From Symbiodinium natans (Eukaryota; Sar; Dinophyceae; Suessiales; Symbiodiniaceae), in contig CAJNDS010002109.1 of NCBI GenBank assembly GCA_905221605.1, positions 401,168-465,167 of the forward strand: a stretch of 64,000 nucleotides of DNA, in the 5' to 3' direction. This document shows positions 1 through 64,000 of the stretch, in pieces. The notes beneath the pieces are model-generated. The model did not search any database. It was given only the letters and a program-made list of their open reading frames with translations, and had not been told where the DNA came from. How positions within the stretch are numbered: the stretch's first letter is position 1; each line of letters starts with the position of its first letter. The translations under genes and the position numbers were made by a program.

Positions 1-2
1 CA

Positions 3-530
3 CCTGTTGAACAAACAACAGAACAAACGCAACCAACACCAAAAGCAAAAGCAAAAGCGAAAGCAAGAACAGTTAAGGTAGTGGAGCTGGTTGAATGTCA
101 GGCTTGTAATAAAAAGATGTTACCCAAGAGCCTAAGAAACACCCACCCACATTATTGTAAAGGACAACCAACCGAAACATTGCCGGTAAATAGACAAAAG
201 GCAAGTTATGGGTCAAAAGTTGAACAAAAACTCAGAAAAGAAATAGAGGAAGAGATGAAAGCAAAATATGAAAACCAAGAAAACGATAAAAACGCTCAAA
301 ATGTTAAACATGAAGTTGTACAATATAGTCAACCTATTGAAGTAAAAACTAAAGCAAAGCCAAGTGGTCGCGAAGCACGCGAGGCGACTGAGTCGCGTCC
401 AGTTGTGCCAAGTGTGCCAAAACAATTAACAGCAAGAGAATTATTAGAAGCATCCTACAACGAAATAAGAAAAGCAAAGAGAGAGGAACATATACAAAAA
501 ATAGACAGTTTTAAATCAGAAATGTTTTAA
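3..530 (+). CDS. Lys-rich protein with C2HC zinc-finger-like cluster, 5' truncated by window edge
   Basis: The frame is already open at the third base of the window, so the N-terminus lies outside. A GTG at 81 is the first possible start inside the window, but the codons before it look coding (a run of Lys-Ala pairs), so I treat the gene as partial. A zinc-binding pattern C-x2-C-x12-H-x3-C (CQAC ... HPHYC) lies at about 96-158 and is followed by a charged, helix-forming tail. A GC-rich in-frame segment at 366-400 stands out against the AT-rich codons. It is the first of a run of same-strand, tightly spaced genes that includes a viral-type integrase. Function is unknown; a nucleic-acid-binding role is only suggested by the Cys/His cluster and basic composition. 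Confidence 0.7.
   Translation, partial: PVEQTTEQTQPTPKAKAKAKARTVKVVELVECQACNKKMLPKSLRNTHPHYCKGQPTETLPVNRQKASYGSKVEQKLRKEIEEEMKAKYENQENDKNAQNVKHEVVQYSQPIEVKTKAKPSGREAREATESRPVVPSVPKQLTARELLEASYNEIRKAKREEHIQKIDSFKSEMF
366..400. repeat. GC-rich in-frame inserted segment, copy 1 (inverted relative to copy 2)
   Basis: A 35-base segment with several CGCG/TCGCGA motifs lies inside an otherwise AT-rich gene. It contains the hairpin GCGACT-G-AGTCGC. Its reverse complement aligns with 3944-3982 in the integrase: both begin GGACGC and share CAG, GCCTCGCG, GCT and TCGCG in the same order. Reading frame is kept through it. Confidence 0.6.
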
Positions 531-596
531 TATACATATACTTATATGAAGAGTGATATTGAAAGGGTGGATATAGTAAGAAATGAATTATGAAAG

Positions 597-899
597 ATGA
601 AAACATTTGACATAGATGAGAAATGTTGCATAATTGAAAGTTATTGTTTTCATTATTTAACAAATGTTAAGGGCTATGATGTCAATGATGAACTTATGAA
701 ACAGTTAGTCGTTTTGCAAGCATGTATTAGAACTAAAAGACCTGTGGCAAAACAGCTCGCTCCACTAAACGAACTGAAAGAGCATTTAAACAATAACCAA
801 CATGAGTTTCTTGATGAAGACACTGTAAAAATGTTGTTAAATGAGATTGACAAATATGTTATTGATTTTCCTGAAGAAGCACTTCAGTTCTTTAAATAA
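597..899 (+). CDS. hypothetical 100-aa protein
   Basis: ATG-started frame in the same strand, composition and spacing as its neighbours (66 bases after the previous stop, 48 before the next start). The product is predicted helical, with Cys residues near the N-terminus (EKCC, ESYC) but no recognisable zinc finger. I recognise no family. Its place in a compact AT-rich gene row with an integrase suggests a viral or mobile-element accessory protein. Confidence 0.6.
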   Translation: MKTFDIDEKCCIIESYCFHYLTNVKGYDVNDELMKQLVVLQACIRTKRPVAKQLAPLNELKEHLNNNQHEFLDEDTVKMLLNEIDKYVIDFPEEALQFFK

Positions 900-910
900 A
901 GAACGAAATA

Positions 911-949
911 ATTATTAATAATATTTTTTTATCTAATATTATTAATAAT
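911..949. promoter_or_regulatory. perfect 15-bp AT palindrome ending on the next start codon
   Basis: Left arm ATTATTAATAATATT (911-925) and right arm AATATTATTAATAAT (935-949) are exact reverse complements around a 9-base loop. The right arm ends inside the ATG at 948. An equivalent structure occurs at 3813-3851. It may mark the 3' end of the upstream transcript, as palindromes do in some giant viruses, or act on the downstream gene. Confidence 0.6.
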
Positions 950-1268
950 GAGTATGTTTAAGAGCAAACCAGAGTTCAAAAGAATGCCGCAGGTTCAACA
1001 ATACTATGATATAGATGATACAATCGGAGTAGCAAGTAGGAGGAAATATTTAGAAGATTTAAAATTAAGAATAGAGGAAGCAGAAAACAGAGGTAAAAAT
1101 GTAAGATTAAGAAATGATTGGGTGCAGCATCAAAAGAAAAGTTTATACCAAGGTGAATTAGATGATATAAACAGACAGTTAGAGCGTCCAATGATGCCAG
1201 TGAGAACAAAGGAGGAACTAAGGAAGCGTCAAGATGACCTTAAAACAATCATGAAAGAAATAATTTAA
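948..1268 (+). CDS. hypothetical 106-aa coiled-coil protein
   Basis: A very charged, Lys/Arg/Glu-rich protein, probably mostly coiled coil. Its start codon overlaps the right arm of the palindrome at 911-949, and it is followed by a small hairpin (ATTTAAA/TTTAAAT, 1263-1282) before the next gene. No family recognised. Codon use and AT content match the neighbours. Confidence 0.6.
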   Translation: MSMFKSKPEFKRMPQVQQYYDIDDTIGVASRRKYLEDLKLRIEEAENRGKNVRLRNDWVQHQKKSLYQGELDDINRQLERPMMPVRTKEELRKRQDDLKTIMKEII

Positions 1269-1287
1269 ATCTAACTTTAAATATAAT

Positions 1288-2286
1288 ATGATTCAAACAT
1301 TAAAATCAGAATTAAAATTAAGACCTACGTATGATGAACTGGTTGGTATGATTGAAAGTCAAGGTGACCCTAACCGCCCATCAATAGAACAAGTAATTGA
1401 CAGAAAAGCAACATTATTTAGAAACAATCAGTTCGGAAGTCAATTTGATAATCTTGATTTTTTCGGATTGAAGAAGCAAGAAGAAAACAAAGTTAAAAAC
1501 GAATTGAGACAAGCACAGTTGAGACAAACGGCAATTGCTACTGGTGCATCTATGGGAGTTCTAACAAGTGACGTCGGTTCAAGTGGTTTCACTACTCCTT
1601 TACTGGATACACCGTCAGGAGAAGAATATCTCGGACACTTAGACATAGAACGAATAAAGGCGGAATTATCAGAATTAGAGATAGGACAACAACAAGCACG
1701 ACAAGCAACATCATCAACATCAAGAAATAATTTAGATGAAGCACACAGACAATCCTTACCTACTGGGGTTGATTTAAGTCAACCCGCTAGTAGCAGTCAA
1801 CCAGCAACCGTACCAGCACAACAACCAGCAGAGAGTTCAGACGAGGAACTGATACCAGCTGATGATACAAGTGGAGGAACAAGACCTTTTCAAAGAGCCA
1901 TTCAATATTGGAACAACGACATTGATGAAATAAGACAAAATCAAAATGTCACCTATGAGGATTTAATGTTTCAACTTCATGCAAGAGGTCAATTGTCTGA
2001 AGCCATTCAACAAAGAGTAGAAGAAATGCCAGATGACGATACTAGAAAGATATACCTTCTTAGAATTATTGAAAAACTTATAGGTTCTGGCGGTGAGGAT
2101 AACGAGTGGCAGATAGCAGTAAATCAGGAATTATTCAAAAAGAGATTAAAAGACTGGCAAGAAATGAGAAAACCGAAACAAGGAGTTGTTAAAAGTTTTC
2201 TATCAAGTGCAGGTTCTGCAGTTGCTGAAGCAGAAAAACAAGCACTTATCGCAGGTGCACAAAATGCGATAATGAGTTTAATATAA
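1288..2286 (+). CDS. 332-aa protein with N-terminal LRPTYDEL motif, unknown function
   Basis: Largest intact frame of the AT-rich block. It opens with a short helix containing LRPTYDELVGMIE, a motif echoed in the next gene (LKPTYEEIAREA) and at the C-terminus of the gene at 3080 (RKPTYKEAINTIE). A low-complexity Gln/Ser/Ala-rich stretch around residues 135-195 separates two folded-looking parts. The C-terminus ends in an Ala-rich segment around SSAGSAVAEAEKQALIAGA that could be amphipathic or membrane-active. No catalytic motif is visible. In a PLV-like context it may be a structural or virion-associated protein, but that is inference. Confidence 0.65.
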   Translation: MIQTLKSELKLRPTYDELVGMIESQGDPNRPSIEQVIDRKATLFRNNQFGSQFDNLDFFGLKKQEENKVKNELRQAQLRQTAIATGASMGVLTSDVGSSGFTTPLLDTPSGEEYLGHLDIERIKAELSELEIGQQQARQATSSTSRNNLDEAHRQSLPTGVDLSQPASSSQPATVPAQQPAESSDEELIPADDTSGGTRPFQRAIQYWNNDIDEIRQNQNVTYEDLMFQLHARGQLSEAIQQRVEEMPDDDTRKIYLLRIIEKLIGSGGEDNEWQIAVNQELFKKRLKDWQEMRKPKQGVVKSFLSSAGSAVAEAEKQALIAGAQNAIMSLI

Positions 2287-2309
2287 TAATAATATCAGTA
2301 TAAGTATAC

Positions 2310-3058
2310 ATGTTAAGATTGAAACCCACTTATGAAGAAATAGCAAGGGAAGCAAGAACAAAACGATTAAGAATATTACCAGAAAAGGAAAGAAGAACAC
2401 AGCAAGGAATATTATTAGATGATGTTGATTTCAATGATTTTGATTTAGATAATTATGATAAGAAGATGATAATAATGAATGAAAACCCCCAGAAGGGAAC
2501 ACAAACTGATATGTTCTTTAACTCTTCATCTTCTTCTTCATCTAGTAAAAGCTCCGATAAATCTGAAATGGAACAAATAGAACAGTTGAAGGAAGAATTA
2601 ATCAATATATCAAGCAAACCGAGTAGTGAAGCAGAACAAGAAAAAGAACAACCGGAAAAACAGAAGTCATTGTTAAGACGAATGTTAGATAGTATGTTTG
2701 ACATTGATGGAGGTAGTGTTCCATCTTCTAGAATAAGTAGTGCATCTGAGGATAATCAACCAGTAGAAACAAAGAAAAGCAACACACCACCAGTATTTAG
2801 TTCATCATCATCAGCATCTTCATCGCGCGATTCACGCCCAGTATTATTGCCAGTTGAAACACAACCCACGCCACCAATTAGTTTACACTCATCACCACCA
2901 ATTAGTGTACACTCTCACCACCAGTGAGTGTACGAAGTTCTCGTTCTAACACAATAGAATATGTACCTAGTGCTAGTTCAAGTTCTAGCAATAGGACAGT
3001 GCAATATCTAAGTTCAGGGAGTTCCCGACGAACATCACACGTATCAATATCTTCATAA
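2310..3058 (+). pseudogene. Ser-rich PTY-motif protein gene, frameshifted near its 3' end
   Basis: Starts with LRLKPTYEEIAREA, related to the start of the upstream gene, then an acidic region and a long Ser-rich tail. The open frame stops at 2927 inside a repeated PPISxHSS unit. Compared with the preceding repeat copy, one A is missing after the CACTC near 2914. Past that point a different frame stays open, also Ser-rich, to a stop at 3058 just before the next gene. A one-base deletion, or a sequencing error, is the simplest explanation. Function unknown. Confidence 0.6.
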
Positions 3059-3079
3059 TTAATAATCTAAGTAATAATA

Positions 3080-3382
3080 ATGGTAGAAATAGTAATTAGA
3101 AGAAGTAATAATAAAGATAAAAAATTTGATGTAAGAATAGACAATAGAAAAACTGTATCATTTGGTGCTAAAAACTATGAACATTTTACGGAAGGGCATC
3201 TGGACAATAAACGAAGACAAAGTTATGTAGCCAGACATGGAAGTGGTAATCAAGATTGGAAAGATTATGAAACGGCTGGGTTCTGGTCGTATCATCTTCT
3301 TTGGAGGAAGCCTACTTATAAAGAAGCGATAAACACTATTGAACGAGAGTTTCCTAAGTTGAGAATAACAATGAATAAATGA
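3080..3382 (+). CDS. 100-aa protein resembling the DUF5754-like family of large and Polinton-like DNA viruses
   Basis: The order of motifs TVSFGAKNYEHFT, SYVARHG, then TAGFWSYHLLWRKPTYKEA matches a small protein family I know from giant viruses and PLVs, with pattern FGA..YsDFT - R..YiaRH - TaGFWSrwLLW.KPt. I associate it with DUF5754 but could not check. No function is established to my knowledge. The KPTYKEA end resembles the N-terminal motif of the two upstream genes. It overlaps the frame of the next ORF only if that ORF's first ATG is used, which is unlikely. Confidence 0.7.
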   Translation: MVEIVIRRSNNKDKKFDVRIDNRKTVSFGAKNYEHFTEGHLDNKRRQSYVARHGSGNQDWKDYETAGFWSYHLLWRKPTYKEAINTIEREFPKLRITMNK

Positions 3383-3420
3383 ATATTTACTTTAAAGATT
3401 TTTGGGTTCAAAAAACAAAA

Positions 3421-3433
3421 ATACTTAAAGAAA
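3421..3433 (+). promoter_or_regulatory. promoter-like TACTTAAAGA motif
   Basis: ATACTTAAAGAAA lies 21 bases before the ATG at 3454 and shares the core TACTTAAAGA with the two longer boxes at 4821 and 5508. It supports the ATG at 3454 as the true start of the zinc-finger gene. Confidence 0.4.
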
Positions 3434-3453
3434 TATTCACATTTATAATTAAA

Positions 3454-3810
3454 ATGAGTAGCTATTTTGTTGGTAATGATGGAATACAAACTCAAATAAG
3501 TTCAGATTTATTTGCTGTTATGTGGAACAGCATAGAAGAAAATGAAGAACAGGAAGTAAAATCACAAAAGGACAAAAAGAAAGAACATAATGATAGACTA
3601 AATAAACTAAACAGGGAAAACGGTTATTTTAAGAAATATTTCAAAGAAAATGATAAATCTTTTGAGTGTGATAGATGTGGATGTATTATTAGTAGTTCAA
3701 CTGACAAGTCAAAGCATATGAAAACAAATAAATGTAAAATGCTATATAAAGAAAGACAAGAAAAAGAGATGGAAGACAAAATAATAAGGAAAATATTGTA
3801 TGGTAATTAA
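3454..3810 (+). CDS. small zinc-finger protein (C2HC-like)
   Basis: I choose the ATG at 3454, not the earlier in-frame ATG at 3379 that overlaps the upstream gene, because a promoter-like box precedes it and the upstream codons encode a Phe/Lys-rich stretch unlike a folded protein. The 118-aa product has a zinc-finger pattern FECDRCGC ... KHMKTNKCKM (C-x2-C ... H-x5-C) near residues 65-90 and is basic. Such small zinc-finger proteins are common beside integrases in PLVs and giant viruses. Its likely role is nucleic-acid binding, by inference. Confidence 0.6.
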   Translation: MSSYFVGNDGIQTQISSDLFAVMWNSIEENEEQEVKSQKDKKKEHNDRLNKLNRENGYFKKYFKENDKSFECDRCGCIISSSTDKSKHMKTNKCKMLYKERQEKEMEDKIIRKILYGN

Positions 3811-3812
3811 AA

Positions 3813-3851
3813 CATAATTAATATTAACTTTTCTACTTAATATTAATTATG
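3813..3851. promoter_or_regulatory. perfect 15-bp AT palindrome that includes the integrase start codon
   Basis: CATAATTAATATTAA (3813-3827) and TTAATATTAATTATG (3837-3851) are exact reverse complements. The last three bases of the right arm are the ATG of the integrase reading frame. Same design as 911-949. Confidence 0.6.
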
Positions 3852-4822
3852 AGTAAAGAACAGGATGAAATTCTGGAGAGAATATACTATGACCTTGAGC
3901 GTGGTTATGGTTCTGTTCGTAGTCTTTATGAAGAAGCAAATAAGGACGCTTCGGCAGAAGCCTCGCGAGCTAATCGCGTCGGTGCAGGTGTTAGTTTAAA
4001 CTATGTAAAAGACTGGGTCAAAAAACAAACTATAAATCAAAGAAGAAATTATAAAAAAGTATAACAGTTATTCAGCACCATATGCTAGGGCAGTTTATCA
4101 GTTGGACATCATGGACATGGTAAGCTTAATGAAGGACACAGACACTTTTAAGGAAGAGTATAAAAGGTATGCTTTGTTGTGTATTGACATATTTAGCAAG
4201 AAGATGCACATTGTACCCATGCAAAACAGAGACGGTGAAACGGTGTTTGATGCATATATGGAATGCTTTAAAGTTTTAGGATATCCAGAGTCAATTTATA
4301 CTGATGATGATGGTGCTTTTAATTATAGAAAGTTACAAGACTGGTTGAAGGGCGAGGGTATAAATCATGTAGTAACTTTGACACATGCTAACGTAGCAGA
4401 GAGAGCCATCAGGACGATAAAAAAGATGATTGGAGACAGAGCATTAGTGACTAAGGGTGCGTGGACAATTTTACTAAAACCAGTGCTTGATAAGTACAAT
4501 AAAACCATGAAACACTCAACAACGGAAATGACACCGAACGAGGCACACAAAGATGACAACGCTGTGAATGTTAAGGCTAATTCTATATTGAAAGAAAAAA
4601 TATTTAAGAAAGTATCCGAAAGTTGAAGTTGGTGATAAGGTTAAAATATTTGTAAAAGGAAAAGGTAACTACACGTCAAGAAAGGAAACGAGAAACCAAT
4701 GGAGTGAAAGAACTTATGAGGTTAAGGAGGTAGGAAGAGATGGACAGCTAAACAAGCATTATATTCTAGAGGGATTGAGTAAAAAATATAACAGACATGA
4801 AATTTTGTTAGTGGATGATTAA
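3849..4822 (+). pseudogene. Polinton/PLV-type retroviral integrase (rve, DDE), split over three frames
   Basis: Three successive frames make one integrase of about 325 residues: an N-terminal part (3849-4064), a catalytic core open from about 4063 to 4626, and a C-terminal part (about 4613-4822). The core shows the acidic triad: Asp in LLCIDIFSKK (codon 4186-4188), Asp in IYTDDDGAF, and Glu in HANVAERAIRTIK about 30 residues later. The C-terminal part has the GDKVKIFVKGKG ... ILEGLSKKYNRHEILLVDD layout of a chromo/SH3-like integrase tail. Each break is a +1 offset: one extra A in the A6 run near 4052-4058, and one extra base at about 4612. The enzyme would insert linear element DNA into the host genome; this copy is probably inactive unless frameshifting or sequencing error explains the breaks. 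It carries a GC-rich insert at 3944-3982. Confidence 0.85.
3944..3982. repeat. GC-rich in-frame inserted segment, copy 2
   Basis: A 39-base GC-rich segment inside the AT-rich integrase N-terminus, encoding an Ala/Ser/Arg-rich linker between the YEEANK and VSLNYVKDW parts. It aligns with the reverse complement of 366-400 with short gaps. Confidence 0.6.
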
Positions 4823-4866
4823 AGTACTTAAAGACAAAACGCCCTAATATAGTAAGTGAGATAATG
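4821..4866 (+). promoter_or_regulatory. conserved promoter-like box, copy 1
   Basis: GTACTTAAAGACAAAACG, then CC(C/T)TA, then TAAGTGAGAT immediately before the ATG at 4864. Nearly the same 40-odd bases occur before the ATG at 5551. Position and conservation across otherwise unrelated genes indicate a shared promoter or leader. Confidence 0.7.
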
Positions 4867-5454
4867 AGCTTATTCAAATTTGATGAGAAGTGTTATTCGT
4901 GTGAATGTCACAGAAATAGAAAGGCAGTTGTTTTAAATATAGTGTTTGATGCCACCGTTGTGAATAACATCGTATCTTGTTTGTGCTGTTATAGCTGTTC
5001 CAAAATGAAAAAGTGTGAGTTGGAATATGAAAAGGAAGAATATAAAGCATATAGTAGGGAGGCAAAGTTGTTTCATTTTATATACAATCATCTAGACACC
5101 AAATATAACAGACTAAAAACATTGAAAGATAAGAAAACCTATATGAAAGAATTGATTAGAAAGTCGGAAAGCTGCAAAAAAGGGATGCTTGTAAAGTTTG
5201 TTAATGACACTTATTATTTGAAAGGGTTTGATGAATATAAACAATGGTTTTCTGAAGCATGTCCTTATAAAGGGTATTCTGTTTTTGATGAAACTGACCT
5301 AGAAGATGAGTTGTTTTATTATAGAAATGATGGAATGCCTTTCTATGATGTTTTAAAAAATCTATTCTATCAATACATAAAACATCATGCTATCGGATAT
5401 AAAGACTACTTTGATTATATTGAAGTTATACAGTGGGTGCAACATATTTTTTAA
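4864..5454 (+). CDS. 196-aa Cys-rich hypothetical protein
   Basis: The N-terminus carries two Cys clusters, CYSCECH and CLCCYSCSKMKKC, which could bind zinc. The rest is helical and rich in Tyr, Lys and Asp, with no motif I recognise. The start is fixed by the conserved box directly upstream. It follows the integrase by about 40 bases and is likely expressed from its own promoter box. Function unknown. Confidence 0.6.
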   Translation: MSLFKFDEKCYSCECHRNRKAVVLNIVFDATVVNNIVSCLCCYSCSKMKKCELEYEKEEYKAYSREAKLFHFIYNHLDTKYNRLKTLKDKKTYMKELIRKSESCKKGMLVKFVNDTYYLKGFDEYKQWFSEACPYKGYSVFDETDLEDELFYYRNDGMPFYDVLKNLFYQYIKHHAIGYKDYFDYIEVIQWVQHIF

Positions 5455-5507
5455 GTGAAGCAACCATAATATTATTATTAAATATAATCTAATGGTTGAA
5501 TGATCCT

Positions 5508-5553
5508 AAAAGTACTTAAAGACAAAACGCCTTAGCATATTAAGTGAAATATG
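5508..5553 (+). promoter_or_regulatory. conserved promoter-like box, copy 2
   Basis: Repeats the box at 4821-4866: GTACTTAAAGACAAAACG, then CCTTA, then TAAGTGAAAT leading into ATGG at 5551. Differences are confined to a few bases in the spacer. Confidence 0.7.
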
Positions 5554-5928
5554 GATTATTTAAATCTGAACTCATATAAGATCCAAATGAAGTATATCAA
5601 GAAGATATATGAAATTAAATTAAATGAAGTAGATTATTCAAATAAAATTAAGGAGTTATGTAAGTTGCTTAAAGTTTATGAAAGTGTCTTTGACGAAGAA
5701 GATGTCCTGAATGTTAGGCGTGATATATCTATTTTAGAAGGTAAGATTGAGGAAGATAAACAATTAATTGAAAAATATTCAGAACTGATTGAGAATAGTG
5801 AAATACTATGTCAGAATGGAGGAGACAAGGAAGCTAAATATCTAGATAAAAAACCTAAACATGCTGTCAAATGGATTAATATTAGTATTCAACAAATAGA
5901 AGAAGATTACAATGATTTATTAAAATAA
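5551..5928 (+). CDS. 125-aa coiled-coil hypothetical protein
   Basis: Preceded by the conserved promoter-like box. The product is Lys/Glu/Ile-rich with heptad-like spacing throughout, so probably a coiled coil. It is the last clear frame of the AT-rich block. No family recognised. Confidence 0.55.
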   Translation: MDYLNLNSYKIQMKYIKKIYEIKLNEVDYSNKIKELCKLLKVYESVFDEEDVLNVRRDISILEGKIEEDKQLIEKYSELIENSEILCQNGGDKEAKYLDKKPKHAVKWINISIQQIEEDYNDLLK

Positions 5929-6675
5929 CAATGGCAACTATCATATAATATTATGTTAAATTATATTATATTATCGTTGAACAACAACAAAACCCCAGAA
6001 AAGCCCAAACTCCGAATAAGGTCCGAACCAATGTTCTACCATATGATGTTATAATCTATGAACCACGGAAGAATACCGAAACAAGAAGTGGAAAATAACG
6101 AATGAGCTGTGATGATTTAAGAATGTTTAAAAATCTACTTCAAGAATTTTTGTGTTAGAAATGTTGGTAGGGAGTGGAAAATAAAACGATTAAGGTGTCA
6201 AAGTCAATTTTGTTGAAAATTTTGGAAATTTGACTTGACCTTGGAAAATAACCCTAGTAATGAACAAAAGTTGAATAGTGTCTAAACAGTATTTGAGATC
6301 ATAATGTTACAATGAATGAGATAGCAAAGTAGAGTGAATAATAGCCTAAAAAAATGGGGAAAATAACGAATGAGGAGACAAGAAACAAAATGTATGATAA
6401 AGTACTAGGTGGAGAAATGGAAACGTGAGAGGTGGAACAAATACTTAACAAAAATATTGGAATACTAGGGTTATGCAAGAAACGAAAGAGATGAGCAAGA
6501 AGTGAAGAAAAATGAGAAAACGAATGAGATGAGATGAAACAGAAAACGTGAAAGAATACGACAAAACGGGTGAGAACGTCAATGACAATAGAAACGAAAA
6601 CAGAACAGGTGCAACGAATGGAGAAAAGTTAGGATGCAATGAGAAAAAACAAAGAATGAACAAGACACGACAACC
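5929..6675. other. AT-rich non-coding tail of the virus-like block
   Basis: No convincing gene. The motif GGAAAATAACGAATGAG occurs twice (near 6090 and 6359) and shorter GGAAAATAA copies lie near 6177 and 6242, suggesting degenerate tandem or dispersed repeats. An A/G-rich stretch (6360-6660) gives a spurious minus-strand frame. The AT-rich composition ends where CCCTAAACCC first appears at about 6672, which I take as the junction with the host-like sequence. Confidence 0.5.
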
Positions 6676-6808
6676 CTAAACCCATTGACCTGTCAATCCC
6701 CCTTTACACTATTTCCCCCCCCCCCGCGTTTTGGGGGGGGTAAGGAGGGAAAGAGAGGTTTTCACTTCCTTTTCCCATCCAACACGCCGCCAGGGTCGGC
6801 GGACACTA
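6676..6808. repeat. junction repeat R1, copy 1
   Basis: C-tract and GTTTTGGGGGGG, then a purine-rich stretch, then CCAACACGCCG..AGGGTCGGCGGAC. The same order (GTTTTAGGG, purine stretch, CCAACACGCCG, AGGGTCGGCGGAC) recurs at 31078-31154, and a shorter trace (CCAACAGGCCGCCAG) lies at 30766. This dispersed unit of roughly 75 to 90 bp sits exactly at the composition change. Confidence 0.5.
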
Positions 6809-6987
6809 AACCCTAAACCCTAAACCCTAAACCCTAAACCCTAAACCCTAAACCCTAATTTCGAAAACCCCCACAAAAAACCTAAAGGTGCCTCTTCCTC
6901 TGTTGCCCTCCGACCCTAAACCCTAAACCCTAATTTCGAAAACCCCCACAAAAAACCTAAAGGTGCCTCTTCCTCCGTTGCCCTCCG

Positions 6988-7055
6988 AGCCGGAGGGAGA
7001 AGATGTGGCTGAGGAGGGTGAGGCGCTGGGTGTCGAGGCGCGGGAAGGGGACTCG
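6988..7055 (+). other. exon-like island (acidic)
   Basis: Frame PSEPEGEDVAEEGEALG, then VEAREGDS, stays open between telomere-like arrays and ends at a GTAGGG. High GC and codon-like pattern, but no homology recognised. Confidence 0.25.
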
Positions 7056-7668
7056 GTAGGGCTTAGGCTTTATGCTTTAGGCTTTAGGCTTTAGGGTTTT
7101 TTGTTGAGGGGGGGGGGATAATTACTGCAGTGTTTAGGATTTCTAGGTCTTCGGGGCATGAGGATTGAAGGATTTAAGGGTTTAAGGACTTAAGGACTTC
7201 AGGATCTGAGGGATCTAAGGATTTAGGGCTTAGGCAAAGTCTCCCCCAAGACTCTGGGCACAAGGGGTGCACGTCGAGCCGCTTGAGCTCGAGAGTGGAG
7301 AGGGTTGTACTCTAGCGAGAGGGGTGGGGGGGGGGGGGGGGGGGGGTTGGGAGCTAAGGAGCCAAGGAGTTGGTGGCTTCTGGATTTTAGGGATTCATCG
7401 GGTTGTAGGGTTGTAGTGTTTGGGGTTTTGGGTTGAGGGTGCAGGAGATCATTCGGCGACGGGGGTTTTGGGAGATTTGATGAGCGCGAGATCTTGGCTG
7501 AAATCCCGATGTCTTGGACTGCCGCTCAGTATAGCTTCGGGATTTCGCGCTAAACCCTAAACCCTAAACCCCAAACCCTAAACCCTAAACCCCAAACCCT
7601 AAACCCACCGACTCGAGGAACGTGTGAGATGATGAGGGTTCCAGGTCTCTAGCCTCCGCCGAAAGTTG

Positions 7669-7780
7669 CTTGGTAGCCCAGTGGTACCCTGTACCCAGTT
7701 TAGGGTTTAGGGTTTTTGCTCTGGGTTCCCTTATAAAATAACCAACCCCCAAGAAGGGTCCCCTTATTGCGGGCTACCCT
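7669..7780. mobile_element. foldback family A, copy 1
   Basis: Left end CTTGGTAGCCCAGTGG, right end GGGCTACC, internal GGTTCCCTTATAAAATAACC. Telomere-like TTTAGGG units sit inside, next to the seed TTTTTG. No clear target duplication. Confidence 0.6.
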
Positions 7781-8010
7781 AAGCCCCCAGACCGTACGTC
7801 CAAGGCCAGCCCTAGAAAGCCCTAAATACCCTGAACCCTAAACCCTAAACCCTAAGCCCTAAACCCTAAACCCCAAGCCCCAAGCCCTAAACCCTAAACC
7901 CCAAGCCCTAAACCCTAAACCCCAAGCCCCAAGCCCCAAGCCCCAAACCCTAAACCCTAAACCCTAAACCCTAAACCCTAAACCCCAAGCCCGAAAATCC
8001 CTTCTGTAGG

Positions 8011-8103
8011 AGTATGCCCTTCAGCGCACGCTGGAGCAGAGCATGCGCCATGGCGCGAAGATGTTCGGTCGGGGGTTCAGAGGTGGGGGATTTTCTAGAC
8101 TTC
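8011..8103 (+). other. exon-like island with AG|G acceptor
   Basis: TGTAG|GAG precedes the frame EYALQRTLEQSMRHGAKMF, then GRGFRGG. Non-repetitive and GC-rich, flanked by CCCTAAA arrays. Possible exon; protein unrecognised. Confidence 0.3.
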
Positions 8104-8213
8104 AGAGGGCTTGCCCTAACCCTAAACCCTAAACCCTAAACCCCAAACCCCAAACCCCAAACCCTAAACCCTAAACCCTTGGGTTGTTGAGATGCTTGTT
8201 TTTGTGGCACAAC

Positions 8214-8304
8214 ATGTTCCCCTTATACTAACAGTCCTGAAAGGGGATTGTAGTAACCCCCTAGAATAATCCCTATCAAGGACTGTTAGTATAAGAGGGA
8301 ACAT
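8214..8304. mobile_element. foldback family F, copy 1
   Basis: About 25-base inverted ends ATGTTCCCCTTATACTAA ... TTAGTATAAGAGGGAACAT enclose about 40 bases. A second copy is at 26049-26190. Confidence 0.7.
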
Positions 8305-8418
8305 CCCAACGTTCAACCCCCAAGGCTATCCACTCCCTTCATCCTCACATGGCGCTTGAGATCACGCCCTGCCCGAAGCCTTTAGCCACCAAACGGTTCA
8401 CCTCATGGCCCCAAGCCT

Positions 8419-8508
8419 AAGTAATATAAGGGTCGGGACAATTACGAATAGTTTGCCCGGCCTTGTGGTCCCTATAGAGGCATACTATAATAAACACCCC
8501 AAAACCCT
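8419..8508. mobile_element. foldback family G, copy 1 (degenerate)
   Basis: TATAAGGGTCGGGACAATTACGAATAG, then TGTGGTCCCTATA and ATACTATAATA, follows the layout of the better copy at 47249. Confidence 0.45.
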
Positions 8509-9016
8509 ATTCTTGTTTTTGGTTTGTACAGATGCATGTGTCTAAGGGCATATGTCTGTCAGTTTGCTTGTCTTAAGTTGAAGCTTCTCTAGTGCATGTT
8601 GGCCGTCGAAGGCAGGGATCAGGATCAACGCGGGACTCTTGGGTGCGCGTGCCTGCGCAGCATGTCCCTAAACCCTAAACCCTAAACCCTAAACCCTAAA
8701 CCCTAAACCCTAAACCCTAAACCCTAAACCTAAGAACTCTATAAACGCTAAACCCTAAACCCAAGGCCCTTTCTCTTTTCGGGTGGGCTCAGGGTTTACG
8801 GCTCATGGGTTTATAGGTTTGATGGAGGGGTTAGGGCTTAGGGCAACCCGAAGCCCTAAACCCTAAACCCTTGGGGTTTCGGAGTAGCATGTAGGGTTTA
8901 GTGTGCCCTTTTGGGCTAAACCCTAAACCCTAAACCCTAAACCCTAAAGCCTAAACCTTAAACCCCAAACCCCAAACCCTAAACCCTAAACCCTAAACCC
9001 TAAACCCCCCTTTTGG

Positions 9017-9128
9017 GCCAAACTCCGGAAGCCCAGGGGTGAGCTGCAGCTCGAGGATTCGGACATCGACTGGGCGATTGCTGCCAGTCTTGCCGAGCAC
9101 GAGGAGGTTTCGGAGGGGTCCATAGCTA
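9017..9128 (+). other. exon-like island encoding a ubiquitin-interacting-motif-like helix
   Basis: Frame includes LEDSDIDWAIAASLAEHEE, which fits the UIM pattern of acidic residues, hydrophobic, Ala three positions later and Ser after another three. Sits between opposite-orientation arrays. No gene assigned. Confidence 0.35.
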
Positions 9129-9320
9129 GGCTTTTAGGGTTTAGGGTCTAAGGGTTTAGGGTTTGGGGGTTTAGGGTTTAGGGGTTTAGGGGTTTGGAGG
9201 TTTGGGGGTTTAGGGGTTTGGGGGTTTGGGGGTTTGGGGGTTTAGGGTTTAGGGTTTGGGGGTTTCGGGTAAGAAACACGGGCCCTTTGTCTATGGCGCC
9301 TTGCCTCCTGTAAGGAGTTG

Positions 9321-9403
9321 GTTCTGAAGTACGGGCCCTGGGGTTGAAAAGGGTATATCGCGGGGAAAATAAGGGATCCCCGTTTGAGGGCCCCTACAGA
9401 AGG
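9321..9403. mobile_element. foldback family J, copy 1
   Basis: TTCTGAAGTACGGGCCC at left and GGGCCCCTACAGAAG at right are imperfect inverted ends around GGGTTGAAAAGGG. Other copies are near 34098 and 38088. Confidence 0.55.
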
Positions 9404-9660
9404 GCATGAAGCTACACTTAGGTTGGGTTCAGAGTGTTGGGTTTTTTGCGTTTTAGGGTTCAGGGTCTAGGGTCTTTTAGGGTTTTAGGGTCTTGGGTTG
9501 AGGGTTTCGAGGTTTTAGGGTTCTAGGGCTAGGGTTTTTAGGGCTTAGGGTTTTAGGGTTTTGGGTGTCTTTTTTTGGTGTTGGGGGGCGGTTGGGTTTT
9601 ATGATTTAAGAGCTTTAGGCTTTCAGTTTTTCGGGGTTTTGGGGGTTTTAGGGTTTTAGG

Positions 9661-10140
9661 GACGTGGTGGCAAGCGACAAGAGATGCCTCGAAACCCATG
9701 GCCTGCGCTGCCCATCCTTGGTTGAGGCAGGCGTGGCACCGCTGAGCTTGATGGAGCAGGCTTGACAGAACTTCGCCCTTCGCCGTGAAATCCTGCGAAG
9801 ATACAAGAAGATGATTGTTCTTCCGCAGGCCCTGCGAAGGGATGTTGCTGAGTTTGAAGAGCCAACATCCAAAACGCCGCCTGGCTTTCATCGAACACTG
9901 AGGCAGTTATTTCCTGACAGAGCTTGTGTGTGTCCCCCCCTAAAGCCTAAACCCTACACCCTAAACCCTAAACCCGGATGCAGATGCTGCAGACTGGGAT
10001 TGCATTCGCGTATGCAGCTGCTGGATCTTGGCACGAGTAGTGAGACTCTGGAAGTCTGCCCCCTCTGTGGCGAAGTCGAGATCGACGTAGCCGACCCGCC
10101 AAGCAAGGCCTGGGAATGACGCGCCACCCACTGGTGCCCC
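9661..10140 (+). other. possible exons, unassigned
   Basis: Two non-repetitive stretches. In 9770-9900 the frame FALRREILRRYKKMIVLPQ continues to EFEEPTSKTPPG. In 10000-10119 a frame contains LEVCPLCGEVEI before a stop, a possible zinc site. A short CCCTAAA array separates them. I recognise no protein. Confidence 0.3.
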
Positions 10141-10369
10141 TTCCCTGGCTCCCAAATGGGGTCAACAAGGGTAGGAACAAGGGTAGGAGGGCTAGAAGTG
10201 AAACTATTGAAGCTGTAGAAGCTATTTCGGGTGTTAGGGTTTCGGGTCTAGGGTTTAAAGGGATGTAGACTCTATGTATGCCCTAAAAGCCCCAATTCCG
10301 TGATCCATATCCCTTCGTGACCCGATTGTTGAAGGAAGGAATGGGATAGTCTAAGCCCTAAACTCTATA

Positions 10370-10650
10370 ACCTCAAACCCTAAACCCTTAAACTCTTTGT
10401 CCCGAAGCTCTAGAACTCTAATCTCAAGCCCTCAACCCCAAATCTATAACCCTAAACCCTAGATTGAACTCTATATCCATAACCCTAAACACGAATCCAA
10501 AACTCGATGGCGTAAACTCCAGAACAGTACACCCGCCTTTTCCAAAACCCCAAACCCTTCAAGCCTTATCAGCCCTAAGCCCCAAGCCCTAAGCCCTAAG
10601 CCCTAAACCCTAAACCCTAAACCCTAAACCCTAAACCCTAAACCCTAAAC
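10370..10650. repeat. degenerate to pure CCCTAAA array
   Basis: Degenerate C-rich units from 10370 pass into pure CCCTAAA at 10582-10650, after CCCTAAG variants. Confidence 0.8.
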
Positions 10651-10961
10651 CTCCAAGCAGGGAGCGCTGCCGGAGGAGGTGGAGGAGGTGGTCGAGCTGG
10701 GAGGGTGCCTCGCTCGCCCTGGAGCCCTCAAGACTCCGGTCGCGGAAAATGTAGGCATTTACTAGGACGCAGAGTAGGTTAGTAACTTAAGTGCATGCTA
10801 TAGATATGATCTCAACTCTAACTCGGAGCCAGGGTTGGCAAGTGTATACTATAGATATGATTTCAACAATAACTTAGACCATTACTGCATTGGTTTAGGG
10901 GTTGGGCTCCCCAAAAAGCCCTTTAAACCGGGCCAGTTCATGGATTGGGGGAATATGGAGA
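10651..10961. other. possible exon and a direct repeat
   Basis: A GC-rich stretch (10655-10745) follows CAAGCAG|GG and is open in more than one frame. A direct repeat, ACTATAGATATGAT or close to it, lies at about 10798-10812 and 10848-10862, about 50 bases apart. The rest is unremarkable. Confidence 0.3.
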
Positions 10962-11078
10962 CTTGGAGCGCAGTGGTGCCTTTTGACCATTTGTTTTTTG
11001 CAGTTTTTGAGTTCCCTGATAAAGCAACCAACCCAAGAACGGGTGCCCTTGTTTTGAAATCGTTTCTGGGCTACCAGG
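10962..11078. mobile_element. foldback family A, copy 2 (diverged)
   Basis: CTTGGAGCGCAGTGGTGCC ... GAGTTCCCTGATAAAGCAACCAACC ... TTTCTGGGCTACCAGG matches family A in order. A 94-codon frame running through it is incidental. Confidence 0.6.
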
Positions 11079-11083
11079 AAGAT

Positions 11084-11192
11084 CTAAGACCCAGAGTAGG
11101 CCCTTATTCCCATTTTTAGGGTTTGGTTACCTTACAAGCCCCTTCAGACCAAAAAGGGACCCTTTCCTTCCTAGGTTACTCTTGGGTTTAGA
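11084..11192. mobile_element. foldback family B, copy 1
   Basis: TAAGACCCAGAGTAGGCCCTT ... ACCAAAAAGGGACCC ... CTAGGTTACTCTTGGGTTTA. Lies 5 bases after an A copy. Confidence 0.65.
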
Positions 11193-11809
11193 AGATTTAA
11201 GGATTACGGATTTTAGGGTTTAAAGATTTAGGGTTTTAGGCTGTTTAGCGGATGAAACTTCAGGACTCGGACCTAAGCAAGACTGTAGTTGTTGAAATAT
11301 TTGCATGAAATTTGGCTGCGAAGATCGGGTTTAGGGTGTAGGGTTTTGTGCGACAAGCACTCAAATTGGGGTTCAAGCATGGTAAGCCTGTGCTTATACT
11401 GACCCCCAAAACCCCAACAGCCTAAATATCCTTAGTCCCCAAATCCCTAAACCCTCAAACCCCACCACCACCCCAAGCCTTACATCCAAAGACTCAGCCC
11501 AAATGTCCGAAGAAAGGCTTGTGGCGAGCGAAGAGGCTCAGTTGCGCTGGGCTCCTCCGGCCTATCTTTAATGAGGGTCTCAGGGTTTAAGGTAAGCCCT
11601 AAACTCGAAACCCGAAACCCTAAACAGGCTTCAGGGTGTTTTGGGTCGTCAGGACTTGGGGGTCGAAGGTTGAAAGGCCTTCAGGGGAAAGGGCTTCAGA
11701 GAGTTCAGGGCTTAGTGATCTTTGTGGTGTTCAATGGGTTTCAGGCTTTGTGGTTGGGGACTGAAGGAGGCGTTTCAGGTTTCGGGTATAGGGTGTAGAG
11801 GCTAAACCC
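11193..11809. other. degenerate telomere-like background
   Basis: Scattered TTTAGGG-like and CCCTAAA-like units. A short frame MSEERLVASEEAQLRWAPP (from 11503) ends in a stop at 11571. Nothing else supportable. Confidence 0.4.
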
Positions 11810-12085
11810 TAAGCCCGAAGCCCTAAACCCTAAACCCTAAACCCTAAACCCTAAACCCTAAACCCTAAACCCTAAACCCTAAACCCTAAACCCTAAACCC
11901 TAAACCCTAAACCCTAAACCTTGAGGATTTCGGTGCCCAAGCACTGCCATGGGGTCATGGCGGCCAGCAGCACGTGCAGAGCACCATGGGCGTCATCCAC
12001 ACCATCGTAGGCAAACTTGAAGCCTTTAGTCCCTAAACCCTAAACCCTAAACCCTAAACCCTAAACCCTAAACCCTAAACCCAAA
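11810..12085. repeat. CCCTAAA arrays flanking an exon-like island
   Basis: Pure CCCTAAA at 11820-11919 and 12029-12082. Between them, after GAG|G at 11921, the frame DFGAQALPWGHGGQQHVQ continues to STMGVIHTIVG, a possible exon. Confidence 0.75.
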
Positions 12086-12208
12086 AAACCTCCCCCCTAA
12101 GCCCTATACCCTCAACCCTGAGCCCGAAACCCGAAAAATTCTAAACCCAGAAGGCAGCTGCGCACCCATCTGCAACAGTCCACATGCCTCAGCCAGAGCA
12201 GTAACTGC

Positions 12209-12319
12209 CTTGGTAGCCCAGTGGTACCCGTTTCCCTTTTTTGGGTTCAAGGTTCCCTTATAAAGTAACCAACCCAAAAAGGGGTGCCCTTATTGCAATA
12301 TGGTTACTGGGCTACTAAG
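12209..12319. mobile_element. foldback family A, copy 3, with 4-bp target duplication
   Basis: CTTGGTAGCCCAGTGG ... TACTGGGCTACTAAG is flanked by CTGC on both sides (12205-12208 and 12320-12323). Confidence 0.75.
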
Positions 12320-12751
12320 CTGCAGAACCTAAACCTATAGCTAGACACCCCTTAAACCCTAACCTCACATCCGTACAAGCATTCAGAACTCCCTTGAGGT
12401 TTGGGTTTAGGGGTTGAAGGTTTAGTGTTTATGGTTCAGGGTTTAGTGTTTATGGTTTAGGGTTTAGGGGTTGAGGGTTGGCTTAAGAGCTCAGGGCATG
12501 GCGTTCCTTTTTTCCTGCTGTTTACCTTAGGCCCTGCACTCTATAAACCCTAAACCCTACGCCCTAATGGAGTTTGACCTCGAGGGCCCTCATAGGCAAG
12601 AAAAAGTCCGCAAACCACGATTTCCTGGGGCCCAGCCCCGGGTCCTACTGATCGCCCTTGATTGTGAAGGCTGCGGTCTCCGGTTGCCTTATGAACCGGT
12701 AACCCTGGCTTCTTCCAACCCTAGACCCAAAACCCAAAACCCTAAACCCTA
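12320..12751. other. degenerate repeats and a possible exon
   Basis: TTTAGGG-like units (12400-12480), then at 12567 a frame MEFDLEGPHRQEKVRK leading to RVLLIALDCEGCGLRL, non-repetitive for about 130 bases. No homology recognised. Confidence 0.3.
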
Positions 12752-13320
12752 AGCCCTATATCCCTAAACCCTAAACCCTAAACCCTAAACCCTAATTAAG
12801 CCCTAAACCCTAAACCCTAAACCCTAAACCCTAAACCCCCTTTCATTCCTAGGCGACTCCTGTGCCCAGTCTCAGGCCCTGGAGGCGAGCCTCCGGCAAC
12901 CCCAGCCGGCGATCCAAGCCTGAGGTTCACAGCTTTTTTCTTCAGGGCATCCAGCCTTTCGGGTGTTTTTTGTTGTTTTTAGGGGGGGTTTAGGGTTTAG
13001 GGTTTAGGGTTTAGGGTCTAGGGTTTAGGGTTTAGGGTTTAGGGTTGAGGATTTAGGGTTTAGGGTTTAGGGTTAGGATTCCGTGTTTTTATAATACGGG
13101 GAGCTTTAATAAGGTTTGTAGCGCTATTAGGGGAGAAAGCGTTTGGGGTTTTCTAGGGTTCAGGGCATCATGTTGACTGGGTTGGAGGTTTGAGGTCTTC
13201 AGGCTTTCCATTTAAGATTTTCAGGGTTTTTAGGTCTGTTGGGTTTAGGGTTTAGGGTTTGGGGTTTAGGGTTTAGGGTTGAGGGTTTGGGGCTTAGGGT
13301 TTAGGGTTTAGGGTTTAGGG
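12752..13320. repeat. opposed telomere-like arrays
   Basis: CCCTAAA at 12752-12838 faces TTTAGGG at 12985-13075 and 13240-13320. The 12850-12930 gap holds GC-rich, possibly coding sequence. Confidence 0.8.
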
Positions 13321-13364
13321 GGTTTAGCATTTTGCCAGTAGAGCATCTAGCTTGTAGAATGTGG

Positions 13365-13470
13365 CCAGGCTGACCTGGCCGTGCTGCGCGCAAGAGTGAG
13401 AAGAAAAGCGTGCTCGAATCTTGGTGCTGAGTCCACGAAGTCAGCGCTTTTGTGCATATCCAAGGTACAC
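13365..13470 (+). other. exon-like island
   Basis: Frame QADLAVLRARVRRKACSN, then LGAESTKSALLCISK, ends at a GTACAC donor-like site. A minus-strand frame also stays open here, so strand is uncertain. Confidence 0.3.
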
Positions 13471-13639
13471 TTTCGTGATTTCTGCCCTGGCATTCGCCTC
13501 TTGGCCCAAACCCTAAACACAAAAACCTACAATCCCTGAACCCTAATTCCGAAACCCTGATTAAACCCCAAAACCGGGTCTAGGGCTAAATAGCTTCGAT
13601 TCCTTGTGAGACCCTAAACCCTAAACCCTGAACCCTAAA

Positions 13640-13736
13640 CCCTGAGGTTGTTTTCCGATCACCCGGCCGCGGGCTGCTCACGGGCTACTCGCCGCTCGTG
13701 GTGATCTTGGCCCCTCAGACGCAGACCCCCTCCAGG
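13640..13736 (+). other. exon-like island
   Basis: Frame VVFRSPGRGLLTGYSPLVV, then ILAPQTQTP, between CCCTAAA blocks. Unrecognised. Confidence 0.3.
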
Positions 13737-13796
13737 ACCCTAAACCATCCCAAGCCCTAAACCCTAAACATAGCCAGAAGCCCCAACTAAACGCTT

Positions 13797-14358
13797 TGCC
13801 CTAAACCCTAAACCCTAAACCAAAAACCCTAAACCCTAAACCCTAACAACTGCCGGCAGAAGCCCTAAACCTTTTGCCTTTGCTTTTCTTTCGGGGTCTT
13901 GGCGTCCTTGATCAACAACCTCAGCCGCAAGAGCACACCAAGCCCAGAACGTCAAAGCCTCCGGGTTTAGGGTTTAGGGTGTAGGGTGTAGGGTTTAGGG
14001 TTTAGGGTTTAGGGACAATATGGAGGGAATGGAGGTTTTCCTGGGAGAATCAAGAAAACGGACAAAATGACATAAACAAAAAGCAACAACTCCACCCAGT
14101 TCAAATCTAGCTCAACACTGCAAGAGCGCTCACGAGAAGGAGACAGAGAGAGAGAGAGGGAGAGAGAGAGAGAGAGAGAGAGAAAGATAGAGAGAGAGAG
14201 AGAGAGTAAGAGAGAGAGAGAGAGAGAGAATCCAAAACACAACCCAAATTCCCCAAACCCCAGGCCCGGAACCCTAACCCTAACCGCCCCCCAAACCCCC
14301 CCCCCCCCCAACCCCCCCCCCCCCCCAACCCCCCCCCCCCCCAACCCCCCCCCCCCCT
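13797..14358. repeat. telomere-like arrays, (AG)n and C-tracts
   Basis: CCCTAAA at 13797-13846, TTTAGGG at 13963-14011, (GA)n at 14139-14231, and near-continuous C-runs at 14289-14358. The long minus-strand frames here are low-complexity artefacts. Confidence 0.8.
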
Positions 14359-14363
14359 TGCAG

Positions 14364-14450
14364 CGCTAAGGTCATTTACGACAGCGTTTTCGGCTCCGTG
14401 CCCGGCCTAGACACTGGAAAACTGAAGGATTTCGAGTGGTCAGGGGTTTA
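14364..14450 (+). other. exon-like island with pyrimidine tract and CAG acceptor
   Basis: C-tract then TTGCAG precedes the frame AKVIYDSVFGSVPGLDTGK, continuing LKDFEW to a stop at 14450. Good coding character; protein unrecognised. Confidence 0.35.
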
Positions 14451-14654
14451 AGGTTTAGCGTTTAGGGGTTAGGGATTGAGTTTGGGTTGGGGTTTGGGCC
14501 TAGGGTCTAGGTCTAGGTAATGGTCTGCAGGCTTATAGGGTTTAGGGATGTTTGGGGTGTAAGTAGGCTTTCAGGGCGTTTTGTTGCGAAGTTTCGGGCT
14601 CATTCAGTCCAAGGCCTGCAATCAAAGGGTTTAACCCTGCTTATAGTACCCTAA

Positions 14655-14880
14655 ACCGCCTAAACCGCCTAAACCCTAAACCCTAAACCCTAAACCCTAA
14701 ACCCTAAACCCTAAACCCTAAACCGGGCATATAGGGGTTATGATGCAACGGCATGTGGACCGCAATGCCGAAGCCCTGCTTGAATATTCGCAAGGGCTCT
14801 TCGATCTAGGATCAAGTTTAGGGTTGAAGGGTTTGGGGTTTAGGGTTCAGGGTTTAGGGTTTAGGGTATAGGGTTCAGGG
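14655..14880. repeat. opposed telomere-like arrays around an exon-like island
   Basis: CCCTAAA (14655-14722) and TTTAGGG (14815-14880) flank 14740-14815, whose frame VMMQRHVDRNAEALLEYSQ continues GLFDLG. Confidence 0.7.
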
Positions 14881-15255
14881 TGACGTTCCGAAATGTCGCT
14901 GGTGTGTGCAGCGGTTTTGTGCTTTCTGCGCAGCTGCGAGACACATCGTGGTCTAGGAAGCTTTCCCGCTACCAGAATCTGTGCACGATGTCCACATGCC
15001 AGACATGTTGGTGGTTGAACTCTTCCCTAAACCTTAGGCCCTAGACCCTAAACCCTACTTGAACCTTCCTAAACAACCCTTAATCCCAAATCCTAGTCGA
15101 CATCAAGACTCCCTTGAGACCAACACAACTTCTCGCAGCCCTTGCCATTTCGAGGCCCTCGCCTCCGTCCCGAAGGGGGGAAACCTGGCGAAAGTCATCG
15201 GCGCCAGCGGATCCGTGTTGCGGCCGCCCCAGGGATGTAGGGTCTCGGGCATATC
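14881..15255. other. GC-rich unassigned stretch
   Basis: Non-repetitive sequence with frames open in more than one phase (15059-15265). No protein recognised and no clear splice sites. Confidence 0.3.
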
Positions 15256-15263
15256 AAGGGACT

Positions 15264-15403
15264 AAAGGAGGGACCCTAAGAAGGAACCTCAGGAGTTATT
15301 CATGGGTTTTTAGGGGCTACTTATAGTTATTTAAGAACTATATAAGGTTTTTATAGGGGTTTTATAGGAATAAGATTAAGGGTCCTTTTAGGGGTCCCTC
15401 CTT
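15264..15403. mobile_element. foldback family H, copy 1
   Basis: Ends AAGGAGGGACCC and GGGTCCCTCCTT are exact inverses. Internal AGGGGCTACTTATA and GGAATAAGATTAAGGGTCC. Copies 2 and 3 are at 25049 and 21200. Confidence 0.75.
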
Positions 15404-15944
15404 ATACCTCTACCCAAGGTGTAGACTGCTCCTAACCCTAAGGGTCCACGTACCTTGTTGCTTTTTCTGTTTGGCCTTTACAAAGCTCCTAATATAGAAG
15501 CTTCAGTGCCATGTTGGTACTTGAGTGAGGGTAACGCTACGCAAACCCTAAGCGACAAACCCTAAACCCTACCTTGACAGAACCCCAGAACCATCTGCTT
15601 CTGTTACTCGTCCCGCTTTTCCCGAGAGAGATCGTCCGTTTTTGTTTTGGGCTTTGCGGTTCTAGGTTGCCGGGGCGTTGGGTTCACTTCGCTCTCAAAG
15701 CCTCACAACGCACGTTTATTGCAGCTTTGGCCCCACAAGAAGGTGACCAAACACAGTTTTTGGGCCACGCAAGTCCTTGTATAAGTAGAGCCCACTAGAC
15801 CGCGCCATATAGACCGTGATTCGGAATGAAACCCAAAACCTAAGCCCGAAACCCCAAAACCCTACTCGCTCCTGGCCGGCCGCGGGATGCCAACCCCTAA
15901 GTGCTCGACACAAGGAACTTAGCTCAAGTTGCCAGAATAAGGAA
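15404..15944. other. unassigned non-repetitive DNA
   Basis: A frame at 15574-15798 (LLLLLVPLFPREIVRF, then FGLCGSRLPG) is open but unrecognised. Otherwise only scattered CCCTAAA units. Confidence 0.25.
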
Positions 15945-16005
15945 ACCCCTAACCCTAAACCCTAAACCCTAAACCCTAAACCCTAAACCCTAAACCCTAA
16001 ACCTA
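15945..16005. repeat. CCCTAAA array
   Basis: About eight tandem units just upstream of the first ankyrin gene. Confidence 0.85.
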
Positions 16006-16082
16006 AACCCCGGTATTGGGTCTATAAGATTAGGGCCGAGCTTGTGGCTGCTTGCGCCAGCTTTCCTTGCCAGACCTCTGCC

Positions 16083-19000
16083 ATGCTCTCTGTTTGGAGC
16101 ATCTCCGGGCACAGGGCGGCCGCGATACCCGTGGCTATATCCCCCTTTGGGAATATTTTTGTTTTATACGTTTGTTTACATAAAACACCCAAGAGGACAT
16201 TTTTAAAGGAATTGCTTTTTTTAAATGTTTGTTTATATATAACCCAAGAGAGGATGTTTAAACAAAATGTATTCTTTATGAAGGTTCTAAAATAAGGGGA
16301 GTATAGGTAGGGGAGCTGAGCGACGTCGCGGCCCTGAAGCGCCAACTTCGCCAGAATCTGGGTTGAGCTTCAAGGATCATTTAACGATTTCCCTTCCTTC
16401 CTTATAAAGGGAACCTATTCATAAATAGCTTTCAAAAGGTTTAAAGCACTTCTTTCCTCATGACTTTTAAGGGAACCTATTCTTAAATAATCTTCAAAAG
16501 GTTTATAAAGCACAGCTCAGGAATCTGGGGGTGCCAGTGAACTTTCAGGAGCTCCTCCATGATGGCCGGAGACTCCCTGATGATGAAGAGATAGCTGAGC
16601 CTTGGTAGCCCAGTGGTACCCTTTACCTTTCTTTGTTTTTGCTCTGGGTTCCCTTATATAATGTAGCCAACCATTATAACCAAAAAAAGGGTGCCCTTAT
16701 TATGATATTGTTACTGGGCTACCAAGGAGCCCATGGATCTGCAGTTGGTCGTATCCTCGACGTTCTGCAGCGCCGAGCTTGCATCGGAGTGCTCCGAGGC
16801 CGTCAAGAACGGCGAGGTTGAGATCGTGGATTGGCTGCTGGGAAGGCTGGGCGCGGGTGAGGTGAAATCCTTGCTGAGCTCGATACAGGACCAGTCAAGC
16901 CTCATTCTCGCCTCTACCCAGGGGCGCGTCGACCTGGTGCGATTGCTGCTGCAATTTGGGGTGGCCAAAGATTTGCCGGACCTCCAGGGCAACACTGCTC
17001 TGGTTCATGCATCTGCCTCTGGTCACGCTGGCGTGGTGCGCTTGCTGCTGGAAGTCCGCGCAGAAACGGACTCCACACACATGACACACAAGTCTGGCAA
17101 GACCGCTCTCATTCATGCATCTGCCGAAGGTCATGTCAAGGTGACTCGCTTGCTGCTGGAAGCTGGCGCGGCCAAAGACTTGAGGGATTTTCAGGGCCAG
17201 GCGGCCCTTACTCACGCATGTATTCGCGGCCATGCTCAGGTGGTGCAGCTGCTGTTGCAAGCCACTGCGGCCACAGACTTGACCGACAAGTTCGGCAGAA
17301 CAGCTCTATGTTATGCATCAGCGGAGGGCCACGCCGGGGTTACGCGCTTGCTGCTGGCAGCTGGTGCTGCCAAAAACGTGAAGGACATGAAGGGCCAGGC
17401 AGCCATTCTTCATGCGTCTCTTCGTGGCCATGCTGAAGTGGTGCAGCTGCTGTGTGAAGCCCGCGCCAAAACGGACTTGAGAGACGAGTCTGGCAAGACA
17501 GCTCTCATTCATGCATTTCTCGAGGGTCACGTCGGGATTGTGCGGTTGCTGTTGGAAGCTGGTGCGGCCACAGATGTCAGAGACAAGTCTGGCAAGACAG
17601 CTCTCATGCATGCGTCGGTGATGGACGTCGTTGAGGTGGCGCGCTTGTTGCTGAATGTCGGTTGTGCCGAAGACCTGCAAGACCGCCAGGGCAACACGGC
17701 CCCTTGGACCCAGAGTAGGCCCTTGTTCCTCTTCTTTAGAGTATAGGGTTCCCGTAATGCACCCTTCACACAGCGCACCCTTTATTCCTAGGTTACTCTT
17801 GGGTCTACTACTAATTGCTTAAGAACCCCGGAAAAATAAAAGTATCATTCCTGATTAAGGGCAATATATATATATATATATATAGGGATGACTTTTTTTT
17901 TTATTCTTTTGGGGCTCTTAACAGTAGTCTAGGCCCTCATCCACGCCTCCATCTACGGCCACGCCGAAGTGGTGGATCTTCTGCTGCAGGTCGGCGCGTC
18001 CATGGACTTGCTGGGCGCGAATGAAAGAACAGCTCCTGGCTGGGCTTTGGAGTACTATACTTTATAATACTTTTTTTGGTTTTGGGGTTCCCATTATAGC
18101 TACTTCTACCTAAAAAGTATATATTTTTTTTTCTGGGTCTACTCCAGAGGTAGGTCCTACGTAGGCCCTGAGGACATTTTTTTTTCAGATTTTCTCTTCG
18201 TGGGGTTCAAGGGAATCAGACTAGCTTGGGGCATCTTGGGGCATGCTTTCCTATGTTTTGCCTCTCAGTGGGGTTTCTTTATGGGGATCAGATGCAGGAA
18301 TGGTTGCGTTAACCTAAACCCTAAACCCTAAACCCTAAACCCTAAACCCTAAACCCTAAACCCTAAACCCTAAACCCTAAACCCTAAACCGCTTGAAGGG
18401 TGGCCATCCTAGGCCCTGGTTCATGCATCTGTCATGGGACATGAGAGCGTGGTCCGCTTACTGTGTGAAGCCGGCGCGGAAACGGACTTCGCGGACGACT
18501 TGGGCAAGACTGCTCTGCACCATGCCTCTGCCCAGGGACACTCGGCAGGCCCTTTGGGAACATTCTGTGGGTTCCCTTGTGGGGTGTTGGAGGGTCATAT
18601 TTGGGAATAACCCTAAACCCTAAACCCTAAACCCTAAACCCTATTTAAACCCCATTCAGGCAAAAACACAGAGGGCTTCATAAGGGCCATCATCCTAGGC
18701 CACATCGAGATTGCATGCTTGCTGTTGCAAGCTGGGGTGACCTTGGACTTGATGGACTGCCAGGGCAAGACGGCCCTGATGCACGCATCTGAGTCTTGGC
18801 AGCCCAGTGGTACCCTTTTCTTTTTTTTTGTGGTCCAGGGTTCCCTTTGCAAAGTAACCAGCCCAAAAAAGGGCGCCCTTATTATTATATGTTTCCTGGG
18901 CTAGCAAGGAGTGCGGATATGCTGAAATTGCGCATCTGCTGTTGGAATGCGGGGCGGGGAAAGACTTGCTGGACGCGGACGGGGGCACTGCTCTGATTCG

Positions 19001-19235
19001 CGCATCCAGCCTTGGGCGCCAAGAGGTGGTGCACGTGCTGCTCCAAGCCGGTGCAGACGCGGACTGCACGGACAAACTCGGCAAGACCGCTCTGGTTCAT
19101 GCATTTGAGAATCGCCACGAGGAGGTGGTGCAGCTGCTGCTGTATGGCGGCGCGGACTTTAAGGACTTGCTTGGCGCGAGTCACAGCAGCAGCAGCACTA
19201 GCTCATGCAAGCGCAACTGCAAGTGGACAGTTTAA
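16083..19235 (+). CDS. ubiquitin-like domain plus ankyrin-repeat protein, about 8 exons
   Basis: Exons inferred by protein continuity: 16083-16133, 16307-16353, 16521-16596, 16737-17698, 17933-18031, 18413-about 18549, 18660-18790, 18909-19235. The N-terminus (MLSVWSISGHRAAAIPV, ELSDVAALKRQLRQ, ELLHDGRRL, MDLQLVV) is a ubiquitin-like fold as in many dinoflagellate ankyrin proteins. About 12 ankyrin repeats follow (e.g. GHAGVVRLLL, GKTALIHASAEGHV). Splice sites are unusual: 5' GC or GA, 3' AG|G. Introns 2 to 5 carry direct repeats at their ends, and the introns at 16597 and 18791 are family A elements. Between exons 6 and 7 about two thirds of one repeat is missing, so an exon may be lost or unseen. 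Likely a protein-binding scaffold; the partner is unknown. A paralogue lies at 29005. Confidence 0.75.
16134..16306 (+). mobile_element. introner-like intron 1 with terminal inverted repeats at its splice sites
   Basis: Starts GCTATATCCCCCTT and ends AAGGGGAGTATAG|G, an imperfect inverted repeat whose ends coincide with a GC donor and AG|G acceptor. Removal joins IPV to VGELSDV in frame, matching the paralogue IPAEELSDD. Inside are two similar segments, each with TGTTTA(C/T)ATA and an ACCCAAGAG-like motif. Confidence 0.7.
16354..16520 (+). mobile_element. introner-like intron 2 with 9-bp direct repeats
   Basis: GAATCTGGG occurs at 16354-16362 and 16521-16529. A GA donor and CAG|G acceptor remove exactly one copy and restore LRQNLGVPV. 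Inside, a unit of roughly 65 bp is tandemly duplicated (GGGAACCTATTC ... TTCAAAAGGTTTA). Confidence 0.75.
16601..16736. mobile_element. foldback family A, copy 4, acting as intron 3
   Basis: CTTGGTAGCCCAGTGG ... ACTGGGCTACCAAG, flanked by GAGC (16597-16600 and 16737-16740). Removing 16597-16736 (GA donor, CCAAG|G acceptor) gives IAEPMDLQLVV in frame. Confidence 0.85.
17699..17932 (+). mobile_element. intron 4 built on family B plus a second segment
   Basis: GCCC flanks both ends (17699 and 17933). GC donor, CTAG|G acceptor. A family B copy fills 17703-17808 (GGACCCAGAGTAGGCCC ... TTACTCTTGGGTCTA). The rest holds a short TA run. Splicing restores GNTALIHAS. Confidence 0.75.
18032..18412 (+). 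other. intron 5 with telomere-like array
   Basis: GC donor (GCTCCTGG), CTAG|GCCCTGG acceptor. Contains CCCTAAA at 18311-18390 and a B-like segment (18055-18165). Splicing restores ERTALVHAS in frame. Confidence 0.7.
18795..18908. mobile_element. foldback family A, copy 5, acting as intron 7
   Basis: CTTGGCAGCCCAGTGG ... CCTGGGCTAGCAAG, flanked by GAGT (18791-18794 and 18909-18912). Removing one GAGT plus the element gives HASECGYAEIA in frame. Confidence 0.85.
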
Positions 19236-19354
19236 ACTGATGTGCTTGCCGCTGGAAGACACGGCCACGGCGAAGCCGGCCCGGCCAAGTCTTGTCGACA
19301 CAACGATGGAAGGTCAGCCTTTGTCGCGCATGTGTCTTTCTCAGTGCAACCCTA

Positions 19355-19420
19355 AACCCTTGGGTTTAGGGTTTAGGGTTTAGGGTTTAGGGTTTAGGGT
19401 TTAGGGTTTAGGGTTTGGGA
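19355..19420. repeat. TTTAGGG array
   Basis: About eight units, 120 bases after the ankyrin gene's stop codon. Confidence 0.85.
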
Positions 19421-19550
19421 TGTGGGATTTGGGATTCATATCGATTTCATAGGGCTTCGGGGAATTTGGGGCTTTGCAGGCTTCACTAGGTGTTTCAAAG
19501 CGTTCTTGAGCCGACAGGTGGGACGGAGCTTATGCATGCGGCCCATATAT

Positions 19551-19706
19551 CTTGGTAGACCCGTGGGTACTATTTAACCCTTCTTTTCCTGGTTCTTAGT
19601 AGGGAATAAGGGAATGAGGGCCCTACATAATCCCTTCAACTGGGTTCCCTTATAAAGTAACCAACCCAGGGTGCCTTGACTATACTCAGATGGTTGTCAG
19701 GCTACC
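19551..19706. mobile_element. foldback family A, copy 6 (long form)
   Basis: CTTGGTAGACCCGTGGGTAC ... GGTTCCCTTATAAAGTAACC ... GTCAGGCTACC, with an extra 40-50 bases inside. Abuts a B copy. Confidence 0.6.
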
Positions 19707-19815
19707 GACCCAGAGTCGGCTCTTGTTCCCTGTTTTTCGGGTTTAGGGTTCCCTTGCGAGCCCCTTTTCAGCCGCAAACGCCACCGGTTTTTAGGCCTAG
19801 GTTACTCTTAACCCT
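19704..19815. mobile_element. foldback family B, copy 3
   Basis: ACCGACCCAGAGTCGGCTCTT ... GGTTCCCTTGCGAGCCCC ... CCTAGGTTACTCTTAA. Confidence 0.55.
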
Positions 19816-20156
19816 TAAAGGCCCTTTGAAAACCCTTGAAGCCCCTAAAACCCTTAAACGCCCTGAAGCCCTTTGAAATTCAACCCCAAAGCTTGGCATT
19901 TGAGCAGCTTGCAGTTGGGCATGTGCTACTTTGAAGGAGCTTGGTGGATGAAATGTGTCCTGTAGTGTCAGACAAGGGCTTAGGGTTTGGGGTTGAGAGG
20001 GTCTATAGGGTTATAGGGTTATAGGGTTAAAGGGCTCTGAACGCACGACACAGGTTGGGGTCTGAGGTTTAGGGCCATGGGTTCAGGATTTGATGGACAG
20101 GGGCCCCAAGACGCCGAGCCCCGAACGCCCTTCACAAGCCTCCTGCTACCGAAGCC

Positions 20157-21130
20157 TCAAACCCTAAACCCTAAACCCTAAACTCTAAACCCGAGGCTTG
20201 GTAGACCCTGTAAACCGGGGTCCCGAAGCCTTAACCCGCCTACGTCCCAAACCCTCAACTCCCGCTAACCCAAAACCCTAAACCCTAAACCCCAATACCT
20301 CAACACCCCAAAACCCCTAAGCCCCTAAGCCCCTAAATCCTACTAAACCTCCGAACCCCCAAGGCCCCTGAGCCCTACGTAGCCCTTCTACACCCCAAAC
20401 CCTACCCTAAACCTAAACCCTAAACCCGAAACCCTAAACACTAAACCCCTAAACCCTAACCCCCCCTGAAAACCGTAAACCCCAACCCCTCAGTAAGGTG
20501 CAGCACACTTGTGGCAGTTTGCCTCTTCGACTTCAGGCCCGGCCTTTATTCGCCCTAAACCCTAAACCCCAAACCCTAAACCCTAAACCCTAAACCCTAA
20601 ACCCTAAACACTAAACCCTAAACCCTAAACCCTAAACCCTAAACCCTAAACCCTAGAGGGTTTTGGGGCTTCAGGGTCTTTGGGGTCTTCAGGGGTTTAG
20701 GGTTTTAGGGGCTTTATAGTTTAGGGCGTTTTATAGTTTAGGGTCTAGGGTTGTCGGGCTGAGGGTTCAGGGTCCCTAGACCCTAGCCCAAAGACTTTCC
20801 CCAACTTTTTTGGGGCTCTTCGCGTCTGCGGGATTCGGAATTTAGGTTTTCAGGGTTCTAGGGATTTAGGGCTCAAGAGTTTTAGGGTTCGGGCCTGTAG
20901 TGTTTGTCGGATTTTAGGATTTCAGGGTCCGGGGCTCAGTTCGCCATGAAGTTCTACGTAGGGTTCTTAGGGAGGGGGTATGCATGGGGGGGTAGAAACC
21001 CTAAACCCCAAAGCCTAAAGCCCAAACCCGAAACCCTAAACCCTAAACCCTAAACCCTGAACCCTGAACCCTGAACCCTAAACCCTAAACCCTAAACCCT
21101 AAACCCTAAAACCCTAAACCCTAAACCCAG
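20157..21130. repeat. telomere-like arrays, 20.2-21.1 kb
   Basis: CCCTAAA at 20157-20190, 20270-20290, 20400-20450, 20555-20655 and 21001-21130, with degenerate G-strand units at 20670-20950. No exon seen in 19816-21199. Confidence 0.8.
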
Positions 21131-21199
21131 GTACCTAGGGAGCTGTCGGGATGCTTAGGGAGCCTTAGGGACTAGTGGGGAGTGTTAGTTCCGGGATTG

Positions 21200-21990
21200 A
21201 AGGAGGGACACTCATCAGGAACCTTAGGGGTTACTTAATTTAGGGGTTCTGTAGGGTTTAGGGTTTAGGGTTTAGGGTTTCGGGTTTAGGGTTTAGGGGT
21301 GATTTGGGGGTTTGTTTAGGGGCTACTGAGGTGTACAGGGACGATACAAGGTATATATGGTCCGGCGTCTATGGTATGGTCAGCTAGGGGGGGGGGGGGG
21401 CGACTGTGAGCACACCCTCGGCAAAACCCGTGTGTTGGGAGTGTTGCGCCTTCGGTTGAGGGAGCACGCCCTCGGGAAAACCCATGTGTGTGAGGCGTTT
21501 ATCCCCCCCCCCCCCTCCAGGTCTACGGTCTCTAAACCCTAAACCCTTTCAAACCCTAAACCCTAAAAACCCTAAACCCTAAACCCTAAAACCAAAACCC
21601 TGAACCCTAAACCCTAAAACCAACCCCCAAGCACATGGTCTGGAACCCCCCCCCCCCCCGTCCCGTGGTGTGGCTGGGGTTGGTTTTAGGGTTCGGGTTG
21701 TTTATGGTTTAGGGTTTAGGGTTTGAAAGGGTTTTGGGTTAACCCCCCCCCCCCCCCCCTGGTGTGGTTGTGGTTGGGGGTTGGTTTTAGGGTTTGGGGC
21801 TTAGTGTTGGTTTAGGGTTCAGGGTTCAGGGTTCAGGGTTTAGAGCTTAGGGTTTGAAAGGGTCTAGGGTTTAGGGTTAACCCCGCCCCCCCCCCCCCCC
21901 CCTGTGGTGGGGGGGGGGGGGGAGCGGCCGGGGAGCACTGGACCATATATATAGGGGTTATATAGGGAAATAAGATTAAAAGTCCCTTCT
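21200..21990. mobile_element. foldback family H, copy 3, split by a nested element
   Basis: Left end TGAAGGAGGGACAC and internal AGGGGCTACTGAG match copies 1 and 2. The sequence resumes after 21952 as GGGGTTATATAGGGAAATAAGATTAAAAGTCCC. A TTTAGGG array (21255-21297) is also inside. Confidence 0.65.
21352..21952. mobile_element. nested insertion in family H
   Basis: Bounded by ATATATGGTCC and GGACCATATAT. Contains repeated units GAGCACRCCCTCGG with AAAACCC.TGTGTG, several C- and G-runs, CCCTAAA arrays, and two GGTTGGTTTTAGGGTT segments. No gene seen. Confidence 0.55.
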
Positions 21991-22019
21991 AGGCCCTAAA
22001 TCCTATTCCCAAATAGGGG

Positions 22020-22379
22020 TGCGGGTTGAGGCAAAGCCGGGTCATAAGTAAGCTGACGTTGCGTAGCTAAGAGCCCTCCTTACGACTGCTCATCAAGTAA
22101 GCCCAAGATAGCTGAAACGAATCCTCCTACCTAAAAATCAAACGGCAAGCACGAAAGAAACCCTTATATCTGCTGCTAAACCCTACTCAACAACCCTCAT
22201 ATCTTTTTCCGTAGCGTTTAGAATTCAGTAATAACGCTTTTACAGCCCATCGATCCCTAAACCCCCTAGAATTGCAGGCTCTTCAGGGAGTGGTGGGGAG
22301 TATAAAGGTAACCTTGGGTTACAGACCCCATTTGAATCCCCCACCCCCCCCCCTCCCTTAAGAACCCGAAAAAGAGAAG
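22020..22379. other. no gene seen
   Basis: Non-repetitive, slightly AT-richer DNA without a convincing frame. Confidence 0.4.
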
Positions 22380-22645
22380 CCCTAAACCCTAAACCCGAAA
22401 CCCTAAACCCTAAACCCTAAACCCTAAACCCTAAACCCTAAACCCTAAACCCTAAACCCTAAACCCTAAACCCTAAACCCTAAACCCTATCAAGAGAAGC
22501 CAGGCCTGAGCGGGCATGGGTGGTGTCTGCATCCCTGGCGGCATGCTCACTCTGCCAGGAACCTGGAGAAGCCCACAAGCAGGGTTCAGAGTTTAGGGTT
22601 TAGGGTTTAGGGTTTCGGGTTTAGGGTTTAGGGTTTAGGGTTTAG
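22380..22645. repeat. opposed telomere-like arrays
   Basis: CCCTAAA at 22380-22490 (about 15 units) and TTTAGGG at 22585-22645, separated by 95 bases of GC-rich DNA. Confidence 0.85.
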
Positions 22646-22654
22646 GGACTTTTG

Positions 22655-22762
22655 GCTTCGGAAGAATTACCTAGTCTCTAATAGTGCTCCCTTATGGTAC
22701 CTTTGTAAATACACTATAGTGACCCCCCTAAACCCTATTCTAATTATTCAGGCCCCTATGGC
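22655..22762. mobile_element. foldback family G, copy 2
   Basis: CGGAAGAATTACCTAGTC ... CTCCCTTATGGTACC ... ACACTATAGTGACC ... AATTATTCAGGCCCCTATGG. Confidence 0.6.
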
Positions 22763-22799
22763 AGGGTCTAGGGCCTGAACGCGCTAAGGGCTGAGTTAG

Positions 22800-23020
22800 G
22801 CTAGGACCAGGAGCAGGCCCTTATCCCCCTTTTTCAGGGTTTTATAAGCCCCTTGCAGACCAAAAGAGCACTCTTTACCCTAAACCCTAAACCCTAAACC
22901 CTAAACCCTAAACCCTAAACCCTAAACCCTAAACCCTAAACCCTAAACCCTAAACCCTAAACCCTAAACCCTAAACCCTAAACCCTAAACCCTAAACCCT
23001 AAACCCTAAACCCTAGCAGG
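22800..23020. mobile_element. family B copy whose right half is replaced by a CCCTAAA array
   Basis: CTAGGACCAGGAGCAGGCCCTTAT ... CCTTGCAGACCAAAAGAGCACTCTTT runs directly into about 19 pure CCCTAAA units (22876-23015). The usual right end is missing. Confidence 0.6.
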
Positions 23021-23512
23021 CTTAGGGTCCAGGGCTCATGGGGCAGAACCCCCAGCAGCCGCAAACTGTGCACCTAACATGGGGGTTCAAGCTTCGTGGC
23101 TCCAACCCCTAGCCCCTAAACCCGAAGCCCTAAACCCAAAGCCCTAGACCCTACAAATCTTTACGGTTAGGGATCGGGCTTATGAGGCTTCTAGGGACTT
23201 TGTCAGAAGGTGTTGGAGATAAGATCCCCTTCGGTTAAACCCTAAACCCTAAGCCCTAGACCCTAAACTAAGCCCTAAACCCTAAACCGAAGCCCTAAAT
23301 CCTAAACCCTATTCCAAGGTGTCTGTAGGAGGGGCGCTTCAGGATCGTTTTGGGCCAGAAATATCCCTTAGGGTTCAGGGTTCAGGGTTTAGACTCCAGA
23401 CGTATCTCTTCTCCGGCATGCGCGGACTGCGTCTTGAAAGGAGCTTCAGGTGATGTGGGATTTGGGGTTTAGGGTTTAGGGTTTAGGGTTTCGCCAAAGG
23501 TACTACCCTGCA
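23021..23512. repeat. degenerate telomere-like units
   Basis: Scattered CCCTAAA/TTTAGGG units (23100-23310, 23370-23390, 23465-23490). No gene supported. Confidence 0.6.
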
Positions 23513-24050
23513 TTGCATTGTAGTTTCGATTTTTTGAGCTTGGCCCCTGGCTGCCAGGCTGCTTGGGCCGGCTGCGCAGAAAGTCCAAGGGCTCTCCGAG
23601 GTGAGCGAGGAGCACTCTTGGAAATCGAAATGCTGCGGCTCTGTCCACACGGTGACACCAAGAAACGGCATTCCAAACCTGATCCCAAAGAATCCATGTA
23701 CCTATATGGTATATACTTGGGCCTTAAAGGGGTTCCTATGTAGTAGCTTTAGGGCCCAAGAATATACTATATAGGTACATGGATCCTTTGGGGATACTTG
23801 GAGTTCTGAGGCCGACTTGTCAATTGGCTCCTGGGTCTGCAACGCTGCCGTTCCAAAGGTTGCATTTGCACAGCTTTCGGCATCTTCAACCAGGATGGGC
23901 TATTATTACCTAGAACACCCTTAAAGGCCCTTATAGGGTTCATTATGGGGATTCTAAGGCCCAATAGCCCATCCTGGAAGGGCAGCCCCCCTCAGATCGG
24001 CAACTTCAAGTGACATGTGCAGCATGGGGGCCATGTGAAGTCGCAGCATG
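23513..24050 (+). CDS. possible gene fragment carrying two foldback introns
   Basis: The frame ending LCPHGDTKKRHSKPDPK can be joined to ADLSIGSWVCNAAVPKVAFA by removing 23690-23811 (GA donor, GAG|G acceptor), and QLSASSTR to AAPLRSATSS by removing 23894-23980 (GA donor, AAG|G acceptor). Each removed stretch contains a foldback element (families D and E). Both joins keep frame, which argues for a real gene, but I recognise no domain and cannot see the start. Confidence 0.35.
23685..23791. mobile_element. foldback family D, copy 1
   Basis: CCAAAGAATCCATGTACC ... GGTACATGGATCCTTTGG, a near-perfect inverted repeat of about 39 bases around a short centre with CCTTAAAGGGG. Confidence 0.75.
23890..23977. 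mobile_element. foldback family E
   Basis: Exact 15-base ends CCAGGATGGGCTATT and AATAGCCCATCCTGG. Centre contains CTTAAAGGCCCTTATAGGG. Confidence 0.75.
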
Positions 24051-24078
24051 GCGGCTCAGAGAAGTGACCACCGAGACT

Positions 24079-24205
24079 GGTTAGGGTTTAGGGTTTAGGG
24101 TTTAGGGTTTAGGGTTTAGGGTTTAGGGTTTAGGGTTTAGGGTTTAGGGTTTAGGGTTTAGGTTTAGGGTTTAGGGTTTAGGGTTTAGGGTTTAGGGTTT
24201 AGGGT
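24079..24205. repeat. TTTAGGG array, about 18 units
   Basis: One of the longest nearly pure arrays, with one short unit near 24162. Followed by a short possible terminal exon (ELEAAVAGAVGGLEVFEV then stop, 24209-24271). Confidence 0.9.
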
Positions 24206-24433
24206 GAGCTGGAAGCAGCTGTGGCTGGGGCTGTGGGCGGACTTGAAGTCTTCGAGGTTTCCAGTTTTTAAAGCGCAAATCCGACCAGCCGAAGTTGATG
24301 ACATCTCAGGAAAGCTTGAGGGTTACCCTTAAACACCAAACCCTGCACCCTAAACCCTGAGCCCAAAACCCTAAAGCCCGAAGTCCTAAACCCTAAACTC
24401 TAAACCAGCCCAAAACCCTAAAGCCGAATCTAG

Positions 24434-24552
24434 GGATCGGAAGTTCGGAAGAATTACTAATAGTATTCTCTTTTGGTCCCTTTCTAGATATACTATAACA
24501 ACCTCCCCCCAAAAAAAAACAAAAATCGTTCAGGCCCCTATATATTAGGCAA
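24434..24552. mobile_element. foldback family G, copy 3
   Basis: CGGAAGAATTACTAATAG ... TTTTGGTCCCTTTCTAGATATACTATAAC ... TTCAGGCCCCTATA. Confidence 0.6.
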
Positions 24553-24635
24553 ATCATCGACCCAACTTCGCACCTGCAAGGTCTCTATTATGGAGACCAG
24601 CGGGCTTTGTACCGAGACTTGGCCGCCAGTTTATC

Positions 24636-24760
24636 GGGTCCCAAAACCACATCGACATAAGGATCCTACACGCAGTGTTTTTCGGAATCCCGCTTTTGGG
24701 GGCCATTTTCCGCCCCCTTAAGTAGGATCCTCACGTTTATATATGTGGTTTTTTGGGCCC
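24636..24760. mobile_element. foldback family K
   Basis: Inverted ends GGGTCCCAAAACCACAT ... ATGTGGTTTTTTGGGCCC, with inner arms AGGATCCTAC and GTAGGATCCT. Confidence 0.7.
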
Positions 24761-25040
24761 CTAGTTTAGGAGGTTTGGAGGTTGAGGGGTTGGTGGGTTT
24801 CGGGTTTTTGTTTCTGGTTTAGGTGTCTTTTTGGCTTCGGAAGTTTTGGGGTTTCAGGATAAGCTATCTGCGGATTTTTCAGAATTTTGGGGTTTGGGGG
24901 CTTTCGGGGTTTTCGGGTTTCGGGCCCTGACACAAAGCAAGCGGGGCCTGCGGATATTATAATTGCCCAACAGGGGTTAGGATGACCGTGTTAAGCAGCA
25001 TCTTCCGGGCGTTCCATCAGAAGGCCTCACCAAACCCTCA
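24761..25040. other. degenerate G-strand repeats
   Basis: Loose TTTGGGG/TTTCGGG units. No gene seen. Confidence 0.4.
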
Positions 25041-25048
25041 AGCGACTA

Positions 25049-25190
25049 AAGGAGGGACCCTTACAAAGGACCTTAGGGGTTATCTAGGGGTTCTGTAGGG
25101 GCTACCTAGATATATATAGGCACTATGTAAGGTATATTTTGGGCTTATATAGGGGAATAAGATTAGGGTCCCTTCTAGGGGTCCCTGGTT
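25049..25190. mobile_element. foldback family H, copy 2 (intact)
   Basis: AAGGAGGGACCCTTAC ... GGAATAAGATTAGGGTCCC ... GGGGTCCCTGG. Shows what copy 3 looks like without its insertion. Confidence 0.7.
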
Positions 25191-25259
25191 GTACCCCATA
25201 AAACCCTGCAAGCCCTGCGAACGCTGAGGCTGAAACCCTTCTTAGCGCCGGAAGCCCGG

Positions 25260-25560
25260 TACACCTAAACCCCCCAAACCCCCAAACCCCCAAACCCCCA
25301 AACCCCCAAACCCCCAAACCCCCAAACTCCCAAACCCCCAAACCCCCAAACCCCCAAACCCCCAAACCCTAAACCCCCCAAACCCCCAAACCCCCAAACC
25401 CTAAACCCTGAACCCTATACCGATAGAGCGCCCAGGACCAGATGTGGACGTACCTGCCCTTGGGATGATCTTTAGCTCCGCTAGCCATGTCCTTGCCGCT
25501 CGGCGGTTTAGGGTTTAGGGTTTAGGGTTTAGGTTTCAGGGTTTAGGGTTTAGGGTTTTT
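25260..25560. repeat. variant arrays: CCCCCAAA then TTTAGGG
   Basis: About 16 units of the 8-mer CCCCCAAA at 25268-25400, then CCCTAAA, and TTTAGGG at 25503-25560. Between (25420-25500) a minus-strand frame MASGAKDHPKGRYVHIWSW is a possible exon. Confidence 0.8.
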
Positions 25561-25639
25561 TAGGGTTCAGGGCCTGTTGTTTGTCTTTCAGCTGTCTCCT
25601 CAGAGACCCGCATGTTCAGCAGAAGCCGTATTCCTCACC

Positions 25640-25815
25640 TTCCTTTTAGGGGAAGCACGGCCAAAAGGGCAGTTTTCCTGCACATATTTTAGAGACAGAT
25701 TCGAGTCCAATAGCACTCTCTTTTTTTTCACGCACCTAATGTAGGACTTCCTGCAATTTTTTGGGAGAGATTTGAGTCCCATACCACCTTTTTCTTGCAT
25801 GCACCTAGGACTGAG
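25640..25815. repeat. imperfect tandem duplication, about 75 bp
   Basis: CCTGCA ... AGAGACAGATTCGAGTCC ... CACGCACCTA (25677-25740) is repeated as CCTGCA ... AGAGATTTGAGTCCC ... CATGCACCTA (25751-25810). Confidence 0.55.
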
Positions 25816-26048
25816 ACAGAGGCATGTTTGTTTCTGTGCCCGGTTCGCTTGTAAACCGAAACTCAAAGGCCCCACTGCGCGCGCCCAACGTCCCCAGAAT
25901 TCTCGGAGTCTCAACCCTAAACCTTAAACCCTATAAACCCTACACCTGCAGAAGTTTGCAGACCCCTTACACTACGGTCATCCCTATGACCTAAACCCGA
26001 AACCCGCTCTTATCCCTGGACGCAAGCGCTAAACCTTAAAGGGCGGAA

Positions 26049-26190
26049 CGTTCCCCCCCTATACCAGCAGTTCTTAATCGGGATTGTACTACCCCCCCCC
26101 CTCCTACTATCATTCAACGCTCCTTATTGTTTGCAGCCTCCTACTATAATCCCTAATAAGGACTGTCAGTATAAGGGGGAACATCCCAAC
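26049..26190. mobile_element. foldback family F, copy 2 (expanded)
   Basis: GAACGTTCCCC ... CAGCAGTTCTTAATCGGGATTGTACTA ... AAGGACTGTCAGTATAAGGGGGAACATCCC, with an extra C-tract segment inside. Confidence 0.6.
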
Positions 26191-26342
26191 CTTAAACCCC
26201 ATGTATGAGCCCTACATGCCCTGCAAACCGACCTCAGAAGCCTCAAGCTAAGGCAGCCTCCGAGGAAGCTCCCAAAATGGTCTGAGCCTCCGAATGCGGC
26301 GAGGATCGCCTCAAAGACTCAGCAAGACATGCGTGAAAAGGG

Positions 26343-27240
26343 CTGGGGTTGGGGTTGGGGTTTAGGGTTTAGGGTTTAGGGTTTAGGGTTTAGGGTTTGG
26401 GGTTTGGGGTTTAGGGTTTAGGCTTTAGGGCTTAGGGGGAGGGTGGGGCTCCCGAAGCAACAGACCCAAAACACCCTGAACTCCAAAGCCGCAACTCTAC
26501 GCCCCTAAAAATTCTAAACCCAACGTCCGCAAATCCCTACACCCCAAACCCCAAACCCCAAACCCTTGACCCAAAACCCACCTCCCCAAACCCCAAGCCC
26601 TTTTCCCCAAACACTAAAACCTAAAGTCCAAGCTGTCACAGGGGCGCCCTTGTCGAAGCAACTCGCTGTCCCGGGCTCTGCGTTTGCTTTGTCCTGCCTT
26701 CAAGGAGTTGGAGGTTCATGGTACTTATTAATTAACCGGGCTTAGGGTTTAGGGTTTCGGGTTTCGGGTTTAGGGTTTTGGGATTAAGTGCCCTGAAATG
26801 GTTAAAGTTTGGTTATAAGTACAGTCACTATCGGGTTTAGTAAGCACCCTGAGCCTTGGAGTTGGGGGCTTCTAAGAGTACAGGGTGCAGGTTTAGGATG
26901 CCGTGTGTTCAGGCTCCCTACGGTTTAGGGTTTAGGGTTTAGGGTTTAGGGTTGTGGGTTTCGGGTTCAGGGTTCAGGGTTTAGGAGGGCGTAGGGGTTT
27001 CGGCTCAGGGCTTAGGAATTTGGGCCGCTGTCCAGGTCAAGAACGGCTTTCGGGTTCATGTGAATGCCCCTGAGCGTAGCGCTCTCCCGCTGTATTTCTG
27101 GTCATTGGCTTTATGACGTTTAAACCCTAAACCCTAGACCCTAGACCCTAGACCCTAAACCCTAAACCCTAAACCCTAAACCCTAAACCCTAAACCCTAA
27201 ACCCTAAACCCTAAACCCTAAACCCTATAAACCCTAACCC
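26343..27240. repeat. telomere-like arrays, 26.3-27.2 kb
   Basis: TTTAGGG/TTTGGGG at 26343-26430, TTTAGGG at 26925-27000, and CCCTAGA/CCCTAAA at 27120-27240. 26430-26640 is degenerate C-rich. Confidence 0.8.
26713..26860. mobile_element. foldback family C, copy with internal array
   Basis: GGTTCATGGTACTTATTAA at left. Right side GGTTATAAGTACAG and TAGTAAGCACC. A TTTAGGG/TTTCGGG array occupies the middle. Confidence 0.5.
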
Positions 27241-27254
27241 CGCCCCCTCACTTG

Positions 27255-27675
27255 GAGGCTCAACGACCTCACCCCCCCACAAACGGGACCATGTACCGTA
27301 ATGAAGCTGTCGACTTACATATGGCACAGTTTAGGGTACAGGGTTTAGGGTTTAGGGTTTTAGGGTTTAGGGTACCCTTTTCTACCACAACCCGAGCCGC
27401 AACACGCCAGAAGACATGGACTAGGACCCGGAGTAGATAAGGCCCTTATTTCCCTTGTTTTAGGGTTGGGGTTCCCTTCTACTCCCCTTATGACCAAAAA
27501 GGGTACCCTGTTTTTTATACCCTGAACCCTGAACCCTAAACCCTAAACCCTTTTTTATTCCTAGGCTACTCCTGGGTCTAGTGGTCACACAACGTCCGCA
27601 AGGGACACGAAAACCCGCACCGAGGCGCAGACTGGATGGAGGCGTCCGGTACAGAGGTTGGAAGGCCAGGCGGTT
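27255..27675 (+). other. possible exons interrupted by a family B element
   Basis: MYRNEAVDLHMAQ (27291-27329) and FYHNPSRNTPEDM (27377-27416) are short frames. Removing the B element joins the latter in frame to VVTQRPQGTRKPAPRRR near 27580. Family unknown. Confidence 0.3.
27411..27578. mobile_element. foldback family B, copy 5 with short array inside
   Basis: GGACTAGGACCCGGAGTAG ... CTACTCCTGGGTCTAGT. CCCTGAA/CCCTAAA units lie in the right half. Confidence 0.65.
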
Positions 27676-27815
27676 TAGGGTTAATAGGGTTAATAGGGTT
27701 AATAGGGTTAATAGGGTTAATAGGGTTAATAGGGTTAATAGGGTTAATAGGGTTAATAGGGTTAATAGGGTTTAGGGTTAATAGGGTTAGGGTTTAGGGT
27801 TTAGGGTTTAGGGTC
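27672..27815. repeat. TTAATAGGG 9-mer array
   Basis: About eleven tandem units of TTAATAGGG, passing into TTTAGGG at the 3' end. A local variant not seen elsewhere in the window. Confidence 0.9.
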
Positions 27816-27884
27816 CAACTATTGACTTGAAACCAGTCAGCAGAACACCTAAGCCCTAAACACTGAACCCTCCCCAAGCTTGGG

Positions 27885-28042
27885 ACCCGGAGTTGGCCCT
27901 TGCTCCTTTTTTTTTGTCAGGGGTTTAGGGTTTAGGGTTTAGGGTTTAGGGTTTAGGGTTCAGGGTTGTGGGTTTGGGTTGACTTCTAAACCCCTTGAAG
28001 CCAAAAAAGGGCACCCTTTCCATTCCCAGGCTACTCTTGCGT
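27885..28042. mobile_element. foldback family B, copy 6 with TTTAGGG array inside
   Basis: GGGACCCGGAGTTGGCCCTTG ... (TTTAGGG)n 27922-27962 ... CCCCTTGAAGCCAAAAAAGGGCACCC ... CAGGCTACTCTTGCGTCT. Confidence 0.65.
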
Positions 28043-28555
28043 CTGGAAACCCGAGATCCTGCACCCTAAACCCTAAACACCCCAAAACCCTCAACATCCT
28101 GCACCCTGAACCCTGAACCTGCACTCTGCTACCCCTGCCTTACAAACTGTTTCGGTGTGTACTGTCTAGGTAGGCCACTGGGTGTATTGATGTCTGCTTG
28201 GGCTTCAGAGGCTCCTGTTTTAGGGTTTAGGGCGTTTAGGGTTTTAGGGTTTGACGGTGTAGGGTTGGGTTTTCGGGGGTGTTCAGCGCCCAACTTAGCT
28301 ATAGTTAAGTTATGTCCAGATCATGATTCAGTAGCTCGTTGGGAGAAAAAAATGAGCCCTAAACCCTCCCAAAGCCGATGAGAGCACCCTAAACTCTAAA
28401 CCCTAAACCCTAAACTCTAAGTCCTTAACCCTTAACCCTTTACCCTTAACCAAAATCGCTGGAAGTCCCCCGGTCCACCAAGTAGTGTAGAAGGAGGCAC
28501 CGAGGTGTTCGAGCCGCTGCCATCTTCCCGGCCTAAAGGTTGTTTAGGGTCGCTG
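28043..28555. other. no firm gene
   Basis: Degenerate telomere-like units and a short open frame (28157-28381) without recognisable homology. Confidence 0.4.
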
Positions 28556-28559
28556 GCGG

Positions 28560-28870
28560 TTGGGGTTTAGGGTTTAGGGTTTAGGGTTTAGGGTTTAGGG
28601 TTTAGGGTTTAGGGTTTAGGGTTTAGGGTTTAGGGTTTAGGGTTTAGGGTTTGGGTTCAGGGTTTAGCGCCCGCGAACCTTCAATAAGCAACAAGAACAG
28701 TAAGCCTGACCCAAAGAGCCGTAGAGCCCTTTGGGGTTCGATATGTCGCACGCGTGTAGAAGCGGGAGCCCCGAGTACAAAGCCCTAAACCCTAAACCCT
28801 AAACCCTAAACCCTAAACCCTAAACCCTAAACCCTAAACCCTAAACCCTAAACCCTAAACCCTAAACCCA
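28560..28870. repeat. opposed telomere-like arrays before the second ankyrin gene
   Basis: TTTAGGG at 28560-28665 (about 14 units) and CCCTAAA at 28782-28870 (about 12 units), immediately upstream of the gene. Confidence 0.9.
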
Positions 28871-29004
28871 TCGTTCTGATCATGGTGCCTTGTACCTTGT
28901 ATTTGGGGGTGCCCAACAGGGGACTACATCTTGAAGATAAACCACCATATGGCCTTGAGAGCCATGGGAAACATGGTGAGGCACTCGCCAGCTTTGCAGC
29001 CAAG

Positions 29005-30096
29005 ATGATCCGGGTTTGGAAGGTCTCAGGGGATGAGCTGGCCGCCATACCCGCAGAGGAGCTGAGTGACGACTTCGAAGTTCGGTCTTTGAAGAGCTTG
29101 CTTCGAACGAAGTGCGGGATACCCGTGTCCCTTCAGCAGCTCTTGCATGACGGCCGGCGGCTGGGTGAGCATGACAAGTTGGGTGCACCGGTAGAGTTAC
29201 AGCTGATGTTGTCACTCCGTTGGCCACCGGATGCTGCTGCAAAGGAACTTCAAGAAGCAGCTTCGGAGGGAGCGGTTGAAGTAGTCCGCTTACTCTTGGA
29301 AGCCGGCGGGGGCAAAAACTCTGTGGGTAGCCAGGGCGACACAGGCCTCATTTCTGCGTCTGAGAAGGGCCACATTGAGGTGGTGCGCTTGCTGTGTGAA
29401 GCCGGAGCGGCCAAGGACTTCAGGGGTGGAAACCACGACACGGCCCTCATTCGTGCCATTCGTGCTTCGGCATCGGGTCACGTTGAGGTGGTGCGCCTGC
29501 TGTTGGAAGCTGGTGCTGCCAAGGACTTGGCAAACAGGGCAGGCGACACAGCCCTGACGTGTGCTTCTGCAAAAGGCCACGTTGAGGTGGTGCGCTTGCT
29601 GTTGGAAGCTGGTGCTGCCAAGGACTTGGCAAACGCGTTAGACGACACAGCCTTGATTTGTGCAGCTGCCAAAGGCCACGTTGTGGTGGTGCGCTTGCTG
29701 TTGGAAGCTGGTGCTGCCAAGGACTGCACAAACATGGCAGGCGTCACAGCCCTGACTTGTGCATCTGCCAAAGGCCACGTTGAGGTGGTGCGGTTGCTGG
29801 TGGAAGCTGGTGCTGCCAAGGACTTGGCAAACATGGTAGGCGACACAGCCCTGATTTGTGGCACCAGCCAAAGGCCACGTTGAGGTGGCGCGCTTGGTGT
29901 TGGAAGCTGGTGCTGCCAAGGACTTGGCAGACATGGCAGGCGACACAGCCCTCCCTGATTTGTGCATCTGCCAATGGCCGGGGCGGCAAAGGACTTGATG
30001 AACAGGCGTGGCAACACGGCAGTCGTCTGTGCATCTGAGAATGGCCACGCTGAGGTGGTGAACTTATTGCGAAGCCACAGAGTTGGAACAGCGTGA
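29005..30096 (+). CDS. ubiquitin-like plus ankyrin-repeat protein, intronless, with broken 3' end
   Basis: I choose ATG 29005 (MIRVWKVSGDELAAIPAEEL) because it matches the start of the paralogue at 16083; an earlier in-frame ATG is at 28882. Residues 1-75 form the ubiquitin-like part (LLHDGRRLGEHDKLG, VELQLMLS). Seven 33-residue ankyrin repeats follow, with nearly identical DNA (GHVEVVRLLLEAGAAKDLAN). The open frame ends at 29883 after one extra base near 29857. Ankyrin sequence then continues in another frame, with a 4-base insertion near 29951, to a stop at 30094-30096. It has no introns where the paralogue has three in the same domain. The full tail may be lost, giving a shortened protein. 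Confidence 0.75.
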
Positions 30097-30510
30097 TTGT
30101 TCCATTGACTCCGTTATAGTATAAATTATATTGGGGTCCTTTCCCCAATAATTGTTACAATCTTATTATTGGTCATTGAGTAGATTTGCGCATTTGCCAT
30201 GTCGCTGGTCGCTGACAAAAGCTGAGTGGACCTGTCAAGGCTCCAGGGTTCCGACTTTTTTTGATCATTGTCCGCAGGTATGCCGGTACTGCTGCACGAC
30301 GGTACAAGGCCAATACACGGCCAATAAGTCCCATACCTACACGGCCTAGCCCAGAAGTTCTTGCAGGTCATTGAATCTGCCAAGAACAACCTTACTAAAT
30401 GTTGTTCATTGGTACTGCTAGCCCTTCCCCCCCAATTAAGTAGCAAAACCCCTAAACTCCCCCAAGAAATTCAAGAGCCTCCGGCTCATGCCGCCGACCC
30501 CAACGCAGGA
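30097..30510. other. gene-free stretch with one hairpin
   Basis: Hairpin TTATATTGGGG/CCCCAATAATT at 30127-30152. Otherwise unremarkable; short frames on both strands are not convincing. Confidence 0.4.
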
Positions 30511-30810
30511 GACATAGGGTTTAGGGTTTAGGGTTTGGGGTTTGGGGTTTGGGGTTTAGGGTTTAGGGTTTAGGGTTGGTTTTTGCAGTTTCTTAAGATT
30601 CAAGATCAATGCAGACATGTGCATGTCTTGCCCCACACCGAGGAGCTTCTGCAGCCAATTTGTAAGGAGGGGAGAAGAAAAGTGAGGTTTCCCTAAACCC
30701 TCAACCCTAAGCCCTAAGGCCTAAGCCCTAAATCCCAAATTCCAAATCCCAAGCCCATCCAACAGGCCGCCAGACCTATGACTCCACTCTCTGTCTGCAC
30801 GGAAGCCTGA

Positions 30811-30953
30811 TAGTATGGGGGTCGGAATAGTTACTACTTGTATTCCCAGGGTTTAGGGTTTAGGGTTTAGGGTTCCCTTATGGTTCCTCTATAATTATAC
30901 CATAGTACCCCCCGAAAACCCTGTTCTAATCATGAAGGCCCCTACATTACGCA
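30811..30953. mobile_element. foldback family G, copy 4 with TTTAGGG units inside
   Basis: TATGGGGGTCGGAATAGTTACTA ... (TTTAGGG)3 ... GGTTCCCTTATGGTTCC ... ATACCATAGTACCCCCC ... TCATGAAGGCCCCTA. Confidence 0.65.
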
Positions 30954-30998
30954 GCGCCGTGAAAACCATTGAGCGGGTAGGGTTGCGGGACCCCAGGT

Positions 30999-31037
<39 letters not shown>

Positions 31038-31052
31038 TCCCAGGGCAGTCCT

Positions 31053-31160
31053 ACAAGAAATTACAAGAACACCGAAACACGTTTTAGGGTGGAAGGAGGA
31101 AAAAGGGAGGCTTTCGTGGCAAGAACACCCAACACGCCGTAAGGGTCGGCGGACCCTAAA
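31053..31160. repeat. junction repeat R1, copy 2
   Basis: GTTTTAGGG, purine-rich stretch, CCAACACGCCG and AGGGTCGGCGGAC in the same order as at 6676-6808, also after a homopolymer G-run. Confidence 0.5.
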
Positions 31161-32300
31161 ACGCAAACCCCAAACCCTAAACCCTAAGGCCGAAGCGCTA
31201 AGCCTCAACACCACCGCCACGTTGGTGTCGGGTCGGCTGGCGCAGGACTGAGTACCTTCAGCTCCTCAAGGTCCTGAGCTGAGAGTTTAGGGTTTACGGT
31301 TTAGGGTTTAGGGTTGAGAGTTTAGGGTTTACGGTTGAGGGTTGAGGGGTTGAGGGTTGAGGGTTTACAGTTTGGGGGGGGGGGGGGGGGGGGGGGGGGG
31401 TTGGGTCTCTCTTTTTTGCCTGACATTGGTCAAAGGCGGGGGACAGGGTGCATAGTAGGAAGAACCACTAATACCCTAAGCACCTAACCCTTAAAGGAAA
31501 GGACGAAGGGTGCCTCGAAGTCACGAAGGCTTCCCAAAAAGTCCACACCGACTGAGCAGAATAGAAGTGTAAACCCTAGACCCTGAAACCAAACCCTAAA
31601 CCCTACAGAAACAGCCTCAACCGCCTAAGCCCGAAACCCTAAACCCTGACTTAGCAACCCCTTGCAAAGTTCCGGCGCCACGGCTAACACCCGCCTCCCG
31701 AAGCTCGGAAAGGGTTCAGGGGCTTAGGGTTCAGCATTTGAGGCTTAAGGTGAACCCTAAACCCTAAACCCTTAAATCGGGTGTAGGGTCTAGGGCTTAG
31801 CAGAGAGGCCTGCACCAACTCCACCGTGAAAGACCGTGCCTCTGTGGCAGAAAAGCTGCTGAGGCTCGAGCGAGGGGGCGTTTAGGGTTTAGGGTTTAGG
31901 GTTTTGGGCGGCGGAGTGTGTTGAGGGGCTAAGGGTTTAGGGTTCAGGGTTTAAGGGTTCATGCGTTTAGGGGCCCTTAACCCCTATTCCCTAAACCCTA
32001 CACCCTAAACCCTAAGGCCCGGAACTCTGCACCCAGAGCCTTCCAAAAACCCTGAAGAGACCCTCTAAACCCTCGAAGCCCTAACCCTAAACCCTAAACC
32101 CTAAACCCTAAACCCTAAACCCTGAACCCTGAACCCTGAACCCTGAACCCTAAATAGTGTCAGTTGCCCGCCTGGCCGCCTCAAGCCAACGTCTGCTGCA
32201 GAGGCAGATGGTCGCAGATGGACGCGCGCTCAGCTATTTTGGGCTCAGCACCATTTAGGGTTTAGGGTTTAGGGTTTGGGGTTTGGGGTTTAGGGTTAGG

Positions 32301-32880
32301 GCTTCGAGGGTTTAGAAGCTTTAGAGGGTTTAGAGGGTTTCTTAGGGCATAGGGCTTGGGGCTTAGCTCAGCCAGATTCTTGAGTCCCCAAGGCCTCAAA
32401 TTCCGAACGCCCTGTAAAATAGGCCCCAAACCCTAAACCCTGAACCCAAAACCCTAAAACCTAAACCCTAAACCCTAACCAGAACCCTAAGGCTCTAGCA
32501 TCCAAAAGCCCTGCAAGCCTAGAACCCTAAACCCCAAGCTCCCTCCTGCCTATCAAGCCCAACGGGTCCATGTATCCAGGAGGTACCTAAGCCCAAAAGG
32601 GAGGCACCAAGTATTCACCATAAGAAAACTCCTGAACCTTAAGCCCTAGATCCTAAACGCTAAGCTCCCGGACACTAAACCCTAAACCCTAAATCCGAAA
32701 CCCTAAACCCTAAACTCCCGGGAACCCTTTGGGAAAGAAGGCTTCACGCCCGACAGCGCCATGCTCTCAAAGCTGGAACCTCTACTCGGCAGGCCTTCAC
32801 GTCTTGATTTAGAGCTTCGGTTTAGGGTTGAGGTTTAGGGTTTAGCGTTTAGGGTTTAGCGTTTAGGGTTTAGGGTTTAG
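32301..32880. repeat. degenerate CCCTAAA and TTTAGGG units
   Basis: No array exceeds a few units. No gene seen. Confidence 0.5.
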
Positions 32881-32939
32881 TGTCGGGGGAGGGGGGGGGT
32901 AAAGGGAATATGTGCTTTCGGGGGTTTATGGGGTTTCAC

Positions 32940-33170
32940 AGGGTTTGTAGGGCATGGAGCCATTTGCAGTCTATGGCTGTAGATGATTCTTGGCCAGATG
33001 ATACGGCATCAATTCGCGGACTACTTCAGCAGATTAGGGCTATTGTGGTTCCAATGGAGGGCGAATGGTTAATGTTGAGTTGGACTAGACAGCTTGGGTT
33101 GTCTGCTTGCTTTGGCGGTACTTGCGGTTGCAGGCTCACTTACGGTTGCGGGCTTCCCGTAACCCTAAAC
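32940..33170 (+). other. possible exon, unassigned
   Basis: Non-repetitive frame SMAVDDSWPDDTASIRGLLQ, then QIRAIVVPMEGEWLMLSWTR, ending 5' of a family C element. Good coding character, no homology recognised. Confidence 0.35.
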
Positions 33171-33174
33171 CCTT

Positions 33175-33325
33175 CTTGAAGGTTCATGGTACTTACTAAC
33201 CAATTATAACTGTACTTATAACCCTACTTATAATACCCCTAAAGGGCCTTATAGGGGTTATCCCAATTATAAGTAGGGTTATAAGCCCAGTTATAATTGG
33301 TTAGTAAGTACCATGAACCTTCAAG
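33175..33325. mobile_element. foldback family C, near-perfect hairpin
   Basis: The outer 38 bases (starting CTTGAAGGTTCATGGTAC) are an exact inverted repeat of the last 38. The inner arms continue almost perfectly (ACTTATAACCCTACTTATAAT). The whole 151-bp element can fold on itself. Confidence 0.85.
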
Positions 33326-33556
33326 TTGTCGCCTTGCAGGCGATGCCGAGACATTTGCCGAGGCCCCGGCATGCAATTACTGTAATTAGGGGTCAGGGTT
33401 CAGGGTTCTGGGTTTAGGGTTTCGCCCCCAGCACAAGCCACCAAGAATCTGATGCAGAGGTCCTTGGAAGTGCAGTAGGGTCCCACTTTGCGCATGACTC
33501 TGCCACCCAGATCCGAGGTGCAGGTTGCTGAGCTCACGTCTTGTCAACAGGTAGAG

Positions 33557-33668
33557 CACTTGGAGGTTCATGGTACTTACCTAATTATTATAAGTGCAAT
33601 TACTTATCACCCAATTATAACCATATTAGGGCACTTGAAGGGCTTATAAGTGGGTTGCAAGTGCAGCA
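33557..33668. mobile_element. foldback family C, diverged copy
   Basis: GGAGGTTCATGGTACTTACC ... CACCCAATTATAACCA ... GGCTTATAAGTGGGTTGCAAGTGCAG. Same order as 33175 but a weak right end. Confidence 0.55.
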
Positions 33669-34097
33669 GCCATCTTTTTGGACCCCCCAACTCCTACAGG
33701 CTTCCCTTACTCTACTCCTAATATGGCCTTATATTCGCTTGGAGGATCTTTAGAAAGGGTTCCCCAAACCCAAGGGTACAACCTTAGGCCTTCTCCCTAA
33801 ACCCTCAGCCGACATTTTCACTGCTTTGGGGGGGGAGGGGGGTAAGGATCCCTCATAGGGTCCATGAAAATGGGGCCCCTCTTCATTCCCGGGTTTCGCA
33901 ATCTGGTGACCCAGTCGAAGCAGCGCCGATCGCCCCCTTCGCCTCCTCGCCCTCCCCCTTCCCTCTATCTCTGTCTCTATCTATTCCTCCCGTTTTTCTG
34001 TCTACATGCTTATAGTTGTTCCATGCACGGACCTTCAACTGTCGCCCTAGGGGTAGTTATCTGGTCCCTGAATTTTGTCGCTTACCTCCATTTATGG
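33669..34097. other. no firm gene
   Basis: Low-complexity pyrimidine stretch (33930-33990). The frames here are not convincing. Confidence 0.35.
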
Positions 34098-34190
34098 GTT
34101 CTGAAGTAGGGGCCCTTGGGTTCAAAAGGGCTTATAAGGGGGACATACTAAGAGGCCCCCATTTAAGGGCCCATATGAAAGGACCAAGAG
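34098..34190. mobile_element. foldback family J, copy 2
   Basis: GTTCTGAAGTAGGGGCCC ... GGGCCCATATGAAAGGACC around GGTTCAAAAGGGC. Confidence 0.55.
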
Positions 34191-36205
34191 CCTGACGACA
34201 GGCAAGAAGACTTCGGCGCAGCCCAAGGCTGCCGCGAAGCCCAAAAAGGCCGGGAGGAGGGGGGGGGAGCTGAGGGATATTCGGGACTTCACGACCTTCA
34301 AGGGTTTAGCATTTAGGGTTTAGGGTTCGGCTCTGGGCTGGTGCGAGATGTGCCGCCCCCAACTTGCGCAAGATACAGTCGCAGGTCCTAAAGGACCTGT
34401 GAAACCCCAAAGCCCCTAAGCCTTGAACCCTAAACCTTGCACCCCAAACCCTAAACCCTGAACCCTAAACCCTAAACCCTAAACTGAAGACCTAGGCTGC
34501 CCCCCTACAGTTGGGGGGCGATGGCGCAAGCCGACCCAGCTCGTTCGCGCCTCCCACAATTCGGAGGTCGGTAGCACCCACGATGGGCCCGGTACAGGAG
34601 CGCCTTCCAGTACTGATCGTCAACCCAAGTCCTGTTAAAGAGAGGTCCCCAAGACCCCCAGGCCAGGAGGACCCGGGCCCCTCGCCGCAGCGTGTCCAGG
34701 GATCAGGGGGCCTCAGACCGGCTCAGGCGGAGGCGGTTTTGTCTGGGAATTTCTGGGACCCGCCCTGGGACAATTCTGGGACCTGCCTGAGACCCCTGAA
34801 AACCCCCTAAACCGACCCTAGAGACCTGCCTTCCCTGGAGACAGGGTGGCTCTGAAACCCACGAACCCTCTTACAACCCGCTGACATGAAACGTCCCAAA
34901 ACGGAAGAAGTTCTTAGCAGTGGACTGTTGCCTTGAGTTTAGGCCTAAACCCTAAAAGGAATAGGTGTGGGTGGCTTTGCCGCCGTTCCAAAGCATCTAC
35001 GCCCTGTCACAGCAAACCCTAAACCCTAAACCCCAAACCCCAAACCCCAAACCCTAAACCCCAAACCCTAAACCCTAAATCTAAGAAACACCTCGGCTGC
35101 AGGCAACTACTGCTGCCCTGGTGGAGCTGCTGGGCACGCCCAAAAAACGGAGCCCAGAGGCGCGTAGGGTTTAGGGCTTAGGGCTTAGGGCTTAGGGCTT
35201 GGGGCTTGGGGCTTGGGGCTTGGGGTTTAGGATTTTATAAGGCTTAGGGTTTAGGGTTTAAGGTTTCGCGCTCAGGGTTTAGGATTTCAGGTTTAGGGTT
35301 TAGGATTTAAGGTTTAGGGTATTGAGGCACGCTGTGGGCAAGACGTCGTTTTCGCACTGGGGGGCGGGGGGTCATCTAGGTTTCGGGTTGTTGGGCCTTA
35401 AACTGGAGGGATGGTTCTTTAATGAAAAGAGAGGGGGGGGGGCTACAAGGCCCAGCATTTAGAGATCAATCCACTCCTCCGCATAAATGGGCCTGAACAC
35501 AATGACTCCGAAACACTAAAGCCTCAACCCTGAAACCCTTGCAAAGTCCCAGGCTCTCAAACAACGAAAAAAGTCCCAGGACGCCCTGGATCGTCTCACC
35601 AAGCCCTCATGAGCACCTCTCAAGACGCCTCAAAAGCAAGCGAGTCAGACCCAAGTGCTGCAGGGTCAATAGGGTTTAGAGGTTTTAGGGTTTAGGGTTT
35701 TAGTTTTGGGTCATAGTAGCCCTAAGCCCTAAGCCCTAAGCCCTAAACCCTAAACCCTAAACCCTCAGCCCCGCCACCCACGAAAAACCCTTCAGAACTC
35801 CATAGGCAGGTAGCAGAACCGTGAGCCTTCTGGTGCGACTCTCTGAGGACACCAATAACAGAGCCCCCCACACCCCTCCCCCCCTGCCCTGAGCTAAGTA
35901 AGCACTAAAAACTGGGTTAGGGTTTAGGGTTTAGGGTTTAGGGTTTAGGGTTTAGGGTTTAGGGTTTAGGGTTTAGGGTTTAGGGTTTAGGGTTTAGACC
36001 GCAGAAGTTTCTTCCAGATCCCTTCAGCAAGCTGCCTCCTTAACAGGCGGAGGCGGTTCCCAAGCGCTGGTCTCAAAGGCGCGCCAAGACGAAGATCTTG
36101 GGGTCTCAGGGTGTTAAGGTTTAGGGTTTAGGGTTTAGGGTTTAGGGTTTAGGGTTTAGGGTTTAGGGATGTTAGGGTTTAGGGATGTTAGGGTTTAGGG
36201 TTTGG
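34191..36205. repeat. telomere-like arrays and unassigned DNA, 34.2-36.2 kb
   Basis: CCCTAAA at 34440-34482 and 35013-35080, AGGGCTT/GGGGCTT variant units at 35165-35225, CCCTAAG/CCCTAAA at 35730-35765, TTTAGGG at 35915-35998 and 36115-36205. A Lys/Ala-rich frame near 34215-34260 (AQPKAAAKPKKAGRR) and the frame at 34511-34810 are possible exons only. Confidence 0.6.
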
Positions 36206-36219
36206 GGTCTAGGTTGGGG

Positions 36220-36620
36220 GTTTCCTGGCTTTCGAATGGCTTGGATAGAGTTCATTTTGTGGTGTGTTTATGTTATTAGGGACAGGCCCTATGTGAGCAC
36301 TTTGTGTCTTGCTGTGGTTTGCACAGACGCCGCAGATACTATGTGTTGATCTGCAGAATAACAGAAGAATTTGGGGGTTCTTATAGTACATGCTTTAAGG
36401 ACCATAAGGGAATATATTGCATCTGGTGAATTTATTCTGCATTCGCTTAGTGTTGTTGTTGATTACCTGCAGCTTCATTCGAGCTCCGTGGTTTTCAGAC
36501 TCCGCTAGTGCTGTGGCCTGGGTGGGGGGAGGCCTTGCTGAGGCTGTTGTGGTGTTTGGACTCCGATATTCAGAGTTTGTGAGACTCTATGCATTAATGT
36601 TGCACCTGCTCTAGCATTTT
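36220..36620 (+). other. AT-richer island with open frames
   Basis: Composition differs from its surroundings. Frames include LRTIREYIASGEFILHSL and, in another phase, WFSDSASAVAWVGGGLAEA, which faintly recalls RNase H-like retroelement sequence. Not enough to name it. Confidence 0.3.
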
Positions 36621-36707
36621 CCCCGAGTTGGACGGTCTGGAGATGAAATGCCCGGCAATGGAATTTAAAGGCGCGCCACACGAACTGTTCTTACGACTCC
36701 CGGAGGA

Positions 36708-46236: not shown

Positions 46237-49200
46237 GCCTCTGGCAAAGTGTGGAGAGATCCGACGCTGGATGACTGGCCAAAGGAGGACTACAGGCCGA
46301 TAAGGAGTTTAAGGATGGTTTGGGTTTAGGGTTTTGGGTTTAGGGTTTAGGGTCTAGGGTCTAGGGTTTAGGGTTTAGGGTTTAGGGTTTAGGGTTTAGG
46401 GTTTAGGGTTTAGGGTTTAGGGTTTAGGGTTTAGGGTTTAGGGTTTAGGGTTTAGGGTCATTCAAGGTTTCGGGGTTTTACCTAGACCTAGAACCCCTCC
46501 CCAAGTACCATCTAAGATACCTAGGTACCCCCCATTCAGGGACACCTCGGCCCTTCTTAAGGGGGGCTTAGGGCACTTTTGGATGTCGGGCTTTTCGGGC
46601 TGTGGGGCTTTTAGGGGTTTAGGCCTCTTGGGGGTTTAGGGTTTAGGGTTCGGGGTTTAGGGTTTAGGGTTTAGGGTTTAGGGTTCGGGGTTGAGTCTAG
46701 GCAATCCCCCCGGTTTTTTTTGTTTAGGCTAGGATCCGGAGTAGGCCCTTGTTTCCTTTTTGCTGGGGGTTGGGGTTCCCTTGTCATCCCCTTAAAAAAG
46801 GTTACCCTGTTTTTTTTTCCCAGGTTGCTCTTGGGTCTAGTAGGCATTGGGAGCTTTATGGATTGAGTTGCGGCTCGGCCTTGGCACCCCCCTCCACCTA
46901 CTCTCTCCTCTCATAGAGTGTCCAAGGGCGCTTTGTGAGTGAAGGAAAGTACCTTCCAGGGTTTGACACTGGTAGCATGCTAGGTCTTCGGGTTTAGGGG
47001 CGGTAGACGATGACTCATTACGCCCCCACGCCCCTGGAGTCGACACTGAGAGCACACCCCAAGAGAACTTGATAAGTTGAGCTTGCATTAGATCTCAAAG
47101 GTGGAAGGTGGCGCAAACCCCCCTAAACCCTGAACCTTGAAGCTTACTGTCGGAGACTGAGGGCATTGTGTCTTTGGGGTTTGTGGCGCACTGAAGCAAA
47201 GACACAAGATTTCCAGCGGCATGGTCCGGACCTCACAGCTTTTAAGCGTACTATAGGGGCCGGAATAATTACTAATAGTATTCCCTTGTGGTCCCTTTAT
47301 GAGTATACTATAGTACCCCCCCCCCCCCCCCCAAAAAAAAAAAAACTATTCGAATTATTAAGGCCCCGATAGTAAACTCCACAAGCCAGGGTCCGCAAAT
47401 CTGAAAACGAGACCCTGCGGTCTAAACTGCACGGCCTGTCTTTGGTGCCCCCCAAACCTGCAAGTTCACCCTAAACCCTAAACCCTAAACCCGAAGTCTT
47501 AAACCCTAAACCCTGATGTCTATGCATAGAGAAGTCCACCAGGCTGTTCTGCGGAGACTTGGGTAACGAGGTCACGGACGATCTGCGCGGGCCTTGGGAA
47601 GATGACCCCCTCATCGGTTTCAGGTCGGGTCTAGAGTTCAGGGTTTAGGGTTTAGGGTTTAGGGTTGAGGGTTGAGGGTTTAGGGTTTAGGGTTTAGGGT
47701 TTGGGGTTTAGGGTTTAGGGTTTAGGGTTTAGGGTTTAGGGTTTAGGGTTTAGGGTTTAGGCAGAGGTTGCTTCTGGTTAGGAAAGGGTTCTCCCGTGTT
47801 GCCATCGCTATATTCAAAGCTATTGAACAGCTAAGTGCCATTGCCTGCCTGCTTCCGGGTGCGTAGAAACTGGGCATGTTCATGCGCGCTCGCTTGGCCT
47901 CAGGGCATGCGCGAACGTGACAAACCCTAAAACGGATACTAAACGCAAAATTTGTAGGAAAGCGCCTCCTCCGAAGCTCATGCTCCGAAAGGCCTCCCTC
48001 TGAAACTTTGAAGGCCCTGTAGATAAAGAACAAGCCCTATAGCCCTCACGTCGCACCTTCGCGATTGGGGACGCGGTGAAGATTGGAGGTTGCTCGTTGG
48101 GCAACCCTAAACCCAGAACCCCTTAAAATGAAGCCTCAGTCCTAATTCCTAAACCCTAAACCCTAAATCCTAAACCCTAAATCCTAAACCCTAAACCCTC
48201 AACCCCACACATCCGCCTAAAGCTCACCCCCGAAAAGCCCTCGAATTGACGCCCCGTAAGGCTGGCAAACGCCTTCCGAAAGTACAGCTCTTTCCAGAAA
48301 GCCAAGGCAGGCAAGCAAGCCCTGGGGACTAAACCTAGAGTAGTTTCGGTTTAGGGTTTAGGGTTTAGGGTTTAGGGTTTAGGGTTTAGGGTTTAGGGTT
48401 TAGGGTTTAGGGTTTAGGGTTTAGGGTTTAGGGTTTAGAACTGGGGTTTAGGGTTTAGGGTTTAGGGTTCAGCGTCTCAAGTGCAGGAATTCACTAGTCA
48501 AGCGGTGTGTTTGTGTTTCGGAATAATCCCACCCACCCAGAGTGTCACGTCATAGCATGCAGGGAAGGCCTACTTCAGGATAGTTCCGCAATGTTGCCGA
48601 AGCGCCTGCAATCTCAAGGGTTTAGGGGTTATAAGGGCTTATGGAACAGCCTGTCCACGTCTCCTACCTCCGAAGAAGCCCCTCCATGCCAGGTGATCCG
48701 AGACAAGCGTACCGGTAAAACCAAGGGCTATGGCTTCGTGTCATTCTCCGCGCCCGAGGACGCATCAAGGGCTGAGGGCATTTGAAGGTTGGGTTTTTTG
48801 GACTCCAATCCCGAACCTCTGTGCCTACTCGAAAGCTCACGGGTAGCCCCAAGCTGGGTGACAAAATATGAAGTAGGGTATTTTTCTCCTAGTTTCAAAC
48901 AAGGGTTGAGAACCTTACTTCAAGGTACAGAACGTGCCTCAACCCTAAACCTTCGTCCCAACTTGAGAGGATCATGGATGACCCCCCCACCCCCCTGCCC
49001 CCCACCCTCGCCCCACCCACAACAAAAAAAGACAAAGACAAAAAAAAAAAAAAAAAAACAACAAAAAACAAGTTGTAGCTGTAGTTTTCATACTATACGA
49101 GCCCGATTTTTAAGTACCCGTGAACCCATCAAAGTAAACGCAAACGAAAGCCCGAATTCCTAGACGCCCCTAAACCAAACCCTAAACTCTAAACCCTGAA

Positions 49201-49546
49201 CCCTAAACCCTGAACCCTGCCTAGGCCAGAGCAAGCGAAAGCCCTAAACCCGTGTTTAACTTCGACGCCCGAATCCCAAAAGCCATCAACAACCGCGACG
49301 GGCCCCCTTTGGGGTTTAGGGTTTTGGGTTTAGGGAGGTTGAGGTGTTTGGAGGTGAGGGTTTAGGGGGTTGGAGGGTTTAGGTTTTATTGTTCAGGGGA
49401 TTCAGAGTTTATGGTTAGGGTATAAACCCCATGAAACCCTAGCGTTCTTAAAAGTGCAGGACATGGTGGCAGCGTTGCGCGATGTGAACGGCCGATATGT
49501 TGGCAACCGACCTGTCCGCCTCAAGAAGAGCAACTGGAAGGACGAG
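46237..49546 (+). CDS. RBM42: RNA-binding motif protein 42 (RRM), at least 5 small exons
   Basis: Five exons join in frame: 46237-46295 (KVWRDPTLDDWPKEDYR), 47543-47584 (LFCGDLGNEVTDDL), 48261-48306 (LANAFRKYSSFQKAK), 48693-48758 (VIRDKRTGKTKGYGFVSF, the RNP1 site) and 49460-49546 (DMVAALRDVNGRYVGNRP ... WKDE). Together they match the RBM42 RRM and its DP.L.EW lead-in from end to end. The 5' splice sites are GC, GC, GC and GA; all acceptors are AG|G. Introns of 368-1247 bp consist largely of telomere-like arrays and foldback elements. RBM42 binds RNA and in humans is linked to hnRNP K and tri-snRNP complexes. The N-terminal part is not secured (candidate exons at 42891 and 44194), and the last exon may be missing. 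Confidence 0.88.
46325..46700. repeat. TTTAGGG arrays in RBM42 intron
   Basis: About 18 units at 46325-46460 and about 8 at 46635-46690, both inside the intron that starts with GC at 46296. Confidence 0.85.
46733..46841. mobile_element. foldback family B, copy 11 (in RBM42 intron)
   Basis: GGATCCGGAGTAGGCCCTTG ... CCTTAAAAAAGGTTACCC ... CCAGGTTGCTCTTGGGTCTAG. Confidence 0.65.
47249..47375. mobile_element. foldback family G, copy 5 (in RBM42 intron)
   Basis: TACTATAGGGGCCGGAATAA ... TTGTGGTCCCTTTATGAGTATACTATAGTACC ... AATTATTAAGGCCCCGATAGTA. Best-preserved ends of the family. A C15A13-like run lies inside. Confidence 0.7.
47640..48470. repeat. TTTAGGG arrays in RBM42 introns
   Basis: 47640-47762 (about 16 units with TTGAGGG variants) lies in one intron and 48348-48470 (about 16 units) in the next. 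47770-48240 is non-repetitive without a supported exon on this strand. Confidence 0.85.
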
Positions 49547-49560
49547 GGGGTTTACCCTAA

Positions 49561-50488
49561 ACCCTAAACTCTAAACTCTGTGAACCCCGAACCCTAAGGG
49601 AGAGTTTTTAAGGTCTAGAGCCACAGGGTTTTGAGGGTTGCGCATTTGGGGGCTTAAGCAATTAGATCGGAGAGGTACCTCCTTGAGGTCCTGATTGCAA
49701 GGGAATGCTACTATTTGGGGATCTACATTGGGGGGGTCCCTTATTGTCGTAAACCCCCATTCAAAGGTGACTCTAAACCCTGAACCCTAAACCCTAAACC
49801 TTAAACCCTAAACCCTATTTTTTGGGGGGCTTAAAACCCTGAACCCTAAACCCTAAACCTTAAACCCTAAACCCTTTTTTTTTTTTTGGGGGGGGGGGGG
49901 TTTACTAGGCTTAAAATTGGTCCTGGAGTTGCCACGGCATTTCGTGAGTTTGGACTGGCAACCCTGATTACACCCCAAACCCCAAACCCCAAACTTCAAA
50001 CCCTAACCCTTTCACCCCTAAACCCTAAACCCCAAGCCCTAAGCCCTTTAACCCCCAAGCCCTCAACCCCCAGAAGCCTTAACCCTAACCCCTACTTCAC
50101 CCGAACCCCGAAACCCTAGCCCTTTGACCCCTACCCCTAGGCTCGTGTGGTGTTCCTTTCTGTTCGTTCCCTTGTTTTTTTGGTCTGGCTTGTTTTTTTT
50201 GGTCTGACCTACTTTTTTTTGGCGGGTTTTCTTGTGTACTTGTTTTTCTTGGTCTCAGGAGTCGGGTCACTTTTGGGCATGATAAAGGTAACATGGATGG
50301 CTCTGGCAGCTGAATGCTGATAGCAATGGGCCCTATGATGTATGTAGGTACACTGCCCTACCCCCAATCCTAGGCATGCCATCAACAACCGCCGAGGAAC
50401 ACATCTACGCTTTATAGTTCTCTCATAGGAAGGCTGGTGTTGTCTGATGTCAACCCTATAAACCCTATAAACCTCATACAACCCCTAA
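49561..50488. other. degenerate repeats and one exon-like island
   Basis: CCCTGAA/CCCTAAA units (49770-49880), an exon-like frame LKIGPGVATAFREFGLATL after CTAG|G at 49908, degenerate CCCTAAA (49975-50130), then T-rich repeats of TTTTTTGGTCTG (50165-50260). Confidence 0.5.
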
Positions 50489-50710
50489 ATGGACCCTACA
50501 TCACTACCGAAAAGCTCCCTGCCACATTTAATCCTCGATGCCGTCGATGCCCATCTGATGCATCGTGATGCATCACAGCTCCGTGGCTGCAACAAGTCAG
50601 AGATTGTTCGGGCTTGGGAGGCTCGTTTTGTAGACAAGACCTATGACATGATGCCTGAAGGCTCCCATGTCTGGTTCCTTATCGGGCTATATAGTTGTAA
50701 GGGATCATAG
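50489..50710 (+). other. possible exon
   Basis: Open non-repetitive frame with HLILDAVDAHLMHRDASQL and SEIVRAWEARFVDKTYDMM. May belong to the large downstream gene or to another; unrecognised. Confidence 0.35.
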
Positions 50711-50976
50711 TGTACTAGCCGAAAAAGTACTGCCTTTAGGTCAGCTTCTTCGGAGGCGATCTCAGCTGCTTCAAGCTTTGCATGAGCTGTGAAACTCATG
50801 TGCGCCAGCAGTGTTCTGCTCAAAGTATGCGTATGTGAAGGATACATGCAGCATACCAGCAACACTGCGACTGAGTGAGACCCTCGTGCCAAGCCTTGTG
50901 CCAAACCTTGATGTTCGACCATTTTTTGTGTTCCTACTTGGGGTATATCTTGACTATCTCTGTCTCCCTGCAAGCA

Positions 50977-53900
50977 TGCCACCTCGTCGCACGAACTGCA
51001 AAGAGCAGCGACATCATGTTTCGATTGAAGAGCTAGATCCAGCCGACAACCTGGCTGCGTTTGCCCTTGTGGATGCGACTTTGCCCCATTATATTGGGGG
51101 TTTAGGGTTTAGGGTTTAGGGTTAAACCCTAAACCCTATAAACCCTATAAACCCTATAAACCCTATAAACCCTATAAACCCTATAAACCCTACAAACCCT
51201 AAAACCCTACAAACCCTACAAACCCTAAAACCCTAAAACCCTAAAACCCTAAAACCCTAAAACCCTAAAACCCTAAAACCCTAAAACCCTAAAACCCTAA
51301 AACCCTAAAACCCTAAAACCCTAAACCCTAAACCGTGGTGTTAATACAGGCTGAGTCGGAGGCTAACACCAAACTCTAGAGAACCAGATGAATTACAAAG
51401 GGTCTCCGCTTGGCACAAGGATCTCTTCGAGCAGAAGGAGCTTCAAGCACGTGTGCTGCTTTTGGGCGATCTGCTGGTGTCGCCTCCGCGTTCGAAAGAC
51501 AAGGATACTGAGAATGACCCGGCGAGCACTGTAATCTCGGCTAACACCCTGAAACTGAACAAGGTCGCTCTTCCTGGTACATGAGCTTGCAACAGCCCAA
51601 AGAGCCCAAGAGCCCTTAATTCAGGAAAATACCTTATATAAAAATCGCACCGGGGATCTCTATACACATGTATATAGGGCCATATAGGGTAGATGTTCCG
51701 GAATGAAGGGGTAGTGGGTTCTTTGGAGCTGCATACATTCCCTTTTTCCCCCATTCTCTAACCTACAAATTCTACACCAACACTCCTGGACATCTTATCT
51801 TCTCTCCTGGTCCTTGCACCCTTTCCTGTTGCTCACTCTCTCTGTGTTTATTTGTGCACTGCGATGGGGGAAAGTTACACCTAGAAAAAACAGCTTAGGT
51901 TTTGCTTTCGACGGTGATGCCTCGCTTGATGTGTCATCCAAATCTACTTGCAGTTCCGACGTTGAAGTGGGCCATCCTTGAAACGGCCAAGCGGTGGGAG
52001 GCCACTTAGCGCAGTGATGCACATATGATCACAATTTTACGCTGCAGAGTGTACACAGGGAACACTCGGATCACACATGCCACAGTTTGACAGAATGTGT
52101 ACATGTGTATGTATATGTGGGCAGTCATGTGTTTTCACCATGGTGTGTTGTGTTTGTTTGCATTGTGTGCGAGGCTTTTCTTTATGTATATGTGTCGATC
52201 ATTTGTACGTGTGTGAACAACAATCTCAGGTTCCATACTCCGCTGTGAAGGCCAACAAGTGTGCTTGGATCATCAAGAAGAGTCTTAATCTTCACGGTCG
52301 GCTGCAGAGCCGGTCTTCGAAACGAAGGGATGCAGATGTGCAACAGCTTACTGCGTCGGGGCTGCAGTTTTTCTGGTGTGTTACAGGGCAGGCACGTCTG
52401 TGTGTGTATAATGATACGCGTAGCATGTCCCTGTACCGTGCGCCTTGCCTTTCTAGGATGTCTTCGATGCTATCTTGGGTGGGAAATTGCTTCCACAGGA
52501 CCCGTCTGACAAAGCACAGTCAAAAGCAAACTTAGAGAAGGCACCCGTGCGTTCGCGATCGAGGTCATCACTTGGAAGAGGTGCAGGCAAATCTGCCTCG
52601 CCAGGTTCACCTGAGGCAGCTCAGGATGGTGAGCTGCCATCTCAAACTAGCTCGGCTCCCCCAGAAACCCTCCCAGCAGATGCTGAGGTTCCTTCTGTAG
52701 CTGGCTGTGCTTCGCCGCCCCATGGTGAAGTGCTGTCGGTTGCAGACTGTGAATCCCCAGTGCAAGGCTGTGCCCCCTGCCCAAGCCCGCCATCTGAAGC
52801 TGCCTGTGCAGTGCCGCCAGTTGGAGTGTGCAGCCAATATGTGCCTGCGCCAGCAAGGAACTTGGTGGATGACTACTTGGATCATTATTACAGTGTGAGT
52901 CACAGAGGTTCACCGAAAAGGAGGATGGAATGGAGCCCCGCGACCCCCTTGACAGCCAAGTCCCACAAGAATGTCAAGGTCAAGAGCCCCCCTGTCAGCA
53001 TCGCCCAAAGTGTGCCGATAGAGGAATCTCCTGTGAGGCCTAATGTCTTCCCGCCAGCATATTCTGCACAGGCACCTGTGCCTCCCTGGGCTGTGATCCC
53101 GCCCCAACAGGGTGCTGAAGGTAACAAGGAAGCACAGGGTGTATCCAGGCCAGGACAAGAGGTCTCGAAGGCTGTGCTGAAGAAGCCTCTGCTTGAAAGG
53201 GCAAAGCATCTCATTGCGGATGTGGATGTGGAAAGTGATGTTTGTGGAGGTACGCACTCCCGAATCCCTGGGCATAGAACACTGAAGAGTCTCCCTATGA
53301 AAGTGTTCGTTTAGGAGAAAGAGTGGTGTGCTCATTCAGTGTGTGTGGAACGGAGGCCGTGTGGCCGAGCTTCATGCGAGCCTCATCAGCATCAAGACAG
53401 CTTTGAAGCAGAAGGCCATTCGGACCCCGAGCTTCGGCCAGTGACCTGCTCTGCACATGGGACAATGTGGTGTCTTTGCGTGTAATTGGAGGTGCACGTG
53501 CCAAGCGATGTACATGCATTATCGTATATGTTGTGTGTTATATACTTAGTGTTATCCATTTTTGATTGAGCCATCACTGCATGTCATCTCGTGACTACAC
53601 AGGGGTATGTTGTGGGGGGTGTGGGTGGGTGGGTGGGTGAGTGGGGTGGGGGCGAAACATGAATATAACGTGTCTCACCCTAGAACACACCCTCATATTC
53701 ACGAGACGCCGGAAAAATCCTACACACACATATGGGGTTTTCAAAATTGTGGTACCTTTTTAGGGGGTTTCTTTATACCCTACACCCACCCTAAACACTG
53801 TAAACCTGTTCAAAACCCTGTTAAATTCCCTCAGCCTTGTACACCAGGTTATCGGAAAACTCCAATCACTCGAACCCCGATTCTTTGGAGACGCTTCCAT

Positions 53901-56900
53901 GGGATGGAATTCCGGACAGAATGCTCATGATGGAGACGTGGGTTGGCCGAGATACATTGCTGTGCTCTTCTTTGTAAGGGGTTCTGTCGACATATGTGCC
54001 TCCCCCCCCGCCCCCTTCTGCCCCTTGGCACCCCAGGGTAAGATTCTGGTTAGAGGTTCAAAGGGTTTCTACCCTATAGATATATATACATATAGATAGA
54101 TAGATAGATAAATAGATATGAAGATATATATATATATATATATGCTTTATCAACCCTAAAACTGATAGGGTTGTTACAAACCCTTATAAACCCTATAAAC
54201 TCGAGAAACCCTATATATAAACCCCATAAACCCTATAAACCCTATAAACCTACAAAGGGTTAAGGGTTTCTACCGGCTTTATATAGGCAACGCAAGGTTT
54301 ATGTACATATAAATATCTATGACTTATATATTGATTGCGTTGCCGTTGTGAGGCAATGCTCCGTAGTGGAACTCGACGATGATGATGATGAGAAGGTGGG
54401 AGGGGTCTGGGTGTGTGTATGTGCAGGGTATTCAAGCTTCCTGTGTGCTAGGGCTCTTTTGACAGATTTGACGGGAGAGCTGACTGAGGGTTTGTATGTG
54501 TGTATAGTGCACCTGGTATCTGAAAGTATGCAAGTGAAAGTATGCGCTACAGGCATTGCCGCCTGCAATGGATCCTGCTCCTGCGCTGCTCAATGGTGTG
54601 GCTTGAAACAAGCTGGTGGTGTGGTGTGTTCATTGGGGGAACGGTGTCGAGTAAGGGGTAGTTTTCCCATGTGCAGGTGCCCATGCATTCGCGCACGCAC
54701 ACAGAGACATGTGCGCACACACAGAGTTTCACTGAATGGACTTTGGAGGGCCAGGTCGGTCTGCTGCACTGTTCGAGCTCTGACACAAGGAATACATGTG
54801 TACATGTATGTGATACTTTATTCAGACTTTGTAGGTTTCTTCAACTCAGCCAAGGAAGGGGTGGTGGCGAACCATGTGGTTCCTGATGCGGCAGACAATG
54901 TCATGTCTGAGGCAAAGGCTGCAGATCATGCAGCTCAGGTGCTGCCAACTGAGGGCCAGCTTGAGTCTCCTATGCAGGGGGGTGTGGCCCAAGCAATGGT
55001 AGAGGGTTCAGGTGGCGCAGAGGGTGTGAAACTGGCGTTGAAAGCAAAGTATGAAGCGCTTCTGAACCAGCGCAAGACAGATGGTGGTGAGGATGTGACA
55101 CAGGATGATGACAGCAAGCAACGCTTGTACAGCCTGGGCCTTTGGAGGCCCAATCCTTCGGAGCCCACCGAATGTGTTGACCGAAACCATCAAAGGGCTC
55201 TGAAGCAGGCCAAGGAAACAGCAGCCAAAGCAAAGGCGAAGGCGAAGGCAAAGGTGAGCTGTCAGGACAAAAAGGCAAGTGAAGCTAATGAGGAGAATGA
55301 GGAGAAGAGCCCAGCTGAGCCAAAGGCACCCAAGAAGCCCAAGAGAAAAGCGAAGTCTCAGCCCACGCCTGCTGAGGCTGCTGCGCATGATGAGTGTGTG
55401 GCAGGTGGTGACATGGGTTCTGGTTCGGCAGGCCCCAGTGACCCCAGTGATGAGGCCGCCCCTGCTGTGAGGCCTGATGCTGCAGAGACAACCTCAAAGG
55501 CGGTGGCCGTGGGTGGGGGTGGTGGGGAGCCCGGGGGTGTGCATGGTGAGAAGACTCGCAAAAGAAAGAAGCCAGATGATGAAGGGTATGTGCCATCGTT
55601 TGCGCGTCGTACGTGTCCCACGCAAAAGCCCTATGCAACTGCAAGATGGCATGCCATCAGAGATGCCTTCATTATGATTCTTCGCCCCCATTTGCGGAGT
55701 CCATCATCTCACGAGGACCCCTTGTGTTGGTGCGTGCGTGTGTGTGTGTGTGAAAGGCATGCAAAGCTTAGGGTTGCACGAAGACAACAATGTAAAGCAA
55801 ACACTATAGGAGATGGCATCGGAGTACCACTCTGGTGGTCTATGAGCTCCCACTAGAATGTATGTGTATATATATATACAGTAACATGGGATGGGTGATG
55901 AAACAAATAATATATATTTATATACATCTATCTATATATAATAGAAATGTACACTGCGCCGCTCCGGTGGTCGATGATTAAATCTTTGCCCTTCCAAGTC
56001 TGTGTACAGAATAAAATAAACTCATCAGCTCAGGTGAATGGCATCGTGCTGGAGTCCGTGCTCGTGGCTGCGATGGGGGGCTGTGTCTCAGCAATAATAT
56101 ATACATACAAAACATATTTACATATCTACATGTGTGTACTTTTGCACATACATACATATGCAGAGATATAACAATACATATATGTATGGGTCTATAAATA
56201 TTAACATATATATATATATATTCAAATATGTATATGTATATGTACAAGATATCCGTATGTGTCCTCGGCAAGAGTATATGTATGGATATATATATATATA
56301 TGTATACATATATATGTATACATATAAGAGCATATATGTATATATACATACATATATATATAGAAACATATATATATATATATATGTGTGTGTGTGTATG
56401 ATCAGTATTACCCTGCTCCGGCGGGCGCATTTCTGGCGTGTGAACACACGCGCAATCTATATATATGTATATATATGTATATATGTGTATATATATAGAG
56501 AGATATGTACACGGATACATATATATATATATATTTATATTTATATTTATATATGTACTTATATTTATACACATCAAATTCAAAACATTGTCCCTGCCCC
56601 GGCAGGCGCACCGCTGGCCATTATATGTGTCTATGGGCCCTACACCCTAAACCCTATAAACCCTATAACCCTATAAACCCTAAACCCTAAACCTATATAT
56701 CTATATCTATGTATGTATATATATATATATATATAGATATATGTATATACACATATATGCACACACACATGCATATTTTCCATAGGTATGTATGTACTTA
56801 TTATCTTTTCTGGGGTGATGTAGTATGTATGTGTGTTTATAGCATACACGATATCTATGGATTCGCTCGTATTTCAAACTCACACTGCACTGTTCGAGTG

Positions 56901-59900
56901 AAATGAGCACTGCTGCAGGATACGTTCTGGAAGCACTGCATGAGCACCTTCAAAGTCGAGAATGTGCAGCAGAAGGATCTGATGAAGTGTGCTGCCCGGG
57001 AAGCCCATGTCTACCTAGACCAGGCCTATAGAAAGCCCGTGCCAGTGGTTGGTGTGGGTCTGTGTGGTGAAAGTGATCTCGTGTCTATCGCAACAGTCTT
57101 GATATTGGGTCTTTGCAGGTGCAGGAGACCTGAGACAATTCGAGCATGTTTTTGGTGGTGAAAGGATCTTGCAAGAAAGCAAGCCACACTTGTGCTGCTT
57201 GAGGCATGTGTGTGTGTGGCTATGCCTGTGGAGGCTTCAGCTTTCGGAATGAGAAACCTTGTTGCTTATATGGACAATGCTCTGCGCACATATGCATGTC
57301 TGGTTCCGAGCAGAGTAGTTCTGTGTGATGGGGTCTGCTAGGGCTGACCAATTCGAATGTTCATCGACTGCTGGACCGTGCAAATTCAAGTGCCCTCTTC
57401 GTGGTGCTGGTTGAAAACAGGAGTCAGGGTCACCTCCTGCTCCATATAGTGCTTTGTGAACACAGACACACACACATGTACATACACACATACGTATGGA
57501 CATATGTATCTATATCTATATATATATATACACATACATTTTTGACTGTAAATACATGTAGTGAGCATATACTTGTGTATGTGTGTATATAATGGGTTAT
57601 CGATACACCGAGCCTCCTTAATAAACCCAACACTGAGGTTCAGTCTATTTTCAGTCCAGAGTTTTTGAAAGAAGGGGCCCCTACAGACGTGTAATGCAAT
57701 ATACTGCCAAACCCCATGCAAAGACAAGGCTGGATGGTGGGCGATGCCACGGGGCTGCAAAAACCTGCTGAAGTGTCTGCGGGCCGAGAATGAAATCGAT
57801 GATGGTGTGGCTGGCGTGTTTCTGGAGACTCTGTGGGGTTGCGATGGATCTGTTGGGTGTGGTGTCAGAAAACGGGTTCTGTATACACCATGGAATCCTA
57901 ACATTCGTAGAGGATTGGTTCTGGAATGGGAGGGTGTTGTGTGTTCAAATGGCAGTTTCTTGTTCAAACTGCGTGTGGGTCTCTAACTGCTGCAACAAGG
58001 TCCTGTAGTGTAATCATGGTGCAATGGTCGGTGCACTTGTTCGTGCAGCGCTGCTACGCAGCGCGGATGCCAAGGGCCACGGGGCTGCACAAGTATGCTT
58101 CTGGAGGGGGGGAAGGGGAGGTTTCGAGGGGTTTCACAGGTCTGGTGGTTTAGGGTTCCTTGTCAAACACACACAAACACACAGAGACACACGCGCCAAA
58201 CCCTTTTGTGAGATAACGTGCACATATGTGTGAGTGTGTATATATATATGTATATATATATATGGTTTCAATACTGTGTGCACATATATACCTGTATATA
58301 GATATACGGTTATACACATCCAAAGTACACACCCTGTCCTAGGTGGTTGTGCTATGTGGGCTCCTCCTCTTGTGCAATCAGAAGCTCGATGTTGGCAGAG
58401 TCTCTTGCCTGCGGTTTGTGCATATCTAAGGGTGTGCAAGATGCAAACTACGAACAACCCCCTCCTTATGAATCTATCGAAAACAAGAGATCTTTTCAGA
58501 TACAAGATTTTTTTTAACATGGAGACAAGTATAAAAATCTACATATGTACAATTGAATTTGATCTTCGAGTGGGCAGTCAGGTGTGGAAATTCTGCGAGT
58601 TCTTCGCAGGAGAGGCGCAGGTGAGCCGTGCGCTACATGATGCTCAGCAACCTGGGGTCAGCTTTGACATCAAGTATCAGGGCGGCAGCAGGGCAATGGA
58701 CATTATGACCCCCTCTGGAATGGGGTGCCCTGTTCAATACATGGGATGGTAAGTTTATACATGGTTCAGCTCTTCCCGACTTAGTGCTTCGAATGGGCTG
58801 GGCTGTGTGTGTGGGGATGCAACAGAAAATGAAACCTTACCAACTCTTAACCCTATATAAACCCTCTAAACCCTAACACGGAAAAGCTTTAGTTTTGATA
58901 TGGTGCTCATGGCTCTTTTGAGGCTGGCTATGCTGGGTGTGCTGCGCATGGATACCAACTCGTTGGCAGTCCTGGCTCCTGTGTGCTCATCATTTACATT
59001 TATGTGTGTGAGCCAATCTGGGCGCAGCTTTGAAAACCCGGCTGGCCGCTGTCATGATGTGCCTTGGGTTGCGCTGAGCAACAAAATGGCGGCTCGGAGC
59101 CTCTGAATGCTGATGAGATGTCTTGTGTTTGAGAAGTATCTATATAGATGAAGTCTATAGAAGTTATTAGCTAAGAAAACCAAAGCTTGTATTGTCAGGA
59201 CCATCCTCCTGGCTTGGATGGTGGCAGCACTGGGCTGCTGCTTCCTATTGGAGCAGCCTGCAAACAGTCTTTTCAGGCACCTTCACATGTGGAGATTTTT
59301 TTGCAAATACATCACCACAGTGACTTGGCGTATAATTTACAAAATCTGTGCTCTTGCAAATCAAGGTACCTGGGCTATATAAACGAAAGAGTGTGAGAGA
59401 GCCGGACCATACACGTCTCCCCCTTTCTACCTATACACATCAAGAGAAATATAAAATATATCAAGATCAAGAAAAAGAAACAAAGAACAGAAGGAGCACC
59501 CCCACCCCCCCCACCCCCCATGCCCCCCACCCCCCCACCCCCCCGCCCCCCCGCCCCCCCCCCCCCCCCGCCCGCCCCCCACCCCCCCCATGTAGCCAAA
59601 GTCCATGTAGCCAAAGTGGCATTTTTGAAGGTATTCAAATTTCGTGGAGTGGCGCACCTGGTGGGGGGGGCGGGCTGGCGGGCTGTGGGGGCTTGCGGTG
59701 GGGGGGTGGGGGGGATTCAGGCACGGGGACGTGGCTTGTGGGGGGGGGGGGAGGCAATAATGGAGCGTACGGCTGGATTTTGTTGTTGGGTGTGTGTTCG
59801 TTTCGGCGCCAAAAAACAATGTACGCGCGCGCCGCCAAAACGTGGCGCCAAACAATGATGCGTGCGCGCGCGCGCGCGCGCATCATGGTTTTTTCTTTTT

Positions 59901-61421
59901 TGGGGGGGGTGGGGGGGGGGGTGGGGGGGGGAGGGAAGATCTGCTCCAGCCGGGGTGGGGGTTGGTTGGGGTTTAGGGGGGGTGGGTGTGGGGTCCCCTT
60001 TCTTTCGCAATTCACTCAAACCAACGGCCCCAAACCCCCCCCAAAACCCCCACACAAACCTTCTCCTCCTCTCCTCCTCTCCTCCCTCCCTCCTCCTCAT
60101 CCTCTCCTCCTCCTCTCTCCTCCTCTCCTCCTCCTCCTCCTCCTCTCCTCCTCCTCCTCCTCTCCTCCCTCTCCTTCTCTCCTTCCTCCTCCTTCCTCTC
60201 CTTCCTCTCTTCCTCTCCTTCCTCTCCTTCTCTCCTCCTTCCGCTCCTTCCTCTCCTTCCTCTCCTTCCTCTCCGCTCTCCTCCTCTCCTCCTCTCCCTC
60301 CTCCTCTCCTCCTCTCCTCCTCTCCTCCTCTCCTCCTCTCCTCCTCTCCTCTCTCCTCCTCCTCCCCTCTCCTCCTCTCCTCCTCTCTCTCCTCTCCTCC
60401 TCTCCTCCTCTCCTCCTCTCCTCTTCTCCCTTCTCCTCCTCTCCTCCTCTCTCCCTAAATCATATATATATACAGGTGGCATTTGTGTACATGCACACAC
60501 GCACACACATGCACCAAGGTATGGAGACAAGCTGTGTGGCTTCGATTGTACGGCCACGAATCATGCAAACGTACGTACTTCTGGAGCAACAGCAGACATG
60601 TCGCAGAATTGGACTTGGGCAGGATTACCAAGGAAGGGCTTCGAATGGTTGTTCTTAAGTCTTGCCATTTTGTGATGATAGGATTTGGTTGTGCTGGCTG
60701 TGGCAAAAAGATGTCCGTCTGCAGGAAATGCGGGCGTCGGCGAAGCCGCTGGCCCGATACCATGTGGACAAGCGTGGTGTCAAGCGATCGTCTGGCCATG
60801 GGAAGAGATTGAGGGCATCGCAGACTGGGCCTTGGTCTGTGTACATAGTAGCCTCCCCTTCCTCTGCATCACTGTCTCATGTAAAAGTATGTACCCCGTG
60901 GTTCTAGTAGTTTCCACAAAAACTAACTAAGGGCCTACCCGGTGGCCTTGGCCAGGAAGATTGCAGATGTCTTTCCCAGGATGTCTCAGGATGTGGCGCC
61001 ATTGCGCAATGTACAAGTTACTTGGATCGTAGGCTGAGGGGGGGTTGTGTAGGGTGTGCTTCTGGGTTCGATGTGTCTTGGAGTTGCTCAGGTTTTGTTT
61101 TTCGTTGCTCAGTACAGGAAATTTATACACACGCAGAAACATGTTCATATATATTCCTTATTTTGGTACAGGGGGTTTGGGTTCAGACCAAAAACATTAT
61201 ACTGTGAAGTTCGGGGCTGATAGTCGTTCATGGGTGCTGGGTGTGCTGTGTGCCCGTAATGATGTAGAGCCAGGGTTTGTGAGTCATAGTGCGGTGGCCG
61301 GCCATCGAGTCACAAGGATCATGGAGGAGCCTCGACGCTGACGCTGCTACATGCGTTAGAGACAAGCTCTGTTTGGCTTGAAGCTGAGATGGGCGAAGTG
61401 TTGGACTACTTGAGAACATGC
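50977..61421 (+). CDS. large dinoflagellate-type multi-exon protein with a methyltransferase-like core
   Basis: Probable exons: 50977-51096, 51383-51571, 52230-52328, 52457-53249 (Ser/Pro-rich linker), 53316-53440, 54353-54395, 54835-55729 (Lys/Ala-rich, then [11 protein letters not shown]), 56919-57023, 57119-57179, 58582-58724, 58893-about 59098, 59201-59350, 60519-60658, 60725-60822, 60932-about 61030, 61317-61421. The core reads [102 protein letters not shown] know this motif order from an expanded dinoflagellate family. FAGE..SRAL/D, VCSS and LEQP could correspond to motifs I, IV and VI of C5-type DNA methyltransferases; that is inference. Clear GA-AG|G introns are 52329-52456 and 60823-60931; 58725-58892 is GT-AG. 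That all exons belong to one gene is likely but unproven. Confidence 0.65.
51096..51340. repeat. array shifting from CCCTATAAA to CCCTAAAA to CCCTAAA
   Basis: A few TTTAGGG units, then CCCTAAA, about eight CCCTATAAA 9-mers, mixed units, about fourteen CCCTAAAA 8-mers, then CCCTAAA. Lies in an intron of the large gene and is the last long telomere-like array before 62.6 kb. Confidence 0.9.
53590..54350. other. intronic DNA with simple repeats
   Basis: GGGTGGGTGGG near 53620, (GATA)-rich and TA-rich stretches at 54075-54145, and CCCTATAAA-like units at 54180-54255. No exon seen. Confidence 0.5.
55860..56910. repeat. TA/TATG microsatellite block in intron
   Basis: Long TATA, TATG and TACATA runs at 55860-55940 and 56090-56770, broken by two short GC segments with the shared motif CTCCGGCGGGCGCA / CCCCGGCAGGCGCA (near 56415 and 56595). 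Open frames here are artefacts. Confidence 0.85.
59495..59600. repeat. C-rich low-complexity tract
   Basis: CCCCCCACCCC and CCCCGCCCC runs inside an intron, followed by a direct repeat of CATGTAGCCAAAGT (59590-59620). Confidence 0.85.
59855..59886. repeat. CG alternating palindrome
   Basis: ATGATGCG ... CGCATCAT encloses an alternating GC run, so the whole stretch is palindromic and could form Z-DNA or a cruciform. Confidence 0.8.
60060..60455. repeat. pyrimidine tract (CTCCTC)n, about 400 bp
   Basis: Nearly uninterrupted C/T on the + strand, ending 64 bases before the exon at 60519. Long Ser/Leu frames on + and Arg/Glu frames on - are artefacts. It could act as an extreme polypyrimidine tract or form triplex DNA. 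Confidence 0.9.
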
Positions 61422-61637
61422 AAGTATGTTTATGCTGACCCATGGCTTCAGGATTTTTTGTCTCGAAGCGGGAGTCAGTAGCTGGTTGTTCTGATGGGTT
61501 TATACTCTTGTGCACAGTGGGTTGCTCATACATGTATGCAAAAGGCACCAGTGCGCACACACACACACACAAAATGGGTGTAGGCTTTGTCTGTAGTCTG
61601 TAGTGTTTAATTTTCACTGTGTGCTATGGATTCGCAG

Positions 61638-62150
61638 AGTGCCTTCCTTGAGCTTGAAGAGCTCTTCACATATGTTGATGACCGTGGTCACAAAAGGTGA
61701 ATCCAAAGCAAGGACACCTGCGTGGTTTCCTGTACTCCCCGAAGGCCTGCCTATGTGGGTTATCATGTAGTGGAGGGGTTCTCCCCGAGGGGTGTATACA
61801 CATGTTGTGTGCAGCTACGATATTGGCTTACTGCAGTGGCTTCGACTTGAAGGGGAGAAAAGTTGCAGGCAGTGTGGCCTGACCTGCAGCAGTCAATCCG
61901 TGCCTGGTTTTCATGGAACAGGAGCACCGAGCAGACTCTTCACTTGCATGTGCGTGAAGAAGTTTTTACATTTGTATGATAAGGTGTTGCTGTAGGAGGA
62001 TGCGATGGTAAGTGTGATATAAAGCTATCCGGTGCTTTTGTGAACAGTGATTACCTGGCTGATTTCGTGTGAGGCCCAGCACTTCCATATGAAGCGAATG
62101 CACACTCAGACCTGGGAATATCAATCACAAAACTTCTCGAAGATGGTGTG
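61638..62150 (+). CDS. exons of a probable neighbouring gene
   Basis: Candidate exons: 61638-61697 (SAFLELEELFTYVDDRGHK), 61869-61977 (AVWPDLQQSIRAWFSWNR, then HLHVREEVFTFV, after TGCAG|G) and 62047-62142 (ITWLISCEAQHFHMKRMHT). YVDDRGHK resembles the [10 protein letters not shown] motif of the large gene. This may be its 3' continuation or a related tandem copy. No function assigned. Confidence 0.4.
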
Positions 62151-62499
62151 TATCCATGCCAGCAACATCCTTGATACTGGCTTTCAGGGGTGAGAAACAA
62201 GGATCGCTAAGGAACATCAACAAGGGGGTAGAGGGAACCAGGAAGAAGGATGGATCGCTCAGGTTTGTGCCTCCATATTTTGTGTATGTTGTTGGTGCTG
62301 ATGCATCACAGCCGCGATGTATACTAGGCTGATGGGCTGGGTGTGCCTCGCTGTTTCGGGCTGTACTGACAGCCTGAGGCACCAATTCGAAAATTCGAAG
62401 GGGTCATGCCGGCATCTGCTGGAAAGCCTGCGTGTTTGGTTGTGTGTATAGATGCACACAGGTGAATGTGTCTATCGACAAATACTTATACTCATTTAA

Positions 62500-62800
62500 G
62501 TTTTTGCATATATATATATATATACATATATACATATACATATATATATATATATATATATATTAGATTGCTATAGGTAGGTTTATAAATAAATAAAAGT
62601 AGAAGTATATATATATATTTTATAGGACTTATCTAGGGCTTACAGGGTTTGTAGAGTTTAGAGGGTCTATAGGGTTTATAGGGTTTATAGGGTTTATAGG
62701 GTCTACAGGGTTTATAGGGTTTATAGGGTTTATCGGGTTTGAAAGTGTTTTATAGGGTTTAATAGGGTTAATATAATCTATAGATAAGGTCAAAATTTAG
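62500..62800. repeat. TA microsatellite followed by TTTATAGGG-like array
   Basis: TATATA runs at 62505-62620, then about 14 degenerate TTTATAGGG/TCTATAGGG units (62650-62770). Confidence 0.85.
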
Positions 62801-63640
62801 GGTTCATAGGGTTTATGTATTGGTTTAGGGGGCTTAAGGTGGCCTGTTGTTTTGGTTTTGCTGGTGTTTAGATCAGCTGGCCTCAGGAATGTCCTCCCCT
62901 TGTGCAAAGCACTTATGAACCCTATAAACCTTTTCAAACCCTACAAACCCTATATAAACCCTACACACCCTATAAACCTTATATGTACCTAAAAGCCCTA
63001 CACTGGCTCTACTTGGAGCAGAAGGAGATATGATGCAGTATTTTTTCTTGTGAAGCAAGATATGACACAAGAATTTTCCCGTGGCTACTGCTGAGGAAAA
63101 AATGTTGTTTGTATGGAAAAAAGTGCTGCGCAAGAACGCGACGGAAAGCCAAGAATTTGCGCAAGAAAACCAAAAAAACGCGCAAGAACGCACAAGAATT
63201 CACAAGATTTTCTGGGGCCTCCGGGGCAACATTTTCTGAGAGGTTTCTGTGAAAAAAACAACCCACACAAGAAAAACACAAGAAAGCCTTACACCGAGGG
63301 CCGGGGGCACAAGAAAAACACAAGAATCTGAGCTCAAACATATCACAGCATGGAATTTAAAATAAATATGCTTTAGGGTTTCTATAGGCTTTAGGGTTTG
63401 TAAAGGGTTTAGGGCTTATATAGGGTTTAGGGTTTAGGTTTTATAGGGTTTGGGGCTTAGGGTTGCAAATTTAGGGTTTACGGTTTAGGGTTGCGTACAA
63501 ACCCTATATATGTATATGTGAACACGTAAACCTCTTGACATATATACTAGAAACCTGAAAACCTTATAACTTACATAGTCCCCAAACCCTAAACCTTAGT
63601 TTAGCCTAACCCCTACACATTGTCTCTCTTCATATTCATG
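62801..63640. other. repeats without a supported gene
   Basis: Short CCCTATAAA-like groups (62915-62980) and TTTATAGGG-like groups (63365-63490). Between them an A-rich stretch repeats ACAAGAA and AAGAACGC motifs (63120-63330). Confidence 0.45.
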
Positions 63641-63661
63641 TATACACACATAAGATGTATC

Positions 63662-63744
63662 TCTGCCAGGTCCTGTGTCGAAGCGATCGAGATCAAGTAA
63701 GCGGGCCCGACTTCCAGTACATGGAGATGGTCCGTTCGGTGCCG

Positions 63745-63782
<38 letters not shown>

Positions 63783-63960
63783 TGCTTTGATGCAGCATCA
63801 CTTATCGGTCTTATGGGACTGCGGTTGCTTTATATATATATATGTATGTATCTTAACACTGTAGCGCCTGGACATGTAGTACAGTTCTGTGGTGTGGTGC
63901 TTGATAGAAGCAAGCATGCTGTGGGCATGCTTCCCATATATGCCTCTGGACTCGCAGGTG
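63662..63960 (+). other. possible exons around a C38 run
   Basis: After CCAG|G the frame SKRSRSSKRARLPVHGDG runs into C38 (63745-63782). A second open stretch, HVVQFCGVVLDRSKHAVGM, ends at GCAGGTGG near 63958. Unrecognised. Confidence 0.35.
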
Positions 63961-64000
63961 GAAACCATGTACGAGACATATAAAGAAGATATATGTGAAT

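Follow-up and report, generated by a model that had tools for sequence, protein, structure and literature searches.

A family of short foldback elements in the dinoflagellate Symbiodinium natans, here called family A, very probably represents MITEs acting as introners: non-autonomous DNA transposons with inverted-repeat ends, ~112 bp in length, whose exonic copies are removed as introns. We analysed a stretch of 64,000 nucleotides (positions 401,168 to 465,167 of contig CAJNDS010002109.1, assembly GCA_905221605.1), referred to as the window and numbered from its first letter. As a first-pass annotation of this DNA had proposed, two family A copies interrupt a single gene, and both have inverted-repeat ends flanked by perfect target-site duplications (TSDs), GAGC at copy 1 and GAGT at copy 2 (Table 1). 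The chance of finding two perfect 4-bp duplications at edges defined by terminal inverted repeats (TIRs) is ~1.5e-5, assuming equal base use. When both elements with one duplicate each are removed, together with three other introns, six exons join into 562 residues followed by a stop, and the product contains ankyrin repeats (Pfam Ank_2, E 4.2e-89); the first exon recognised starts at 16521. Retention of copy 1 brings in a stop at the fourth codon, whereas retention of copy 2 adds 118 nucleotides including the TSD, shifts the frame and leads to a stop near the 3' end of the copy. The proposal that excision of element plus one duplicate restores the protein is thus upheld, and the broader one, that a transposable element created the two putative introns, draws support from the element ends, the TSDs, the restored frame, an uninterrupted paralogue and similar cases in other genes.

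Table 1. Features of the window that bear on family A (window positions).
Feature	Positions	Strand	Remarks
Exon with Ubl-like segment, 5' of copy 1	16521-16596	+	starts after AG|G; frame matches next exon
Intron 1, 130 nt, GA-AG	16597-16726	+	TSD GAGC (16597-16600) plus copy 1
Family A copy 1, 126 bp	16601-16726	+	TIR 14/16; TSD 4/4, GAGC
Downstream GAGC TSD copy	16727-16730	+	first bases of next exon
Ankyrin exon	16727-17698	+	
Intron 2, 234 nt, GC-AG	17699-17932	+	contains other foldback-like sequence
Intron 3, 381 nt, GC-AG	18032-18412	+	
Intron 4, 162 nt, GA-AG	18537-18698	+	not family A
Intron 5, 118 nt, GA-AG	18791-18908	+	TSD GAGT (18791-18794) plus copy 2
Family A copy 2, 114 bp	18795-18908	+	TIR 11/16; TSD 4/4, GAGT
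Downstream GAGT TSD copy	18909-18912	+	
Last ankyrin exon	18909-19235	+	stop at end
Third family A copy	12209-12319	+	with TSD CTGC 12205-12323; no coding flanks seen
Fourth family A copy, 5' end only	7669-7689	+	no 3' end recognised
Uninterrupted paralogue, Ubl-like and ankyrin	28852-29883	+	control for site 1; weak ubiquitin, strong Ank matches

All five introns of the ankyrin gene are consistent with G[A/C]-AG followed by G. Because the target is duplicated, however, several junction registers yield the same mRNA, six for copy 1 and five for copy 2; the sequence by itself therefore cannot fix the splice sites, and GA-AG was picked on knowledge of the lineage. This register agrees with how dinoflagellates splice and with the remaining introns of the gene. 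The GA donor and AAG|G acceptor first assigned to the two copies accordingly stand as the choice best suited to lineage and gene, but as one among six and five equivalent ones. Annotation pipelines for these algae were modified to accept GA donors (PMC8045281, PMC10666404, PMC6123633), and a review puts GC/GA-AG introns in Symbiodiniaceae at 25-74% (PMC11453091). On this assignment, both family A copies would be spliced from transcripts of the ankyrin gene. Intron 2, too, opens with a related-looking repeat, CTTGGACCCAGAGTAGG, and has a short direct repeat at its flanks; five shifted registers besides GC-AG yield an identical mRNA, and this intron perhaps belongs to a second introner family.

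The surroundings of the gene hold further repeats. Reading by eye, we noted a diverged, disrupted family A-like copy at ~19550-19710, 3' of the ankyrin gene, and directly 3' of it a repeat starting GACCCAGAGTCGG. Positions 1-6000 of the window are AT-rich (31-35% GC, versus ~50% over most of the window) and carry open frames, one of which matches the integrase core domain rve; PHROG transposase and integration families were matched as well. We record this as a viral or Polinton-like stretch adjoining the ankyrin genes.

A search for empty alleles had been suggested at the outset, and the window itself supplies an empty site, in a paralogue rather than an allele: the uninterrupted Ubl-like/ankyrin gene lacks an intron at site 1 when compared at the DNA level. 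Over 141 aligned positions the two genes share 45% identity, with no gap at the site 1 junction. Homologous proteins, which cannot reveal introns in their own genes, complement this DNA-level comparison, which is confined to the window paralogue and site 1. At site 1, seven of 120 database proteins align over the junction and none is gapped there, while three of the seven are gapped elsewhere. At site 2, 119 of 120 align over the junction, 68 of them free of gaps; since this site lies within an ankyrin repeat and such repeats align with each other, the protein alignment offers weaker support here. One database homologue named S. natans (P0067) has the same Ubl-like/ankyrin layout; the exact 562-residue protein was absent among the 120 best database matches, in a search that scored part of the candidates.

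Family A is abundant beyond the window. Its 5' 21-mer, CTTGGYAGCCCAGTGGTACCC, has 1933 exact copies in the 759-Mb genome (2543 contigs), split 988 to 945 between the two strands, and the same pattern read backwards, as a control, has none. From 100 listed places among the 1933 we obtained a sample of 99 distinct copies, 73 of which have a recognisable 3' end (TIR of at least 11/16) and 26 of which do not. Among these 73, duplicated letters occur at four positions in 53, 57, 54 and 48 copies, compared with 14-22 at eight neighbouring positions. The duplication being confined to four positions, the family A TSD is 4 bp long; three or four positions match in 50 copies and all four in 34, and the 4-mers are very mixed. 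The duplicated GAGY described initially is thus perfect at both sites in the ankyrin gene but not a property of the family: only five of the 50 TSDs in this list-based sample start with GA, and a GAGY target preference was rejected on that ground.

A consensus of 112 bp, built from 47 copies of 95-130 bp with a median identity to it of 88%, folds back on itself. Folding three copies from the window gave two that are much more stable than shuffled sequences (z -4.62 and -5.56); for copy 2 the difference is not clear (z -1.67). MITEs are short, non-coding elements with TIRs, a TSD of fixed length and many copies, and family A fits this description, being short and numerous, with TIRs and a fixed-length TSD and without a transposase of its own. 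We take its 5' end to resemble a tRNA D-arm; a tRNA-derived origin was nevertheless set aside, as no tRNA was found in the window. Over copy 1, Rfam gave no family near its cut-off, the only hit being MIR2619, which scores 17 bits where the cut-off is 113 (E 0.056). The exact 21-mer was absent from collections of viral contigs and genome contigs, in which dinoflagellate genomes are not expected and from which this genome may have been omitted.

The first-pass annotation had also called for a search for family A in exons, and the sampled contexts indeed contain RCC1-like, LSDAT and RCHY1-like genes that are cleanly interrupted. Twenty contexts of 1.6 kb each were chosen among copies with TSDs; removal of the element and one duplicate restores a frame in four of the seven whose TSD starts G[A/C/T] (L091, L092, L094, L095) and, by judgement, in none of the 13 with other starts, and L103 adjoins ankyrin-like sequence without a clean frame. 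Frames are likewise restored in four of 20 contexts from the GT-start class (L115, L117, L121, L123) and in one of 20 from the AC-end class (L137, whose TSD itself starts with GA). Across the 60 contexts, 40 of which were picked by TSD class and none scored blind, exonic candidates number 9/30 for TSDs starting G[A/C/T] versus 0/30 for other starts (Fisher p 0.002). With both window copies the candidates total 11, and the upstream TSD copy starts G[A/C/T] in every one. Among 24 copies scored in 8-kb, 3-kb and window contexts, the clear exonic cases are the two in the window; L022, at 6879 (TSD TTTT, 3/4), has a long open frame.

Outside support for these candidates varies. It is good for L091, where removing the element and one TSD yields an RCC1-like product (RCC1_2, E 1.1e-37); for L094, which matches the uninterrupted homologue P0122 at 61% over 156 residues, ungapped across the junction; and for the RCHY1-like gene at L117, where 16 of 21 junction-spanning homologues have no gap within seven residues and a solved RCHY1 chain (7ynx_A) matches until four residues beyond the junction. 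It is fair for L115, in which LSDAT_euk extends across the junction (E 1.8e-5; 24.7 bits, just under the cut-off of 25.7), and weak, one-sided or missing for L092, L095, L121, L123 and L137. What marks an introner is one family at many unrelated positions, and family A copies appear as candidate introns in the ankyrin gene and in the unrelated genes at L091, L094, L115 and L117. A public predicted protein, P0121, is identical to the L094 gene 3' of the junction, and its first residues resemble the translated 3' end of an element; the protein may thus have been predicted with the introner left in place.

The same configuration might have arisen had the elements entered or replaced pre-existing introns and created none. 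Besides its family A copies the ankyrin gene does have three other introns, and nested insertions occur often; yet both edges of each putative family A intron coincide with the element edges plus the 4-bp TSD, which insertion inside an older intron would not produce, and site 1 of the paralogue is intronless. We regard this origin as highly improbable. We think it scarcely more plausible that the elements go unspliced and the ankyrin gene, having taken up two MITEs, is decaying as a pseudogene. Such decay would agree with the broken frame on retention and with the absence of the exact protein from the 120 best matches (part of the candidates having been scored), but the frame is otherwise open across six exons, equally clean copies sit in the conserved RCHY1-like gene and in other genes, and decay would not favour TSDs that start G[A/C/T].

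Spread by way of RNA, through reverse splicing of an excised intron, could also repeat one intron family in several genes. The TIRs and 4-bp TSDs, however, mark DNA transposition, and on these we rejected an RNA route; many copies moreover lie outside recognisable exons, with TSDs unusable as splice donors. Its probability seems to us close to nil. Creation of introns by a DNA transposon remains the reading that we favour, and its simplest course is the one published for S. microadriaticum introners (PMC9860276). Family A inserts with a target duplication that is 4 bp long and very mixed in sequence, as the flanks of its copies show. The right end of the element reads CCAAG and would provide the AG of the 3' splice site. 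Where the target starts with GA, GC or GT, the 5' splice site would come from the upstream TSD copy, and the downstream copy would contribute the G found after AG in the dinoflagellate lineage. With donor and following G both supplied by the target, excision of the element plus one duplicate would therefore leave the old coding sequence unchanged. Exonic copies whose target does not start G[A/C/T] would disrupt the gene and are likely to be lost; copies outside exons persist as ordinary repeats. The transposase is presumably provided in trans by another element.

Two observations sit less easily with this account, one concerning GT targets and the other strand. Strand-blind insertion predicts equal numbers of GT-start and mirrored AC-end copies, whereas we counted 294 and 92 (p ~6e-13 against a near-flank GT share of 0.586). 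Copies with a 3' TIR as well as a TSD make up 15 of 20 in the GT-class sample and 10 of 20 in the AC-class sample. We dropped this excess as proof of donor selection, for which it is suggestive only, because (TTTAGGG)n arrays just upstream of many copies add GT and because, among the 50 list-based copies with a TSD, GT starts (five) barely exceed AC ends (four). For G[A/C/T] as a whole, the same 50 copies give 14 starts versus six mirrored ends. Of 62 family A copies, 14 have TTAGGG in the 60 bp upstream and three have CCCTAA; the downstream counts are eight and 11. Ten of the 14 TTAGGG-flanked copies match at two or fewer TSD positions (L007, L013, L014, L015, L041, L051, L071, L072, L075, L081), as if telomere-like repeats had replaced their original 5' flank. 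In 20 longer loci TTTAGGG arrays are abundant, and TTTAGGG and CCCTAAA are balanced (1723 versus 1802).

As to strand, among 69 same-contig pairs of neighbours (contigs C1-C90, 100 listed places), 62 share an orientation (p 2e-12, with every pair taken as independent). In 15 of 20 loci the element strand has the greater summed open-frame length; because Pfam matched a model in just one of ten open frames from the 8-kb loci, gene direction was read from these sums alone. Few sampled copies look exonic, so selection in exons does not by itself readily explain the clustering. It could stem from selection acting in transcripts, from a strand bias at insertion or from copies being duplicated locally. 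It is conceivable, though we consider it unlikely, that family A is strand-aware, inserting or surviving in one orientation per large chromosome block, probably a block of gene direction, even outside exons; it would then arrive already oriented as an intron, a built-in fit beyond selection after random insertion. Should the clustering prove genome-wide and extend outside transcripts, strand-biased insertion becomes testable. Family A also permits copies inside and outside exons to be compared within one genome, and the contrast between 11 of 11 exonic TSDs starting G[A/C/T] and the mixed 4-mers of the family supports the notion that a sequence-blind transposon plus selection suffices to yield introns.

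Introners are already published for dinoflagellates, and family A is therefore a further well-supported example rather than a new phenomenon; it is not named in the open-licence texts that we searched, although it may be named elsewhere. Counts of introner-bearing genes exist for Symbiodiniaceae (PMC10522408), and recently active introner families are described in Polarella and other dinoflagellates (Roy et al. 2023, as cited in PMC11453091). Family A shares with the latter its standing as a putative dinoflagellate introner family, a likeness of kind and not of compared sequences. From MITEs in general it differs in that a subset of its copies is apparently also intron-like.

The introner elements of Amoebophrya A25 and A120 are MITE-like and form a hairpin, with inverted repeats 8-20 nt long and boundary direct repeats of 3-5 nt (Farhat et al. 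2021, PMC7789003). Family A resembles them in all four respects but differs in its predicted splice sites: the dinucleotides in Amoebophrya vary widely, whereas the 11 exonic candidates are all compatible with G[A/C/T]-AG. Closer still, by sequence features, are the introners of S. microadriaticum, which, according to Fig. 2B of Gozashti et al. 2022 (PMC9860276), have TIRs and a 4-bp TSD, carry the 3' splice site, take the 5' splice site from the TSD and leave the mRNA unchanged by insertion. Family A has the same TIRs and TSD length and would likewise draw its 3' site from the element and its 5' site from the TSD, and the published example intron, 115 bp by its coordinates, is of similar length. 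The S. microadriaticum introns come from annotation and RNA-seq and those of family A are predicted. The two are likened by description rather than letter by letter; in that description, family A and the S. microadriaticum introners agree in ends, target duplication and apportioning of splice sites.
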